Positions 1 through 56,694 of a DNA stretch of 56,694 nucleotides are shown in pieces. The DNA comes from Amoeboaphelidium occidentale (Eukaryota > Aphelidiomycota > Aphelidea). The notes under the pieces are model-generated. The model did not search any database. It was not told the DNA's origin and saw nothing but the letters and a program-made list of their open reading frames with translations. The stretch covers positions 1 to 56,694 of the forward strand of contig JALGPX010000074.1 in the NCBI GenBank assembly GCA_023515795.1, written 5' to 3'. Position 1 is the first letter of the stretch. Each line of letters begins with the position of its first letter. A program made the translations under genes and the position numbers.

Positions 1-1374
1 ATAAACGCGGTTAGAAAAATACTTCACGACCGATTGCTGAGGAAACGAAGACGTATCAGCCAAGTTCTTTAATTCTGTATATTACAACCGTTCTTGGCGC
101 AATTGAGTGCCCGCTTGCTGCGCAGTCTCGCCCCTTATCAGCCGCAAAAGACCCGTTCCATGCAGGTTCTGAAGTAAACAGCATCTGGTATGATACGCAA
201 TGACCAAGTGCTGTTATCATGAAGACAACTTTCTTAAGCCGATACTTGCTATATGCTACATCCATTCATCGCTGTGTATCAGGTATCCTTGCAAGGAATC
301 TCGTTCTCTCAAATGCTGGTCTTCCACTTTTCACATTGAAACAAATAGCTGACTTCTTTGAACGGCTTCTAGAGCAAGATACGCATCATGGGAAGAGCAA
401 GGAAATACTTTGCGATGTTTCTTTGTGCGCCACATCTAAGAGCTGGTTCGAATTGAAACCATTATTAATTAGAGATCTTTGATTCCAGTCTTACAATGTG
501 CTTGCAGGATCATTTTCCAAATGTACACTGTCGACCTTCTGCATATGATTATGGCGTGTAATATCCACCATACCATCAAGACTGTGTTGAAGGTTTAGCA
601 GTAAAGGAGCCGACATCATGGTCTCTGTTAGATAGTCCCATCCAAATCTTCAGCAAGCAGTCGCAGATATGTCATTTTGATGGAGCTCTATTTCCTTCTT
701 AATAGTTAATCTTCTCTTAGTACCATTTAATTTCTGCAAACTGTCAATACGATGAGCAGATCAGTGCAGGGCCAAAGTAAAAGAGTGTCCTGGTGAGAAT
801 TGACCACGAATGCCGATACTATCTATAGAAAAAAGCCACAGCTTTGCCAATAATATAGCCTGTTACCGAACTCAGACTACAAAGAGATTACTCAAGGGCT
901 AGACTGTAAACTAATAGACTGCGAGTTGTAGGCCAAAGACGAGATCAAACACAGACCACGAAAAATCTCAGCACTTAGAAAGAACCTTGAAATCAAAAAC
1001 ATGTCCCTAGAATTAACATGCCTTCTGAAGTTGAAACAAGCGATTTATTCCTGAGGTCAGCTGTTAACAAAGAGCGGTGATATTGTAATTTACTTTTCAG
1101 CCGATCAGCCAAATTTGGCCGCTTGGCAATCGAGGGGTTAAGGATAAGCGTTCAGGTGCACTTCCAACTGCAGCAAAAGGACACTAATCTTCATCATTAT
1201 CTCTATTGATGATCGTTACTATCCACTTTTACAGTAAATCACTAGAGCTTTCTGACAATGCTTAGAGCTAAGCCCAGTCGACTAATTTGTCTGGTGAGTG
1301 ATCACAAATACCAGAACATCATTCAACTCCGATTAGAAAGATGAAATTGTGAGCTGCGTGCTTTGCTTTCAAAA
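1..1374. other. Left-end region without a supported gene
   Basis: No convincing coding region is seen here. Two short open frames overlap on opposite strands (56-265 minus, 219-482 plus, 69 and 87 codons). Neither shows a recognisable domain or a matching splice structure, and stops are frequent in all frames from about 480 to 1360. The stretch is probably intergenic or very decayed accessory DNA. No tRNA-like B box or rRNA sequence was noticed by eye. Confidence 0.5.
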
Positions 1375-1956
1375 ATGAGCTCACCCGAGCAAGCAGCGAA
1401 GCCGTTGAGTATCAGCAAAAAGAAGCTTCAAGGAGGAACAAAAATCCCACTAAATGTTATTAATGAGCTTTCAGCAAACGGAGCTTGCGTAAACAAGTTA
1501 GAAGGAGAAGAGTTTTATTCAGTCACTGAAATTACTTTCGGAGATAAGGCCTGGATTACCTACGAAAAATGGGCCAGTGGTATTAATAAAGATTCACGTG
1601 TTGGCGCTAATTTTGGCCCAGGACCCGACATAGTCAATACTGCTTTGCTTCCTTCTGATAATTTCGTTGCTGCAATTCAGAGAGAAGCCCGCTCGATTAT
1701 TCATCGCTTTGCTGGATTAAACGTTCAAGATTTCGAGAACGGAAATCAACCTCAAATTGGTCCTCCAATTCCTGCACCTCCAATTTTTACCCGTATTCAC
1801 CATGCAAAACTTGCATTATCCGGTTTAATGAATCGCATTCAAGATCCTCCTCTGGATTATCCTGTGTTGAGAGCGTTGAGATCTGGGTCCTATATTTGCA
1901 CGATTGATCAGCAATGGGCGAATGCTGGTGTTGAAATTGTTCTATTCAAACCATGA
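1375..1956 (+). CDS. Hypothetical protein, 193 aa
   Basis: An uninterrupted frame beginning at the ATG at 1375 (MSSPEQ) and ending with TGA at 1954-1956. The product is soluble-looking: no signal peptide or membrane segment, a basic N-terminus (SISKKKLQGGTK) and a proline-rich stretch (PQIGPPIPAPPIF) around residue 130. The even composition argues for a real gene, but I recognise no family. The upstream open codons to 1363 contain only TTG, so 1375 is the natural start. It sits alone between an empty left end and a repeat. Function unknown; it could be a lineage-specific accessory gene. Confidence 0.55.
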   Translation: MSSPEQAAKPLSISKKKLQGGTKIPLNVINELSANGACVNKLEGEEFYSVTEITFGDKAWITYEKWASGINKDSRVGANFGPGPDIVNTALLPSDNFVAAIQREARSIIHRFAGLNVQDFENGNQPQIGPPIPAPPIFTRIHHAKLALSGLMNRIQDPPLDYPVLRALRSGSYICTIDQQWANAGVEIVLFKP

Positions 1957-2354
1957 AGGTTGTTGAATGTTCCTGGTATTAATAATAAATCCTTTGTATC
2001 CGTAGTGTGAAAGAGAAAGAAATTGCATCAGCGGCTGGGTCTCTGAGGAGACCATTCACGTGCTGTGATACACCGCGGTTCGCGACAATCGGTTTGATTA
2101 TTAGCCTATTATTCTGACCACATTATCATTCCCCTAGTTAACATCCACTTTTGCAGTAAATTATGACGCCACTACAATCTCTCTCGTCAAAGCGCTAGAG
2201 AGTGTTGAGATCAAGATTGAGTGTCTGAATCTACACAATCCCGCCAATCAGACGTTGAAACAGATGCAATCTACACGGATAGGCATACAGAGAAGATCTC
2301 TCTAATCTTGAAAGTAATCCCACTCCACTTCATAAAAGCAAACAAGAAGATCAA

Positions 2355-2591
2355 ATGAAGAATATCTTTATAATTGTATTATTGATTGTATTTATCTTTA
2401 CGATTGTTTCAGTAAGAGCGATACCAAACCCAATAGAGGGCGATCTCCAGTTGGACAGCGAGAAAGTGGATAAGAAATATGATGACGTAGAAGATGACAA
2501 CAGCAAGAAAGATGACGACGATGATGATGATGATTTGGATTCTCTTGATGTTATGATGGGCGTAATTAAGGGCGAGCGAGAATTCGAGTGA
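2355..2591 (+). CDS. Small secreted-type peptide, 78 aa
   Basis: The frame starts at ATG 2355 with a strongly hydrophobic stretch (MKNIFIIVLLIVFIFTIVSV) followed by RA|IPNP, a plausible signal-peptidase site. The rest is highly acidic, with a run of eight aspartates and no cysteines. A near-identical N-terminus occurs at 11740 upstream of the large gene, where the acidic tail differs. It lies inside repeat copy 1. It could be a genuine short secreted peptide or simply the leader of a duplicated segment; codon evidence alone cannot decide. Confidence 0.4.
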   Translation: MKNIFIIVLLIVFIFTIVSVRAIPNPIEGDLQLDSEKVDKKYDDVEDDNSKKDDDDDDDDLDSLDVMMGVIKGEREFE

Positions 2592-2769
2592 ATCTTCTTT
2601 TTTCCGGAGATGAAACAACAACAAAAACAACAATTTGTAATAATAAAAAATAAGAGGGAATTATTACAATTACTTTTGAGAAAGTACAGCGGCGACTCAG
2701 AGAGGAAACAATACAAACTATTAAAAGTCTTTAAGAGTAAAGAGGAAAATGAGTCACCAGAAGTAATAC

Positions 2770-2879
2770 CGTTTATTTGGTACCAAACTTAAAATGATCC
2801 TAAGTTATCAGTATTGCCATACCGATATACTGATAATGGTCATACTTTTTCAGTACTTTTTTTATACTAAATAAACGAT
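2770..2879. mobile_element. MITE-like inverted-repeat element, copy A (degenerate)
   Basis: About 110 bp beginning CCGTTTATTTGGTACC and ending with the related inverted ACTAAATAAACGAT. The right end has diverged. Inside is a perfect hairpin, TTATCAGTAT ... ATACTGATAA. Copy B (9974-10085) has intact ends. No coding capacity, so it would be non-autonomous. Confidence 0.6.
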
Positions 2880-3191
2880 CATAAAATATGCCTAGAAGAT
2901 GTCTATACAAATCTTTACTCTCCATTAGTCGTTTGAGTCTAATAAGTATCGTTGTTCAATCATCCTAAGATGAGCCTTAATAATGACTGAAATATGTCTA
3001 AAAATCTGAGCCCATGAGGCCTTCGACTTTCGACTTGCATTTAATGAATATAATATCGCATACGATATAAATGATAAATGTCAACTCTAACGGTAGGATA
3101 ACACAGTTGTTCAACGCATCAATGAATGGTCAGAAATGAACTCACATCAACTTGTGAAGCAAAGGCAGCAATAGTTGCTATTTATTAAGAA

Positions 3192-4833
3192 ATGAAGAGG
3201 TTAGAGAAAGCCATTGTGGGGAGCAAGCCGGTAGACATTCGGGCCTATCCCAATAGCCTAGGAGGCATCACTCACGCAGTAGGTATCGATTTAGGAACTA
3301 CTTATTCTTGCGTCGGTGTTTTCCAGAATGATCGCGTTAAGATGATCGCCAACGACCAGGGTAACCGCACCACCCTACCGTACGTTGCATTCACAGAGAG
3401 CGAGCGTCTTATCGGTGTTGCAGCCAAGAACCAGGTCGCCATGAACCCATTCAACACAGTCTTTGATGCAAACGTTTGATCGGACGTCGTTTTGCTGAAG
3501 TCCAGTCCGATTTGAAGCACTGGCCGTTCATGGTTATTGACAATGGCACCAAACCGTGCATCCAGATCGAGTGCAAATGTGAGCAGAAGACACTTTCCCC
3601 AGAAGAAATTTCGCCATGGTTTTGGTTAAGATGAAGGAGACTGCCGAAGCTTATCTCGCAACAGCCGTTACCAACGCTGCTTTAACTGTTCCTGCTTACT
3701 TCAACGTCTCTCAGCGTCAAGCTATCAAAGACGCGGGTACTATTGCTGGTCTTAATGTTATGCGCTTGATTGACGAACCAACTGCGGTTGCGGTTGTTTA
3801 CGGCTTGGAGAAGATGTCAGAGGGAGGCGAGAAGAATCTACTAGAAACTGATATTGGAGCAGGAGGGCATAGTATTTCGTGTTTAACTATAGAGGAGGGA
3901 ATACTTGAAGTCAAGGTTACTGCTGGTGGTGCTCGCTCGAGTCGCGAAGAGTTCGATAATCGTTTGGTTAATCATTTTTGTCAGGAATTCGAGCGTAAGC
4001 ACAATGAGTCTCTCTCCGGCAATGCGCATGCTTTGCACCGGTTGAGAACTGCTTGTGAGCTTGCTAAGAGAACATTGTCTTCAGCAAGGCACACTGACAT
4101 TGTGGTTAATTCTTTGTACAAAGGCATTTATTTCTTTTCTGGACTTACTCTACGTCGTTTTGAATACTTGTGTGATGATTTGTTTAGTTCTATAGTTAAC
4201 AATGTGGCGAAAGTGCTACAAGACTACGATATGGATAAGAATTTAATTGACGAAGTTATTCTAATCGGTGGTTCAACTCGTATTCCAAAGATCCAGTAAC
4301 TGGTTTCCGATTACTTTAATAGAATGGAACTAAACAGATGTTTCAGCCCGTATGAGACGGTTGCTTACGGTGCCGCTGTCCAGGCTGCCACTTTGTCTGG
4401 TGAAACCTCTGAAAAGACGCAATATTTGCTTTTGCTCGATGTTACGCCACTTTCCTTGGGTATTGAAACTGCTGGAGGTGTGATGACTACTTTGATCAAG
4501 AGAAACACGACCGTCCCAACAAAGAAGAGTGAAGTGGGTTTTATAGACTGTGGTGAGCAAAACCGCGTTTTGATAAAGGTGTATGAAGGTGAATGCGCTC
4601 GTACTTTTGACAACAACTTGTTGGATAGATTTGAACGAACGGGCATTATTCAGAATCTAGAAGGAAAGGCTGAGATTGAAGTTACTTTTGGCATTGACGC
4701 TAACGGCATTTTGAATTTTTCTGCAGTTGACAAGACAACCGGTCGTTCTAACAAGATCACAATCACCAGTGACAAGGGTCGTTTGTCTAAGGAGGAAATT
4801 GAGCGCATGGTTTCTGATGCTGAAAAGTACTAG
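3192..4833 (+). pseudogene. Hsp70 (cytosolic SSA/HSPA type) pseudogene
   Basis: Clear Hsp70 similarity: the ATP-binding signature [19 protein letters not shown] near the start, [17 protein letters not shown], the [11 protein letters not shown] loop and the substrate-binding domain from [16 protein letters not shown] to the lid start [14 protein letters not shown]. There are three open blocks. Single-base deletions occur near 3471 (after FDA) and near 3612 (before the [13 protein letters not shown] block), and an in-frame TAA lies at 4297. The second phosphate loop, normally DLGGGTFDVS, is changed beyond function ([10 protein letters not shown]). The C-terminal lid and EEVD end are absent, and a roughly 29-residue unrelated leader precedes the homology. 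A dead, truncated copy of a chaperone gene. Confidence 0.92.
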
Positions 4834-5008
4834 AAGCGTCCACTTTTTTCATTCACTTATGGTCCCAAATAAATGTGTATCTTTTTTTTTGGATCATCCC
4901 AAGATGAGTCTCAACCATGTCTAAACTATATCTAAAAGTATTGTTATTGAAATGGAGAGTTTTTGTGACTTAAAAGCGCAACATTTTACCAACTAACCGA
5001 CCAATCAC
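4834..5008. repeat. Intergenic spacer with a dispersed short repeat
   Basis: Contains GGTCCCAAATAAA (4861-4873), matching the end of the inverted-repeat element at 9592-9759, and GATCATCCCAAGATGAGTCT followed by ATGTCTAAA. Related versions of the second motif occur at about 2960-3003 and 10165-10197. These look like remnants of a dispersed non-coding repeat. Confidence 0.45.
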
Positions 5009-6061
5009 ATGATGATTAATGGTAGATCTTGCCAATCAGAATGGCAATTGTTTTCATTCGCAAAATTCATGGCGCTAAATCAACAACGAATTCAAATTAC
5101 CACCTCAATTGAAGGGCTCGATCAGCATCTTGATAAGCAACTGAAGACTTTTATACAGAGCTACCTTTGGCGAAGATCGATTGGCTGCTGCATTGAACGT
5201 GTGCGTCATTCCAATAGGGAGAATGATACCACTACAGTGATTTTGATGGAAGGGGAATCAGTTGTATTGTATACTGCTAAGCGTGATTTGATTTCTGCGC
5301 TACATCAAGAATTTCCCAGTGTTTCGCTTCCATCTGACGATTCATCTCAATGGATTGTTGAACCCTCCTCTGAAATTCTATCAGCTGCAAAGATCATGCG
5401 CACTCACGAATCAATACGCCGTGATGGTTCTTCTGGAGAAGTTTCATCATCTAAACCTCTCGCACAGCCTGATTTGGATGCCTTATCGCTTACCAGTACA
5501 CTTAATAGGGCTTTGTTGAAGATTCCAGGAATTAATATTGTCTCTCGTGTGTTACAGGCGACGGGCAAGATCACGAAGATTGTAGTCAATGCACATTACA
5601 AGAACCGAAAAGTGGCTATGGATGTTTCAATTTTGAATTGGGAATAGTTTTTGTCCGAATGCGAAAGTCAACTGGAAATATCACTGCCTGCGCGAAAGGT
5701 ATGGTTCTACGCTGATGGAGGATGGGGACAGATTAAAGATGTCGAAGCCTTTCAAGATGGAAAGCATTATTATGTCACTGCCGAAACCGACCCGGATCCC
5801 GTTTTACCGCCTGAAAGTCCACAGTCTTCAGTTCGAACCAGTCCTGAAACTAAAGGATTTGCAACTATGCAGGAATTTTATGGGGCGTTGCGTAGTGTTG
5901 ATTGTGATGATGACGACATTAAGCTGATCGATGAAGTCTTCAAAGAGCAGCGCATCAAAGTCTCGGTCTTATCAAGTCTAACTTATTATGATTTGAAGGA
6001 TTATGGAGTGCAACAGCTAGGGCTTCGCAAAGCAATATTGAAAGTGTTGGGAAAAGAATAA
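5009..6061 (+). pseudogene. SAM-domain protein frame broken by one in-frame TAG
   Basis: Two blocks in the same frame (5009-5647 and 5651-6061) are separated only by a TAG at 5645-5647, so they were probably one protein of about 350 residues. The N-terminal block is unrecognised; a better start may be the second ATG at 5069 (MALNQQ). The final 60 residues look like a sterile alpha motif: an acidic helix, LSSLTYYDLKDYGV and the closing helix GLRKAILKVLG. The middle is proline- and serine-rich. Possible role: a protein-protein adaptor. The stop context (TAG TTT) is not a known readthrough motif, so recent loss is the simplest reading; a sequencing error is the alternative. Confidence 0.6.
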
Positions 6062-6258
6062 ATATTAATCATGCTTCCTCTTCTTGCTTTCTCTTCTATT
6101 GGGATATATGCCTTCTCTTTCTCGTATCCTCTTATCTGCCTTGTACAAACCAATTGTTTCAATCTCAACGAATTATCAAGCTCCTTAGTCAGCGGCGATA
6201 CTTTCAATACATCACTCATATTGATCTTCCCTTGCACCATCACGCTGTTCAACCCAAC

Positions 6259-6735
6259 TTATTCAACCAGATAAATTGTGCCAGTAAACCGCTGCCCTTC
6301 CTTCTCGAATGCTCCTCTCTTATTCAAACAGCCGAACAAAATCTCCTCGTTTGATCGAATCATTGTCGACCTGATTGATATGCGCAATGCTTTCACGTAT
6401 CAACTCAACCTCATCAAAGATCTCAAGCTGCTCCGGAATCTTTTTAATCGTGGAATGATACGATGAGTTGTAATTCTGGACGAAGTCATCAAGATTATCA
6501 ATCCATCTATTGGTATCGAGGTTAGTGAGATACTTTTCAATGAGCAGTTTTATTGTGCGATTGAACCGTTCAGCTACACCCAGACATTTCTTGTCTTCTT
6601 TATCACAGTATTGAGCAATAATATTGTTCTCCTGCAGCCACCTTGTCAACTGATTATTAACAAACTCTTTGCCGTTATCTGTTTGCAATACTTTTAACGG
6701 TCTTCCATCTTGTAACGGAGCTAGCGAAGTACGAG
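6259..6735 (-). pseudogene. Retroelement or Polinton-type integrase fragment
   Basis: Minus-strand reading gives the second half of a DDE integrase core: GRPLKVLQTDNGKEF (catalytic Asp), then GVAERFNRTIKLLIEKY with the catalytic Glu, and YNSSYHSTIKKIP, a typical integrase C-terminal signature. After GDFVRLFE the frame ends early. A one-base shift recovers KRGAFEKEGQRFTGTIYLVE, the usual small beta-barrel end, so the copy carries a frameshift. The first catalytic Asp and everything upstream are missing. A Ty3-like or Maverick/Polinton-like source both fit. No LTR or terminal repeat is visible around it. Confidence 0.8.
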
Positions 6736-6906
6736 CTCAGAACACCTTTTATTCTAAATTGACAAACGATTGATTGGTGATGGGAAGTTGAAACGGTTCA
6801 GAAATAGATCTTTCGTTACAGAAAGTCTCTTGAAATGCCGAAGAGACCCGGAATCTGATATACCACTGTATCAACATGTGACGAGCTTGCAAATTTATTC
6901 ATACTA

Positions 6907-8718
6907 TTACGATGTACTACACATAGCGACCCGAAGTTTTTCAATGTGGCTTTCGGGAAATATCTTTGCAAGCCCATCCCTATCCATTATCTTGAGCCAT
7001 GCAAATTCCTCCTTCTTCCGAGGTCCAACGCCTAATTTCCCTTCAGCTTGAGTTCTAGAAGAAACCACCATATACTCCACTGAGCCATTATAACTACCAC
7101 GAGTTTGCTGAATAGCCTCTAGTGTATTCTTATTCTCAGTAATACGCATTGGGCACCCCATCCACTTACCCACTGAATTTAAGATCAATTCCAACCTATT
7201 ATCGGTACTAAGATTCGGATACTTTTCTTTAGAAACATCCGCAGCAACTGTAACCTCGAAAAATATGATGCAATCGCCCCCAAAGTAAATGAAATCCAAT
7301 CGCGCCTCTCCAGATTTTGAATGCGCAACCAAGGTTCCAGTAGGGTAATCTTTCCAAGAACTCTTTGGCTTATCGGCGGAAAGCGTGAGAAAATGACGAA
7401 TTTGAATGCAACGTTGCTCCTTCACACCAGCTAGATTGTAGTAATTCAAGGCGATCTGCGATCCGGCACTTGACAGGAGATTCAAACCGAACAATCTCTC
7501 AAACGCCAATCCAACTTGGCTCATATTATCACTTTCCAAATTCTTTAACTCGTGAAGGATCTCATTACTCCATACTCCACAGCCGCTACTATTCAGGAGT
7601 TTGAAGAAAACTTTTGTCGCATTAGAGTTGAGAGTTGAAACGTGATTCTCGGTTTCGTATGCCAATCCGGTATCCATAAAACGAAGATCGACATCTTGAG
7701 CGTGAACTTGTACTTGAACGAAAAACTTCACCAATGACTGATGGACCTTGGATACCACGTTTGGATGTCCGGTCTCGAATTCAATGAATCGCGATTCATA
7801 CGCAGATTGCCTCTTATCGCTATACACATTCAATATTTCGGAAAGCCCGATATCCCGTCGACCACCATACTCCTCACTCAACAACACCAACTCTCTCGGA
7901 ATATCTCCAGTCAAACTTCGAATCTCGGGAATGAATTCCTCAGTGAAGTCAGGATGCTTAGCAATGTTGGCAAATTGCTGAGTTTGAAACCAAGATTTAA
8001 CCTCGTCATCCGATAGGGCTCCAACATTCAAGATATACCGTTCATGACCGGCTCGAAGAGTACGCCGATAAGGCGAATCAGCAGTGGCCGTGACAAATAC
8101 GCATCCTCGTTTGAAGTTCCTCGCCCAGTCAATTAGCGAGAACGGTGGATCGGTCAGAGGCTTAACGCCATTCTCGAACAACGCCTGGGACTCATCGAAA
8201 GCAAGAATGACTTCAACGTCATTCTCCCACAGTATATCTTCACGAAAACCTTCAAACAGATCCTGAAAATACTCCAACGAGAACTTTTCCTTCAAGCGCG
8301 CTCTTGTCCAAGAAGTATGATTATTCGGTGGAAAACAGTATGCGTACTTCTTCTTGATATCAGGACCGACAAATTGAAGACCAGCGAGCACAGCATCAAA
8401 GAAATACGAATACCAGCCAGTAGCAGATGGATGGCCCATTCTCAGCCAGTCATCACACAAAGGAATGTAGACGACAAACCATCCGAGCTGGCGCGCCTTA
8501 TGCACAACATAATACATAATCGAGCTCTTTCCAACGCCCATCGGTCCAGCTAAATACACACCAACACGAAGCTGATCAGTCACCGTCTCTTGTACATATT
8601 TCCAGACATCATGTGCGCATTGCCGTTCAATGAATCCTTCATGTGCCCACGAGCCCAGCGCTTGCTTGGGTACGAATCGCAGGTCGTTGGGAATCTGAAT
8701 GGTAATTCGTTCGCTCAT
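6907..8718 (-). CDS. STAND-type P-loop NTPase with nuclease-like C-terminus (Crinkler/RHS-like), 603 aa
   Basis: An intact single-exon frame. The Walker A motif GPMGVGKS lies at residues 58-65, Walker B VEVILAFDESQ around 168-177 (D175, E176), and FVTATADS resembles sensor I. The strand order and the GWFVVYIPLCDDWLRMG stretch resemble the DAP3/STAND branch of P-loop NTPases. Near residues 470-492, GEARLDFIYF and IIFFEVTVA give a D...ExT arrangement as in restriction-endonuclease folds. This NTPase-plus-nuclease layout is known for Crinkler (CRN) and RHS-type proteins of chytrids, oomycetes and other eukaryotes. No signal peptide or classic LxLFLAK header is present. Its start codon is only 35 bp from that of the divergent caspase-like gene, suggesting shared control. 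Likely a host-directed effector or a conflict/defence protein; exact role unknown. Confidence 0.72.
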   Translation of the reverse strand: MSERITIQIPNDLRFVPKQALGSWAHEGFIERQCAHDVWKYVQETVTDQLRVGVYLAGPMGVGKSSIMYYVVHKARQLGWFVVYIPLCDDWLRMGHPSATGWYSYFFDAVLAGLQFVGPDIKKKYAYCFPPNNHTSWTRARLKEKFSLEYFQDLFEGFREDILWENDVEVILAFDESQALFENGVKPLTDPPFSLIDWARNFKRGCVFVTATADSPYRRTLRAGHERYILNVGALSDDEVKSWFQTQQFANIAKHPDFTEEFIPEIRSLTGDIPRELVLLSEEYGGRRDIGLSEILNVYSDKRQSAYESRFIEFETGHPNVVSKVHQSLVKFFVQVQVHAQDVDLRFMDTGLAYETENHVSTLNSNATKVFFKLLNSSGCGVWSNEILHELKNLESDNMSQVGLAFERLFGLNLLSSAGSQIALNYYNLAGVKEQRCIQIRHFLTLSADKPKSSWKDYPTGTLVAHSKSGEARLDFIYFGGDCIIFFEVTVAADVSKEKYPNLSTDNRLELILNSVGKWMGCPMRITENKNTLEAIQQTRGSYNGSVEYMVVSSRTQAEGKLGVGPRKKEEFAWLKIMDRDGLAKIFPESHIEKLRVAMCSTS

Positions 8719-8753
8719 TTGCTTCGTTGTTTTCGGAAAAACAAGTTCAGCTC

Positions 8754-9386
8754 ATGAAAAAATTCTATTGGTTCCAAATAAGCCCGACCACACCCAACTC
8801 CCAGGATAAGGATGAAGAGAGACACCGTATTTGTACATGGCTAAGTACACAAATATCTCCATACATATTTGCGAATCCTGGACATTATCGAGGTCAAAAT
8901 ACTGGTGAGCTTCAAGACAATCTCGCTAGGTTTTTGAAAGAACCGGTCTTGTCTCCGCTGGCTATTGTAGTTAGCTGTCATGGTCAAAAAGGATCAGGAA
9001 ACTTCTCCGATTGGAATGGTGGTAATAAGCGCTTCTCGTGGACACCAGAGAGACTTTGGAATGGTTATGAAAATTTTAAAGGCCTAAAGTCTTTGCTAAA
9101 GGAAAGAGAGAATATTAAGGCTTACGTTGTCCTAGCTCAGTGTTATGGTGGAATCTTTGGGGAGAAATTAAAGGAAATTGTTACGAGGGAGCGTTATGAA
9201 CATATCGAAGTTATTGGGCTCTCGAAAGAAACCACACAGCGTGTTGTGTCTAAGAAGGGTTCTACGGTTGCGACCACGTGTTACCACAAACAACTTGCAC
9301 ATTGGCTCAATACGTTTTCAGCGATCAAACTACCAGAAGGATCCGAGGAGGATCTTGATATTGACACAGAATCTGGCGATGAATAA
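8754..9386 (+). CDS. Caspase-like (clan CD) cysteine protease, 210 aa
   Basis: Starts at ATG 8754 (MKKFYWFQIS); the nine upstream open codons lack an ATG. Two motifs stand out: LAIVVSCHGQKGSG with His76-Gly at the end of a hydrophobic strand, and YVVLAQCYGG with Cys130 at the end of another. This is the catalytic His-Gly / (A/Q)C(x)G layout of caspases, metacaspases and legumain. At 210 residues it is about one catalytic domain, with an acidic tail (EEDLDIDTESGDE) and no prodomain or secretion signal. It is transcribed divergently from the STAND NTPase-nuclease gene. It could cleave itself, its neighbour or a cell-death substrate; this is inference. No substrate pocket can be assigned. Confidence 0.62.
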   Translation: MKKFYWFQISPTTPNSQDKDEERHRICTWLSTQISPYIFANPGHYRGQNTGELQDNLARFLKEPVLSPLAIVVSCHGQKGSGNFSDWNGGNKRFSWTPERLWNGYENFKGLKSLLKERENIKAYVVLAQCYGGIFGEKLKEIVTRERYEHIEVIGLSKETTQRVVSKKGSTVATTCYHKQLAHWLNTFSAIKLPEGSEEDLDIDTESGDE

Positions 9387-9591
9387 ATACATCAGCTTCT
9401 TTTCTGGTAGTTTAAATCTCAAAGTACAGGTTTTCATATCACCTTTGTATCTTTCATACTTGACTCATGAACACCTGAGTAATGGTTGACTTGAACGGTA
9501 GGTTGCACCAACATGGACGTTTGGCATTTGCACTTTGAAGATTTCTTAAGACACACTTTAAGGCACGTTTCATATATTGATTAATCTTTTC

Positions 9592-9759
9592 ATTTGGGAC
9601 CAAAATAAGGCAAACTTTAGTGCACTGTTTAGTTTCATTCAGAGCAGATAATCACATAATTTTTCCAGCGCCAAAATTTGTCGCGGAAAAAAATTGATTA
9701 TTTTTGGGAAGCAAAAAAGTTTCAGAAAAAAATTTAATTATTTTATTTTGGTCCCAAAT
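9592..9759. mobile_element. MITE-like element with 17-bp perfect terminal inverted repeats
   Basis: ATTTGGGACCAAAATAA at 9592-9608 is exactly mirrored by TTATTTTGGTCCCAAAT at 9743-9759. The 168-bp unit is AT-rich with homopolymer A runs and has no reading frame. The same end motif (GGTCCCAAATAAA) recurs at 4861. A non-autonomous DNA transposon remnant is likely. Target-site duplications are not obvious. Confidence 0.6.
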
Positions 9760-9775
9760 AAAAGATATTACTTCT

Positions 9776-10087
9776 AGCGAGAATTCGAGTGAATCTTCTT
9801 ATTTCCGGAGATGAGATGAAACAACAACATCAACAAAAATTTATAATAATAAAAAATAAGAGGGAATTATTAAATTTGGTTTTGAGAAGGAGCAGCGGCG
9901 ACTCAGAGAGGAAACAATACAAACTATTAAAAGTCTTTAAGAGTAAAGAGGACCATGAGTCACCAGAAGTAATATCGTTTATTTGGTACCAAACTTAAAA
10001 TGATCCTAAGTTATCAGTATTGCCATACCGATATACTGATAATGATCATGCTTTGTCAGTAACTTTTTGGTACCAAATAAACGATCA
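9776..10087 (+). repeat. Truncated copy 2 of the 5' region of the gene at 11948
   Basis: Begins at GCGAGAATTCGAGTGAATCT and runs through the MKQQ start and about 45 codons of the large gene, then switches to the inverted-repeat element at 9974. It shares GSDSERKQYK-type substitutions (SERKQYKLLKVFKSKE) with copy 1 against SEAKQYKLLKVFLSKT in the full gene. The secreted-peptide leader present in copies 1 and 3 is missing. Confidence 0.8.
9974..10085. mobile_element. MITE-like inverted-repeat element, copy B
   Basis: ATCGTTTATTTGGTACCAA at the left end is mirrored by TTGGTACCAAATAAACGAT at the right end (19-bp perfect inverted repeat around a GGTACC core). The unit is about 112 bp with an internal hairpin (TTATCAGTAT / ATACTGATAA). 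It interrupts the truncated gene copy at the same place as copy A. Confidence 0.7.
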
Positions 10088-10354
10088 TAAAATATGCCTA
10101 GAGGATGTTCAAAATCACTTCATGATATTCTCCATCTGTGGTTGTGCTCTGTAGTTCTCTTTTAGATCATCTTGAGATGGGTCTTGGTTATGTCTAACAC
10201 GTGTTGAGAATGAGTTTGCTAATGTACTGTCGTGGATTATTTCAAAAGAATTAGTTAATAGCATAGGTTAAACACCTGGAGCTATGGCAGCACTAACTGA
10301 AACTGAAACCAAGTTTTGAAAAATAACACTTAATTTCTCAGAAAGAACATGAAA

Positions 10355-10699
10355 TCACATAAAAGGCGACTTTATTTCATTGTTGATGATACAGACAACA
10401 TATGGAATGCCACCATTATCGAGTGCCTCTGTGGAGATAACGTCCAACATTAATCCATTGGTTCCGTTAATTTGTCGAAAAATCAGAGGATATTCGGATT
10501 CAGGAAAGCGTAAGCCAGAAATAACGAACTTGAACTCATCCCGCTGACTACTGTCGATCATTTGTAATAATTTCTCCCTCGCACCACTACTCTGATTGCT
10601 CTTTATGCAATCCACAATAGCATCCATGAATTCCTTCTCCTTGACGCCATCCATCAGCTGAGCACAGATTGCTCCATATTCAAAATGAACAAATGTCAT
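10355..10699 (-). CDS. Hypothetical protein, 114 aa, divergent from the deaminase-like frame
   Basis: An open frame from ATG 10699 with alternating helical and strand-like segments (FMDAIVDCIKSNQSSGAREKLL; PYVVCIINNEI) and no membrane segment or signal. I recognise no family. Its start is 20 bp from the start of the divergently transcribed deaminase-like frame, so the two very likely share a promoter region. A role as a partner of the deaminase (for instance as an inhibitor) is possible only by analogy with paired conflict genes; nothing in the sequence shows it directly. Confidence 0.5.
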   Translation of the reverse strand: MTFVHFEYGAICAQLMDGVKEKEFMDAIVDCIKSNQSSGAREKLLQMIDSSQRDEFKFVISGLRFPESEYPLIFRQINGTNGLMLDVISTEALDNGGIPYVVCIINNEIKSPFM

Positions 10700-10719
10700 G
10701 ATCTTCTGACAAAAAAACG

Positions 10720-11898
10720 ATGCGACTGACCCAAGATGTCGAAATTAAGGGATTGAGCTTCGTCTCCAAATCCGGCCTTATGGTGGACAAAGCCTACAAA
10801 GTTGATTACTTGGAGCTGCAGATGGTGAATGTTCCAATAGTATGTGTTATTGATCAGGAAATCCTAAAGACGACAAGGAAAGTCCTGACTCAATATCGCT
10901 AGTCTCTTATCAAATCATGCCAAGAACTATATCCGGAGTGTTCTCCTGTATTCGAGACTGATTACACATTGGAAAAGCTGGTAGGCGTAGGTGCTCGCCT
11001 TGTATTCGGACCACTATCCGTTTCATGGAAGGACAAGGATAAAAAGAAGCAATCTACTAGAGTTGAATTGGATCTGACCCATTTTGAGAAATTATGCGTC
11101 TACATGTTCGTTGAAAAGCTTTCGGCGATCGAACGGAACTACCTATATCTTAGGTTTATGAATTCCAATAATGGATTGCCAGCAAGCGAGTTGGAGCAGA
11201 TAAAGTCGTTGGCAAATCATTGTGCCTTCGTACTTTCAAAAATGTTAAGTATTAATGCTGACGAGTTAGCTAAGAAAGGTTTTAACGAGAAGCAGATAAC
11301 TGCTAAAAATATTGTGGCGATATTGGTTGATCTGGAGACGAAAGAGGTAGTTGGTTATGGAATCAAGAGCCTGTCCGATAACCATGAACATGCCGAGATG
11401 AATTTGTTGCGGAAGATTGAATTCACAGAGGAAACGAAAGCGGGAAAGAGTTTTATGTTGCTCAGTAGTCTCCAGCCATGTCGTATGTGTTTTGGTACGA
11501 TTTCACACAGGGGGATCGCATACTGTTTTTATTTGAAAGCCGATCCCAAGGCGATATTCTCCTTTGATACAGGCTTTCCTCAAAGAACATTTGGAGGCTT
11601 GCTGGATTCTTGTGATAGTCCTACTCGTACTCTTTCGGATGAGGACAACTTAAGTCTGGGGACGTTTCAATCAGAAGTGCGCTCTAATCTTGAAAGTAAT
11701 CCCACTCTACTTCATAAAGGCAAAGAAGCAGAAGAGCAAATGAAGAATATCTTTATAATTGTACTAATTTTATTTATCTTTACGATTGTTTCAGTAAGAG
11801 CGATACCAAACCCAATGGAGGGCGATCTCCAGTTGGATGATGAGGACAAGAAGATGATGTCAAGAAAGACAACAGCAGCAAGAAAGACGATGATGTAA
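10720..11898 (+). pseudogene. Cytidine-deaminase-fold protein frame with an in-frame TAG
   Basis: From ATG 10720 the frame is open except for a TAG at 10900-10902; the same frame continues through 10969 to 11898. The deaminase zinc motif is clear: HAE (codons at 11389-11397) after a beta-strand and loop, and PCRMC (11476-11490) in LLSSLQPCRMC. The context AILVDLETKEVVGYG before HAE fits the first strands of the fold. The family could be one of the effector or toxin-like deaminases found in bacteria and fungi rather than housekeeping cytidine deaminase, which it does not resemble in length or flanks. The last ~50 codons (after 11740) belong to the repeat leader and are probably not part of the original protein. 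The stop may mean recent inactivation or a sequence error. Confidence 0.62.
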
Positions 11899-12090
11899 TG
11901 AAGGGCGAGCGAGAATTCGAGTGAATCTTCTTTTTTCCGGAGATGAGATGAAACAACAACAAAAACAGCAATTTATAATAATAAAAAATAAGAGGGAATT
12001 ATTACAATTACTTTTGAGAAAGTACAGCGGCGACTCAGAGGCGAAACAATACAAACTATTAAAAGTGTTTCTAAGCAAGACAGAGGATGA
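11685..12090 (+). repeat. Repeat copy 3: 5' leader of the full-length gene
   Basis: This is the copy attached to an intact gene. It contains a secreted-peptide-like frame starting at ATG 11740 (MKNIFIIVLILFIFTIVSV, then IPNP), which lies in frame with the deaminase frame, followed by the MKQQQKQQF start at 11948. The truncated copies at 2290 and 9776 derive from this arrangement or a sister of it. Confidence 0.75.
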
Positions 12091-15000
12091 GTCACCACTT
12101 CTTCTTAATTACAACTTACAACAACAAGATTCTCTTCTTATCCTTCTCTTACAAAGTATGAGTCACTCCATTACATTACAATACTACTTTCCTTCTCTTC
12201 CATCCATAACTCCTACAGTTTCTGGTAAAGATTTACAAAAGAGATTGAATGATTTACTTTTGAAATCCTTTTATGAAGACAACAAGTCATTTAAAGAGTC
12301 GCTGTATTCGATTATATCATCATCAGAATTAACTTCTGCTTCCAATGGAAAGAATGTTTTGTGTGTACTGAATTTCCTATTGATTCTACACAAGAATGGA
12401 ATGACGTCATTCTTAAAAGAAGAAGATTCTACTTCAATTGTGAATGTATTAAAGGAATATTTTGATTACGTCATTTCTAATTTCTTGGTTACTTCTTCTA
12501 CTTCTTCTTCTACTTCTTCTAATGATTATGATTCAACTACAACTTTTAATTATGATGATTTTCATAATGTTCTATTCTCCACTAATCAAACTACTTCTAC
12601 TAATTCCTCTTCTACTTCTTCTACTCCTTCTTCTTTTGTGGTTTATTATATTATTCATGTTCTTACTCTGATCCTTCCTTCTCAATTGACTCTAACTTCT
12701 GCTTTANCAATTGTGAATGTATTAAAGGAATATTTTGATTACGTCATTTCTAATTTCTTGGTTACTTCTTCTACTTCTTCTTCTACTTCTTCTACTTCTA
12801 ATGATTATGATTCAACTACAACTTTTAATTATGATGATTTTCATAATGTTCTATTCTCCACTAATCAAACTACTACTACTTCTACTTCTTCTTCTTCTTC
12901 TTCTTTTGTGGTTTATTATATTATTCATGTTCTTACTCTGATCCTTCCTTCTCAATTGACTCTAACTTCTGCTTTAATTCACAGATTGAAGAATAGTCAT
13001 CCTATAGAATTATCTTTTGTAATGTCTTCTTTTAAGATTAGTAGTGTTAGTAAAGATTCAGAAGATTTAGTTTATTTAAGGAATATAAGTAGTAGTGATG
13101 ATTTTATTACAACGGATGTTCATGATCATGATGATGATGATGATGATGATATGGTTGAGTATGTTTATGATGATTCCACTGCTTCTGCTTCTTTACCTTC
13201 CTCCACTAATAATAATATAACAACAACAACAACAACAACTTCCTCTACTTTGAATAAGAAAGATAAGAATTGGTTTTCTACTTTATTGTCATTGAAAGGA
13301 GGGAGTGGTTCTAGTGTTAATAGGACATTGAAGAGTTTATCTTTGTCTTCTCATTCTGCTTCTAATTCTGATTATTCTTATAATAGTGGTGGTAGTGGTG
13401 ATGCTTCTGCTGGTATGGCTGCTTCTGCTGCTTCTGCTGCTGCTGCTCTTGAAGATTCTTATAATGGTTTCACCATGACTAAAGATCAACTCTTTTGTTT
13501 CATCAAACATCTTCAACAGAAATCTAATTGTTCTGCTGCTGCTGCTGCTGCTTCAGCTTCATCAGAGAAGGAATTCAAGTGGTTCACTTTTCGAGGGAGA
13601 TTGATGGGTGTTTGTGGGAGTTTATTGAAAGTGTATTCTTTGGGTGGGAATTTAGAATTTCAGATTGATTATTACGAGAAGGGCAGCACGGAAAATATGA
13701 AGGTTGATGCAGCAACGAAGATCAGTAATACTGCTTCAATGGTTTCTTCTGGGCTTAGAGTTCCTACTATTAATGGTAACTTGTTGAGTCCACAGTCTGC
13801 ACATTCCAGAAAGGCATCATCTGTTTCTGTTGTTGCAGAAGAAGAATTGGAGAATGAGGATTCATTACCAAAACTTCAAGATTTGCTTGATGAAGGCGAA
13901 AAGGAAAAGGAAGAAGATGTTAACGTTGCATTCTTTCAAGATAAGACTCCAAGGAATCCATTGAAGTCTCGTTTATCTTTAAAATCAATGGAAAAGAAGA
14001 AGTCTTATTCGGAGGCTGCAGAATGCTTTCTTAATGACTTGTCTTTATTTACCAATTCTTCTAACCCCGATAAAGATTTCCCAGATGGCTGTCAGAATAT
14101 TTCTTCTGATCCTAAAAAGTTGAAACAGTTTTTGGAGTTTTTGGATTACTTTCCGTGCACTAAAGAGTATTTGACATGCACTTTAGTCACTAGTCAATTC
14201 ATTCTTGAAATGAGTAGGCATACATGCAATTATGAAAAGTGTCTAAAAAGTGATAAATATGGGTTCATCCGATCTGTTGTAGAAAGTTTTAGGCGGCCTA
14301 AAGCATCAAAGGACAGCGGGTTCATTGGTGGGTATAAAATGTTATCAAATCATGACGATATTGCTCTGTTTAAAGTGGTGCAGGATGAATACGAATTGGT
14401 GTTTCATACACNCATGCAATTATGAAAAGTGTCTAACAAGTGATAAATATGGGTTCATCCGATCTGTTGTAGAAAGTTTTAGGCGGCCTAAAGCATCAAA
14501 GGACAACGTTTTCATTGGTGGGTATAAAATGTTATCAAATCATGACGATATTGCTCTGTTTAAAGTGGTGCAGGATGAATACGAATTGGTGTTTCATACA
14601 CCACTAGAGAGTTTCACCGGGAATTCTTTGCAATCAGTTTCCGAAGATGAATTGTTGCAAAATTTAAAAACTATTTCACAGGACGATCTCGTTCATTTAT
14701 TGTATGTTGATTCTGAAGAATATGGAAAGGAAAAAGACGCATTTGAACTAATTAGAATGTATCAACGATTATATTCAAGCAATACAACAGAAACTGTTAA
14801 TGGTTTGGTTTATATTTTATTGTATCCTCTGCCTTGCCAAATGGTTAGATTAAGACTAGTACTTAATACTAGGAATTACAAGGGTTTATTCTCTAACGTA
14901 TCCCAATTATTCAGTACAATTCATGATGGTATGATACTGAGTAGAGAATGGTTGCAATTGGTATTACCTCTAGCAGTTTATGAAGTGCATACTTTTCTAC

Positions 15001-15308
15001 TAAAAAGAATCAAAAGGTTCTCTAATTGTGCAAGCTCTCCTGCTGTTCAAAAGACTGATAAATCGCATGGACCATTGGTGTTTTCACGCAGTGCCAATTC
15101 TTTATTCTCTTCCACTACGACTGCTGCTATAAGGAAACAACCTTATCCTGTTCAAACTGAGATAACAATACAATCGTTGAGTTCTACAAAGGAATTGCCT
15201 CCTTTACCAAGAGAAAGAGTTCCTTATAATCCACACCCTGAAACAAGGCATGGGGATGTTTATACGCAGAGGCGAGATTTGTTGATGGCGCTGAGCAGAA
15301 TGGGGTAG
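11948..15308 (+). CDS. Large low-complexity protein of unknown function
   Basis: A long frame from ATG 11948 (MKQQQKQQFIIIKNKREL) to TAG 15306. Two single Ns (12707, 14412) interrupt it, each flanked by near-identical copies, so the true protein is shorter than the apparent one by about 90 and 63 codons. The N-terminal ~200 residues look helical (LLQSMSHSITLQYYFPSLP). The middle is rich in Ser/Thr runs, poly-Asp, poly-Thr and poly-Ala encoded by TCT, GAT, ACA and GCT microsatellites. The C-terminal ~350 residues are well mixed and globular (ELLQNLKTISQDDLVHLLYV; LPLAVYEVHTFLLKRIKRF). There is no membrane segment. I cannot place it in a family. Its 5' end has been duplicated twice nearby. Confidence 0.65.
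12435..12976. repeat. Duplicated flanks of an N (probable contig overlap)
   Basis: 12435-12706 and 12708-12976 are near-identical, differing mainly in the length of TCT/ACT microsatellites, and meet at the single N at 12707. The reading frame would be continuous if one copy were removed. An assembly join of two overlapping contig ends or two alleles is the best explanation. Confidence 0.85.
14223..14603. repeat. Duplicated flanks of an N (probable contig overlap)
   Basis: 14223-14411 recurs as 14413-14601 with a few substitutions (GTCTAAAAAG versus GTCTAACAAG; GACAGCGGG versus GACAACGTT), meeting at the N at 14412. Both copies read CNYEKCL...ELVFHT in frame. This is probably one sequence represented twice. 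Confidence 0.85.
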
Positions 15309-15341
15309 ATTATATCCAAAGAAGAAAAATATATTTTAATT

Positions 15342-18300
15342 ATGCTGCTTAAAGTATGTTTGAAACTTCTTTTGATTCCAATCTTTGTCTTGTTTGACTC
15401 GTTCTTTTTACAAATGCTAAAGCAACGAAGAGCCAAGAAGCTCGCTGCGAAATCAATACATTTACAATACAAAGACCCTTTTGGTATTCGACAGACTGGC
15501 ATTGACATTTTCGGAGATGGTTCACAGCAGCAGGATCTGAATATGACGGCTGGAACACCAATTTTGGAGTCTAGAGTTCTGCCTGGTAGGGATGGACTAA
15601 AGAGCACAGCACGGAATGTTCGGTCTGGAACTCCGGAACTTGAGCAAGTTACAAGCAAAGAATGGACAGTAGCACGAAGTAGATTTACAGACAAGTTTCA
15701 TCGAACCATAACGGAATGTAAGAATGATGGACTTAAGAGGATACTGCGTGTCGCTAACAGAAGAATTAAATTGGATAAACCAAAGCGACCAAAGTTTATT
15801 GAGTTGGATTCTGTTAAGAAGGAAGTTTCCAAATGGAATCGCAGCATTGAACCTTCAAGCACAAAACAGCAGCAGCAGCAGCTACAGCGCAGAAGGAACA
15901 AGAAGATTTACAAGAAGAAACACGTTGATAAAATACTAAACGATAACAGTTTCATTGTATTCGACGAAGTTTATCAGGAACCAAAGAAAGTTCGACGGAA
16001 ATCAAAAGTGAAACCCACAAAAAGAGTTGAAACAATTATTCCAGAAAGTCCTGCGAGTATAAGAAATGAAAGGAAACCACGGAAACATGATACTCTTACA
16101 ACTATGATGGATTTATTAGAGAAATTTGTACTGTCTGATAAATTACATGAAAGCAGCCCTGTAATTGTTAATAATTATGTTCAATCAAAGTACTTTTCAT
16201 GGGTACACATATTCGAGGAATATTTTGTAGATTACTTTGAAGCAATATCAAAGAGAATGTTATTTTCTGTGATTTGCTCAAGTGATAATGAAATCGAGCT
16301 CATTGAGTGGATTCGACTGGTTCAGGAGCTTCAAGATTATCCAATGTTCAAAGATCAGGTTGAGTATTTCACAAGTAAACTTCGGATTATCTTGGAAGTT
16401 AACAACTTACAAAGTCATTCGGCACTCGCGACTTTATTTAGTCGTCTGCTTCTTTACGGGACTCAAGATGAAACTTTTCTCAGGGATTTATTTAAGAAAT
16501 GCTGGAGTGATGTTTCATTGTTGGCAGCTGAGAACGCAATATCTGAAGATCAGCTAGAGTTGTATATCAAGCTGCACGATGGAATATCTATTGATCTCAT
16601 TTACCGAATGATACAAGAAATAGTGAAATCCCAGGACTCGAGTATGGTTCTCAACTTGAAAAGAATCTGTGGTTATTACTTGTTGCTTAGACGAGAAGAA
16701 AGGATTCTTGAGCTTGTATTTGATTACATTTTAAAGCCAGAGATAAGAAAGACACCATTGGATTTTATAAAGATTAATGAGACAGTTAGTACAATAATCC
16801 AACCTTCGAACCAAGTATCGCCGTTTGTGTTTTCTGTTATTCAAATGAATATGCAGAGCGAAATTCCAAAAGAGGAAGTTTTCAGTCTTGTGGAGAACAT
16901 CATATTTCGAAATGATAACGAGTCGGAATGTTCTAGACTTTTCAGAAGTTTTTGTCAGCTTTTATTTTCAATACCGGGAATAACATGCAATTTGTACGAT
17001 ATTGCTCCTCTTGTTTCTGTGCATAGCAACAATAATACTATCTCTGCGATCAATGAGCGTGATAAATTGAAGAATTGGAACAAGATCTTTGGGAAAGTAT
17101 TTGGAATTATGAAAGCTAGCATTTCAAATTATGCAGTGTATGGCTTGGGACTACTCTTCTTGGGCTCCTTGTCTAACAATGTGGCCATACTCAAATCTTT
17201 CTTTATTTACTTTGATTATTTGGATAAAATTGTAGATTATACTTCAGAATTGCTCTTCGTTTACGGGATTTGTGTTACAGTTCTTATTAAGCAGATAGTT
17301 TGGTTGAATGCTGATGTTTCTGCAGCCGTAAAGTCGCACTTGATCGAAAAGATTCTTAAAAGTCCAAAAAGTGCAAATTTTATGAAGACCAAGTATTATT
17401 GCTGCATTCTCCGGTATGTACTGAATGAGGACATGATTTTGGATAGTTTGTTCAAGCAACAAGACAGTATTTTAGTCAAGGATTTTCTCTTTCTTTTGAA
17501 ACCCAGTTTGACAACTACTGCAGATCATAACGAAGATATGACAGTGAAGAATAGTGTACTGCAGTTGATTTTGGCCTTATCAAGGAAAGGACAATTACAT
17601 TTAGGTGATTACTTTGTCGAATTCATGCGAGAACTTCTTCAGATGATATTTTCAAAAGATCAAATTAAGGACAAGGAACAAATTCTACTTTTAGAAACTG
17701 CAGTCAAGGTTGTTGTAAACATTGTTCCATCGATCATGAAATTTGACTTGAGATTATTCGTCGAAAAGTTTGGGCCATATTCAAACTTGTCAGGAAATTA
17801 TGGATATAGAAACCCGATGTTCAGGGAGTTTTCTTTGACTGTCTTGTGTGGAGCTTTTCGAGTAGTTTCTTGGAAAGGCTCCTTTGATATTGTTTACCTT
17901 TTACGATTCTTGGCTGAAAGATTAGTCGATTTTCTTGTAATCGAGAAATCTTCTTACAAATCGCAGCTTATTCAATACATTAGTTCACTTCAGAGTCTGT
18001 TGTCGCAGAAGAATGATTATGTTCAGTTACATTTGGGAATGAAGCCTAGCGTCGATCTCTTGACAACGACATCCTCTTTTGAAGAATTCTTGTATGTGTT
18101 CAGAGTTCTATTGAATTTCATGAAAACCAGTAAATCTGTAAACGTACAGAAAATCGTGTTTGGAAACGTTCTAAAGATCCTGCTAATTAATTGGAAAGAA
18201 TGTGACGGAAGAGTGTGGCTAGAACTTAATTACAGAAAGAAAACATTTGATCTCCTTCTCGACTTAATTCATTCTTTGCCAACACTATTCTCTGTCTACG

Positions 18301-19244
18301 AACTAGAACGGCTGCTGCGGAATAATTGCAGCGGAAAGGACAAGTTTTCCGATCACCTCTATGCTTTTTGGTGGAACAGTTACATTCTCACATCTAATAT
18401 CGGCACAGAGTTAAAACTTTTGAGAAACTTACACGAGTTCTTTATTTATTACCTTATTACTAGCCCTACAACAAACAATTCTTTCTTTTTAGGTTTTATT
18501 GAAGCCTTATGCAGCAAGAAGAATTCGCCAAGTTCTACTTCAGTGCAGTGTGAACTATTCTTTAATTGCTTCCTACGAAACTGGATGCAAAACGAATTAA
18601 ATCTAAAAAACGCTGGATATTTTCTTAGCATCCTTGAATGGTTCATTGACAAGTTGAGGTTAACACCGGAAGTCGGAGAAGAAAATCTGTCAATTATACT
18701 TGAGCAGATTGTTCAATCATTTACATGTATTATGGAGTACTTTTTGTCTAATGAAATCATGTTGAGTACTGGTTTCCTTAACTATTCCGTTCAGTTGCTT
18801 TGTAAAATAGTAAGGTTGAATGGGAGCCTTTATAACTTTCGATCAGAGCTAAATCAGTCATACGAGTTTATTTCTCGCTTCCTCTTATATTCTTATGCAG
18901 CATTACAAGAGGAGCATGCCGAGAAAGCTGAAATTATGTCGCTTTGCAATTCGTTCAAAGAGAGTAGGAGTTATGAAAGCAACATTTCGCGACTGGTTTC
19001 ACAATTAGAACTCAGTTTGAAACATGAATTAAGCTTCTGTCCACTGATTAATGATTATTTAGGTCGAAGTATGGATCCTTGCAAGGTATATATGATCCCA
19101 ATGATCAACTTGAAAGATCGAACTATCTATGCATTGCAGTCAATAGCAGCACTGAATTTCACCATGAAGCTAAGTATATACCCTCTGCTGAAAGAAATGC
19201 TTCAAGATACCCAAAGTGCCATTGTGGCCTGTCCGAATTTCTAA
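15342..19244 (+). CDS. Large helical-repeat protein, up to 1300 aa, possibly a genome-maintenance scaffold
   Basis: One frame of 1300 codons. Either an in-frame 69-nt intron (15354-15422, GTATGT...AAAG) follows MLLK, or translation starts at the ATG at 15414 (MLKQRRAKKLAAK); the hydrophobic stretch between them is probably not translated. The first ~260 residues are basic and disordered, with a glutamine run (15869-15882) and the basic KKIYKKKHVDKIL segment. The remaining ~1000 residues are almost entirely alpha-helical, leucine-rich and without membrane signals, as in HEAT-type scaffolds. The general layout would suit an Mms22/Mus7-like replication-repair protein, but I see no diagnostic motif, so this is a weak suggestion. 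An optional 54-nt intron (19086-19139) near the 3' end keeps the frame either way. Confidence 0.55.
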   Translation: MLLKVCLKLLLIPIFVLFDSFFLQMLKQRRAKKLAAKSIHLQYKDPFGIRQTGIDIFGDGSQQQDLNMTAGTPILESRVLPGRDGLKSTARNVRSGTPELEQVTSKEWTVARSRFTDKFHRTITECKNDGLKRILRVANRRIKLDKPKRPKFIELDSVKKEVSKWNRSIEPSSTKQQQQQLQRRRNKKIYKKKHVDKILNDNSFIVFDEVYQEPKKVRRKSKVKPTKRVETIIPESPASIRNERKPRKHDTLTTMMDLLEKFVLSDKLHESSPVIVNNYVQSKYFSWVHIFEEYFVDYFEAISKRMLFSVICSSDNEIELIEWIRLVQELQDYPMFKDQVEYFTSKLRIILEVNNLQSHSALATLFSRLLLYGTQDETFLRDLFKKCWSDVSLLAAENAISEDQLELYIKLHDGISIDLIYRMIQEIVKSQDSSMVLNLKRICGYYLLLRREERILELVFDYILKPEIRKTPLDFIKINETVSTIIQPSNQVSPFVFSVIQMNMQSEIPKEEVFSLVENIIFRNDNESECSRLFRSFCQLLFSIPGITCNLYDIAPLVSVHSNNNTISAINERDKLKNWNKIFGKVFGIMKASISNYAVYGLGLLFLGSLSNNVAILKSFFIYFDYLDKIVDYTSELLFVYGICVTVLIKQIVWLNADVSAAVKSHLIEKILKSPKSANFMKTKYYCCILRYVLNEDMILDSLFKQQDSILVKDFLFLLKPSLTTTADHNEDMTVKNSVLQLILALSRKGQLHLGDYFVEFMRELLQMIFSKDQIKDKEQILLLETAVKVVVNIVPSIMKFDLRLFVEKFGPYSNLSGNYGYRNPMFREFSLTVLCGAFRVVSWKGSFDIVYLLRFLAERLVDFLVIEKSSYKSQLIQYISSLQSLLSQKNDYVQLHLGMKPSVDLLTTTSSFEEFLYVFRVLLNFMKTSKSVNVQKIVFGNVLKILLINWKECDGRVWLELNYRKKTFDLLLDLIHSLPTLFSVYELERLLRNNCSGKDKFSDHLYAFWWNSYILTSNIGTELKLLRNLHEFFIYYLITSPTTNNSFFLGFIEALCSKKNSPSSTSVQCELFFNCFLRNWMQNELNLKNAGYFLSILEWFIDKLRLTPEVGEENLSIILEQIVQSFTCIMEYFLSNEIMLSTGFLNYSVQLLCKIVRLNGSLYNFRSELNQSYEFISRFLLYSYAALQEEHAEKAEIMSLCNSFKESRSYESNISRLVSQLELSLKHELSFCPLINDYLGRSMDPCKVYMIPMINLKDRTIYALQSIAALNFTMKLSIYPLLKEMLQDTQSAIVACPNF

Positions 19245-19351
19245 TAGAACCAATAGGATTCAATCAATCTTTCGAGTTGCATACTGAATCGCCATGTTAC
19301 ATTGACAAGATCGTATCCAAAATTACTGGATCTTGGGTTTATTTTCCAGTT

Positions 19352-20644
19352 ATGAATGCTGGATATACCATAACGCTTACCGCTATACTAAGTGTTCTTA
19401 TAGGGATTGTTTCAACGCTTACTGTAAAACAGATAGACAAACGGTTATTCAACGCGAAAGTATATGATGAAAGATTCCCATGGAGCGGCAATTTGATGAG
19501 ACGCGATAAGCAGAGAGCTTTCTGTGGTGGGGCATTCATCCATCCGAACCTTATGATCACTGCGAGTCATTGTCTGCTTTCGGAGGATAACAAGCCGAAA
19601 CTTGGCGTGGATCATAAGGTTGTTAGAGCAAGACGTGATCTTATACTCTCAAGCGATGAGGATGGCGGAGTAGACTACTCTGTCAAGCAATTCGTTATAA
19701 ATCAGAAGCACTTCACTGATTCTAATATCCCAGATATTGGCATCATTTACGTTGAAGCAGATGATCATGCTAAAAGCCAAAAGCTACCAAACCTCCATCC
19801 CGTCATGGCAACTTCAAGGAATCAAGATAGCTACGATATACTCGGAAGGTATAACCTGGACTACATCAAGTCGAAAGGCACTGATATCACTGATAAGTCT
19901 TTAGTTGTTGCAGGTTTCGGTATCGCAGACTTGTCAGATCCTACTAAAGGGAGAGATAAACTACGAATTATTCAAGTTCAGGTGATATCTAATGAAGCGT
20001 GTATAAAGCATTACAAAGAAAGATATCAGTTGACAGAAGAGTCTTTCCCGTTCAGTTTGGTTGGTCGAATGTGCTTGCTGACACTTGACGGTTACTCGCA
20101 GCCTTGTGAAGGAGATAGTGGAAGTCCCATATTCTACTTTGATGACGCAACTGGATTACCAGTTATAGTTGGTCTCGTAGAAAGTACGACCTCTGCATGT
20201 AAGGAGGGTGTATACACTCCAGGAACACCTTTCTTTGCTGTCGACTTGTCATATCAAGAGGCCCAAGGCTTTGTGAAATCTGTTATAGACTCCCTTAGAG
20301 CAAATGGAGGTGATGTTTCTGCAAGCTTCCAGTTTGAACAACCTCTATTACAGTTTCAACAAGCTCGTGGTCAGATTACAGCTCCAGTACAACAAGAGAC
20401 GGCTGCAGACCCGAAATTGCAACAACAGACACAGCCTATTCCTTTTGCTAGTGCTTCAGAAACAGTGAGCAGAATGCCTGACATATCATCAGAGATCCCA
20501 TTCTTGTTTGGACAAATTCAAGCAGCAGCTATACCAAACTCTGTTTCTTTACCACAGCAAGTACAAACTCAGAGTCAACCCGAAGCTCCGCCGCCATCAA
20601 ATATCCAGCGTATCGCGACTCTTCTAAGCAGTCTGTTTGACTAA
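19352..20644 (+). CDS. Secreted trypsin-like serine protease (S1), 430 aa
   Basis: Start chosen at ATG 19352, where MNAGYTITLTAILSVLIGIVS gives a signal peptide or anchor; upstream open codons to 19079 overlap the preceding gene and lack such a signal. The catalytic triad of chymotrypsin-fold proteases is complete: His in LMITASHC, Asp in DIGIIYVE and Ser in CEGDSGSPIF. The second Gly of GDSGGP is Ser here. CGGAFIHPNL is the conserved segment before the His. A ~100-residue glutamine/proline-rich tail (QFEQPLLQFQQARG...) follows the protease domain and is unusual for the family. Probably an extracellular or vacuolar endopeptidase for nutrition or host interaction. It is followed by a 540-bp spacer. 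Confidence 0.88.
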   Translation: MNAGYTITLTAILSVLIGIVSTLTVKQIDKRLFNAKVYDERFPWSGNLMRRDKQRAFCGGAFIHPNLMITASHCLLSEDNKPKLGVDHKVVRARRDLILSSDEDGGVDYSVKQFVINQKHFTDSNIPDIGIIYVEADDHAKSQKLPNLHPVMATSRNQDSYDILGRYNLDYIKSKGTDITDKSLVVAGFGIADLSDPTKGRDKLRIIQVQVISNEACIKHYKERYQLTEESFPFSLVGRMCLLTLDGYSQPCEGDSGSPIFYFDDATGLPVIVGLVESTTSACKEGVYTPGTPFFAVDLSYQEAQGFVKSVIDSLRANGGDVSASFQFEQPLLQFQQARGQITAPVQQETAADPKLQQQTQPIPFASASETVSRMPDISSEIPFLFGQIQAAAIPNSVSLPQQVQTQSQPEAPPPSNIQRIATLLSSLFD

Positions 20645-21187
20645 AGTCAGGTTTCGTTGCTCGCGGAACAATAAAATGAGTTTTAATTATTCGAATGAAG
20701 TTTTATTATTGTTTGATATCATTATTACGTGTTTCCATCGTGCTTTCTAATTGTCTATGCCCAGCTTTATATGTCTATTTGTCTAGTGTAGTCTATGATT
20801 GTACGAGTCTCTAGTTTGTGGTCTATTTGTCTATGAGTTTTATATTTTCTAAGTTCAATTGAGCTCTACCGACTATTTATAATGACAATTTGCATGTGCA
20901 ATAAAGACCTTTTATGTGTTGGAGCAAAGATTAGATCTTGATTTGGTCGCTCGACGGACCAATAGAAATCATGACTCATATTGATCGTTCAAATCAAAAT
21001 CTTATCAAAGTAGATCTAAGACTTACGGAGCCAGAAAGCGAAACCGACGAAGTCTCAACGCGAAACTCTGACCTCTGGACCAGTTTGGGTCATTCTCCGG
21101 GGAACCGTTCAATGGGATGCTGCCAGCTCAGCACTTTGAACAATATAAAAATAGATTTTTGGCCGATTCTTTCTTCTCCAGAAACTG
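20645..21187. other. Intergenic region with a short repeated motif
   Basis: Between the protease stop and the kinase start. The motif GTCTATTTGTCTA occurs at about 20778 and 20842, with partial copies (GTCTATG) between them. An open frame at 20938-21243 overlaps the kinase start in another frame and shows no domain. This is probably the 3' UTR of the protease and the promoter of the kinase. Confidence 0.45.
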
Positions 21188-22409
21188 ATGTTAAAAGCAC
21201 TGTTGAAAAAGCAAAGCAAAGTCGCTGCACCCGTAGAGACTGACCTTGATGATAACTACACCATCTGTGGTCCAGCTATCTACAAGAACAAGGCCGGAAC
21301 CAAAGTTTACAAGGGTGTGATTAGATCAACTGGCCAAAGAGTAATTTATAAATGATCTGTGGTTAATATGTCTGTTTCAGGTCATTATCAAGGAGTATTG
21401 CTATGAGAAGTGGGTTGAAACTTATGCGTACAAGGGCGAACACTGGTTCTTCAAGAGAGATACGTTTGCACTGTGGAAAAGTGCACTTGATAAGGAATTT
21501 GAACTCCAAAGCCGCGTTTCAAGTCCTCATATTGTAAAGGCGCTTGATGCTTTCCTTAAGGATGAAAAGTACTACTTGATCACGGAATATTTCAGTGGCA
21601 GCATGACATTGGAGGCTTATGTTCATTTGAAGCAGAGGGAATTGCGTGGTTGCTCCAAGAGAAAGAAGGAAAAGTTTGGCAAGGAGTTTACTCGTCAGAT
21701 CTTGAGTGCTTTGGTAACTCTGCATGATAAAGGAATTGTTCATGGCGATTTGAAACCGGAGAATATGATTGTATGTCCTGACTTGCCAGATCCGGAGTGC
21801 AATAAGACCCTCTTTGATCCTGTTGGAGAAAAATCATCACTTAATTCCATCAAGTCCAAGAAGTGGACTGCTCCGATGTTGAAGTTGATTGATTTTGGTA
21901 ATGCTTTCACCTTTACCCATCAAATGTCTGATTTTATTGATTGCAAAACTGGCACTAGAGGGTAAGTTGTAATGACTACTCATTATGGCTTACTCTTTAG
22001 ATTTTTGTCACCAGAAATGGTCAACTTTGTACCAAAGTTTTATCCACCAGTTATTGATGTCTGGCAAATGGGTGTAATTTCCTACTTTTTGATTAGAGGA
22101 AAGACTATTTACACTTCTTACAAGAGCTATCATGGTGTTGACAGATCTGGCTCTCACTTTATTCAAGAATATGTCCGTTATAGAAAGCAAATTCAAGAGC
22201 ATAGTGATGAAGCCAAGATTTTCATGAACTTGGCCCTACAAGACTCCACCAAGAAGAGACCAAGCGCTTACGCTTTGGCATGCTCTAAATGGATCAATGG
22301 AGATTACAAGGATAGAACTCCTTTGGAGAAGCAAAAGTATAAGTTCTACATGAACCAATGCTTGCCTAAACACGCAGAAGCAACCTGCATTTATGTTCCT
22401 CTGGCTTGA
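21188..22409 (+). CDS. Protein kinase with HGD catalytic loop, 372 aa
   Basis: Predicted exons 21188-21316, 21381-21961 and 22001-22409. The second intron (39 nt, GTAAGT...CTTTAG) restores GTRGFLSPEM, a classic activation-loop to APE region; the first (64 nt) joins GTKVYKG to VIIKEY, the beta-3 Lys strand. The catalytic loop reads GIVHGDLKPENMIV, with Gly replacing Arg of HRD, and LIDFGNA is the DFG metal-binding motif. IDVWQMGVISYFLIRG and the final helices make a complete C-lobe. The glycine-rich loop is poorly conserved. It is a single-domain cytosolic kinase with no targeting signal and is probably active. I cannot assign a subfamily. An insertion between PENMIV and LIDFG (about 30 residues) is unusual. 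Confidence 0.82.
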
Positions 22410-22515
22410 AAACAACAATGAAGGAAAGAAGCACTAGAAAATGTACATGAGAAAATAGATGATTTTGTATTTATCACATTCGCGCGCGCGCTCTGAAACT
22501 GTTTGAAACTGTCAA

Positions 22516-24303
22516 ATGACTACGGCAAGCAAAAAGGAAAAGAAATCGTCGTCGAAATTTAAGCAAATCTCAATTGAGAATATGTTTCAGCCAAAGAAGA
22601 AACAAAAGACGGAAGTTGTCGTAGTGGAAGAAGAAGAAGCAGAAGCAGAAGATGTTGTTGAGACGATTACGGAAGTGCTTCCGGAAGAGCCAAAGTCCGT
22701 AATTAATTTGATTTCACCGGTAAAGAAGGAAATTCATCCGTTCTTTACGATTAACAGAAAACGAACGACTACGACAGCCAAAAAGCAAAAGGTTGCGGCT
22801 GGGTTGTGTGTTTCTATTGACAATTGTGTTTACCCGGAATTTGAATCTTTGTCTCATGTGAATTACATTCAATCTGCGTTTCAACTTGATTATATGCCAA
22901 AATTAACTGGGGAAAAGGAGGCTATTTTAAAAGTGGAAAGCTTAGAAGAACAGTTCTCTTTGGAATTACCGTTAAATGCTAAGCACGATTCTGTATCTTT
23001 TATGGAACCTAACAAGCTGATTGACAGCATCGATGAGTCTGGACTCGCCAAGTTGCGCGAATGGCTTGAGAATTTCAGCAACTTAAAACGAAAAGAGAAT
23101 TCAAAGAGTAATTCTGATTCCGATGCTGAAACATGTTCGACTGTATCCTCAACAGAACCGGATGATGAAGATGATTTGTCGTATCAGGATGATGAAACTA
23201 TGGAAGTTGTTAACAGAATACTTCGCTTAAATAATTTCTCATACAGACATCAGCTACAGGATAATCTGGACACGAAGACATTGATTGTTCACACAGAAAA
23301 GAATATTCATGTGGAGCTGGAACGATTATGTGAAGAATTCAATCTGGAAGTTCTTGAAGTTAACTCTTCAGTCAAAAGGAACAGGAAATGCCTTTACGAT
23401 ACCATCAAATCATCAACACAATCGCACAGAATTCAAAGAGGCTCGAAAGCTAACAATTTCTTCTCAGTGAAACAACGCCAAACTACTTCATCAGCTAAAC
23501 CACATATCAAGAAGAAGACCTTGGTCGTTATAGAAGATGGTGATTTACTGTTTAAAGGGTCTGATGTTTCTGGTGATGATGAAATGTTTTGGTCCATGTT
23601 GCTTGGAATTTTGAGGGAGAGTTTACGACCTGTTTTGATTGTGGTTAATCATTTGCAAAGGCTTCCTTACTCTGTCAGGGCATCTATACAATATGGATTA
23701 ATTGGTTTTCTATCTTTGAAACAGGAAGATTCAGTTGTGAATTCGGAACCCGTAAGTTTGTTGTATGATCCGGAAGAACAGTCTCAGATATCATTGATTT
23801 CCTCCAGAGGAAGAATGTATCAGTCTTTTAATGAACCAATATTTAGTCAGGATCTTTTACATACAACTTTCGTGAATCCTCATTATGGTACACCTTACTA
23901 TGATCATTTGACACATTTGCAGCAAGAAATTCATGAGTACCTTTCACACAAAGAAGCAGACGAGAACTTGGTGCGAATTGATCATACTAGAAGAAAGACT
24001 AAAGAACAGATTCTGGATGAGGATGTGTTGTTTCGCGCTTGTGATATCTTGTCACCAGCGGTTTCATTTCCACTTTTAAGAACACAGTATCTATCTTATG
24101 TTTACAAAATACTCGATGCTTACTACTGTCGCTTGAATGCTAGTTGTTTGTCTGGTGGTAGAACCAGAGCTAGCAGAACAGGTCCTATCTTGAATCCGTT
24201 TACAAATAGAGGATACATATGCACGAAGCTAGAGGAAGAACAATTTCTGAAACAGATGCAGAACTATTTATTGAAAACTAAAGAGAAAAATTATTCGCAA
24301 TAA
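22516..24303 (+). CDS. ELG1/ATAD5-like PCNA-unloader large subunit, 595 aa
   Basis: Similarity to the ELG1/ATAD5 branch of clamp-loader proteins: NLEVLEVNSSVKRNRK followed by STQSHRI, then the Walker B-like TLVVIEDGDLLF, an acidic patch and MFWSMLLGILRESLRPVLIVVN. Family role: an RFC-like complex with Rfc2-5 that removes PCNA from DNA after replication. The N-terminus is basic and has QISIENMF (residues 17-24), a PIP-box-like motif, and KKEIHPFFTINRKR. The Walker A segment is not recognisable: where a GPxGxGKT loop is expected the sequence reads LIVHTEKNIHVELERL. The protein is therefore an ATPase-dead ELG1 or a specialised paralogue. Single exon, nuclear by inference. Confidence 0.72.
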   Translation: MTTASKKEKKSSSKFKQISIENMFQPKKKQKTEVVVVEEEEAEAEDVVETITEVLPEEPKSVINLISPVKKEIHPFFTINRKRTTTTAKKQKVAAGLCVSIDNCVYPEFESLSHVNYIQSAFQLDYMPKLTGEKEAILKVESLEEQFSLELPLNAKHDSVSFMEPNKLIDSIDESGLAKLREWLENFSNLKRKENSKSNSDSDAETCSTVSSTEPDDEDDLSYQDDETMEVVNRILRLNNFSYRHQLQDNLDTKTLIVHTEKNIHVELERLCEEFNLEVLEVNSSVKRNRKCLYDTIKSSTQSHRIQRGSKANNFFSVKQRQTTSSAKPHIKKKTLVVIEDGDLLFKGSDVSGDDEMFWSMLLGILRESLRPVLIVVNHLQRLPYSVRASIQYGLIGFLSLKQEDSVVNSEPVSLLYDPEEQSQISLISSRGRMYQSFNEPIFSQDLLHTTFVNPHYGTPYYDHLTHLQQEIHEYLSHKEADENLVRIDHTRRKTKEQILDEDVLFRACDILSPAVSFPLLRTQYLSYVYKILDAYYCRLNASCLSGGRTRASRTGPILNPFTNRGYICTKLEEEQFLKQMQNYLLKTKEKNYSQ

Positions 24304-24414
24304 ACATTTTGCAGTTTCAGGATTAGGACATCTCTCCACGCGACTTCACAAGCTGTCGTGTCGATCATCATGCTTTTTGTAATCATTTTGAGCCACACTT
24401 GAAATACCGAACAA

Positions 24415-27400
24415 ATGGAGTACAACACGACGCTTTCAAGGAGACCGTCTACTCACGAGGACTCTTTGATTTCATATGCGCGTTCTCTGTGGCAAAGTTC
24501 CTGGAAACACGATAATGACTTCTCTGGATACTTATCAAAACTTACAACGGGCTCATACAAACGATGGATAAAACGATACTATATTCTCAAGAAGGACGCA
24601 ATTTTTTATTTCAAGTCATCCAATGACTCTGTGCCTTTGGGTGTTCTGTTCATTGATGGCACATGCAAAGTTTCTTTGGATGTTGTGGACGAGAAGGCTG
24701 GAATCCGTGTAAAAGTAGCTTCCTCATGCTCTTTTGAGGCACTAAAGACTTTTGAGCGAAGGGAGTATTTACTCTTGTGCTCCGATGTTACCGATGCAAA
24801 GTTGTGGGTTAGCGCGATCGAGCATGTGGTTGAGGAATACTATTCTGGAACATCTGAACAAGAGCGGAATGAGCTCAAAGTAAAATCAACAAAGCAATTG
24901 GAGCCGTTGCCTATCCTGCCTCCTGCACCTCCACCTCCTTTACCCATGGTGGCAGCAGCTCCAGCCGCAAAGACGAATGAAGCAAAACCTCTGAGAAAAT
25001 CGCGATCAGATTCTACAAAGAGTTTAACGGGTACAGAAACACAGTCGCTTTACACAGTTTATATGCTTGCAAGACAGAAAATATCTGAATGTGTGAAACT
25101 AATTGTTGCATATGCTGCTGATAGTGACGATGCTCCACCAGTGAATTACGTTGAACTAGTTACGGTTGTTATCAAACATGTTCGACAGCTCTTGTACTAT
25201 GTAGATTCTAATTCAACCAAAACTATGGATAATGGCGATTTATGTACTTTTATGAGCAAACAACAGTCTCTTATTATTGATCGCTGCAAAGTTATTGGGA
25301 TTCAAGCAAAACATATCACTGACGAAGAGTGTCTTGGATTTAAAAGACCGGGATTAGCTCGTGAATTGGCTGTATTACTAGAAGGATTACAAAAAGAATT
25401 GAACGTATTTGTTAGTTTGGCTAAAAGCTTGGGTATAATCGATGAAATACTATCAAAATGTGATGATTTAACTGAAGACATTTCGCCCGTCATTACCACT
25501 TGTATTTTAGATGTTCTCCATCATATTTTATCAGCTTCGTCTTTTATTCAGTCTATGAATGCATCAGAATCACTATCTTTTGTGAAGAAACTTTGTAATT
25601 TTGGAAAAGAATTATTAAGCAACTACGAAAAGTGTGTCACTGTTTCAGATAATCGCACATGCTCCGTGCATTTGGATGAACTTTATGCAAATCACAAGCT
25701 TTACAGTGATAGAAGATTGTGGTTTAGCATCGTCAACAAGATTCGAGATTTAGTGGTCGCTGTTGAACAATCAACAGATGCTTTCGATATTTGGTCCAGT
25801 CCTGATGTTCTAATGACTGTTTCTGAGAACTTGTTTTCATTGTGTGCATTATTGTTGCGGTTTATGTTAACAGTGGGTAAATTGGAGAGTTACATATCGA
25901 GACTCAAGGCTGATAATGGATTCTCATTGTTTGTACAGGCGATAAAACCTATGAATGTAGAGAGTATGCTAGATTGTGATCCTCCTTCATTTGTACCACC
26001 ACCGCCTCCTGCTCTAACAATCAATCCTGATAACGCTCTTATTTCTNNNNNNNNNNNNNNNNNNNNNTAAAACCTATGAATGTAGAGAGTATGCCAGATT
26101 GTGATCCTCCTTCATTTGTACCACCACCGCCTCCTGCTCTAACAATCAATCCTGATAACGCTCTTATTTCTCTTCATCAAAGCCCACCTTCTCCAATACA
26201 TCCTATTCTGGAAGGAATGGAAACTTCCATGCTTTCCACTGCTGGGATTTCTTCAACAAGAGAGAGCAGACCGTTTGACGAAATTAGCGATACATTCTCT
26301 AATGCTCTTAGTTTGGATTCTTCAAAGATCGATTTGAATGATTCTAGAAAAGCGGCGATCCGAGCGAAACTGCGAAGTTTGGAATCAAATGCTTCTATAA
26401 ACAGGAGTGTTTTAGATTTAATTGGAATTGCTAGCAAGAATTGCAAGACGCTGAAGGAATGTCTTCTTGATCCTAAACTTTCTCATGATAACACTTATTT
26501 GGAAAGGATATCTCAATGTGCTGTAGCAATAGTAATGGCTTGTTCAAGATTAGACGCAGAGTTGGACAACATATTAGAAAGAATGCGATCGATTGACTGT
26601 CCAGAACATTCGCAAGCAAAAGTCAAGAAGATTAAGTTAGTAGTGGATAAAGCGACCAACTCTCTCGAAGTATCTTTGAAGAATTGGAGTGCAATGATAT
26701 CACCATCCTCACATGCAAAGAAGATGGCTGATAATGTTTCTCTTTTTGAAAAACATTTATCAAAAGTCAAAGAAGTTTTATCGGATGTTCCTGTTGAAGC
26801 TTATCCACCGAAATCACCAGAGCGCCCTCCAACGCCTACAGACAGTGAAAGGGATGACAGAACATCGGTAACAGAGATTGATTTGCTGCTTGAACAAGAG
26901 GATGAAGCTTTCAAGAATTCAGGAGAAATCAGTTTCCGAGACGAAGGCAAGCAAGTTAAAGGAGCTACTCTTGAAAAATTGGTTGAAATTCTGACATATC
27001 ACAAACTGACATCAACAGACTTTTCATCTGCTTTCTTATACACATACAAATCCTTTGTAACAGACAAAGAATTGATGGTGCTTCTTATAAAAAGGTATAA
27101 TTGTGAGGCACCACAACACTTGGATGAGAAGCTGAAATCATTGTACTATGTGAAAAAGATTATTCCGACCAGACTTCGTGTTTTTAATTTCATCAAAATG
27201 TGGTGCAAGTCTTCTCAAATTGATATTCGTGGAAATAAGGAGTTGATGGATTTATTGACTGATTTTCTACCGACAGTAAGAGCAGATTTTTACAACGGCG
27301 CCTCCGAGTTTCAGTCTTACTTGGAACGAAAATCAAATTCTCCAGCACCTCTTATCTCAGAACGATACTCACAGCCTATTAATCCGCCTACTCCGATTGT

Positions 27401-28292
27401 TCCTAAATCTTTGGAGTTCTTGGATATAATGTCTATTGATCCTTTGGAAATGGCGAGACAAATCACAATTCTTCAGTGGAACCTTTTTACGGTTATTCAA
27501 CCGAGTGAATGCTTGAACCAAGCATGGAACAAACCAGATCTTCATCACTTGTCTCCAAACATAAGAGCCATGATTAAGTTCTCAAACTTTCTTGTTCAAT
27601 GGGTTTCTACTGAAATAGTTTCTCTAAGGAACGTTCGATCAAGAGCGCTTGTTATAAAGCATTTCATAGTTATTGCAGACAAATTGAAATCATTGAATAA
27701 CTTTGATGGACTCAAGTCAATACTTTGCGGACTTCAAGCTTCTGGTGTTAGAAGACTGAGAAACTCTTGGGATCTTGTACCCGCAAAATTCGATCTTATT
27801 CTAGATGATTTATTGCACTTAATGAGCGAAGAGAAATCATGCAAGGCGTATAGAACTGCTTTGCATTCTGTGAATCCTCCATGCATACCTTTCTTGGGGA
27901 TTTATCTTACGGATTTGACAATGATTGAAAGTGGCAATGCTGATTTTCTGAGAGAGAACAAGGATCTGATAAACTTCCACAAAAGATATCTAACATCCCA
28001 AGTTATACAGGAAATAACTCGGTTTCAGCACGCGGCATATGATCTTGAGCCTGTGGAAGAAATAGCTTCATGGCTCACATCAAGAGAAGTCAAAGATGTT
28101 CAACAGGTGTATGAAATCAGCTTAGAATTGGAACCCAGAGAAGCTGCGACATCGGGCGGTGTATTATCTGGAAACAATAGTTCTGGTAGCTTGTTCAGCG
28201 GTTCAATTTCTGAAGGATTTGGATCACTTAGAAGACGTTCAAGCAATAATTCATCTAATACTCATGCACGAAAAAGAAGCTCGAACTTTTAA
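24415..28292 (+). CDS. PH-domain Ras guanine-nucleotide exchange factor
   Basis: One gene interrupted by a 21-N gap (26047-26067) whose flanks duplicate 104 bp; without the repeat it is about 1250 residues. Domains in order: PH (about residues 35-145, SGYLSKLTTGSYKRWIKRYYIL ... KLWVSAIEHVVEEYY); proline-rich PPAPPPPLP; a long helical region; PPPPPALTINPD; RasGEF_N (about 26,950-27,300, LEKLVEILTYHKLTSTDF, FLYTYKSFV); and the RasGEF catalytic domain (about 27,420-28,110, PLEMARQITILQWNLF ... FLGIYLTDLTMIESGN). It activates Ras-family GTPases at membranes bound by PH. The Ser-rich tail ends in basic residues. The gene is convergent with the PIN-Fanzor gene, with 8 bp between stop codons. Confidence 0.92.
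25943..26171. repeat. Duplicated flanks of a 21-N gap (probable contig overlap)
   Basis: 25943-26046 and 26068-26171 are the same 104 bp with one clear difference (ATGCTAGATT versus ATGCCAGATT). They flank the N run at 26047-26067. Removing one copy gives a continuous RasGEF frame. Confidence 0.9.
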
Positions 28293-28296
28293 TCAA

Positions 28297-28318
28297 CGAG
28301 TCATTGTACAATGACTCG
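28297..28318. terminator. 22-bp perfect palindrome between convergent genes
   Basis: The arm CGAGTCATTGT is followed directly by its exact reverse complement ACAATGACTCG, with no loop. It begins 4 bp after the RasGEF stop and covers the TGA stop codon of the PIN-Fanzor gene (28301-28303). It could act as a transcript-end hairpin for one or both genes, be the 3' end of a guide RNA, or be a protein-binding site. Function is inferred from position only. Confidence 0.55.
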
Positions 28319-31300
28319 CGCAGAGCCTAATACATAGGATGCAGATTTCTTTTTAGCGGCATTTTCTAGCGCATATTCTGAGGAAGTCGATTGTCCTGAT
28401 TCTTTGTCTTTGGGCTTCTTTTTCTTCTTCTCCTTCGGATTGCGCCCATTCCTGTCTTTCTTGTTCAAACCATCGTCTTGTTCATCATTATCGTCATCTG
28501 ATTTATCATCTGGAGGTTTACACAAATACTCAGGACGTTCTCCGTTCTGTAGAATAGCAGACAACGCAGCACACATGTTGTCAGCAGCCAAAATATCTCT
28601 GTGGAATACGACGTTGCACTTGGAACATTTCTTCGCCCTCATAGACAGCGATTCTGTGAACTCATGACATCGGACACATTTCTGGGAAGTAAAATACTCA
28701 TCTACGCCAAGAATCGTTATCCCCAAAGGCCTTGCTTTCCTCACAAAGTATTCCAAGAACGAAGTATGAAGTGAACCAGTTGCATCAAAGTCTCCAGTGC
28801 CAATGCCAACGTAAATCCTCTGTTTCTTTTTGACCTTTTGATGAGGTTTCAAGCCAACCATGGAAATCAAAGCATTGAAAACACGATCCATCTCCCTTTG
28901 CTTTGCACAATGATATTCAAAAGTCCTCTTCCGAATTGCATGTGAATTGTAGAAATTGGCCCAAACTGAGTATCTTTCCATCATTCTGTTGAAATAAATA
29001 GTGATTGTTTCATCTGAATTTCTGGACAAGCCACAATTTTCCGCATCTCTCACTGGCTTATTTTCATCTTTCATTTTCGTCTTGTTCAGCCAGTTTCTGT
29101 GAAGATAATACGGTTCACCCAGGGCCTTCTTATTCACGGCTAAATTCTTCTTTGAGCCATCGGGCAGCCACGAAACAGCACCAACAGTGTACGCTTGTCC
29201 CATATCCAGTCCCATGATGATATCCTTTCCTTTTATATATGCGCGATCTCTTGAAACAACTGGTGGAGGTGGATTCTTCTTAAGTTTCCTATACTTTGTA
29301 TCGATAACGTGAATTGATAAACTAAAGCCATCTGTTTCAAAAGAAGTATTTAAAACAAATCTTTCACCTAAATCTTTCTGGCCAATAAGTCTGTACTTTC
29401 TGTACTTTGCGGACTTCAAACCAAAACTCAGTTGTAGCAACTCGCCTGTTTTGTCCCTTTTCATCAGAGGACCAGCCTTCAACGGATCTAGAAAATCCGC
29501 AAACCAAAGCCGGGAGTCTTTTGTACCGATAATGCCGAGTAGACAATCTTCTGTCAGACTGAGAGGGAAAAAAGACGGCTGATAATTTGGAAAAGATCTG
29601 TATCGCTGCGAAACTGGCAGCATATCATTCAACAAAAAAAACCATCGAACGACTGAATATGTTTCCAACCTCGTGGGGTCAAATTGTGGAATTGTTGGTT
29701 CTGGCTTTGTTTCATCCGCAGACTCCTCCAGCTTGCGCTTCCTTGGTCGCAACTTCATCTTGCTCGTAGAACAATGGGAAGTCATCATTTCTGTGTTATT
29801 AATATTTTCTATTAAATCCAAGTTAACTCCATGGTCTAGAAAATGAGAAGATGAACTAATAGAAACTTACCTTTCATAGACTTCAAAGACTCCAAAGACC
29901 CAGGCAAAGTTCCTTTTTGTTCCACTGCCGACATCAACGCATTGAGTAGTACTTCAACTTGATCCGTTTGAAACGGCGAATTCTTCATAACGCTTTGCGC
30001 AAGCAGAGGTGCACTTCCCACAAAATGTCTGGCCACAATTGAATCCATTAGTTTACTTTGAGCTTGCAAAGTATTACCAGAGCAAAACGAGACATATTCC
30101 AATTCTTCTTCTGTTAGATTTAAGCCAAGCTCATTATCTTCTACAAATTTCTTCATCTTTTGAAACAGCTTTCGCCCTTTACGCCCCCGCTTCTCCGGGC
30201 TCAAAAGAAATGAAATTAAGTTGTACCAGACTTTGCAGCCACCTCCAACACCAAATAGCAATTCATTCTCGACAATCAAGTTGTTCTGCACATTCTGAAA
30301 GAAAAGGTCAGCAATGATAATCGCTGCCTGTGATGCCTTATTGACTAACTTCACCACGTTCTGTAACCTTTTTAAAATAGTATTCTGTATTGTGGCATCT
30401 AAAGAAGACTTCTTTACTTGGCTCTTCAAGGTCCCCAACTCCCAAGTTTTCATTTGATATTTCTGTTTTAACATTTTTATATTCAAAGTGGCTTGAGACA
30501 ATTTGTGAGCCCCATGCGGATTTTCAGAGGGAACGGATCTGGTAAACATGGCTGATTTTAAATATCTTGCTCTCTTGTTTTTCTTCTTTCCTTTTCGCTT
30601 CTTTGACTTGTTGTAAGGACGTGGCTTGATAGACACAGAACTGTTAAGCGTTGCAGCTGGAGTGATCGATAGGTTACGCAGTTTGTTAAGTCCAACTGAT
30701 TTAACCTTATAGGGACCAAAGTGAATATGCACCATGGGACTGTATCGATTGTTTTGAGATGGCACTTTCAAATGTTTAAGCTCTTGCAAAGACCTTCCTT
30801 GAGTGGTTTGACGATTTGCAGCGCGAGCAGCTCCGTAATTTTCTTTTAAAAGCTGAAGTTGACTACAGCAATCTTTAAACATTTGCTCTTGAAGACTTTC
30901 AACACAGACCGCACAACTTGTCTCTTGATAATTCAAAAACACTGCACTGGCAATCTGAAAATGACCTTTTTTATCGTGCGATTGCTCAAATGTTTCCACC
31001 ATTTCTTCAGCCGTGCAAGCGCCATTTTCATTAATTTTCTGAAATTCCTTCAAACATCTCGCAATGCCGAATCCCCTCAAATTGGAAACGTAATCGTTCC
31101 CCGTAACAACTGCCAAAGCCCTCCAACACTCTCTGCTTATTCCAATCTTTTTAAGTGCAATTTGTTCTCGAAATAGCGTGAAATGCAACGACAAGCAATC
31201 CAATTTGTTTTTGAAGAAGGACTTTCCGACTATCGGGTGCCCGTAAAAAAGAAGATCAGAATCGTTTGAGATAATAATTGTATTCGACATTTTATCAGAG

Positions 31301-31809
31301 TTTGAAGGCGATAGAAGACGAGCGATTGCAACATCAGCCTCATATGGAGCTTGAACGAATGATAAATTTTCTTTTTCAAACGCTTCAGAGATACAATTAG
31401 TATGATATTTCATTAATCTAAAGCAAGAGGCTCTTAGTTTGTCAAGTCTTTTCCAAACAGACGTTGATACCCTACTCTGTGGATCCACACTGTTAAGATT
31501 ATGTGAAAATGATTGCATTCTGAGATCTCGCTGAGTTTCTCTCGCCAAATGAGCTTCATGCTTTTCAGCTGAGCGAGCACCATCTAGTACAAAAATAACG
31601 TCCATACCATCAAATATCTCATTTGAACATTTGGCGAAAGCTCTATACCGTTCATCCAAAGCATAGTATCGAATCAGATCAAAGAAGCTTCCGTAGAGGT
31701 CCACATAAACCTTGTATCCCTTAAACATCTCCTTAAACTCTTGAAGATTAACAGTTTCGGAGTAAAGCTGATGTTTCTTGGCAAAAGCACTAAACCCTTT
31801 AACCCCCAT
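28301..31809 (-). CDS. FEN1/XPG-like nuclease fused to Fanzor RuvC nuclease, 1157 aa predicted
   Basis: Predicted exons 31809-29871 and 29835-28301, joined by a 35-nt intron (29836-29870, GTAAGTTTCT...TTTTCTAG) that fits in phase (646 codons plus 1 nt, then 1535 nt). The first part is a complete FEN1/XPG PIN-type nuclease: MGVKGFSAFAKKH start, VYVDLYGSF, VIFVLDGARS, QAPYEADVAIA, NDSDLLFYG and VTGNDYVSNLRGFG hold the acidic metal ligands. A basic patch (KSKKRKGKKKNKRARYLK) and helical region follow. The second part is a Fanzor: NLS-like KLRPRKRK, RuvC-I IIMGLDMGQA (Asp ~857), GVDEYFTSQKC (Glu ~1026), a zinc ribbon CVRC/CSKC and RuvC-III FHRDILAADN (Asp ~1060), then a lysine-rich tail. Fanzors are RNA-guided DNA endonucleases related to TnpB. 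The Fanzor part has no upstream ATG of its own before residue 12 of its open frame, which favours the splice. Alternative: two separate genes. Confidence 0.8.
29836..29870 (-). other. Predicted 35-nt intron joining the two nuclease halves
   Basis: On the minus strand the intron begins GTAAGTTTCTATTAG and ends CATTTTCTAG. Length, donor and acceptor match the introns of the receptor-kinase and verprolin genes here. It is phase 1 on both sides and gives the junction K-D-H-G-V-N. Confidence 0.78.
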
Positions 31810-32383
31810 TGAATTATTATATTTTGTAGTAGTAGTAGACGAGTGAGTTAAATGACAATTTTCGTAAAAAAGCGAAACATTTATCTGATCGGCGACAGCG
31901 CAACCGAAAGGTTAGGAATGAAGTGTAGAATATCTCACGGGGAGCAAAACTATTTGTATTCTACGATTAAGCTTCTGGTTACTTCGCAAAATGATATTCT
32001 ATTCTCTTAAAATTCTCCGCGATTTTCGATCTTTGCAGCAAATGGGTTCAAAGGAGAGCGAATACTTCGAAACAGAACTGAAGAGTCAACCTAATGATCT
32101 AATAGAGATGTATGCAACGACGTTTTAGAGTTTAAACAAATTGCTTCAAAAACAATCAGATTTCAAGATCCAATGAGATTTGAGTGTTTGTACACACATG
32201 TAACCTTGAACGATCAAATCAGCCAATGATATCGCCGCATTTTGAGGAATTGGCCAATGATATTGCAGGATTTTTATTGAGCAAGATATACCCCTTTAAG
32301 AAAGCACATTCGCACTCCAGCTCGCAGCATGTAGACGCTTGAGCTGGAGCTCTGCGAGATAAAATCAGTTTATCTTTCAATTA
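31810..32383. other. Intergenic spacer upstream of the PIN-Fanzor gene
   Basis: About 570 bp with no open frame worth calling. It has a short TAG/TAC trinucleotide run next to the start codon (near 31830) and two similar phrases, AGCCAATGATATCGCCGCAT and GGCCAATGATATTGCAGGAT (32221-32270), forming a tandem repeat of about 38 bp. No inverted ends matching the downstream side of the nuclease gene were found by eye. It should hold the nuclease promoter. Confidence 0.5.
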
Positions 32384-33730
32384 TTACCGTCGAGGAGGCG
32401 GTGGTGGTGGTGCCCGTCCTGGGACACTTGGTTGTGGTCTTCGAGCCGAGCCTGGTGAATTTGCTTTTATACCCAATAGTGAATCTAAAATAAGTTACAA
32501 AGAACAAGAGATACATACCAATATTGTACTTGGAACCAGTTACTGCACCACTGTAATAAACTTTGATGGAAGGTGTAAAAGCGTGCGGAGGAGGTAATTC
32601 GGAATCTGGTTTGAATTTGTAACGACCATCATCCATATCGTCAGATAGAGGACCAGATGATAATGGTATACTTGGACTCCTACCGAGAGTCGCAGGTTTA
32701 GTGACACTTCCTCCAGGCACGGGCGGCTGTTTTCTTAACTGTCCAGGAGATGACACTTTTTGACTTCCATCATTATCATTAATCTTTTCGTTTGTTCGTG
32801 AGTTGCCTTGCGGAGGCCTATTGGGTACAGCAGGAGGAAGCTTTCCAGCAGAGGTGTTGATCTTTTCAGATGATCCCGTTGAAATAGAACGCGGTCTTCC
32901 AGGAACAGGCGGCGCAAGTTTTGCCGAAACACTTCCCCTCTTTGGCACCACTATCTTTTCCGAAACAAATACTGAACCTGAAATATTTTCATTACTTGAT
33001 GTTGGTGATTTTGTTGGTTTGGGTATCGAAGGAACAGGAGGAGGACCAGAAGAAGTCGGAGATTTTAATGCCGCTATTTCTGATGGTCTCCTGCCGGGTA
33101 AAGGTGGCCCGTTCTTTCCTATGCTTGGTGTTGCATTAGAAACAGCTGGAACAGGCGGCGGAACTTTTGATGGCGGCTTTCCCAATGGTTTCGCTGACGC
33201 ATTAGAAACAGAATCATTCGGCTTAGGAATCATCGGCGGGCGGAATGAAGACTGAGCAGCCGGAGCTTTTGATGGCATCGGTGTTATGGTTGATGGCTTG
33301 ACTGAAGTATCTGCATTGACTATCAAATGAGTTGACTTGAATTTAACAAACCTTTTCCCCCTCCAACAGCATTTCCTCCTGCTGGTCTTAACTTTGGCAT
33401 GCCTCCTGCAAAAAGTCCTCCTAATTGAGGAGTTGGTCCAGACGATCCACCTCCAGCTCCTGGTCGACTTCCTCCTCCTCCACCTGATGAAGCTGCGGGC
33501 GATGCTTTTGGGGCTGTTCAAATAATTAATCCACATTAAAAGAAATCCGTACCATCCACAATTGGGGCTGAACGATCGTTCGTCTCAGCTTTCTTGAGTT
33601 TTGCTCCCTTCTGAATTTGTTTGAGTAACGCTCCCTTGTCTTGACTAGCCGCTGGTGGTTTCGATGCGGCTGCACTAACAGACGGTGCCTTTGGAGCAGC
33701 CGGTGGTGGCGGCGGTGGAGGTGCGCTCAT
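32384..33730 (-). CDS. Verprolin/WIP family actin regulator, 410 aa
   Basis: Four exons on the minus strand: 33730-33553, 33513-33352, 33310-32519 and 32484-32384. The introns are 39, 41 and 34 nt, all phase 1. The protein starts MSAPPPPPPPAAPKAP, followed by a WH2 actin-monomer-binding motif (GALLKQIQKGAKLKKAET) and a glycine-rich linker leading to GGLFAGGMPKLRPAGG, a hallmark of verprolin/WIP. A long proline-rich middle (KVPPPVPAVS, GPPLPGRRPSE, LAPPVPGRPRS) offers SH3 and profilin sites, and the C-terminus DDGRYKFKPDSELPPP resembles the WASP-binding segment. In the family the protein binds actin and WASP/Las17 to promote Arp2/3-dependent endocytosis. It shares a 124-bp divergent promoter with the RhoGAP gene. 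Confidence 0.93.
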
Positions 33731-33854
33731 ACTAGTTTGTAGAAAAAAAGTTTTGAGATTGTTGGGCTTGTGTTTGGTGGTCTGCGAGATATTTATATGC
33801 AAAAAGTCTTAAGTCACTAGTGTCACTTATAGAATAAGCAATACCAACATTATA
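33731..33854. promoter_or_regulatory. Bidirectional promoter between verprolin and RhoGAP
   Basis: Only 124 bp separate the two ATGs (33730 minus, 33855 plus). The stretch is AT-rich with a poly-T/A run (33743-33751) and TATTTATA (33789-33796). It must carry the 5' UTRs and control both actin-cytoskeleton genes unless one start lies further upstream. Confidence 0.5.
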
Positions 33855-35723
33855 ATGGCATCGAACTCAAACAGGGAGCTTAAGACGGAAATGATCACTC
33901 CATCTCATCAAAATAGTGATCGTCCTGGTACTAATCTGGCTGCTGCACAAGAACGAGGAGGATCAAGTGCACAATCCGCTCTACAGAATCGATATCGTCA
34001 AAGCAAAGATAATCCTGGCTCAGCTACGTCGTCAGGTGGGAAAGAACCTTCATCTCTGGCTAATGTTCCTCAAGATCGGAATCAAGTTCAAACGACGTCT
34101 GGACCGGCTAAAGGTCCGGTATCTTACTTTGCAGGTCTTAGAAGTATTCCTCGTCAGCCAGTTTATAGGTCTATTGGTGTTGAACTCCCTGATGGAACTT
34201 TGTACAAGACCGTTCTTGATTTCGCTACTCTGACGCATGTTGGTGCACTTCTACAGTACGTCTGCGAGAAGGTTGGTTTGAAGCCTTATGAGAATTATAA
34301 TATCTACGAAACAAGTGTTGAGGATAAAATTATTGATCAACTAGTGAATAATGAAGATAACACATACATGCTTCAATATCGTTACAAGATGAATCCTTCT
34401 TATAAAATCGCTATAAAGCTGAAACCAGGATGTGCTGCAACAAGTACAGCGAGTACAGAAGAAGATTCAGCTGCTACATCGCCAGTATCATCATCCTCTT
34501 CAGTAACAAATGGTCCTAGAAGGATACCTTTTGTTTCTGCAAGCCGGAATGGTAAGACTCCTGTTTCACCAACGGCAAATTCCGGTAATAGCGCGTTAAC
34601 TGCTGCATCACCCGACACATCTGTTGTTTCACCTACTTCACAAGTTACAGTCAAAAGACGAAAATCTTTTCAAGAAGGCCTTGCTTATTTAGCGAACTTT
34701 GCGAAGAATACCATCATATCATCATCGAGCAATCTTGCAGCTGCAGGTGCAAAGAACTCTCCTTCAGAAGTATCATCTAAACAGAATCAGAATGTTCATC
34801 TTACTGCAATTGAATCAATTGAAAGAAGAAATTTACAGAACTACTTGCCAGAAGTTATTGCTACATTGTTTCAAAACACGGAATGCACACTGAATTTTTC
34901 AAAACTAGCAGAACGTGGGAGATTTATGTCTTGGTCGAAAAGCAGTCGAAGTCTTGCAGAGCCACAGGTATCAAAAGTGTTTGGTACGCCTTATCAAAGT
35001 GTTGTCGAAGCTGAATACACAAGAAATCCTGATGCAAAGATACCTGAATTCATGACAACATGTTTAGAATTCATAGATAAGCACGGAGTAGTCACGCCTG
35101 GAATATTTCGTATTAGTGGAGTCAGTAGGAAAGTTCAAACTTTGAAGAAGGAAATTGATTCCGGAAACTATATTGAATTATCAAAAAAGGACTACAAACC
35201 ACACGATGTTACCAGTCTTGTCAAATTATTTCTTAGAGAATTACCAGATCCGCTCATGACTCACAAACTTTATGAGTATTACATTGCTGCAGCCAAGTAT
35301 CTAGAGGGTGAAAAGCTCGATGAGGCTCTTAAGTATTTGTCGGTCTATCTGCCAATCAGTAATGTGTACTTGCTTGAGGCATTACTCAAACTTCTTCAGA
35401 AGATATCACAGTTTTCTGGACCAGCATCAGCTTCCGTTCCCATCTTATCAATGACTAAGAGCGATACGGAGGAAACATTAATCGACCCGGAACCCGATAA
35501 TGTTGATGGATCCGAAAAACCTTTACCTCCTCTACCACAATCATCATCAACTGAAGAATTCAAAGGAAACCTTATGACTATATCAAACTTAGCAATAGTT
35601 GTGGCTCCTAACCTATTGAGGGATAAAAATGAGAAGGCAGAAAAATCACTTAGTGTAAGACATTATGATACAATGCTTAATTTTAGGATAACGAACTCGT
35701 TACAAAAGTTCTGGAAAGGATGA
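33855..35723 (+). CDS. RhoGAP protein with an N-terminal ubiquitin-like RBD, 622 aa
   Basis: Single exon from ATG 33855. Residues about 100-185 (YRSIGVELPDGTLYKTVLDF ... MLQYRYKMNPSYKIAIKL) look like a Ras-binding/ubiquitin-like domain. A Ser/Thr-rich linker with KRRKSFQEGL follows. The RhoGAP domain covers about residues 375-620: FGTPYQSVV, IPEFMTTCLEFI, GIFRISGVSRK with the arginine finger, DVTSLVKLFLRELPDPLM and NLMTISNLAIVVAPNLLR. A Ser/Pro/acidic insertion of about 60 residues splits the second half of the domain, which is unusual. It stimulates GTP hydrolysis by Rho-type GTPases; together with verprolin next door it suggests an actin-control pair. Confidence 0.92.
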   Translation: MASNSNRELKTEMITPSHQNSDRPGTNLAAAQERGGSSAQSALQNRYRQSKDNPGSATSSGGKEPSSLANVPQDRNQVQTTSGPAKGPVSYFAGLRSIPRQPVYRSIGVELPDGTLYKTVLDFATLTHVGALLQYVCEKVGLKPYENYNIYETSVEDKIIDQLVNNEDNTYMLQYRYKMNPSYKIAIKLKPGCAATSTASTEEDSAATSPVSSSSSVTNGPRRIPFVSASRNGKTPVSPTANSGNSALTAASPDTSVVSPTSQVTVKRRKSFQEGLAYLANFAKNTIISSSSNLAAAGAKNSPSEVSSKQNQNVHLTAIESIERRNLQNYLPEVIATLFQNTECTLNFSKLAERGRFMSWSKSSRSLAEPQVSKVFGTPYQSVVEAEYTRNPDAKIPEFMTTCLEFIDKHGVVTPGIFRISGVSRKVQTLKKEIDSGNYIELSKKDYKPHDVTSLVKLFLRELPDPLMTHKLYEYYIAAAKYLEGEKLDEALKYLSVYLPISNVYLLEALLKLLQKISQFSGPASASVPILSMTKSDTEETLIDPEPDNVDGSEKPLPPLPQSSSTEEFKGNLMTISNLAIVVAPNLLRDKNEKAEKSLSVRHYDTMLNFRITNSLQKFWKG

Positions 35724-35837
35724 TAGAGAAGCACGACTGGATATTTCAAATCCCAAGTGAAGTTATATCTGAGTCTAAGAAGAAATTTGATCGATAGTTC
35801 TATTGGAGTTTTTGTCTTTTTGCAATAGATTGATAGA

Positions 35838-36737
35838 ATGCTTAGACTCTTCGTGCTTTTTGTGTTATCTCGCTTAGTGGTGGCACAAATACTCTTTAAG
35901 AACGCGGTATTGTTTTCACCAAGTGCGAACGATGTCTTGTTGGATGTTCCTGCGAGTATTGTGAATGAGAGCCCTTCGAGTGATGCAGTACTGATGTTAT
36001 TGCAAAGAGGACAGTATCTAGAAACAAACGCGATAAGAATGGACGTGGACTTGAGCGCTTTCATCCGTCTTAAGAAAGACCTAGAAAAGGATGACGCTTA
36101 TAGAGGAATCGTTAACCTCGATTTATCGCCTGGGATAGCTGAAGGATCGTATTACATGAAGCTTATGATAAATGGAAAGGAAGCAGCAAGATCTGATACT
36201 TTCAAAGTCTTAAGGCAAGGCTTATTCGTGCAGAGTTGTCTGTCCGTATTCAACGTTGAATCTGTGCAGAGACCGATGAAGAATCTTGATGCAGATCTTC
36301 CATTCGATTTCGCGCGCAATTTTGAATTGACACTGGCAGGGCAGATCTTATGCAGTTCTTCAAGGTTCTTAGTCTCTGTATACTCTGCAAAAAGTTCAAA
36401 ACCGATTATGAAGGATTATTTGAAAGACATTGAAGATTTTGGCGTTTTTGTTGAGACCTTTACTTCAATTCCTTCTTTTGCTGTCTATGAAGACGATATT
36501 TATATAGAAGTAAGAGATGATTCCAAACTGATTGCTCGAATAGTATCACAGTTTGGCGAACAAGAAAGTTATCTAGCAGATCATCTCGTTGAAACATTCA
36601 TAAGTCAAGGTCCGTTGCAATTCAAAAGGGTCGATATCAAGTTTGATGCTTTCAGGAATGCGCGTATAAGTCATTCTTCTAAAGTAGAAAAGCTTACATC
36701 ATATCCTCTGGTAGACCCTATTGTATTATCGGATTGA
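35838..36737 (+). CDS. Secreted protein of unknown function, 299 aa
   Basis: Starts with a clear signal peptide (MLRLFVLFVLSRLVVA, cleavage near VVA|QI). The mature part alternates beta-strands and short helices, with RGIVNLDLSPGIAEGSYYMKLMINGKEAARS resembling an Ig-like or cell-wall (Kre9-like) fold. There are only two cysteines, no GPI-type hydrophobic tail and no transmembrane segment. It lies 114 bp after the RhoGAP gene and 190 bp before the first receptor kinase on the same strand, so a functional link with the receptors (for example as ligand) is possible but unproven. Confidence 0.65.
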   Translation: MLRLFVLFVLSRLVVAQILFKNAVLFSPSANDVLLDVPASIVNESPSSDAVLMLLQRGQYLETNAIRMDVDLSAFIRLKKDLEKDDAYRGIVNLDLSPGIAEGSYYMKLMINGKEAARSDTFKVLRQGLFVQSCLSVFNVESVQRPMKNLDADLPFDFARNFELTLAGQILCSSSRFLVSVYSAKSSKPIMKDYLKDIEDFGVFVETFTSIPSFAVYEDDIYIEVRDDSKLIARIVSQFGEQESYLADHLVETFISQGPLQFKRVDIKFDAFRNARISHSSKVEKLTSYPLVDPIVLSD

Positions 36738-36927
36738 GACGTAGATCAGGAAAGTAAATCAAGACAAAGCAGACTGATAATAATTCAATAGTAATACAAT
36801 AAAATTATACAGATTACTTCAATAATCTGACTGAGTAGCGACCGACGGGGCCAAACAAGTGTGCGCTAATCGTCGGATCGTTAAATCGCAGGCGTCACAA
36901 AAAGAGCTCTTTTAAACTTTATCAAAT

Positions 36928-39900
36928 ATGCTAAGTTTGCTTACTTGGCTAGCTGTTATCATCTCTTTGGTTGCTTGCCTTGCTCATGAAAAGAGCTACT
37001 TGTTACAAGACGGTTCTTCATCCATCAACCGGATGGCAATTTACCAGAACTCTTTGCTGATAACCACTTCAAATGATATCGTACAGAAAGATATTGAAAC
37101 CGGGCTGGAACAAAGAACATTCAGAGCTCATACAAATCAAATCATGACATTCTTAGTCACAGAAGATTCTAGGATGATTACAGCAGGTTGGGATGACATG
37201 ATCATCGTCTGGGATTTGGTATCAGGGTCGTTATTAAAGAGGATATCGCTAGGATCTTTGAATACAAATGTTCAGGGTATAGCATACTGGAATGAACAAG
37301 TCATAACAGGCGGAGATGATTCAAAAGCCAGAAGGATTGACTTAACTACGGCAAGAGTCACCAGGACTGTAGGTAAGTTGATTACAGTCTTAAGCTTAAT
37401 TCTGTAGACATTACCGAGAAAATCTTATGCGTTGCCGTTTCTGGAGATTTTGTGTATTTATGCAGGAAAAGCTTCTCATCAGGCATCGTTAAACTTCGAA
37501 TAAGTAATATGAACTCTGTGATGCAATTTGGTTCTGCTATTCAGACCGCATTTTCCTTACATTTTCATAACAACATATTGTTTTCTGGATTAGACGACTT
37601 CACTATAGTTGCCTGGAATCCGGACACCGGTGGTGCTATTCGAACATACAATGGTCATTCAGGATCAGTATTCGCTTTGGCAACAAATGGCGATGAGCTC
37701 TACTCAGCTGGAGTCGATAAAGTTATTTTGCAATGGAACATACGAAGCGGAGAATTATTACAAGAGTTTCCTCCTCACCATATAAATAAGATTACAAGCT
37801 TGGCACTAAAAGATGGTTTAATATTTTCTGCAGGCTTCGATGCAGAGATTGTTAAGTGGAACTTAACTACTGGGGAGCAACTGTATGTCTTTAAAACCAG
37901 TAGAATTATTTTAAGATCTGTTGCAGTCTGGAAAAATTTTGTAATTAGTGCCGGAGATGAGTCAAAAATAGCTATCTGGGATAACACAGCCGACAGCATA
38001 GAGCCACTGAAAATATTGACTGGTCACATATTCCCTATTAACTGCCTTTTAGTTTCCGGAGATTTTCTATTTACGGGCAGCAGTGACAAAACTGTGAAAC
38101 AATGGAAACTAATGAATGATAATCCAGAAAAAGAATTCGTCGGTAAAAGTATGCACGAGAAGCTCACATTTAGGACATCTTGATACTGTCTTGGCTTTGA
38201 CAATAAGTGAAAACATTCTTTACTCAGGGGGTAGAGATTTTGTGATCTTATCATGGAATGTTACAACTGGCGCAAAGCTTGGCGAATTTGTTGGCCACAC
38301 TGATCTGGTTTCATGCTTGCAGGTTAAGAATGAGTTACTCTACTCTACTTCTGATGATGAAACAGTAAGAATATGGAACAAAGACTCTCGTCACCTAATC
38401 GAAATATTTCAAGGTGATTATATGCCTAAAACGCCTGATTTGTAGCTGTAAATTATGTTACCTCGATTGTTCTGAATGAAGATCGAATGATTATTGGAAC
38501 TTACAGCGGTTTATTCAGTGTTTCATTATCAACATTGTCTGTAACAGCCGAGCAAATTGGTAACATCACTGGAGCCTCAGATTAATTTTAGAATATTTTG
38601 CTTGTTTATGCGTTGTGCTTGGAAATTCACGTGTATACAGTGGTCATGTTAATGGCATGATCAAAATAAGTGATACGGAAACTTTGAGCATTTTTGGCGT
38701 TCTGTACGGTCACCAAAACCTATTAATGTCATTATGTCTTGATTCTCTCGGGACACTCTTTTCGGCAAGTTTCGACGGTTCCATAAAAAAATGGGACCTT
38801 ATATCCCGAAAAGTCGCATTTTCATTTGAGAACAGACGCAACTCTGTAAGGTCACTTGCCGCTTCTGGAAACTTTCTGTATACAGGCTTACGGAACGGCA
38901 TGATAAATACTTTTGATGTGAATAATGCATTCCTGCTCAGATCATCTTCATTACACGAGAAGGAAGTGACATCGCTGATTATTCTTGGAGATCAGCTCTT
39001 TTCGTCGGGGCTTGACGGCTTCCTCTTGAAATCGTCTTTAGATCCTCACGAAGAATCATTAATTATTTTCAGAAATCCAAACGCTCAATTTAATAGCTTG
39101 ACATCCTTTTCAAGATCATTGATATTTATTGAGAATGAGAGAAAGATATATCTGCATCCACTTAATGACACCAAGAACACAACGATGATTGTCGAGTCGA
39201 GTGTTCCGATTATTTTTTTAGCGGCTGATAGTGAGACAATTTATGCTGGTGTGATTTCAGGTGCAGTTCTAGCTTGGAATGGGAGTGATTTCTCCTTTCA
39301 ATTTGAACTAAAAGGTCACAATTCGAAGGTCAATTACATTTTATTGCATTCAAATACGCTTTTCTCTGCTTCTGATGACCAGAAAATCATAATGTGGTCG
39401 TTAAGAGAAAGATCCGCGATTAACGAGCTAAAGAGGACTTCGCCAAACTCACTGGGGCATATCGGGCCTGTGAACGGGTTGTCTGTTTGGAAGGAGTCTT
39501 TGTTTTCAGCTGGTTCTGATATGACTGTGAGGAGGTGGGATATTGCTTCAGGACGACACGAAGATGTATACTTCGGATTCACAAAAGGTGTCACAAGTGT
39601 TCTATGTTTCAACAATTCTGTCTTTGGCGGCAGCGAAGATTATTCGGTTTTACAATTCAGACCCTCTTTCAAGAATGATGATACATTATTGTCTGTCTCG
39701 AAATCTTTTGAGTCTACATCAGTCCGGAAGAGGAGACCCAAAGCAGTCACTGGAGCTTCAAAAGAAAACACTTCTGGTTCACAGAATCTCTTTATTATTG
39801 TAGCCGTATCAAGTGCAACATTTGTTCTTTTAATTGTCGCTACTATTTTGCTGTATTTACGAAAGTTTAACATAAAGCCTACTCCGCCAGTTTCGGCTAA

Positions 39901-40660
39901 GTCGGAATTTACAAACTCTGGTTCCGGGTTCACAGACTTGCAGACAGTCGTCAATACTGTTGTGGGAATTTCAAAACATGCTGCTTTTCTCATTCCTAAC
40001 CCTGCGATTGCAAAGCAGAAAAAAATTGCAGCTGGAGGAGGAGGCGAGATTTATCTGGCAGCAGTGATGGATCCTTCGTTGAAAAAGAAAACTTCTGAGG
40101 TTGTTATTCAGAAGTTCATCTTCACAAAAAATAGTGCAAGCGAAGATGCGTTTTATCTAGAAGTTGGAATAATGATCATGCTATCTACTTATCCTCATTT
40201 CTGCGAAATTATCGGCTTCACACAAGGCCCTTTCACTATGGTATTGAAATACTACCCTGACGGGTCACTAGACAGTTGGCTGCGTAAAAATAAGTTTAGT
40301 AAGGCCGTCAGGATCAAAGTTCTGAAAGAAGTGGCGATGGCTTTAAACACCATGCATAGATTGCATTTGGCTCATTGTGATATCAAACCACAAAATGTTC
40401 TAATTGAAGTAGTAAACGGGGTTCCTTCTTGTTATCTCACAGACTTTGGCATTACACAAGTTCTTTCCACTGAAATTGTCGCAGTTAGAACATTCAATGC
40501 GATCAATTTAAAAGGACTGTCTGTTCATTTTGCTGCACCTGAAGCATTTTTCCATTTCCGGTCGAAAGACTACAAGGGGACCGATTTCAAAAAATATGAC
40601 ATTTACTCTTTAGCGTGCGTTATTTTGGATGTTTTAACGGGACGCCCTCCATGGTCTTAA
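36928..40660 (+). CDS. WD40-ectodomain transmembrane receptor kinase 1, 1200 aa
   Basis: Five exons: 36928-37372, 37408-38142, 38174-38413, 38446-38559, 38592-40660. The introns are 35, 31, 32 and 32 nt, all phase 1. The signal peptide MLSLLTWLAVIISLVACLA is followed by about 900 residues of WD40-type repeats (DDMIIVWDLVSGSLLKRI; SDKTVKQWKL; DDETVRIWNKDS; SDMTVRRWDIASG), enough for two beta-propellers. One transmembrane helix follows (IVAVSSATFVLLIVATILLYL), then a cytoplasmic kinase: GGGGEIYLA loop, VVIQKF Lys, LAHCDIKPQNVLI, YLTDFGI, FAAPEAF and KYDIYSLACV. The kinase ends at GRPPWS, without the last helices of a normal C-lobe. The layout recalls Ire1 (luminal propeller-like domain, TM, kinase) but there is no KEN RNase domain. 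Confidence 0.85.
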
Positions 40661-40852
40661 TCCCTTGATTCCTATGGATTTAGAGATTTAGTTATGACTT
40701 GTTAAACGTAAGGAAAGGTATCATAACTCTGAAATAAAGGACAACTTGAAGGCATCGATTACAAACCTGTACGCGATTAAGTGCTCAATGTCGAGCGATG
40801 TTGCCGGGTTTCAGCATTTTTCTTGTTTCAACAACATCAGCAACATCTTTAG

Positions 40853-43800
40853 ATGAAGCCCGAACTCATTCTCAAGTGCCTATTCTCAGTTATTTTCGGC
40901 CTGTTGGTCACAGCTTTAGAGCATGAGAAGAGTTTTTTGATGCAAGAGAGTGCTTCAGCTGTCTGGTCGATTGCTACCTATGAAGACTCACTGTTGCTTA
41001 CAACATCAAACGACATTGTTCAAAAGGACATCCATACTGGTGCAATACAAAGAACGTTTAGAGCTCACAAGAAACCGATCTTTTCATTTGCTGTCACTGA
41101 AGACTCCAGGATGATCACTTCTGCTTATGATGACATGATTATCGTTTGGGATCTTCTGACAAGCTCCATTATAAAGAGAATTTGGCTCAGGTCTTCAGAT
41201 ACTCTTGTACGCAGTATATACTTTCAAGATTCTCAGGTCTTTACGGGTGGCCTGGATAAAAAAGTAAGACAAGTTGACTTGGCATCTGGAAGAATTACGA
41301 AAACAATTTNNNNNNNNNNNNNNNNNNNTGATGACATGATTATCGTTTGGGATCTTCTGACAGGCTCCATTATAAAGAGAATTTGGCTCAGGTCTTCAGA
41401 TACTCTTGTACGCAGTATATACTTTCAAGATGCTCAGGTCTTTACGGGTGGCCTGGATAAAAAAGTAAGACAAGTTGACTTGGCATCTGGAAGAATTACG
41501 AAAACAATTTGTAACTAATTTAGTGATCTTTTAATATTTTAGCTATTGGTCGCGAAGTTTACTGTGTTGTTGCGGCGGAAGATTCTATATTTGTCGGGAA
41601 GGAAATTTTTCCTTATGGTTTGAAATTGAGCGTCGAAAGCGGGGCTATTAGTTTAAGCCTTACTGGGCACAGTGGTTCCATTTTCTCGTTATTTTTATAT
41701 GAAAGCTTTCTTTTTTCGGGCTCTTCAGATTCTACCGTTATTCAGTGGAATGCCTTGACTGGGGAAAGAACTAAGGCATATGAAGGCCATTTAGGTACGG
41801 TAAACTCAGTTGCTGTTTTCGATGGAGAACTTTACTCTGCAACGTCTTTTAAGGAATTATTCAAATGGAATATTTCCGAGGGTTTTATCACTAGGAAGTT
41901 TTCCGTTGTTGCTACTGGTGAAATGCTAAGCATGACATTCAAATCACGAACGTTATTCACCGGATCATCGGACACAACAGCTATCGGATGGGATGCCGTT
42001 TCTGGAGATATATTACTACTTTATTTAGGAAGAAATACTAAAATCCGAAGTGTTGTCTCCTGGAAGAACTTCATAATCAGTGGGGGCGAAGACGCAGAAA
42101 TCCGAATGTGGGATGTATCAGTTGATAGCATCGATCCTTTTATCGTATTAAATAATAGCCACTTACTAATTACGACTCTGAATTTGTTTGAGAATTATCT
42201 TTACTCCGGAGATTATTATGGCAATATCAAAATGGTAAGCCTGACAAATCTTACGTTGATCATGTACTTTACAAGTAAGTTTAAGGGTTATCTGGTTTAT
42301 TTTTATAGCGGTTGATGAGTCAATTAATTCACTGGCGGCGAACAAGCTTTCTTTATACGGTGGTGGAGATTCAGGTTCCATTCATCTGTGGAATATATCA
42401 TCTGGAGTTCGTAGAGCATCATTTAGCGCACATTTAGGCCCTATATCTTCGTTGCAGCTCAGTGAAGATATTTTATACTCTGGATCTTTTGAATCTACCT
42501 TGAAGTCGTGGAACACCAAAACGCTTGTAATGATTCTTCTTTATAATAGTAAGTTTCATTTTTCGCTTAAATTTTCCCAGCATTCCATCAGATCAACGCC
42601 ATTTTAGTTAGGCTAGAGTACATATTAGCTTGCAATCAACGTAGTATTGAATCTTTCTATTTGATTTCTGGTGAAACATATGCTCTTGTCGATGGTAATC
42701 TGACTTGTTCTATTTTTAATTATTTTAGAGACTTCCGCTTTTCTTTGTATTGCTTCTCGTGAAGATGTTGTTTATACTGGCCACGAGGATAGCCTTGTTA
42801 GGGTCAGAAGCTTATATTCCCTGATTTCTGTAGAATCATATGCAGGGCATTTAGATGCAGTGACTGGACTTTGTTTGGATGATAGATTTATTTTGTACTC
42901 GGCCGGGAATGACGGGGCTGTAAAAAAGTGGAACATTGCAACCCGAAGCGTGGCTTTTTCCTTTGAAATGAAGAATGCATCTGTGTATTCTCTTGCTGTT
43001 AATCAAAACCAACTGTTCGTCGGTCTAAAAAGTGGGAGGATTGACTGTTACAATATCGAAAACACCATGTCTTTGAAATCTATAGGACATCATAGCAAAA
43101 CTGTTACTTCATTGATTGCTAGTAATGGTTCTATTTTTTCTTCTAGCCTCGACGGCACAATTCTGAAAATTTCCTCAAAAGGCGATGGAAATTTCTTTAC
43201 GGTTCACAAATCCAAAAGCGAGCCTCTGAAAAGCCTTGCAGTCAGAAGTTCATTTTGGGTTGCGTTACAAGGTGATACTAAGATTGTTTTCGGCCGCACG
43301 AGCGTCAGTTCTGAATTAATTACAAGTATTGATTTTCAGACACCTTTGCGTTGCCTTGCACTAACAGAGTCTATTATATTAGCAGGCTCAAAATCTGGAA
43401 TTATTTATGGATGGGGTATTCAGTCATTGCAACCAGTTTTTGCATTGAAAGGGCATGTTTCTCCGGTAAATAATCTTTTTGCCGTTGATGATCGTTTATT
43501 CTCTGCATCTGATGATAAAACAATCATAGAATGGTCTTTGGAAAGCCAAACAGCAAGCAAAACGTACAAGAGACTATCAGCTTCCGCTCTCGGTCATTTG
43601 GGGCCAGTTAATTCTCTTTCATATTGCTATGATACTCTGTTCTCCGCTGGATCTGATTTGACCGTTCGTAGATGGAACACAAAATCAGGCAAGCACGACG
43701 ATGTTTATTTTGGTTTCACGAAATCAGTTACTGCAGTTTTGTGTTATAATGGTTCCGTATTTGCAGGAAGTGAAGATTTCTCTGTTCTGATGTTCAAGCC

Positions 43801-44818
43801 TAGTCTTCCACAAAGTAAAGACGCGACTGTCAATCCGTCAGGAACAGTCCTGAAGAGAAGTACAAAACGGGGAAAAGTTGTGAGGCTTCAGAGAGCGGAG
43901 GGTAGTTCTATTAATGTCACACAGATCGCTGTCTCGGTTACTGCTGTGGTGGTCGTCATCACTACACTTATTTTTGGCTGCATTTGCTACAAGAAAAGGG
44001 TGAAGAAGAATGTATTCCAAACGGAGCTGGCTGTAACAACCCTGGATAATTTAACGGCTCAAACGGCTTTTGATCTTGCAACTGTTGTCAACTCAGTCAT
44101 GGGGATCTCTAAGCATGCAGCTTATCTCATGGAGAATTCTGTCTTGGCGAAAATTAAAAGGTTAACCGCTGGCGGTGGTGGTGAAGTGTTTTTAGCAAAA
44201 ATAATGGATGCCTCTCTAAGTAATAAGATTGGAGAAGTTGTTATCCAGAAAGTTGTGTTCACAAAAAATAAGGATATGGAAGAAGCATTCTATCAGGAAG
44301 TGGGAATCATGATACTGCTGAATTCTTTTCCACATTTCTGTACTATTCTTGGTTATACAGAAAAGCCCCTCTCAATTGTATTAAAGTACTATCCTGAGGG
44401 TTCCTTATATGAGTGGATTCGCAAGACTGACACGACAAAGAGATTGGCTTTAAAAATTGTGAAGGAACTTTCAGAAGCGCTGAATGTAATGCACTCTCAT
44501 TTTTTGGCTCACTGTGATATAAAACCTCAGAATATTTTGGTTCAAGTAGAAAATGGAATCGCTTCATGTTTTCTCACAGATTTTGGAATTACTCAAGTTC
44601 TATCTGAGCGAATCGTTGCGACGAAAACGTTCCATGTGATTAATCTACGAGGATTATCTATTCCTTACGCGGCCCCGGAAGCTTTAAAGAATTTTAGATC
44701 CAAAAGTTACACTGGAGCGGATTTCAAAAAATATGATATCTATTCATTGGCATGCGTTTTTTATGAGCTTCTTTTACAAAAAGGGCCGTGGGATTATTGC
44801 CTTATGGAGAATAATTGA
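40853..44818 (+). CDS. WD40-ectodomain transmembrane receptor kinase 2
   Basis: Tandem paralogue of the preceding gene. Exons: 40853-41510 (containing a 19-N gap with duplicated flanks), 41543-42274, 42309-42548, 42581-42694, 42729-44818. The introns are 32, 34, 32 and 34 nt at the same places as in gene 1, and exons 3 and 4 have exactly the same lengths (240 and 114 nt). Signal peptide MKPELILKCLFSVIFGLLVTA, WD40 repeats (SDSTVIQWNALTG; DDKTIIEWSLES; SDLTVRRWNTKSG), transmembrane helix (IAVSVTAVVVVITTLIFGCIC) and kinase (GGGGEVFLAKIMD, VVIQKVVF, LAHCDIKPQNILV, FLTDFGI, YAAPEAL). It ends 13 residues after LLLQKGP, again without a full C-lobe. The ectodomain has diverged more than the kinase, as expected for receptors that see different ligands. 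Confidence 0.84.
41128..41510. repeat. Duplicated flanks of a 19-N gap (probable contig overlap)
   Basis: 41128-41309 and 41329-41510 are the same 182 bp with two differences (ACAAGCTCC versus ACAGGCTCC; GATTCTCAG versus GATGCTCAG). Gene 1 has only one such unit at this place, which supports an assembly artefact over a real extra repeat. Confidence 0.92.
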
Positions 44819-45325
44819 AACAAAAGATATGAGTCATTTTAATAATAAAACTCTCTTTTTACATCGAACACGTAAAGAATCTTGAATTTTAATTATAACG
44901 ACTAGTNACGCGGCCCCGGAAGCTTTAAAGAATTTTAGATCCAAAAGTTACACTAGAGCGGATTTCAGAAAATATGATATCTATTCATTGGCATGCGTTT
45001 TTTATGAGCTTCTTTTACAAAAAGGGCCATGGGATTATTGCCTTATGGAGAATAATTGAAACAAAAGATATGACTCGTTTTAAAAATAAACTCTCTTTTT
45101 ACATCGAACACGTAAAGAATCTTGAATTTTAATTATAACGACTAGTGATGTGTCTTTATCTGTACTGCCACCAGAGATCTTANCCTTATGGAGAATAATT
45201 GAAACAAAAGATATGAGTCATTTTAATAATAAAACTCTCTTTTTACATCGAACACGTAAAGAATCTTGAATTTTAATTATAACGACTAGTGATGTGTCTT
45301 TATCTGTACTGCCACCAGAGATCTT
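44667..45325. repeat. Overlapping duplicated flanks of two Ns (probable contig overlaps)
   Basis: 44667-44906 recurs as 44908-45146 across the N at 44907, and 45041-45182 recurs as 45184-45325 across the N at 45183. The 3' end of receptor kinase 2 and its downstream spacer thus appear up to three times. Collapsing them leaves one kinase end followed by the F-box-like frame. Confidence 0.9.
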
Positions 45326-46514
45326 ACGGCTAATCGCTCATAATCTTGATTTTACTTATCTTATCAGATTCCAGAAAGCAAGCGCTAAAGTGAAGGCTGC
45401 AACAATTGATGTTTCGTTTTACGTCAGATACTTTGAGGAAAATCATAAAGAAAAAGCATTGATACAAGCTCGTTCATATCGTCAACACATAATCAAATGC
45501 CGATACAATGAAATGGGAATATCTTTTGCAGAGCTTGATCAGGAATTATATCAGAACAATTAAGCGAATACAGAAACTACAATACACGACAAAATTTCTA
45601 AAATTAGACGAGAAAATATGAATTTAGTTAACTTGCCGCAATGGCACTGTTTTGAGGATATTCTGTACTCTGAATTTCGTTATTATTTGAAGCAAAGCGA
45701 TTATGAGATAAAAAATCTACAACACGTTAAAGTTTGGCTTGAATTAATTTATTCTACCAAAGATAAGAATTACGCGCGTTTCCAGCAGAAGATAATGACA
45801 AAAATTATTGTAAGTATTGTTCAAAATATTGTTGTTGGCTCAATCGATTATGAAGATGGTATTGAACATTTAAAACATCTCATTCAACAATTGAAGGACA
45901 CAGAAGACGTCGGAGATTCAGGGCATTTCATATATCAAAGACCACTTGAAAGATTAAAAACTATGTCAAATCTCTCTAACTTCCTGACAAGAGAGATAGT
46001 CGGAAAGAGGCGATCCAATTATTGCGGACTCTTTAAGCGTTTTGCCAAAAATTTAGTGCACTCACTAACAGTAACTGTGCCTTACACAAATGAGTAAGAG
46101 GAAAAGTTGGACTTCTTGAAAGATTATCTGAGATGGAGGTTCACTGTTCCGTGCGGCGACTGGCGTCTTGAAATCCAAAACAAGGATACGAAGATGATTT
46201 GCATAATGGATGAAACAATCAATAATATAATTTATCTAGAGGGACTCAAAATAACACCCGTGGTTCTTTTAATGATTACGATGGCCTTAAATCGAAATTG
46301 CTCATTAAGATTCCGAAAAGCTTGCGAGAAATTGTTGTTCCATGGTAAGTATGGCGCGTTTAAGGGAGAGGGAATTAATTTAGCAAGGAAAGCCTGTATG
46401 CGAAAATTGAAGGAGTACTTTCTTTCAAGCGATCATTCCGTAATACGCCATCTCTACCGAAGAAAGAAATCCAGAATAATTCGCATTCACGCTGCGGTGC
46501 CTCAACCGTTTTAA
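45294..46514 (+). pseudogene. F-box-like protein frame interrupted by two in-frame TAA stops
   Basis: Three open blocks (45294-45563, 45618-46097, 46107-46514) lie in one frame; only single TAA codons at 45561-45563 and 46095-46097 separate them. The start reads SVLPPEILRLIAHNLDFTYLIRFQKASAKVKA, an F-box-like helix set. No ATG opens this frame (TAA lies upstream), so a first exon may end at the CGACTAG| acceptor-like site near 45291. The remaining ~300 residues are helical and unrecognised (CGDWRLEIQNKDTKMICIMD; LNRNCSLRFRKACEKLLFHG). F-box proteins recruit substrates to SCF ubiquitin ligases. Probably recently inactivated. Confidence 0.5.
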
Positions 46515-46589
46515 TAATTTTGCTAAAAGAAATAGATTTCTTACTCCAATACGAGCAAAGGCAAGATTGAAGAAGATAAAGAAAAGGAA

Positions 46590-48273
46590 ATGAAACCGGC
46601 TGGGGATCCTTTCAAGTATTTATTCCATTGGTTGGTTAAGTGTTTGTCTTATTTATTTAGCGGTGAAGTTCCAGAGCAATTGTGCGTGAAGAATGACGAA
46701 GATCATGAAAGGAACGAAGCTCTTGATAATAATGGTATTAATATAGGTAGCAATTTAGTATACGTGAAAGAGAAGCCTCTGTTTTATTTGGATGCTGAGT
46801 ATTTGGCCGATTCTGGTTTGCAAGCGCAGGGGAATCTCGTCCTTTACTGCCGTCCTCAGTTTCATGAACAGTTCAAATCTTGCAGAAAAAAGTTTGCGAA
46901 AAAAATTCTCTTGGCTTCATTCTTGGTCCTAGTGGCGCAGGGAAATCCGTCACATCTTTGGCGTTTGCGTCAACGCTGGATCGCAGTAAATGGATAGTTA
47001 CTTGGATAAATCTTTGTAAGTCAGGACCTCATTTTTGTGTTAGTTTTGAGGGAAATACGTGAAGGTGCTTGGGAAATACAGTGCAAGAGTTTGATATTCG
47101 TAAAGCACTCGACTGGGGCCAAAAGGGCAAAAAACACATTCTATTTCTTGATGATTTTTGTATTTTTGAGAACAGCCATAAGGAAATTATTAGATATGCC
47201 GGTTTTTGGAAAGACGAAAATGAAGAGGATAGCCGTGTAGCTGTTATTTGTCCAAGACCTCAGCGGGGCCATTTGGGTTAAAGTTTTGACGCTAAATACA
47301 AGGTTAAGGAATTCTCTGTTTACTCCTGGCAGTTGGAAGAGTACATGCAAGCAGTTCAATATGATGAGATCTATCAGAGCGTTAAGGAAAACCTAGATAT
47401 TGCTATAGACAAAGAGCCTAATAGCTCAGCATATGTCTCAACAAATAACCAAAATGCTTTGGTAGAATCCAAGTTCTATTATGCCGGGGGAAATTGTGAA
47501 TTAATGTTTGCATATAAAACGAAAGAACTCGTTAGTGTACTAGGCCAGGCGATCCGATCCCTGTCTGACATCTCGCCGATTCTGGGCGGTGATTCTTGCA
47601 GACGTTCCCCTGATGCTATCAACAGATTACTAATTTATCCGCCAAAAGGGACGGATTCCAAGTATTCGATTCCAGTTTCCATAGTAAGTCAGTGGACAGT
47701 AGAGAAATTGTTCAGATTTACTGGACCAAATTTACTGGACCAGAATTCGTGCGACAACTTGCCTCAAAACTGAGACCCCGAGTAAGTGCATCTTTAAATG
47801 GATGGATGTATAATTTATGGTTCATCTATAATCTTCGAACTCAAGGTGTCACGATTTACGACGAGAACCGAAATTTTATCGATTTTTGGAAAAGGTCCAA
47901 TATTTTGGTGTTTTCTGATCTTCCAGACTTCCCGGATCATGGCATTTGGTTGACACCTGTTCAAAAGAATCACGGCGGATTTGATGGTGTGTTTGTTGAC
48001 AAGAGCAAAGGTTATGTGCGTTTCATTATTATTCCGCATGTAAAGGAACATGAAGTCAAATTTGAATACTTTAAAAGCTTCCTTAAAGCTGTTTTGCAGA
48101 GCCCCTCTTCTTTTGAACTGAAAAAGTTGGAAATTATGGTTATTGTGCAGCGGTATTACAGATCAGACTTCAAACTTTCATTATTACCCAGCACAGAATC
48201 TCTTGAAGAGTATGGTATCGAAAATGGTAAAGAGCTTGATCATATTAAGACTGTTGAAATAGAAGAATGGTGA
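46590..48273 (+). pseudogene. Degenerate Crinkler-like P-loop NTPase gene
   Basis: Starts at ATG 46590. An LVLYCRPQFHEQFK segment precedes the P-loop, as LYCR does in the gene at 51415. The Walker A motif GPSGAGKSVTSLAF is in another frame after a one-base shift near 46878. A short intron-like stretch (47016-47043) and a second shift near 47080 precede the Walker B-like HILFLDDFCIF. An in-frame TAA at 47279 interrupts the following helical part. A normal 32-nt intron (47684-47715) joins YSIPVSI to IYWTKFTGPEFV, and the C-terminal domain (LRFIIIPHVKEHEVKF-like strand) runs to TGA at 48271. Two shifts and a stop suggest a dying effector/NTPase gene, although homopolymer sequencing errors could explain the first shift. 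Confidence 0.62.
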
Positions 48274-49060
48274 TGAAGTCCTTATGCACGAATACTTGTT
48301 CTAATTCTCATTGGTATCATGTGAATAAATATCGAGTTATGAGAGAACCATCGTAATTGCTATAGTCTTCTAACTGATTTAACAGAATAAAAGTGATCAA
48401 AACACGTGCAAGTGTCACTTGGAAAATATCTGGTGAGCTCTTAATAACTGTCAATTCATTTAGCGAACTTGATTAGATCCAATTGATCTCGTTTTCACTA
48501 ATACACCTTCTGAGAATGAAATAAGAAAAGATTTGAATTGAAAAGCCATTGCGCATAAGTTCGTCACTGCCTAAAGTTCAAGGATTTTGCTTTTATCATG
48601 ACTTTACTATCTGAAACTGGAATTTAGTGATTTATCAATGCGAGTGTGACTAAGCTTCGGAATTTTTTAATTTTGTAAAATGCTGGTTGCTTTTAACAAA
48701 GGAACTCGTTCCCTAAGAAATTTAAACTGTCACCATTCGCTGTCAAGTCAGAAGGGCAAAGGCTTATACGTGTCTCAATGGCAATATTTTGGCACCACTA
48801 CATCCAGCCGATTAAGTCGTGAAATTATTAGCAAAAGATGTGTTCCATTAAATAAGAATGTTTTAAAGGTACCTTAATGCTGCAGCTTCGTCAAGTATTT
48901 ATTAATAGCTTAAGAGAAGCACAAGATGTAGAAACGAATGGTCAAAATCTGGACCGACTGTGGTTCTAGTTTTTAGAAGAGGTTAAAAAACAGACGCAAG
49001 GGATGCGTCATTGGTGAAGAGAGGCAAGCAAAATATAACGTAGAGGATATCAGCTAATCT
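48274..49060. other. Intergenic region between Crinkler-like genes
   Basis: About 790 bp without a recognisable gene. A 65-codon frame (48680-48877) starts with ATG but shows no domain. The region may hold the missing first exon of the next gene, whose open frame begins without an ATG. Confidence 0.4.
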
Positions 49061-49073
49061 TTAAGATTCTAAT

Positions 49074-51103
49074 TTGCCTGCGTTCTTATGGGTAAAATAC
49101 GAGAATTGGTCAGTGACAAAAATTCCGACTGCTGGTTGTGAAATTGTTGCCGAGCTCAAGGGAGATATTATCAAGAGGTTGAAATTGAAACTGTCTCCGG
49201 GCGACTTTGGTGTACACGTCGATGCGAACGGTGCTGCTGTAAGGCCATATGATTCCCTTGAGGAGGCTTTCTACGATCACGAAACAAAAACCTGGTTTGG
49301 TGTAAGCGATGAGAATCCTTTGATTGCAAAGGATATTCAGACAGAAGGTACTGCGTACAAGTCAGTATGTGGGTAACCATTTCTTAGCAACAGAAATGGA
49401 TTTCCCAGCTTTCAATCCCCTGAACTACAAAATTGAGTTTCCTTTCTTTGTTCCAAATGTTGACGAGTATCTGGAAGTGGTTGCCAGAGATGATGTTTTG
49501 GCAAAAATCAATGAATGCGTGCGATATCGTTTTCTGCGTCCGAAATATTGTCATATAATCATCAGTACGAGCCGTAGAGGCAAGACATTTCTTTTAAAAA
49601 AATTTGGGTTGCAAAAAGTCCATGAACATTTGAAGTGTCCGGAAGTTCAAGAAGCCGGACTTTGTGGCAGAATATTGTCTTTTGATTTCATAATTAATCC
49701 TAGTGTGATTGAAAGCGACAATGATATTCTTTCTTTCTTCCAAAGATTGATGTTGTTCTACTTGTGTAGACTGTTTGATGGCAGTAATGTCGATGGAATC
49801 AACTTTAAAAAGAGAAGCATGTATCGAATATCAGATCTCTGGAGAAGGAATGCAACTCCAAATGGCGATACTACAAGTCTTGATAAGTGGTTCCGTAAGT
49901 GCTACTCCCTTCTTTTAGATGAAATGATTGACGAGTACGTATAATGGCAGGATTATGGAAATGGTGGAGCCAGCTGCAATGATTCCTGTAGTACTTTAAT
50001 TGACGCCTTTTTCAAAAGAAAAAGATTCGTAGAATTATTGGGATCAAATGACTGCTTTCCGCAATCGAACACGTGGAAATAATCGTTTAATTATCGAGCA
50101 CGACAATTTGTCACTGTCCTTGATAAATGCCTCGTATCAGATACCAAGATTGTTATTCTTTGCACATTGTAAACTATTTGAGAATTTATCGAACGGCATA
50201 AGAAATACAAGTATAATTCTTCGAGACTTTGAGAAGACTGCTAAAGTATACTATCCAGAAATGTTTGATTTGCTAGAAAAACAAGATGGTTTTTGTAACC
50301 TTGATATTGCACATATCATTCTGACATGCGGAATTTATTGGGATGTAAAAAAGACGTCACAATGTGTGCCTGGTACTAAAATTACGTATGATACATTAAT
50401 TCAGAAGTCAATAATTTTTCCATTTGGTAATGGAAGCTATTTTTTCCCATTCAGGCTAGTTTGGGATGCTGCGAGCTTTGACGATAGCCGAGTTCGAAAT
50501 AATAAGAATGAAATCCAAAAGTTGTGCGCCAAACTAGTTCCAAACTTGGATATTAACGATCTTTACATGGGCTTTGATCGAATGATTTCAAAAGACGTTA
50601 TAAATTTAGGATCTTCGTTTGAAAGAATGTTTGCTTCAGCTTTGGCAGCAAAGTATTACTTGTACTGTTTAAGAAATCAGGCTTATGTAGAAAATGGTTA
50701 CGTTACATTTTCTGAGCTTTACGATGGGGTAGTTCCTGACAGGAAAACAAAGGAGATCTTACAACAATGCTCTTTGAATCTTACCTGTGGTATAGTACCG
50801 GATAAAATGGAACATCCTAATTTAGTTTTACAATCTAATCAAGGATTGATATCTGTTATTTCAAAGGACTCGCTATTGTTGGGTGGAGATGATATCAAAA
50901 AGCAAATGTTTACAAGAAGAGGTTCCAACGAAAAAGGTCTACCATTTATTTTCTTGTATTTAGAAAACGATGAAAAAGAGGACCGTTATGATGATTCAGT
51001 TATTTACCTGGACGGAGGAGGATGCTGCTCAAGCGTATCACTAAACATTTGTGTTTCAGTGAAGAAATTGCAATCTGTGACGGACAAGATAAATGGAAAA
51101 TGA
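49074..51103 (+). CDS. Crinkler-like protein with ubiquitin-like header and degenerate P-loop
   Basis: Exon 49074-49347 encodes a ubiquitin-like header (FLWVKYENWSVTKIPTAG ... IIKRLKLKLSPGDFGVHVD ... DSLEEAF), as in Crinkler N-termini. A 40-nt phase-1 intron (49348-49387) leads to 49388-49938, with HIIISTSRRGKTFLLKKFG, where the first Gly of the P-loop is Ser. A 94-nt phase-0 intron (49939-50032) is proposed to reach 50033-51103, which ends with a strand-rich domain (SVISKDSLLLGGDDIKKQ; SVSLNICVSVKKL). The 94-nt intron is longer than others nearby, so a stop plus frameshift is the alternative. The first exon lacks an ATG, so another small exon probably lies upstream. Role: likely an effector or conflict NTPase. 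Confidence 0.58.
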
Positions 51104-51414
51104 TGTTTAAAGGAGTTTGTCAAATAAACTTTCATACCAATGAAGCCAATTTAACATGTGCGACCGCGGCCATTAAGAGTAGAAGTCACATCAAATCTTT
51201 CGTTCCTAGAATCCAATCTATTCCTAGCAACTTACCTATGTGATAATCGAAATGGCGTCATACCATGATCAAAATTCCATAAATAATGAGTCGTATCTTA
51301 ACTGAAGAATAATTTATCACATTTTAACGCAGATTTAGGCTTATGAAAGCAGCTGATAATCTTAATGACGGCCTTTACAGATTTTCCGTCCAAATCCGAA
51401 TGAGTCACCCATGA

Positions 51415-53022
51415 ATGATTTTTCTTTACTTTCTGCACAAGATACGCATTTCTCACGGAAGTGAAAAGAAAATGGCTTATAGTAATCGAAATAATTTTAA
51501 TTTTGAAACTGTGTCCATGTTACCTGCTGAAGTTGGCTCTGTTGTCCAAGTTGATGGTCTTTACCACGCTGTGTTGAGCAGGAAAGATCAGTCCAAAAAA
51601 TTCTTGTACTGCAGAAATGATACTTTGGCTCAATTGAGTGCTTTGAACGAAATGCAAAGAGGTCTCCAAATCTCCGGACCGCCAGGATCTGGGAAATCTG
51701 TGACGACATGGCTGTGGGCATGCCATAACGCTCGAGTTTATGGCAAGACTGTTTTGTGGATTCATTGTGGGACAAGTTCAGCCAACACCCTTCTTTTGAT
51801 TACGAAAAACGGCATTGAACGTTTAATATTAGCTATGGGAGATCAAAACAGTTACATTGCAGGGAGTAGATCTGACATTGTTGTAGTTGATGGAGTTACT
51901 CGCCAGCAGAGTCATGATGGGATATTGGCCGCTGCTTTCAGTTGGCAGTTCCATACGTCAAGACGGTCGGTATTTGTTGCGTCCATGAACATCAGAACAA
52001 AGCCAGCGGAGGACAGAATTAGAAACATTTCGAAATTTGTGGCAGAGCCTTGGTCCCATGAAGAATTCTATGCTGCTGTTAGCAATGATGATTTGTTTGA
52101 GCAAGTTGAGCCGTTCTTATTGGAAATTGGCGAGGAAGCAATGGGTAAAGAACGTTCAACCATGTCGCGCCAAGAGTTGGTTATTCGCAAGTGTTTTTAC
52201 AGTGGTAATTCTGCTCGATGGACATTGGGAACTTCGATTTCTGACGTAATTGAAGCTATTTGTTATTATATACGGCGTGTTCCTTACTTCATTGGTATGC
52301 TCAACGGGTATGTTGGAGAGGCAACTGAGGATAACGTTTTTCAATTGATGCTTCAGTACTATGGGTGGAGATTCTTTCTCAGTGAGTATATTGCAAGAAA
52401 AGTTCTTGGTAGGGGAGGGGCTGAAGCCGTGAGACTGGCTTACAATATTATTAAACTTGTGGATAAGCCTTCATTAACTGACTGGGTTCTTGTTTCAGAT
52501 TTCATTAGTCAAGTGATTGCAGCCAGAAAACGCCATCTGAATGTTGTTGGAGATTCTTGGCCGGTTTCCTATGTAATAACGGATTCTAAAATGGAAAGTG
52601 TTGAATTTCTCCAAAGTGTTTCGGACCAGCTTGTTACGGGATGTTGGATTTTGCCCGAGAAATGGAACCCAGGCAGTTATGATTTGGTAAGCATTACATG
52701 TGTTGATACATTAACTGATGATGGGAACATGGGGAAATTTGTAGTTCACTTCATTCAGGTTGCTAAATCTTCCGGTAATACTATAGACTTGAAACATTTC
52801 GAAGCCTTCGCTAGCTGCTTAATGGATGCTTTAGACTGCGAAATCGTTGGAGTTGAGATTGTTCTAATGACTCCTGACAACGCTAATTTTGATGTTGCTA
52901 GTTTAATGATTAAATCAACTGGTAGACTAGCATCCTTTAATGTCGGAACTACTGACGAAAAGTGGATTGCAGGTAATGAAGAATCGAACGTTAAAATCAA
53001 GCAGTTCGTTAAAACGAGATAA
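51415..53022 (+). CDS. Intact Crinkler/RHS-like P-loop NTPase, 516-535 aa
   Basis: An uninterrupted frame. Translation may start at ATG 51415 or at 51472 (MAYSNRNNFNFE); the second gives a cleaner soluble N-terminus. KKFLYCRNDTLAQLSAL precedes Walker A GPPGSGKSVTTWLWACH, then KTVLWIHCGTSS and the Walker B-like DIVVVDGVTRQQ. The layout (LYCR, P-loop, WxW, KxVxW) follows Crinkler/RHS-type proteins. The C-terminal ~200 residues contain KFVVHFIQVAKSSGNTIDLKHF, a strand pair reminiscent of the nuclease-like domain of the family but without clear catalytic residues. It is the only fully open member of the three in this cluster and the best candidate for an expressed one. Confidence 0.7.
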   Translation: MIFLYFLHKIRISHGSEKKMAYSNRNNFNFETVSMLPAEVGSVVQVDGLYHAVLSRKDQSKKFLYCRNDTLAQLSALNEMQRGLQISGPPGSGKSVTTWLWACHNARVYGKTVLWIHCGTSSANTLLLITKNGIERLILAMGDQNSYIAGSRSDIVVVDGVTRQQSHDGILAAAFSWQFHTSRRSVFVASMNIRTKPAEDRIRNISKFVAEPWSHEEFYAAVSNDDLFEQVEPFLLEIGEEAMGKERSTMSRQELVIRKCFYSGNSARWTLGTSISDVIEAICYYIRRVPYFIGMLNGYVGEATEDNVFQLMLQYYGWRFFLSEYIARKVLGRGGAEAVRLAYNIIKLVDKPSLTDWVLVSDFISQVIAARKRHLNVVGDSWPVSYVITDSKMESVEFLQSVSDQLVTGCWILPEKWNPGSYDLVSITCVDTLTDDGNMGKFVVHFIQVAKSSGNTIDLKHFEAFASCLMDALDCEIVGVEIVLMTPDNANFDVASLMIKSTGRLASFNVGTTDEKWIAGNEESNVKIKQFVKTR

Positions 53023-53171
53023 TTAATAAGTATCATGTAACGGTAACTACAGCTGTAAATAAAAACGGAAAATCATATGCGAACCATATCAGACACGGCT
53101 ACCCGACAACACTCTTCCAAAAGGTTTTAATGGACTTTACACAAGTGAAATTCTTAAAATTCTATCGATAG

Positions 53172-53507
53172 ATGACAATGCGACTCAGCCAACGCAAAAA
53201 ATCTTTGCTTCTAAACATGACAACTAAATATCTTCATGATCTTCCTCCAGAGCTCATACAAATCATCGCTTCGCATTTGGATGATGATAGCCTCCTTAAG
53301 ATCAGAAAATCTTCCGTGATCATAGAATCCATACTAAAAGGTGTCGCGTTTGACATCGCAAGTTTAAAAAACAACGCGGATAATAGTTGCTTAAAATATT
53401 TACTTGATCATAAGCACAGGTTTGATAATTGGAAAAGTATAGCGGAGCGCCTTTTACAAGACGAAGAGGAGTTTGTAAAATACATTTCAGGTTTAGGTTT
53501 TAGTTAA
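53172..53507 (+). CDS. Short F-box-like protein, 111 aa
   Basis: From ATG 53172 (or 53217, MTTKYLHDL). YLHDLPPELIQIIASHLDDDSLLKIRKSS is a good F-box pattern (LPxEhhxxIhxhLxxxxLhxhRxxS). The rest is helical and ends soon after the motif, with no substrate-binding repeats. Its 3' flank is similar to the 3' flank of the LRR gene at 54670, so it may be a truncated relative of that type of gene. Possible SCF adaptor, or a gene remnant. Confidence 0.55.
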   Translation: MTMRLSQRKKSLLLNMTTKYLHDLPPELIQIIASHLDDDSLLKIRKSSVIIESILKGVAFDIASLKNNADNSCLKYLLDHKHRFDNWKSIAERLLQDEEEFVKYISGLGFS

Positions 53508-54669
53508 GGGGCGTATAGTTGTCTATTGAATAAATATACATATGAAAAAGTACCAATTCCAACATTGCTGCGACCACGATGGCCGTCCTTGGTCCGGTTC
53601 ACCATATCGGACCTGTTGAGAGTGATTGAATCCCGACTTCAACCATGATTACCATTACATGAAACAGCTCCGAAACTGCACAACCTTACACAACCAAAAG
53701 TCTAACAGTAGCTGAAACTGTGTGCATCTCTTGTGATTTGATAAACTACAAACAAAATACGCATAGAGTATAGTGAATGCAAGTTATTTATTAAAAGACA
53801 TTCATAGATTGACCTTTATACTAATCGAGAATATTCCGAGTTCGTTCGTTGAAACTGGTTTGTCAAGATAACTTGATTGATCATTTGTGACTAGTTGCAG
53901 CATTATTCCCAACAAGAGCAGCATAACCGAGTAAATTCTGCTCAATCAACCTCTCGATCAGATAGCCATAGTTCTTCCGAGTAAACCCCTATAAGCCATC
54001 TTTTGTGCAAGAAATCACAAATCTAAGTCATATGATTCTATGAGAAGAAAATCTTCGACATGCACCGTAAGATCATCCTTCTTCTCCTTCTGTAAGTTTT
54101 CTATATCGTTCGAACCACAATATTTCTGTGATTCTTTGCGTGAAAAATCAAAGCCATTTGTTGACTTTTCTCTATCTCTATAGGAAGGTATAACAGTATT
54201 TCTATTATGCTGAGACTCAGAGATGTGGAATGAAATTGTGTTCATATAGTTTCTACTGGAGATATTGGATGGTTAGTTGATCAAACAGGCTGGGACAAGA
54301 TAAGAAGCAACTTGCGATGTCAAGAGATGTAAGAATCTTAGATGCGCTACAATAGCCTCGTAACAATCATGACTTATACTTACAAAGACATGATTTTGAC
54401 CCCAGTTTCAGCTTGGATTCACTAATTACACATTATCCTGGCTACAGTAAGATATTCAACGCCATGTTTCACTAGGACAGAATCAAAATTGCTTGTAATT
54501 ATCCGGAAGATCATTAAGATTTCGTGAAAAGAAGAAAGATTCTAGTTGGATGTAACATCGTGATGTGGTTGAATCCAATCAAATTGTGATTCACTCCTGG
54601 AAACGTGAACACGCTCAGGTTCAAAAATACAAAAAGCAGAGAATTCTGGCCTTTTTTTACGTTATTGAA
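53508..54669. other. Intergenic region; first of two similar 3' flanks
   Basis: No gene is supported; a 76-codon minus-strand frame (54015-54245) lacks features. The first ~110 bp (53512-53620: TGTCTATTGAATAAATATA, CAATTCCAACA, CTGCGA, CCATATCGGACCTG) matches 56275-56380 downstream of the LRR gene. Confidence 0.5.
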
Positions 54670-56157
54670 ATGAAATCTTCACTTTTACGCTTCATATTCG
54701 GCTCGATGATGCTTTCTTATGCTGCGGCTGTCCCGGTGCATGGTTCAGAAGTTTCAACTGCTACAAGAGGTTCCGCACAAGAAGCATCAAATGAAGTACA
54801 ATCTGTTCCAGATGAAACTACGACAAGCGTCTTTGATATTCCGGCTGAAGTGTGGCAAAGCCACTTATCTACAAAACTAAACCACAAAGATGTTTTCGCG
54901 ATACTTCAAACAAGTAAGAAACTGGATATCCTAGACCCAAACTTCAAGAATCATGAGAATGTGGAACAAAAATGTGGTAAAGAAGCAACCAAACTTCTTG
55001 TAAGACAACGGTGGTCTGCTGATTTCATTAAAGTTCCAGAGTTTGAAATTTCCACTACAGCAGCTGCCGAAAATTTACGTGCTTGCTTAGCAGCAACAAA
55101 GTCTTGGGTTGAAACGCTGAGAACAAGTCAGCCCATCAAAATAGGAGTGATACTTCATAACGCAAATGAAACAGGCGACTTCCTGATGGATGAACAGTTA
55201 TTTAGTGACTCCGAGAAAGTGCGTTTTAGCCTTGACCTCAAAGCGACAGGCGCGGGAAACTTGGAGAAAATCGTTGAAGCATTGAAAATTAACACGGCAA
55301 TTAAATCGGTGACCTTGTGGTCTAATTATATTGGAGATGCAGGTGCGAAACACTTGGCTGAAGCATTGGAGAAGAATACTGGACTTCAATCATTGGACTT
55401 AGCGTTAAATTCTATTGGCCCTGCAGGTGCAGAATACTTGGCTGAAGCATCGAAGAAGAATTCAAGACTTCAATCATTGGACTTGAGGTCTAATTATATT
55501 GGCCCTGCTGGTGCAAAGGACCTGGCTGATGCATTGAAAGTGAACTCGGCAATTAAGTCATTGGACTTGAGTTCTAATTCTATTGGCCCAGAAGGTGCAA
55601 AACATTTCGCTGATGCATTGAAGAACAACACTGGACTTCAATCATTGGCCTTGAGGTATAATTCTATTGAAAATGAAGGTGCAAAATACTTGGCTGAAGC
55701 ATTGGAGACGAATCCTGCAATTCAATCATTGGACTTGAGTTCTAATTCTATTGGCCCAGAAGATGCAAAACACTTGGCTGAAGCATTGGGGAAGAATACT
55801 GCACTTCAATCATTGATCTTGAGGTATAATTCTATTAGAGATGCTGGTGCAAAACGCTTGGCTGCAGCATTGAAGACGAATACTGGACTTCAATCATTAG
55901 ACTTAAGAAGTAATTCTATTGGCCCAGTAGGCGCAAAATTCTTGTCTGAAGCATTGAAGAATAATACTGCACTTCGATCATTGCACTTGAGGTATAATTC
56001 TATTGAAGATGAAGGTGCAAAAAACTTGGCTGAAGCATTGAAGAAGAATACTGTACTTCAATCACTGGACTTGTGGATTAATTCTATTGGTGATGAAGGC
56101 GCGAATGCTCTTAGAAAATCAATTGGGAACAGAAAAATTAAAATACATGGAATTTAA
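54670..56157 (+). CDS. Leucine-rich-repeat (RNase-inhibitor type) protein with signal peptide, 495 aa
   Basis: Start chosen at ATG 54670, which opens with a signal peptide (MKSSLLRFIFGSMMLSYAAA|VPVHG); the longer open frame upstream has only GTG. Residues about 50-90 (VFDIPAEVWQSHLSTKLNHK, DVFAILQTSKKL) look like a degenerate F-box. From 55291 there are ten 28-residue units of the type NTGLQSLDLxxNSIGxxGAKxLAEALKK, the pattern of the LRR_RI/NLR class, forming a horseshoe for protein binding. A secreted protein with an F-box-like start is contradictory, so the helix motif may have another use. Possible recognition or host-interaction role. Confidence 0.82.
   Translation: MKSSLLRFIFGSMMLSYAAAVPVHGSEVSTATRGSAQEASNEVQSVPDETTTSVFDIPAEVWQSHLSTKLNHKDVFAILQTSKKLDILDPNFKNHENVEQKCGKEATKLLVRQRWSADFIKVPEFEISTTAAAENLRACLAATKSWVETLRTSQPIKIGVILHNANETGDFLMDEQLFSDSEKVRFSLDLKATGAGNLEKIVEALKINTAIKSVTLWSNYIGDAGAKHLAEALEKNTGLQSLDLALNSIGPAGAEYLAEASKKNSRLQSLDLRSNYIGPAGAKDLADALKVNSAIKSLDLSSNSIGPEGAKHFADALKNNTGLQSLALRYNSIENEGAKYLAEALETNPAIQSLDLSSNSIGPEDAKHLAEALGKNTALQSLILRYNSIRDAGAKRLAAALKTNTGLQSLDLRSNSIGPVGAKFLSEALKNNTALRSLHLRYNSIEDEGAKNLAEALKKNTVLQSLDLWINSIGDEGANALRKSIGNRKIKIHGI
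55291..56130 (+). repeat. Ten tandem 84-bp units encoding the LRRs
   Basis: Each 84-bp unit encodes one 28-residue leucine-rich repeat. Units share long identical phrases such as CTTCAATCATTGGACTTGAG and GGTGCAAAACACTTGGCTGA. The DNA-level similarity suggests recent growth by unequal crossing-over or slippage. Confidence 0.9.
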
Positions 56158-56694
56158 TGCAAAATTAGTGTTTGATGAATAACTCAAAGAAATTTATTTT
56201 TGACCAGAATAACCGAGAAAATAAATGAATAATGGCCTAGCCCCGCCAAGAATTATGAGACTATGTTCAGGTGCGTAAGGTTGTTTATTGAATAAATATG
56301 CTTGTACATAAGTAACAATTCCAACAGGCTGCGAACACAGAAACCAGATGTTTGATCTGATCACTATATCGGGCCTGGAGTAAAAAAACTTAAATTGTCC
56401 GAGAAAAAAAAAACTTCTTGTAACAACCGTTAAACATCTCCAGCTTCACCTCAGTACCCGTCCAGCTCAGGTACTGTGAAGACACAGATTGGAACCTCGA
56501 TTTGAGGAGAGTGTAAAATTGGAAAATCACTCCCAACTGTGTGGTGCACTAACGCGTCCTTTTAAGTAGGATAAGGTTGATAGAAAAAATACAGATCTTA
56601 CTCTTTGAGTAGCTTATTTTAGGGTTAGTTAGGGTTAGGCTTTAACTTGAGTTTATTTAATGCGATTCAATTATATATCCATCAAACAGTGACC
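56158..56694. other. Right-end region with second 3' flank copy and telomere-like tract
   Basis: 56275-56380 repeats the flank at 53512-53620. At 56619-56639 the sequence reads TTAGGGTTAG, TTAGGGTTAGG, a degenerate run of the TTAGGG telomere unit. No gene is seen. Confidence 0.55.

Follow-up and report, generated by a model that had tools for sequence, protein, structure and literature searches.

A gene predicted to encode a single protein of 1157 aa, in which a 5'-nuclease of the XPG/EXO1/FEN1 superfamily precedes a Fanzor1 RNA-guided nuclease, was found on the minus strand of a contig of Amoeboaphelidium occidentale, within a mobile element of about 4.07 kb. The explanation that best fits the observations as a whole, and to which we give somewhat better than an even chance, is that of a spliced nuclease-Fanzor1 transposon protein that would make an RNA-guided cut and then resect the break, resulting in homing. 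The host belongs to the phylum Aphelidiomycota, and NCBI places the aphelids, fungus-related parasites of algae, within Fungi. The searched genome comprises 204 contigs, designated below by the letter C and a number; the window is the whole stretch of DNA that was analysed (56,694 nt, contig C119). With 90 TNB-domain matches in 11.3 Mb (Pfam domain search), this genome points to aphelids as organisms rich in Fanzor architectures.

The gene is composed of two long minus-strand frames (691 then 521 codons, stop to stop) with a change of frame between them. Exon 1 (29871..31809; 1939 nt, phase 1; residues 1-646) starts at the ATG in 31809, opens with MGVKGF, carries the 5'-nuclease, a charged linker and a helical segment, and closes at AAAG/GTAAGT (29871/29870). 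Reading resumes in phase 1 at 29835, the start of exon 2 (28301..29835; residues 647-1157), which was assigned to the WED/RuvC/zinc-ribbon part of a Fanzor1 using residue motifs, Pfam and profiles. Joined across a predicted phase 1 intron of 35 nt (GTAAGT...CTAG; 29836..29870), the two exons give 1157 aa without a stop, which bears out the frames, the GTAAGT donor, the 35-nt intron and the matching phase described in the initial annotation. The frame is preserved by four acceptors, located 35, 44, 62 and 80 nt past the donor (exon 2 starting at 29835, 29826, 29808 or 29790). Introns of the same type were found in two host genes of the window (35 nt, 37373-37407; 39 nt, 21962-22000), and a 35-nt intron is thus ordinary in this genome; once joined, one of these genes gives a WD40 protein and the other a kinase with a Pfam match (residues 45-303) that bridges the junction at residue 204. 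The GTAAGT..YTAG pattern is not significantly enriched in the window (4 occurrences vs 1.62 expected, 11 of 100 shuffles reaching 4), none of the 34 intron candidates of the window has a CTAAY branch site, and the protein-search matches included no NCBI protein model for the window's own locus.

The nuclease match covers the first ~330 residues. Its XPG_I region (residues 149-239; 31093..31365, minus strand), which includes E157, D159, D183, D185 and D239, matched PF00867 at 1.2e-8 (35.6 bits, for a cut-off of 24.9). Against PDB, the exon 1 sequence matched EXO1 (1.9e-6) and FEN1 (5.5e-6), and the five-row nuclease profile A6 matched Rad2 (6e-11), EXO1 (3e-10) and FEN1 (4e-9). No Pfam row was obtained for XPG_N at E<=1, although the EXO1 alignment begins at residue 1, and the domain was therefore filed as a diverged member of the superfamily rather than as a FEN1. 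Seven acidic residues, which we take to be the metal-site residues of 5'-nucleases, are present (D37, D76, E157, D159, D183, D185 and D239, in joined numbering); their correspondence with EXO1 was read from the alignment, D37 being paired by eye. Six of the seven are invariant in alignment A1, and D37 is kept in all four rows of A6 that reach it. Judged by these matches, the N-terminal half of exon 1 is a 5'-nuclease of the XPG/EXO1/FEN1 superfamily with its acidic site kept. What had been annotated as a full FEN1-like frame does hold the nuclease, but extends beyond a FEN1 by residues ~331-646, which probably form the N-terminal part of the Fanzor. Separate frames that resemble FEN1, XPG and Mkt1, identified by visual inspection of the sequences, occur elsewhere in the genome.

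In exon 2, a TNB domain (zinc ribbon and RuvC-III; 28577..28765, minus strand) was matched by PF07282 (Cas12f1-like_TNB) at 8e-11. The RuvC triad is made up of D857, E1026 and D1060 and the zinc cysteines are C1033, C1036, C1050 and C1053; in alignment A4 the triad is kept in 10/10 rows, as are two of the cysteines, the other two being kept in at least 9 of 10. The order TS..C..C..C..C..RD, presumably the Fanzor1/TnpB signature, is present. Comparison with ordinary Fanzor1 of the same genome using hhalign gave an E-value of 1.8e-16. Profile A4, in which rows of ordinary Fanzor1 are included, matched SpuFz1 (8gkh) at 7.2e-10, whereas profile A5, built on FEN-Fanzor rows alone, matched only LaTranC, Cas12f1 and TnpB-type chains (best match LaTranC, 5.7e-6) and no Fanzor1 chain. 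On this evidence, the half encoded by exon 2 is considered to be a Fanzor1 of the Fanzor1/TnpB superfamily. Both sets of catalytic residues are intact as read, neither site being visibly dead, and it is likely that the nuclease and Fanzor sites are both active.

The helical segment (residues ~431-640; 29890..30519, minus strand), so called from low-confidence models only (two AlphaFold models, mean pLDDT 33.7 and 36.8), occupies within exon 1 the place expected for the REC lobe, and is probably a REC-like part of the Fanzor encoded upstream of the intron. It has no sequence match to the N-termini of ordinary Fanzor1. A counterpart of its first half was found in C188 (18.1 bits, against 13.5 for the best of 1000 shuffles and 6.4 for the next), and its second half continues through the RuvC part in a 576-aa intronless ORF of C11 (one ambiguous base near the start), where the second-half match to the window's family, taken alone, is weak (5.4 bits; best of 500 shuffles 6.2, next 3.1).

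Three other loci (C146, C129 and C197) present the nuclease-Fanzor order of the window, their exon 1 parts being 35-38% identical to it and their Fanzor parts 59-61%. Each has a predicted 41-nt phase 1 intron in the linker, and here too the splice creates an Asp codon, like that of the window. In the poorly conserved linker alignment, the window's junction lies 17 columns ahead of theirs, and its 80-nt acceptor reaches their column. For the C129 copy, the NCBI predicted model MP638_002087 (1047 aa) joins both halves through the same splice, lacking the first ~68 residues; another A. occidentale protein matched, MP638_001650, belongs to C13. The four closest full layouts include a single stop-free one, that of the window: C146 and C197 have one in-frame stop each and C129 at least two. 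The order is also kept in the broken copies C188 and C11, with 22-28% identity in the exon 1 parts and 36% in the Fanzor part. That the layout is not due to chance is confirmed, at the level of sequence, by the long frames with their domains, by the order and phase 1 intron of the paralogues, and by the host introns.

A Fanzor part with at least 59% identity was found at eight loci, a count that leaves aside a 28-residue Fanzor scrap in C184, and the nuclease lies upstream in four of them (C119, C129, C146 and C197). The Fanzor parts of C13, where the fragment copy is 97% identical to the window, and of C141 are cut by the contig end, and those of C145 and C46 have no nuclease match nearby. 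Conversely, C38 and C5 have the nuclease followed by a contig end or by N before any Fanzor part, and C189 contains scrambled nuclease pieces. The absence of a nearby nuclease match in C145 and C46, the poor conservation of the linker and the in-frame Met codons ahead of the conserved WED/RuvC part would suit two proteins, the nuclease-plus-helical and RuvC frames being expressed apart and acting in a complex or independently; the RuvC frame could then start at the pair of Met codons 16 and 17 codons past the first acceptor, or be obtained from an unspliced isoform. This arrangement is nevertheless improbable: four copies hold the frame across the predicted splice, the probable N-terminal part of the Fanzor lies in exon 1 (part of the middle segment and the RuvC part forming one ORF in C11), and the C129 copy is a single protein in the NCBI model. 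Close homologues always encoded as two genes, the pattern that the initial annotation had set against its own proposal, are contradicted by the spliced layout of C146, C129 and C197 and by the C11 ORF. The paralogues, the intron phase and the selection acting on the main segments give good support to a single protein with two nucleases, and both halves are very probably parts of one spliced protein.

Selection was estimated from dN/dS by the Nei-Gojobori method, after removal of codons with stops or N. Ratios for C146/C129 were 0.17 (nuclease), 0.10 (helical segment), 0.40 (linker) and 0.13 (RuvC); those for C197/C129 were 0.17 (helical), 0.42 (linker) and 0.10 (RuvC), and those for C146/C197 were 0.15, 0.56 and 0.13, respectively. 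Residues 331-430 gave 0.20-0.24, the nuclease of C119/C38 gave 0.26, and the Fanzor part gave 0.15 for C119/C13 and 0.19 for C119/C145. Saturation was reached for C119/C146, C119/C197 (except in the linker, 0.41), C119/C5 and the nuclease of C146/C197. The nuclease, helical and RuvC segments are under selection (dN/dS 0.10-0.26 where unsaturated), the junction linker (0.40-0.56) being the least constrained part of the protein. These low ratios argue against a decaying family devoid of present function in which the window copy would be the last intact one by chance, a reading suggested by the stops in C146, C197 and C129 and by the broken or scrambled state of C188, C11 and C189. The intact frame of 1157 aa in the window and the 97% identical fragment in C13 further suggest recent activity, and we regard mere decay as having little probability.

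The boundaries of the mobile element (28291..32364, minus strand) were placed where its copies diverge, the right end being sharp and the left end located to within 3 nt. The 3'-end copies C13, C145, C184 and C158 track the window up to sense ...GACTCGTTGATT, then diverge at 28291. Eight 5'-end copies (C38, C5, C189, C155, C110, C145, C72 and C24) diverge at about TTTATC, at 32364, those of C5, C189 and C72 with differences within the first ~15 bases; the nuclease is present in C38, C5 and C189, and no nuclease match was found at this place in C155, C110, C145, C72 and C24. The left-end stretch is common to other insertions (40 places, its own included, scored of 69 candidates), and among the sharers that were read, C11, C192, C88, C194 and C24 are short elements with a C-terminal scrap of another Fanzor1. 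In the window, the insertion separates a RasGEF gene from a proline-rich ORF without Pfam match, the two converging on it with their 3' ends; the element supplies the last two bases of the RasGEF stop codon, TAA. An ORF upstream near C197, with a related ORF near C129, had been read as a dioxygenase; this reading was dropped, as the ORF had no Pfam match.

The gene almost certainly belongs to this mobile element. Of the two roles that had been proposed for the fusion, transposon homing fits this setting; a domesticated genome function is at odds with the multiple copies of the element that carries the gene, with its defined ends and with the decay of the sister copies. The snug position of the intact copy between two host ORFs speaks for a domesticated host gene, and the intact, multicopy element ends, together with the lack of an orthologue outside the species in protein searches of limited sensitivity, speak against it, making domestication very improbable. 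These searches yielded two A. occidentale proteins at most; since they rest on shared short words, absence elsewhere must be read accordingly. The A1 protein search, in which 8000 word-sharing candidates were scored, found no relative and missed even MP638_002087, probably because it was swamped by lysine-rich words. Scans of viral contigs found the patterns in 65, 22 and 78 stretches, with no relative confirmed.

A hairpin was found at each end of the element, an IS200/IS605-like trait, with terminal inverted repeats absent by eye. The left-end hairpin, at the sense 5' end (32310..32357, minus strand), has a z-score of -3.3 (RNA fold of 67 nt), and the right-end hairpin CGAGTCATTGTACAATGACTCG (28297..28318, minus strand), which covers the last codons and the stop, has a z-score of -2.5 (RNA fold of 40 nt); the latter is present in all five right ends read, C145 differing by one base. 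No other ORF of at least 150 aa occurs in the element. The Y1 transposase (PF01797) has no match in the genome, and 5 of 14 control genomes were positive; RepHel (PF14214) has no match either, with 0 of 14 control genomes matching. The 3' end of the element is GTTGATT and not CTRR, the 3' end of Helitrons. FEN1, EXO1, Rad2 and GEN1 act on single-strand/double-strand junctions or cruciforms, and the 5'-nuclease half could accordingly be conceived as the mobility enzyme, cutting the hairpin ends at such structures, with the fusion taking the place of a transposase. The two hairpins, the absence of another ORF, the absence of Y1 and the activities of these relatives are in favour of this role. 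It remains unlikely, given that no left end was placed for the C129-type copies and that the left end is common to short elements holding only a scrap of ordinary Fanzor1, which are thus probably moved by another enzyme. Equally unlikely is the more inclusive proposal that a transposon devoid of transposase may have all its machinery in this one protein, the nuclease half releasing or processing the hairpin-ended element and the RNA-guided half cutting the empty site, thereby dictating reinsertion, with resection built in.

Since the right end lies 10 bp past the stop codon of the Fanzor, a guide RNA scaffold at this end would have to cover part of the coding sequence, with the guide portion reading into the flank. 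The right-end hairpin is possibly the 3' part of a guide RNA. Over 130 nt, the right end folds no better than shuffles (z -0.3), only the terminal hairpin standing out, and no scaffold is therefore supported there; none of the 21 pairs of the right-end RNA structure shows a two-sided change.

In the cut-and-resect role, a guide RNA would arise at the right end, its guide portion reading into the flank, and the Fanzor half would use it to cut an empty target site. The attached 5'-nuclease would then trim or resect the 5' strands of the break, exposing 3' strands and steering repair to homologous recombination with an element-bearing copy; repair from the element-bearing chromosome would copy the element back or keep it, which amounts to homing. 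This role, taken by itself, is given somewhat less than an even chance. XPG/FEN1/EXO1 enzymes as a superfamily remove RNA-containing flaps, and the 5'-nuclease might instead act on the guide RNA, trimming its 5' side, or remove RNA/DNA flaps during repair synthesis, with no resection of the break. No sequence feature favours RNA substrates, and the right end has no supported guide RNA scaffold (see above), which leaves such trimming with a low probability. Cut-and-resect is favoured because the 5' overhangs that SpuFz1 (the Spizellomyces Fanzor1) leaves, according to the available part of PMC10432273, are ends on which 5' nucleases can act. A Cas9 editor engineered with EXO1 is reported to raise HDR and lower NHEJ (PMC11107001, in the part available). 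GtFz1 (the Guillardia Fanzor1) leaves sticky or blunt ends in the same part of PMC10432273, and its possible blunt ends count against the cut-and-resect reading.

No published fusion of a flap nuclease with a Fanzor was present among the matches listed in a search of open-licence full texts (preprints and subscription papers lying outside it), in keeping with the initial annotation, whose author knew of no description. The words XPG and FEN1 are absent from the main texts of the Fanzor papers checked, XPG and Rad2 from the 2013 Fanzor paper, and 'fused' from the main texts of the Fanzor structure papers checked. The fusion is filed as a new variant of Fanzor1. It shares with SpuFz1, PpFz1 and GtFz1 the WED/RuvC/zinc-ribbon core, the D/E/D triad with its glutamate ahead of TS..C..C, and carriage by a transposon, and differs from them by an additional N-terminal 5'-nuclease of ~330 residues, for a total of 1157 aa. 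With EXO1, Rad2/XPG and FEN1 it has in common the MGxxGF start, the acidic metal-site residues, the YEAD and DSD motifs and the XPG_I region, but its nuclease is attached to an RNA-guided nuclease and is mobile. Academ transposons are said to encode an XPG-like nuclease, for which the literature search found no text, and to our knowledge no Fanzor occurs in them; they differ from the present element in having a DDD/E transposase (PMC9587614, in the part available). The same part of that paper describes KolobokP, likewise a eukaryotic transposon with an additional homing-type nuclease (a His-Me homing endonuclease), which differs in combining a DDD/E transposase with a downstream nuclease that is not RNA-guided; neither Fanzor nor XPG occurs in this available text. 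If the proposed function is correct, RNA-guided cutting and the processing of DNA ends would be combined naturally in one protein, as engineers combine them to favour homology-directed repair, and the question of how a cut by its own nuclease helps a Fanzor-bearing transposon could be tested directly via either active site. The closest designs are the EXO1-based Cas9 editor (PMC11107001) and T5exo-ErCas12a (PMC8945719), which, in the parts of these sources available, also couple an RNA-guided cutter to a 5' exonuclease; both are laboratory constructs, whereas the aphelid fusion is natural and transposon-borne.

Copies of the nuclease-Fanzor element that are diverged paralogues of the window element were located on three other contigs of the genome (C129:52805-56408, C197:23112-26623 and C146:14857-18320). 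Between the C129 and C197 copies, DNA identity calculated on 150-nt blocks was 51-72% in the nuclease parts, versus 70-99% in the remainder, and silent divergence was likewise greater in the nuclease part than in the rest of the element. From these sequence comparisons, the three elements are considered mosaic, and the nuclease module may have been swapped between elements. Related ORFs lie upstream of the C197 and C129 elements, at C197:27323-28096 (-) and C129:51348-52144 (+), the latter being split over two frames; they are possibly a further gene of this element type. A Pfam search of the C197 ORF gave no match.

In the window, the adjoining RasGEF gene ends in a stop codon (28290-28292 (+)) whose last two positions are the first two bases of the element inserted there. 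Of two short N runs (26047-26067 and 41310-41328), one directly precedes the RasGEF start and one is inside the ORF 40853-41518.

Short elements that combine the shared left end with a fragment of the sequence coding for a Fanzor1 zinc ribbon and with a right end ...GAAGGGCCAGTTATTT were found at C11:7200-8300, C192:12050-13000, C88:94700-95500 and C194:52750-53500. Those of C88 and C194 measure about 400-460 bp, and C11 and C192 each carry two copies near each other.

Across the whole 11.3-Mb genome the Fanzor/TnpB TNB domain is matched 90 times, and the matches fall into three types or more: nuclease-fused, ordinary Fanzor1 (C183, C69, C188:54k, C12:266k) and TnpB-like, with the motif DRDMNAARN (C71, C37, C12:80k, C54). 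The genome has one serine recombinase match (Resolvase, 8.9e-20; locus L084, C172:89432-89881 (-)), a possible helper of TnpB-like elements.
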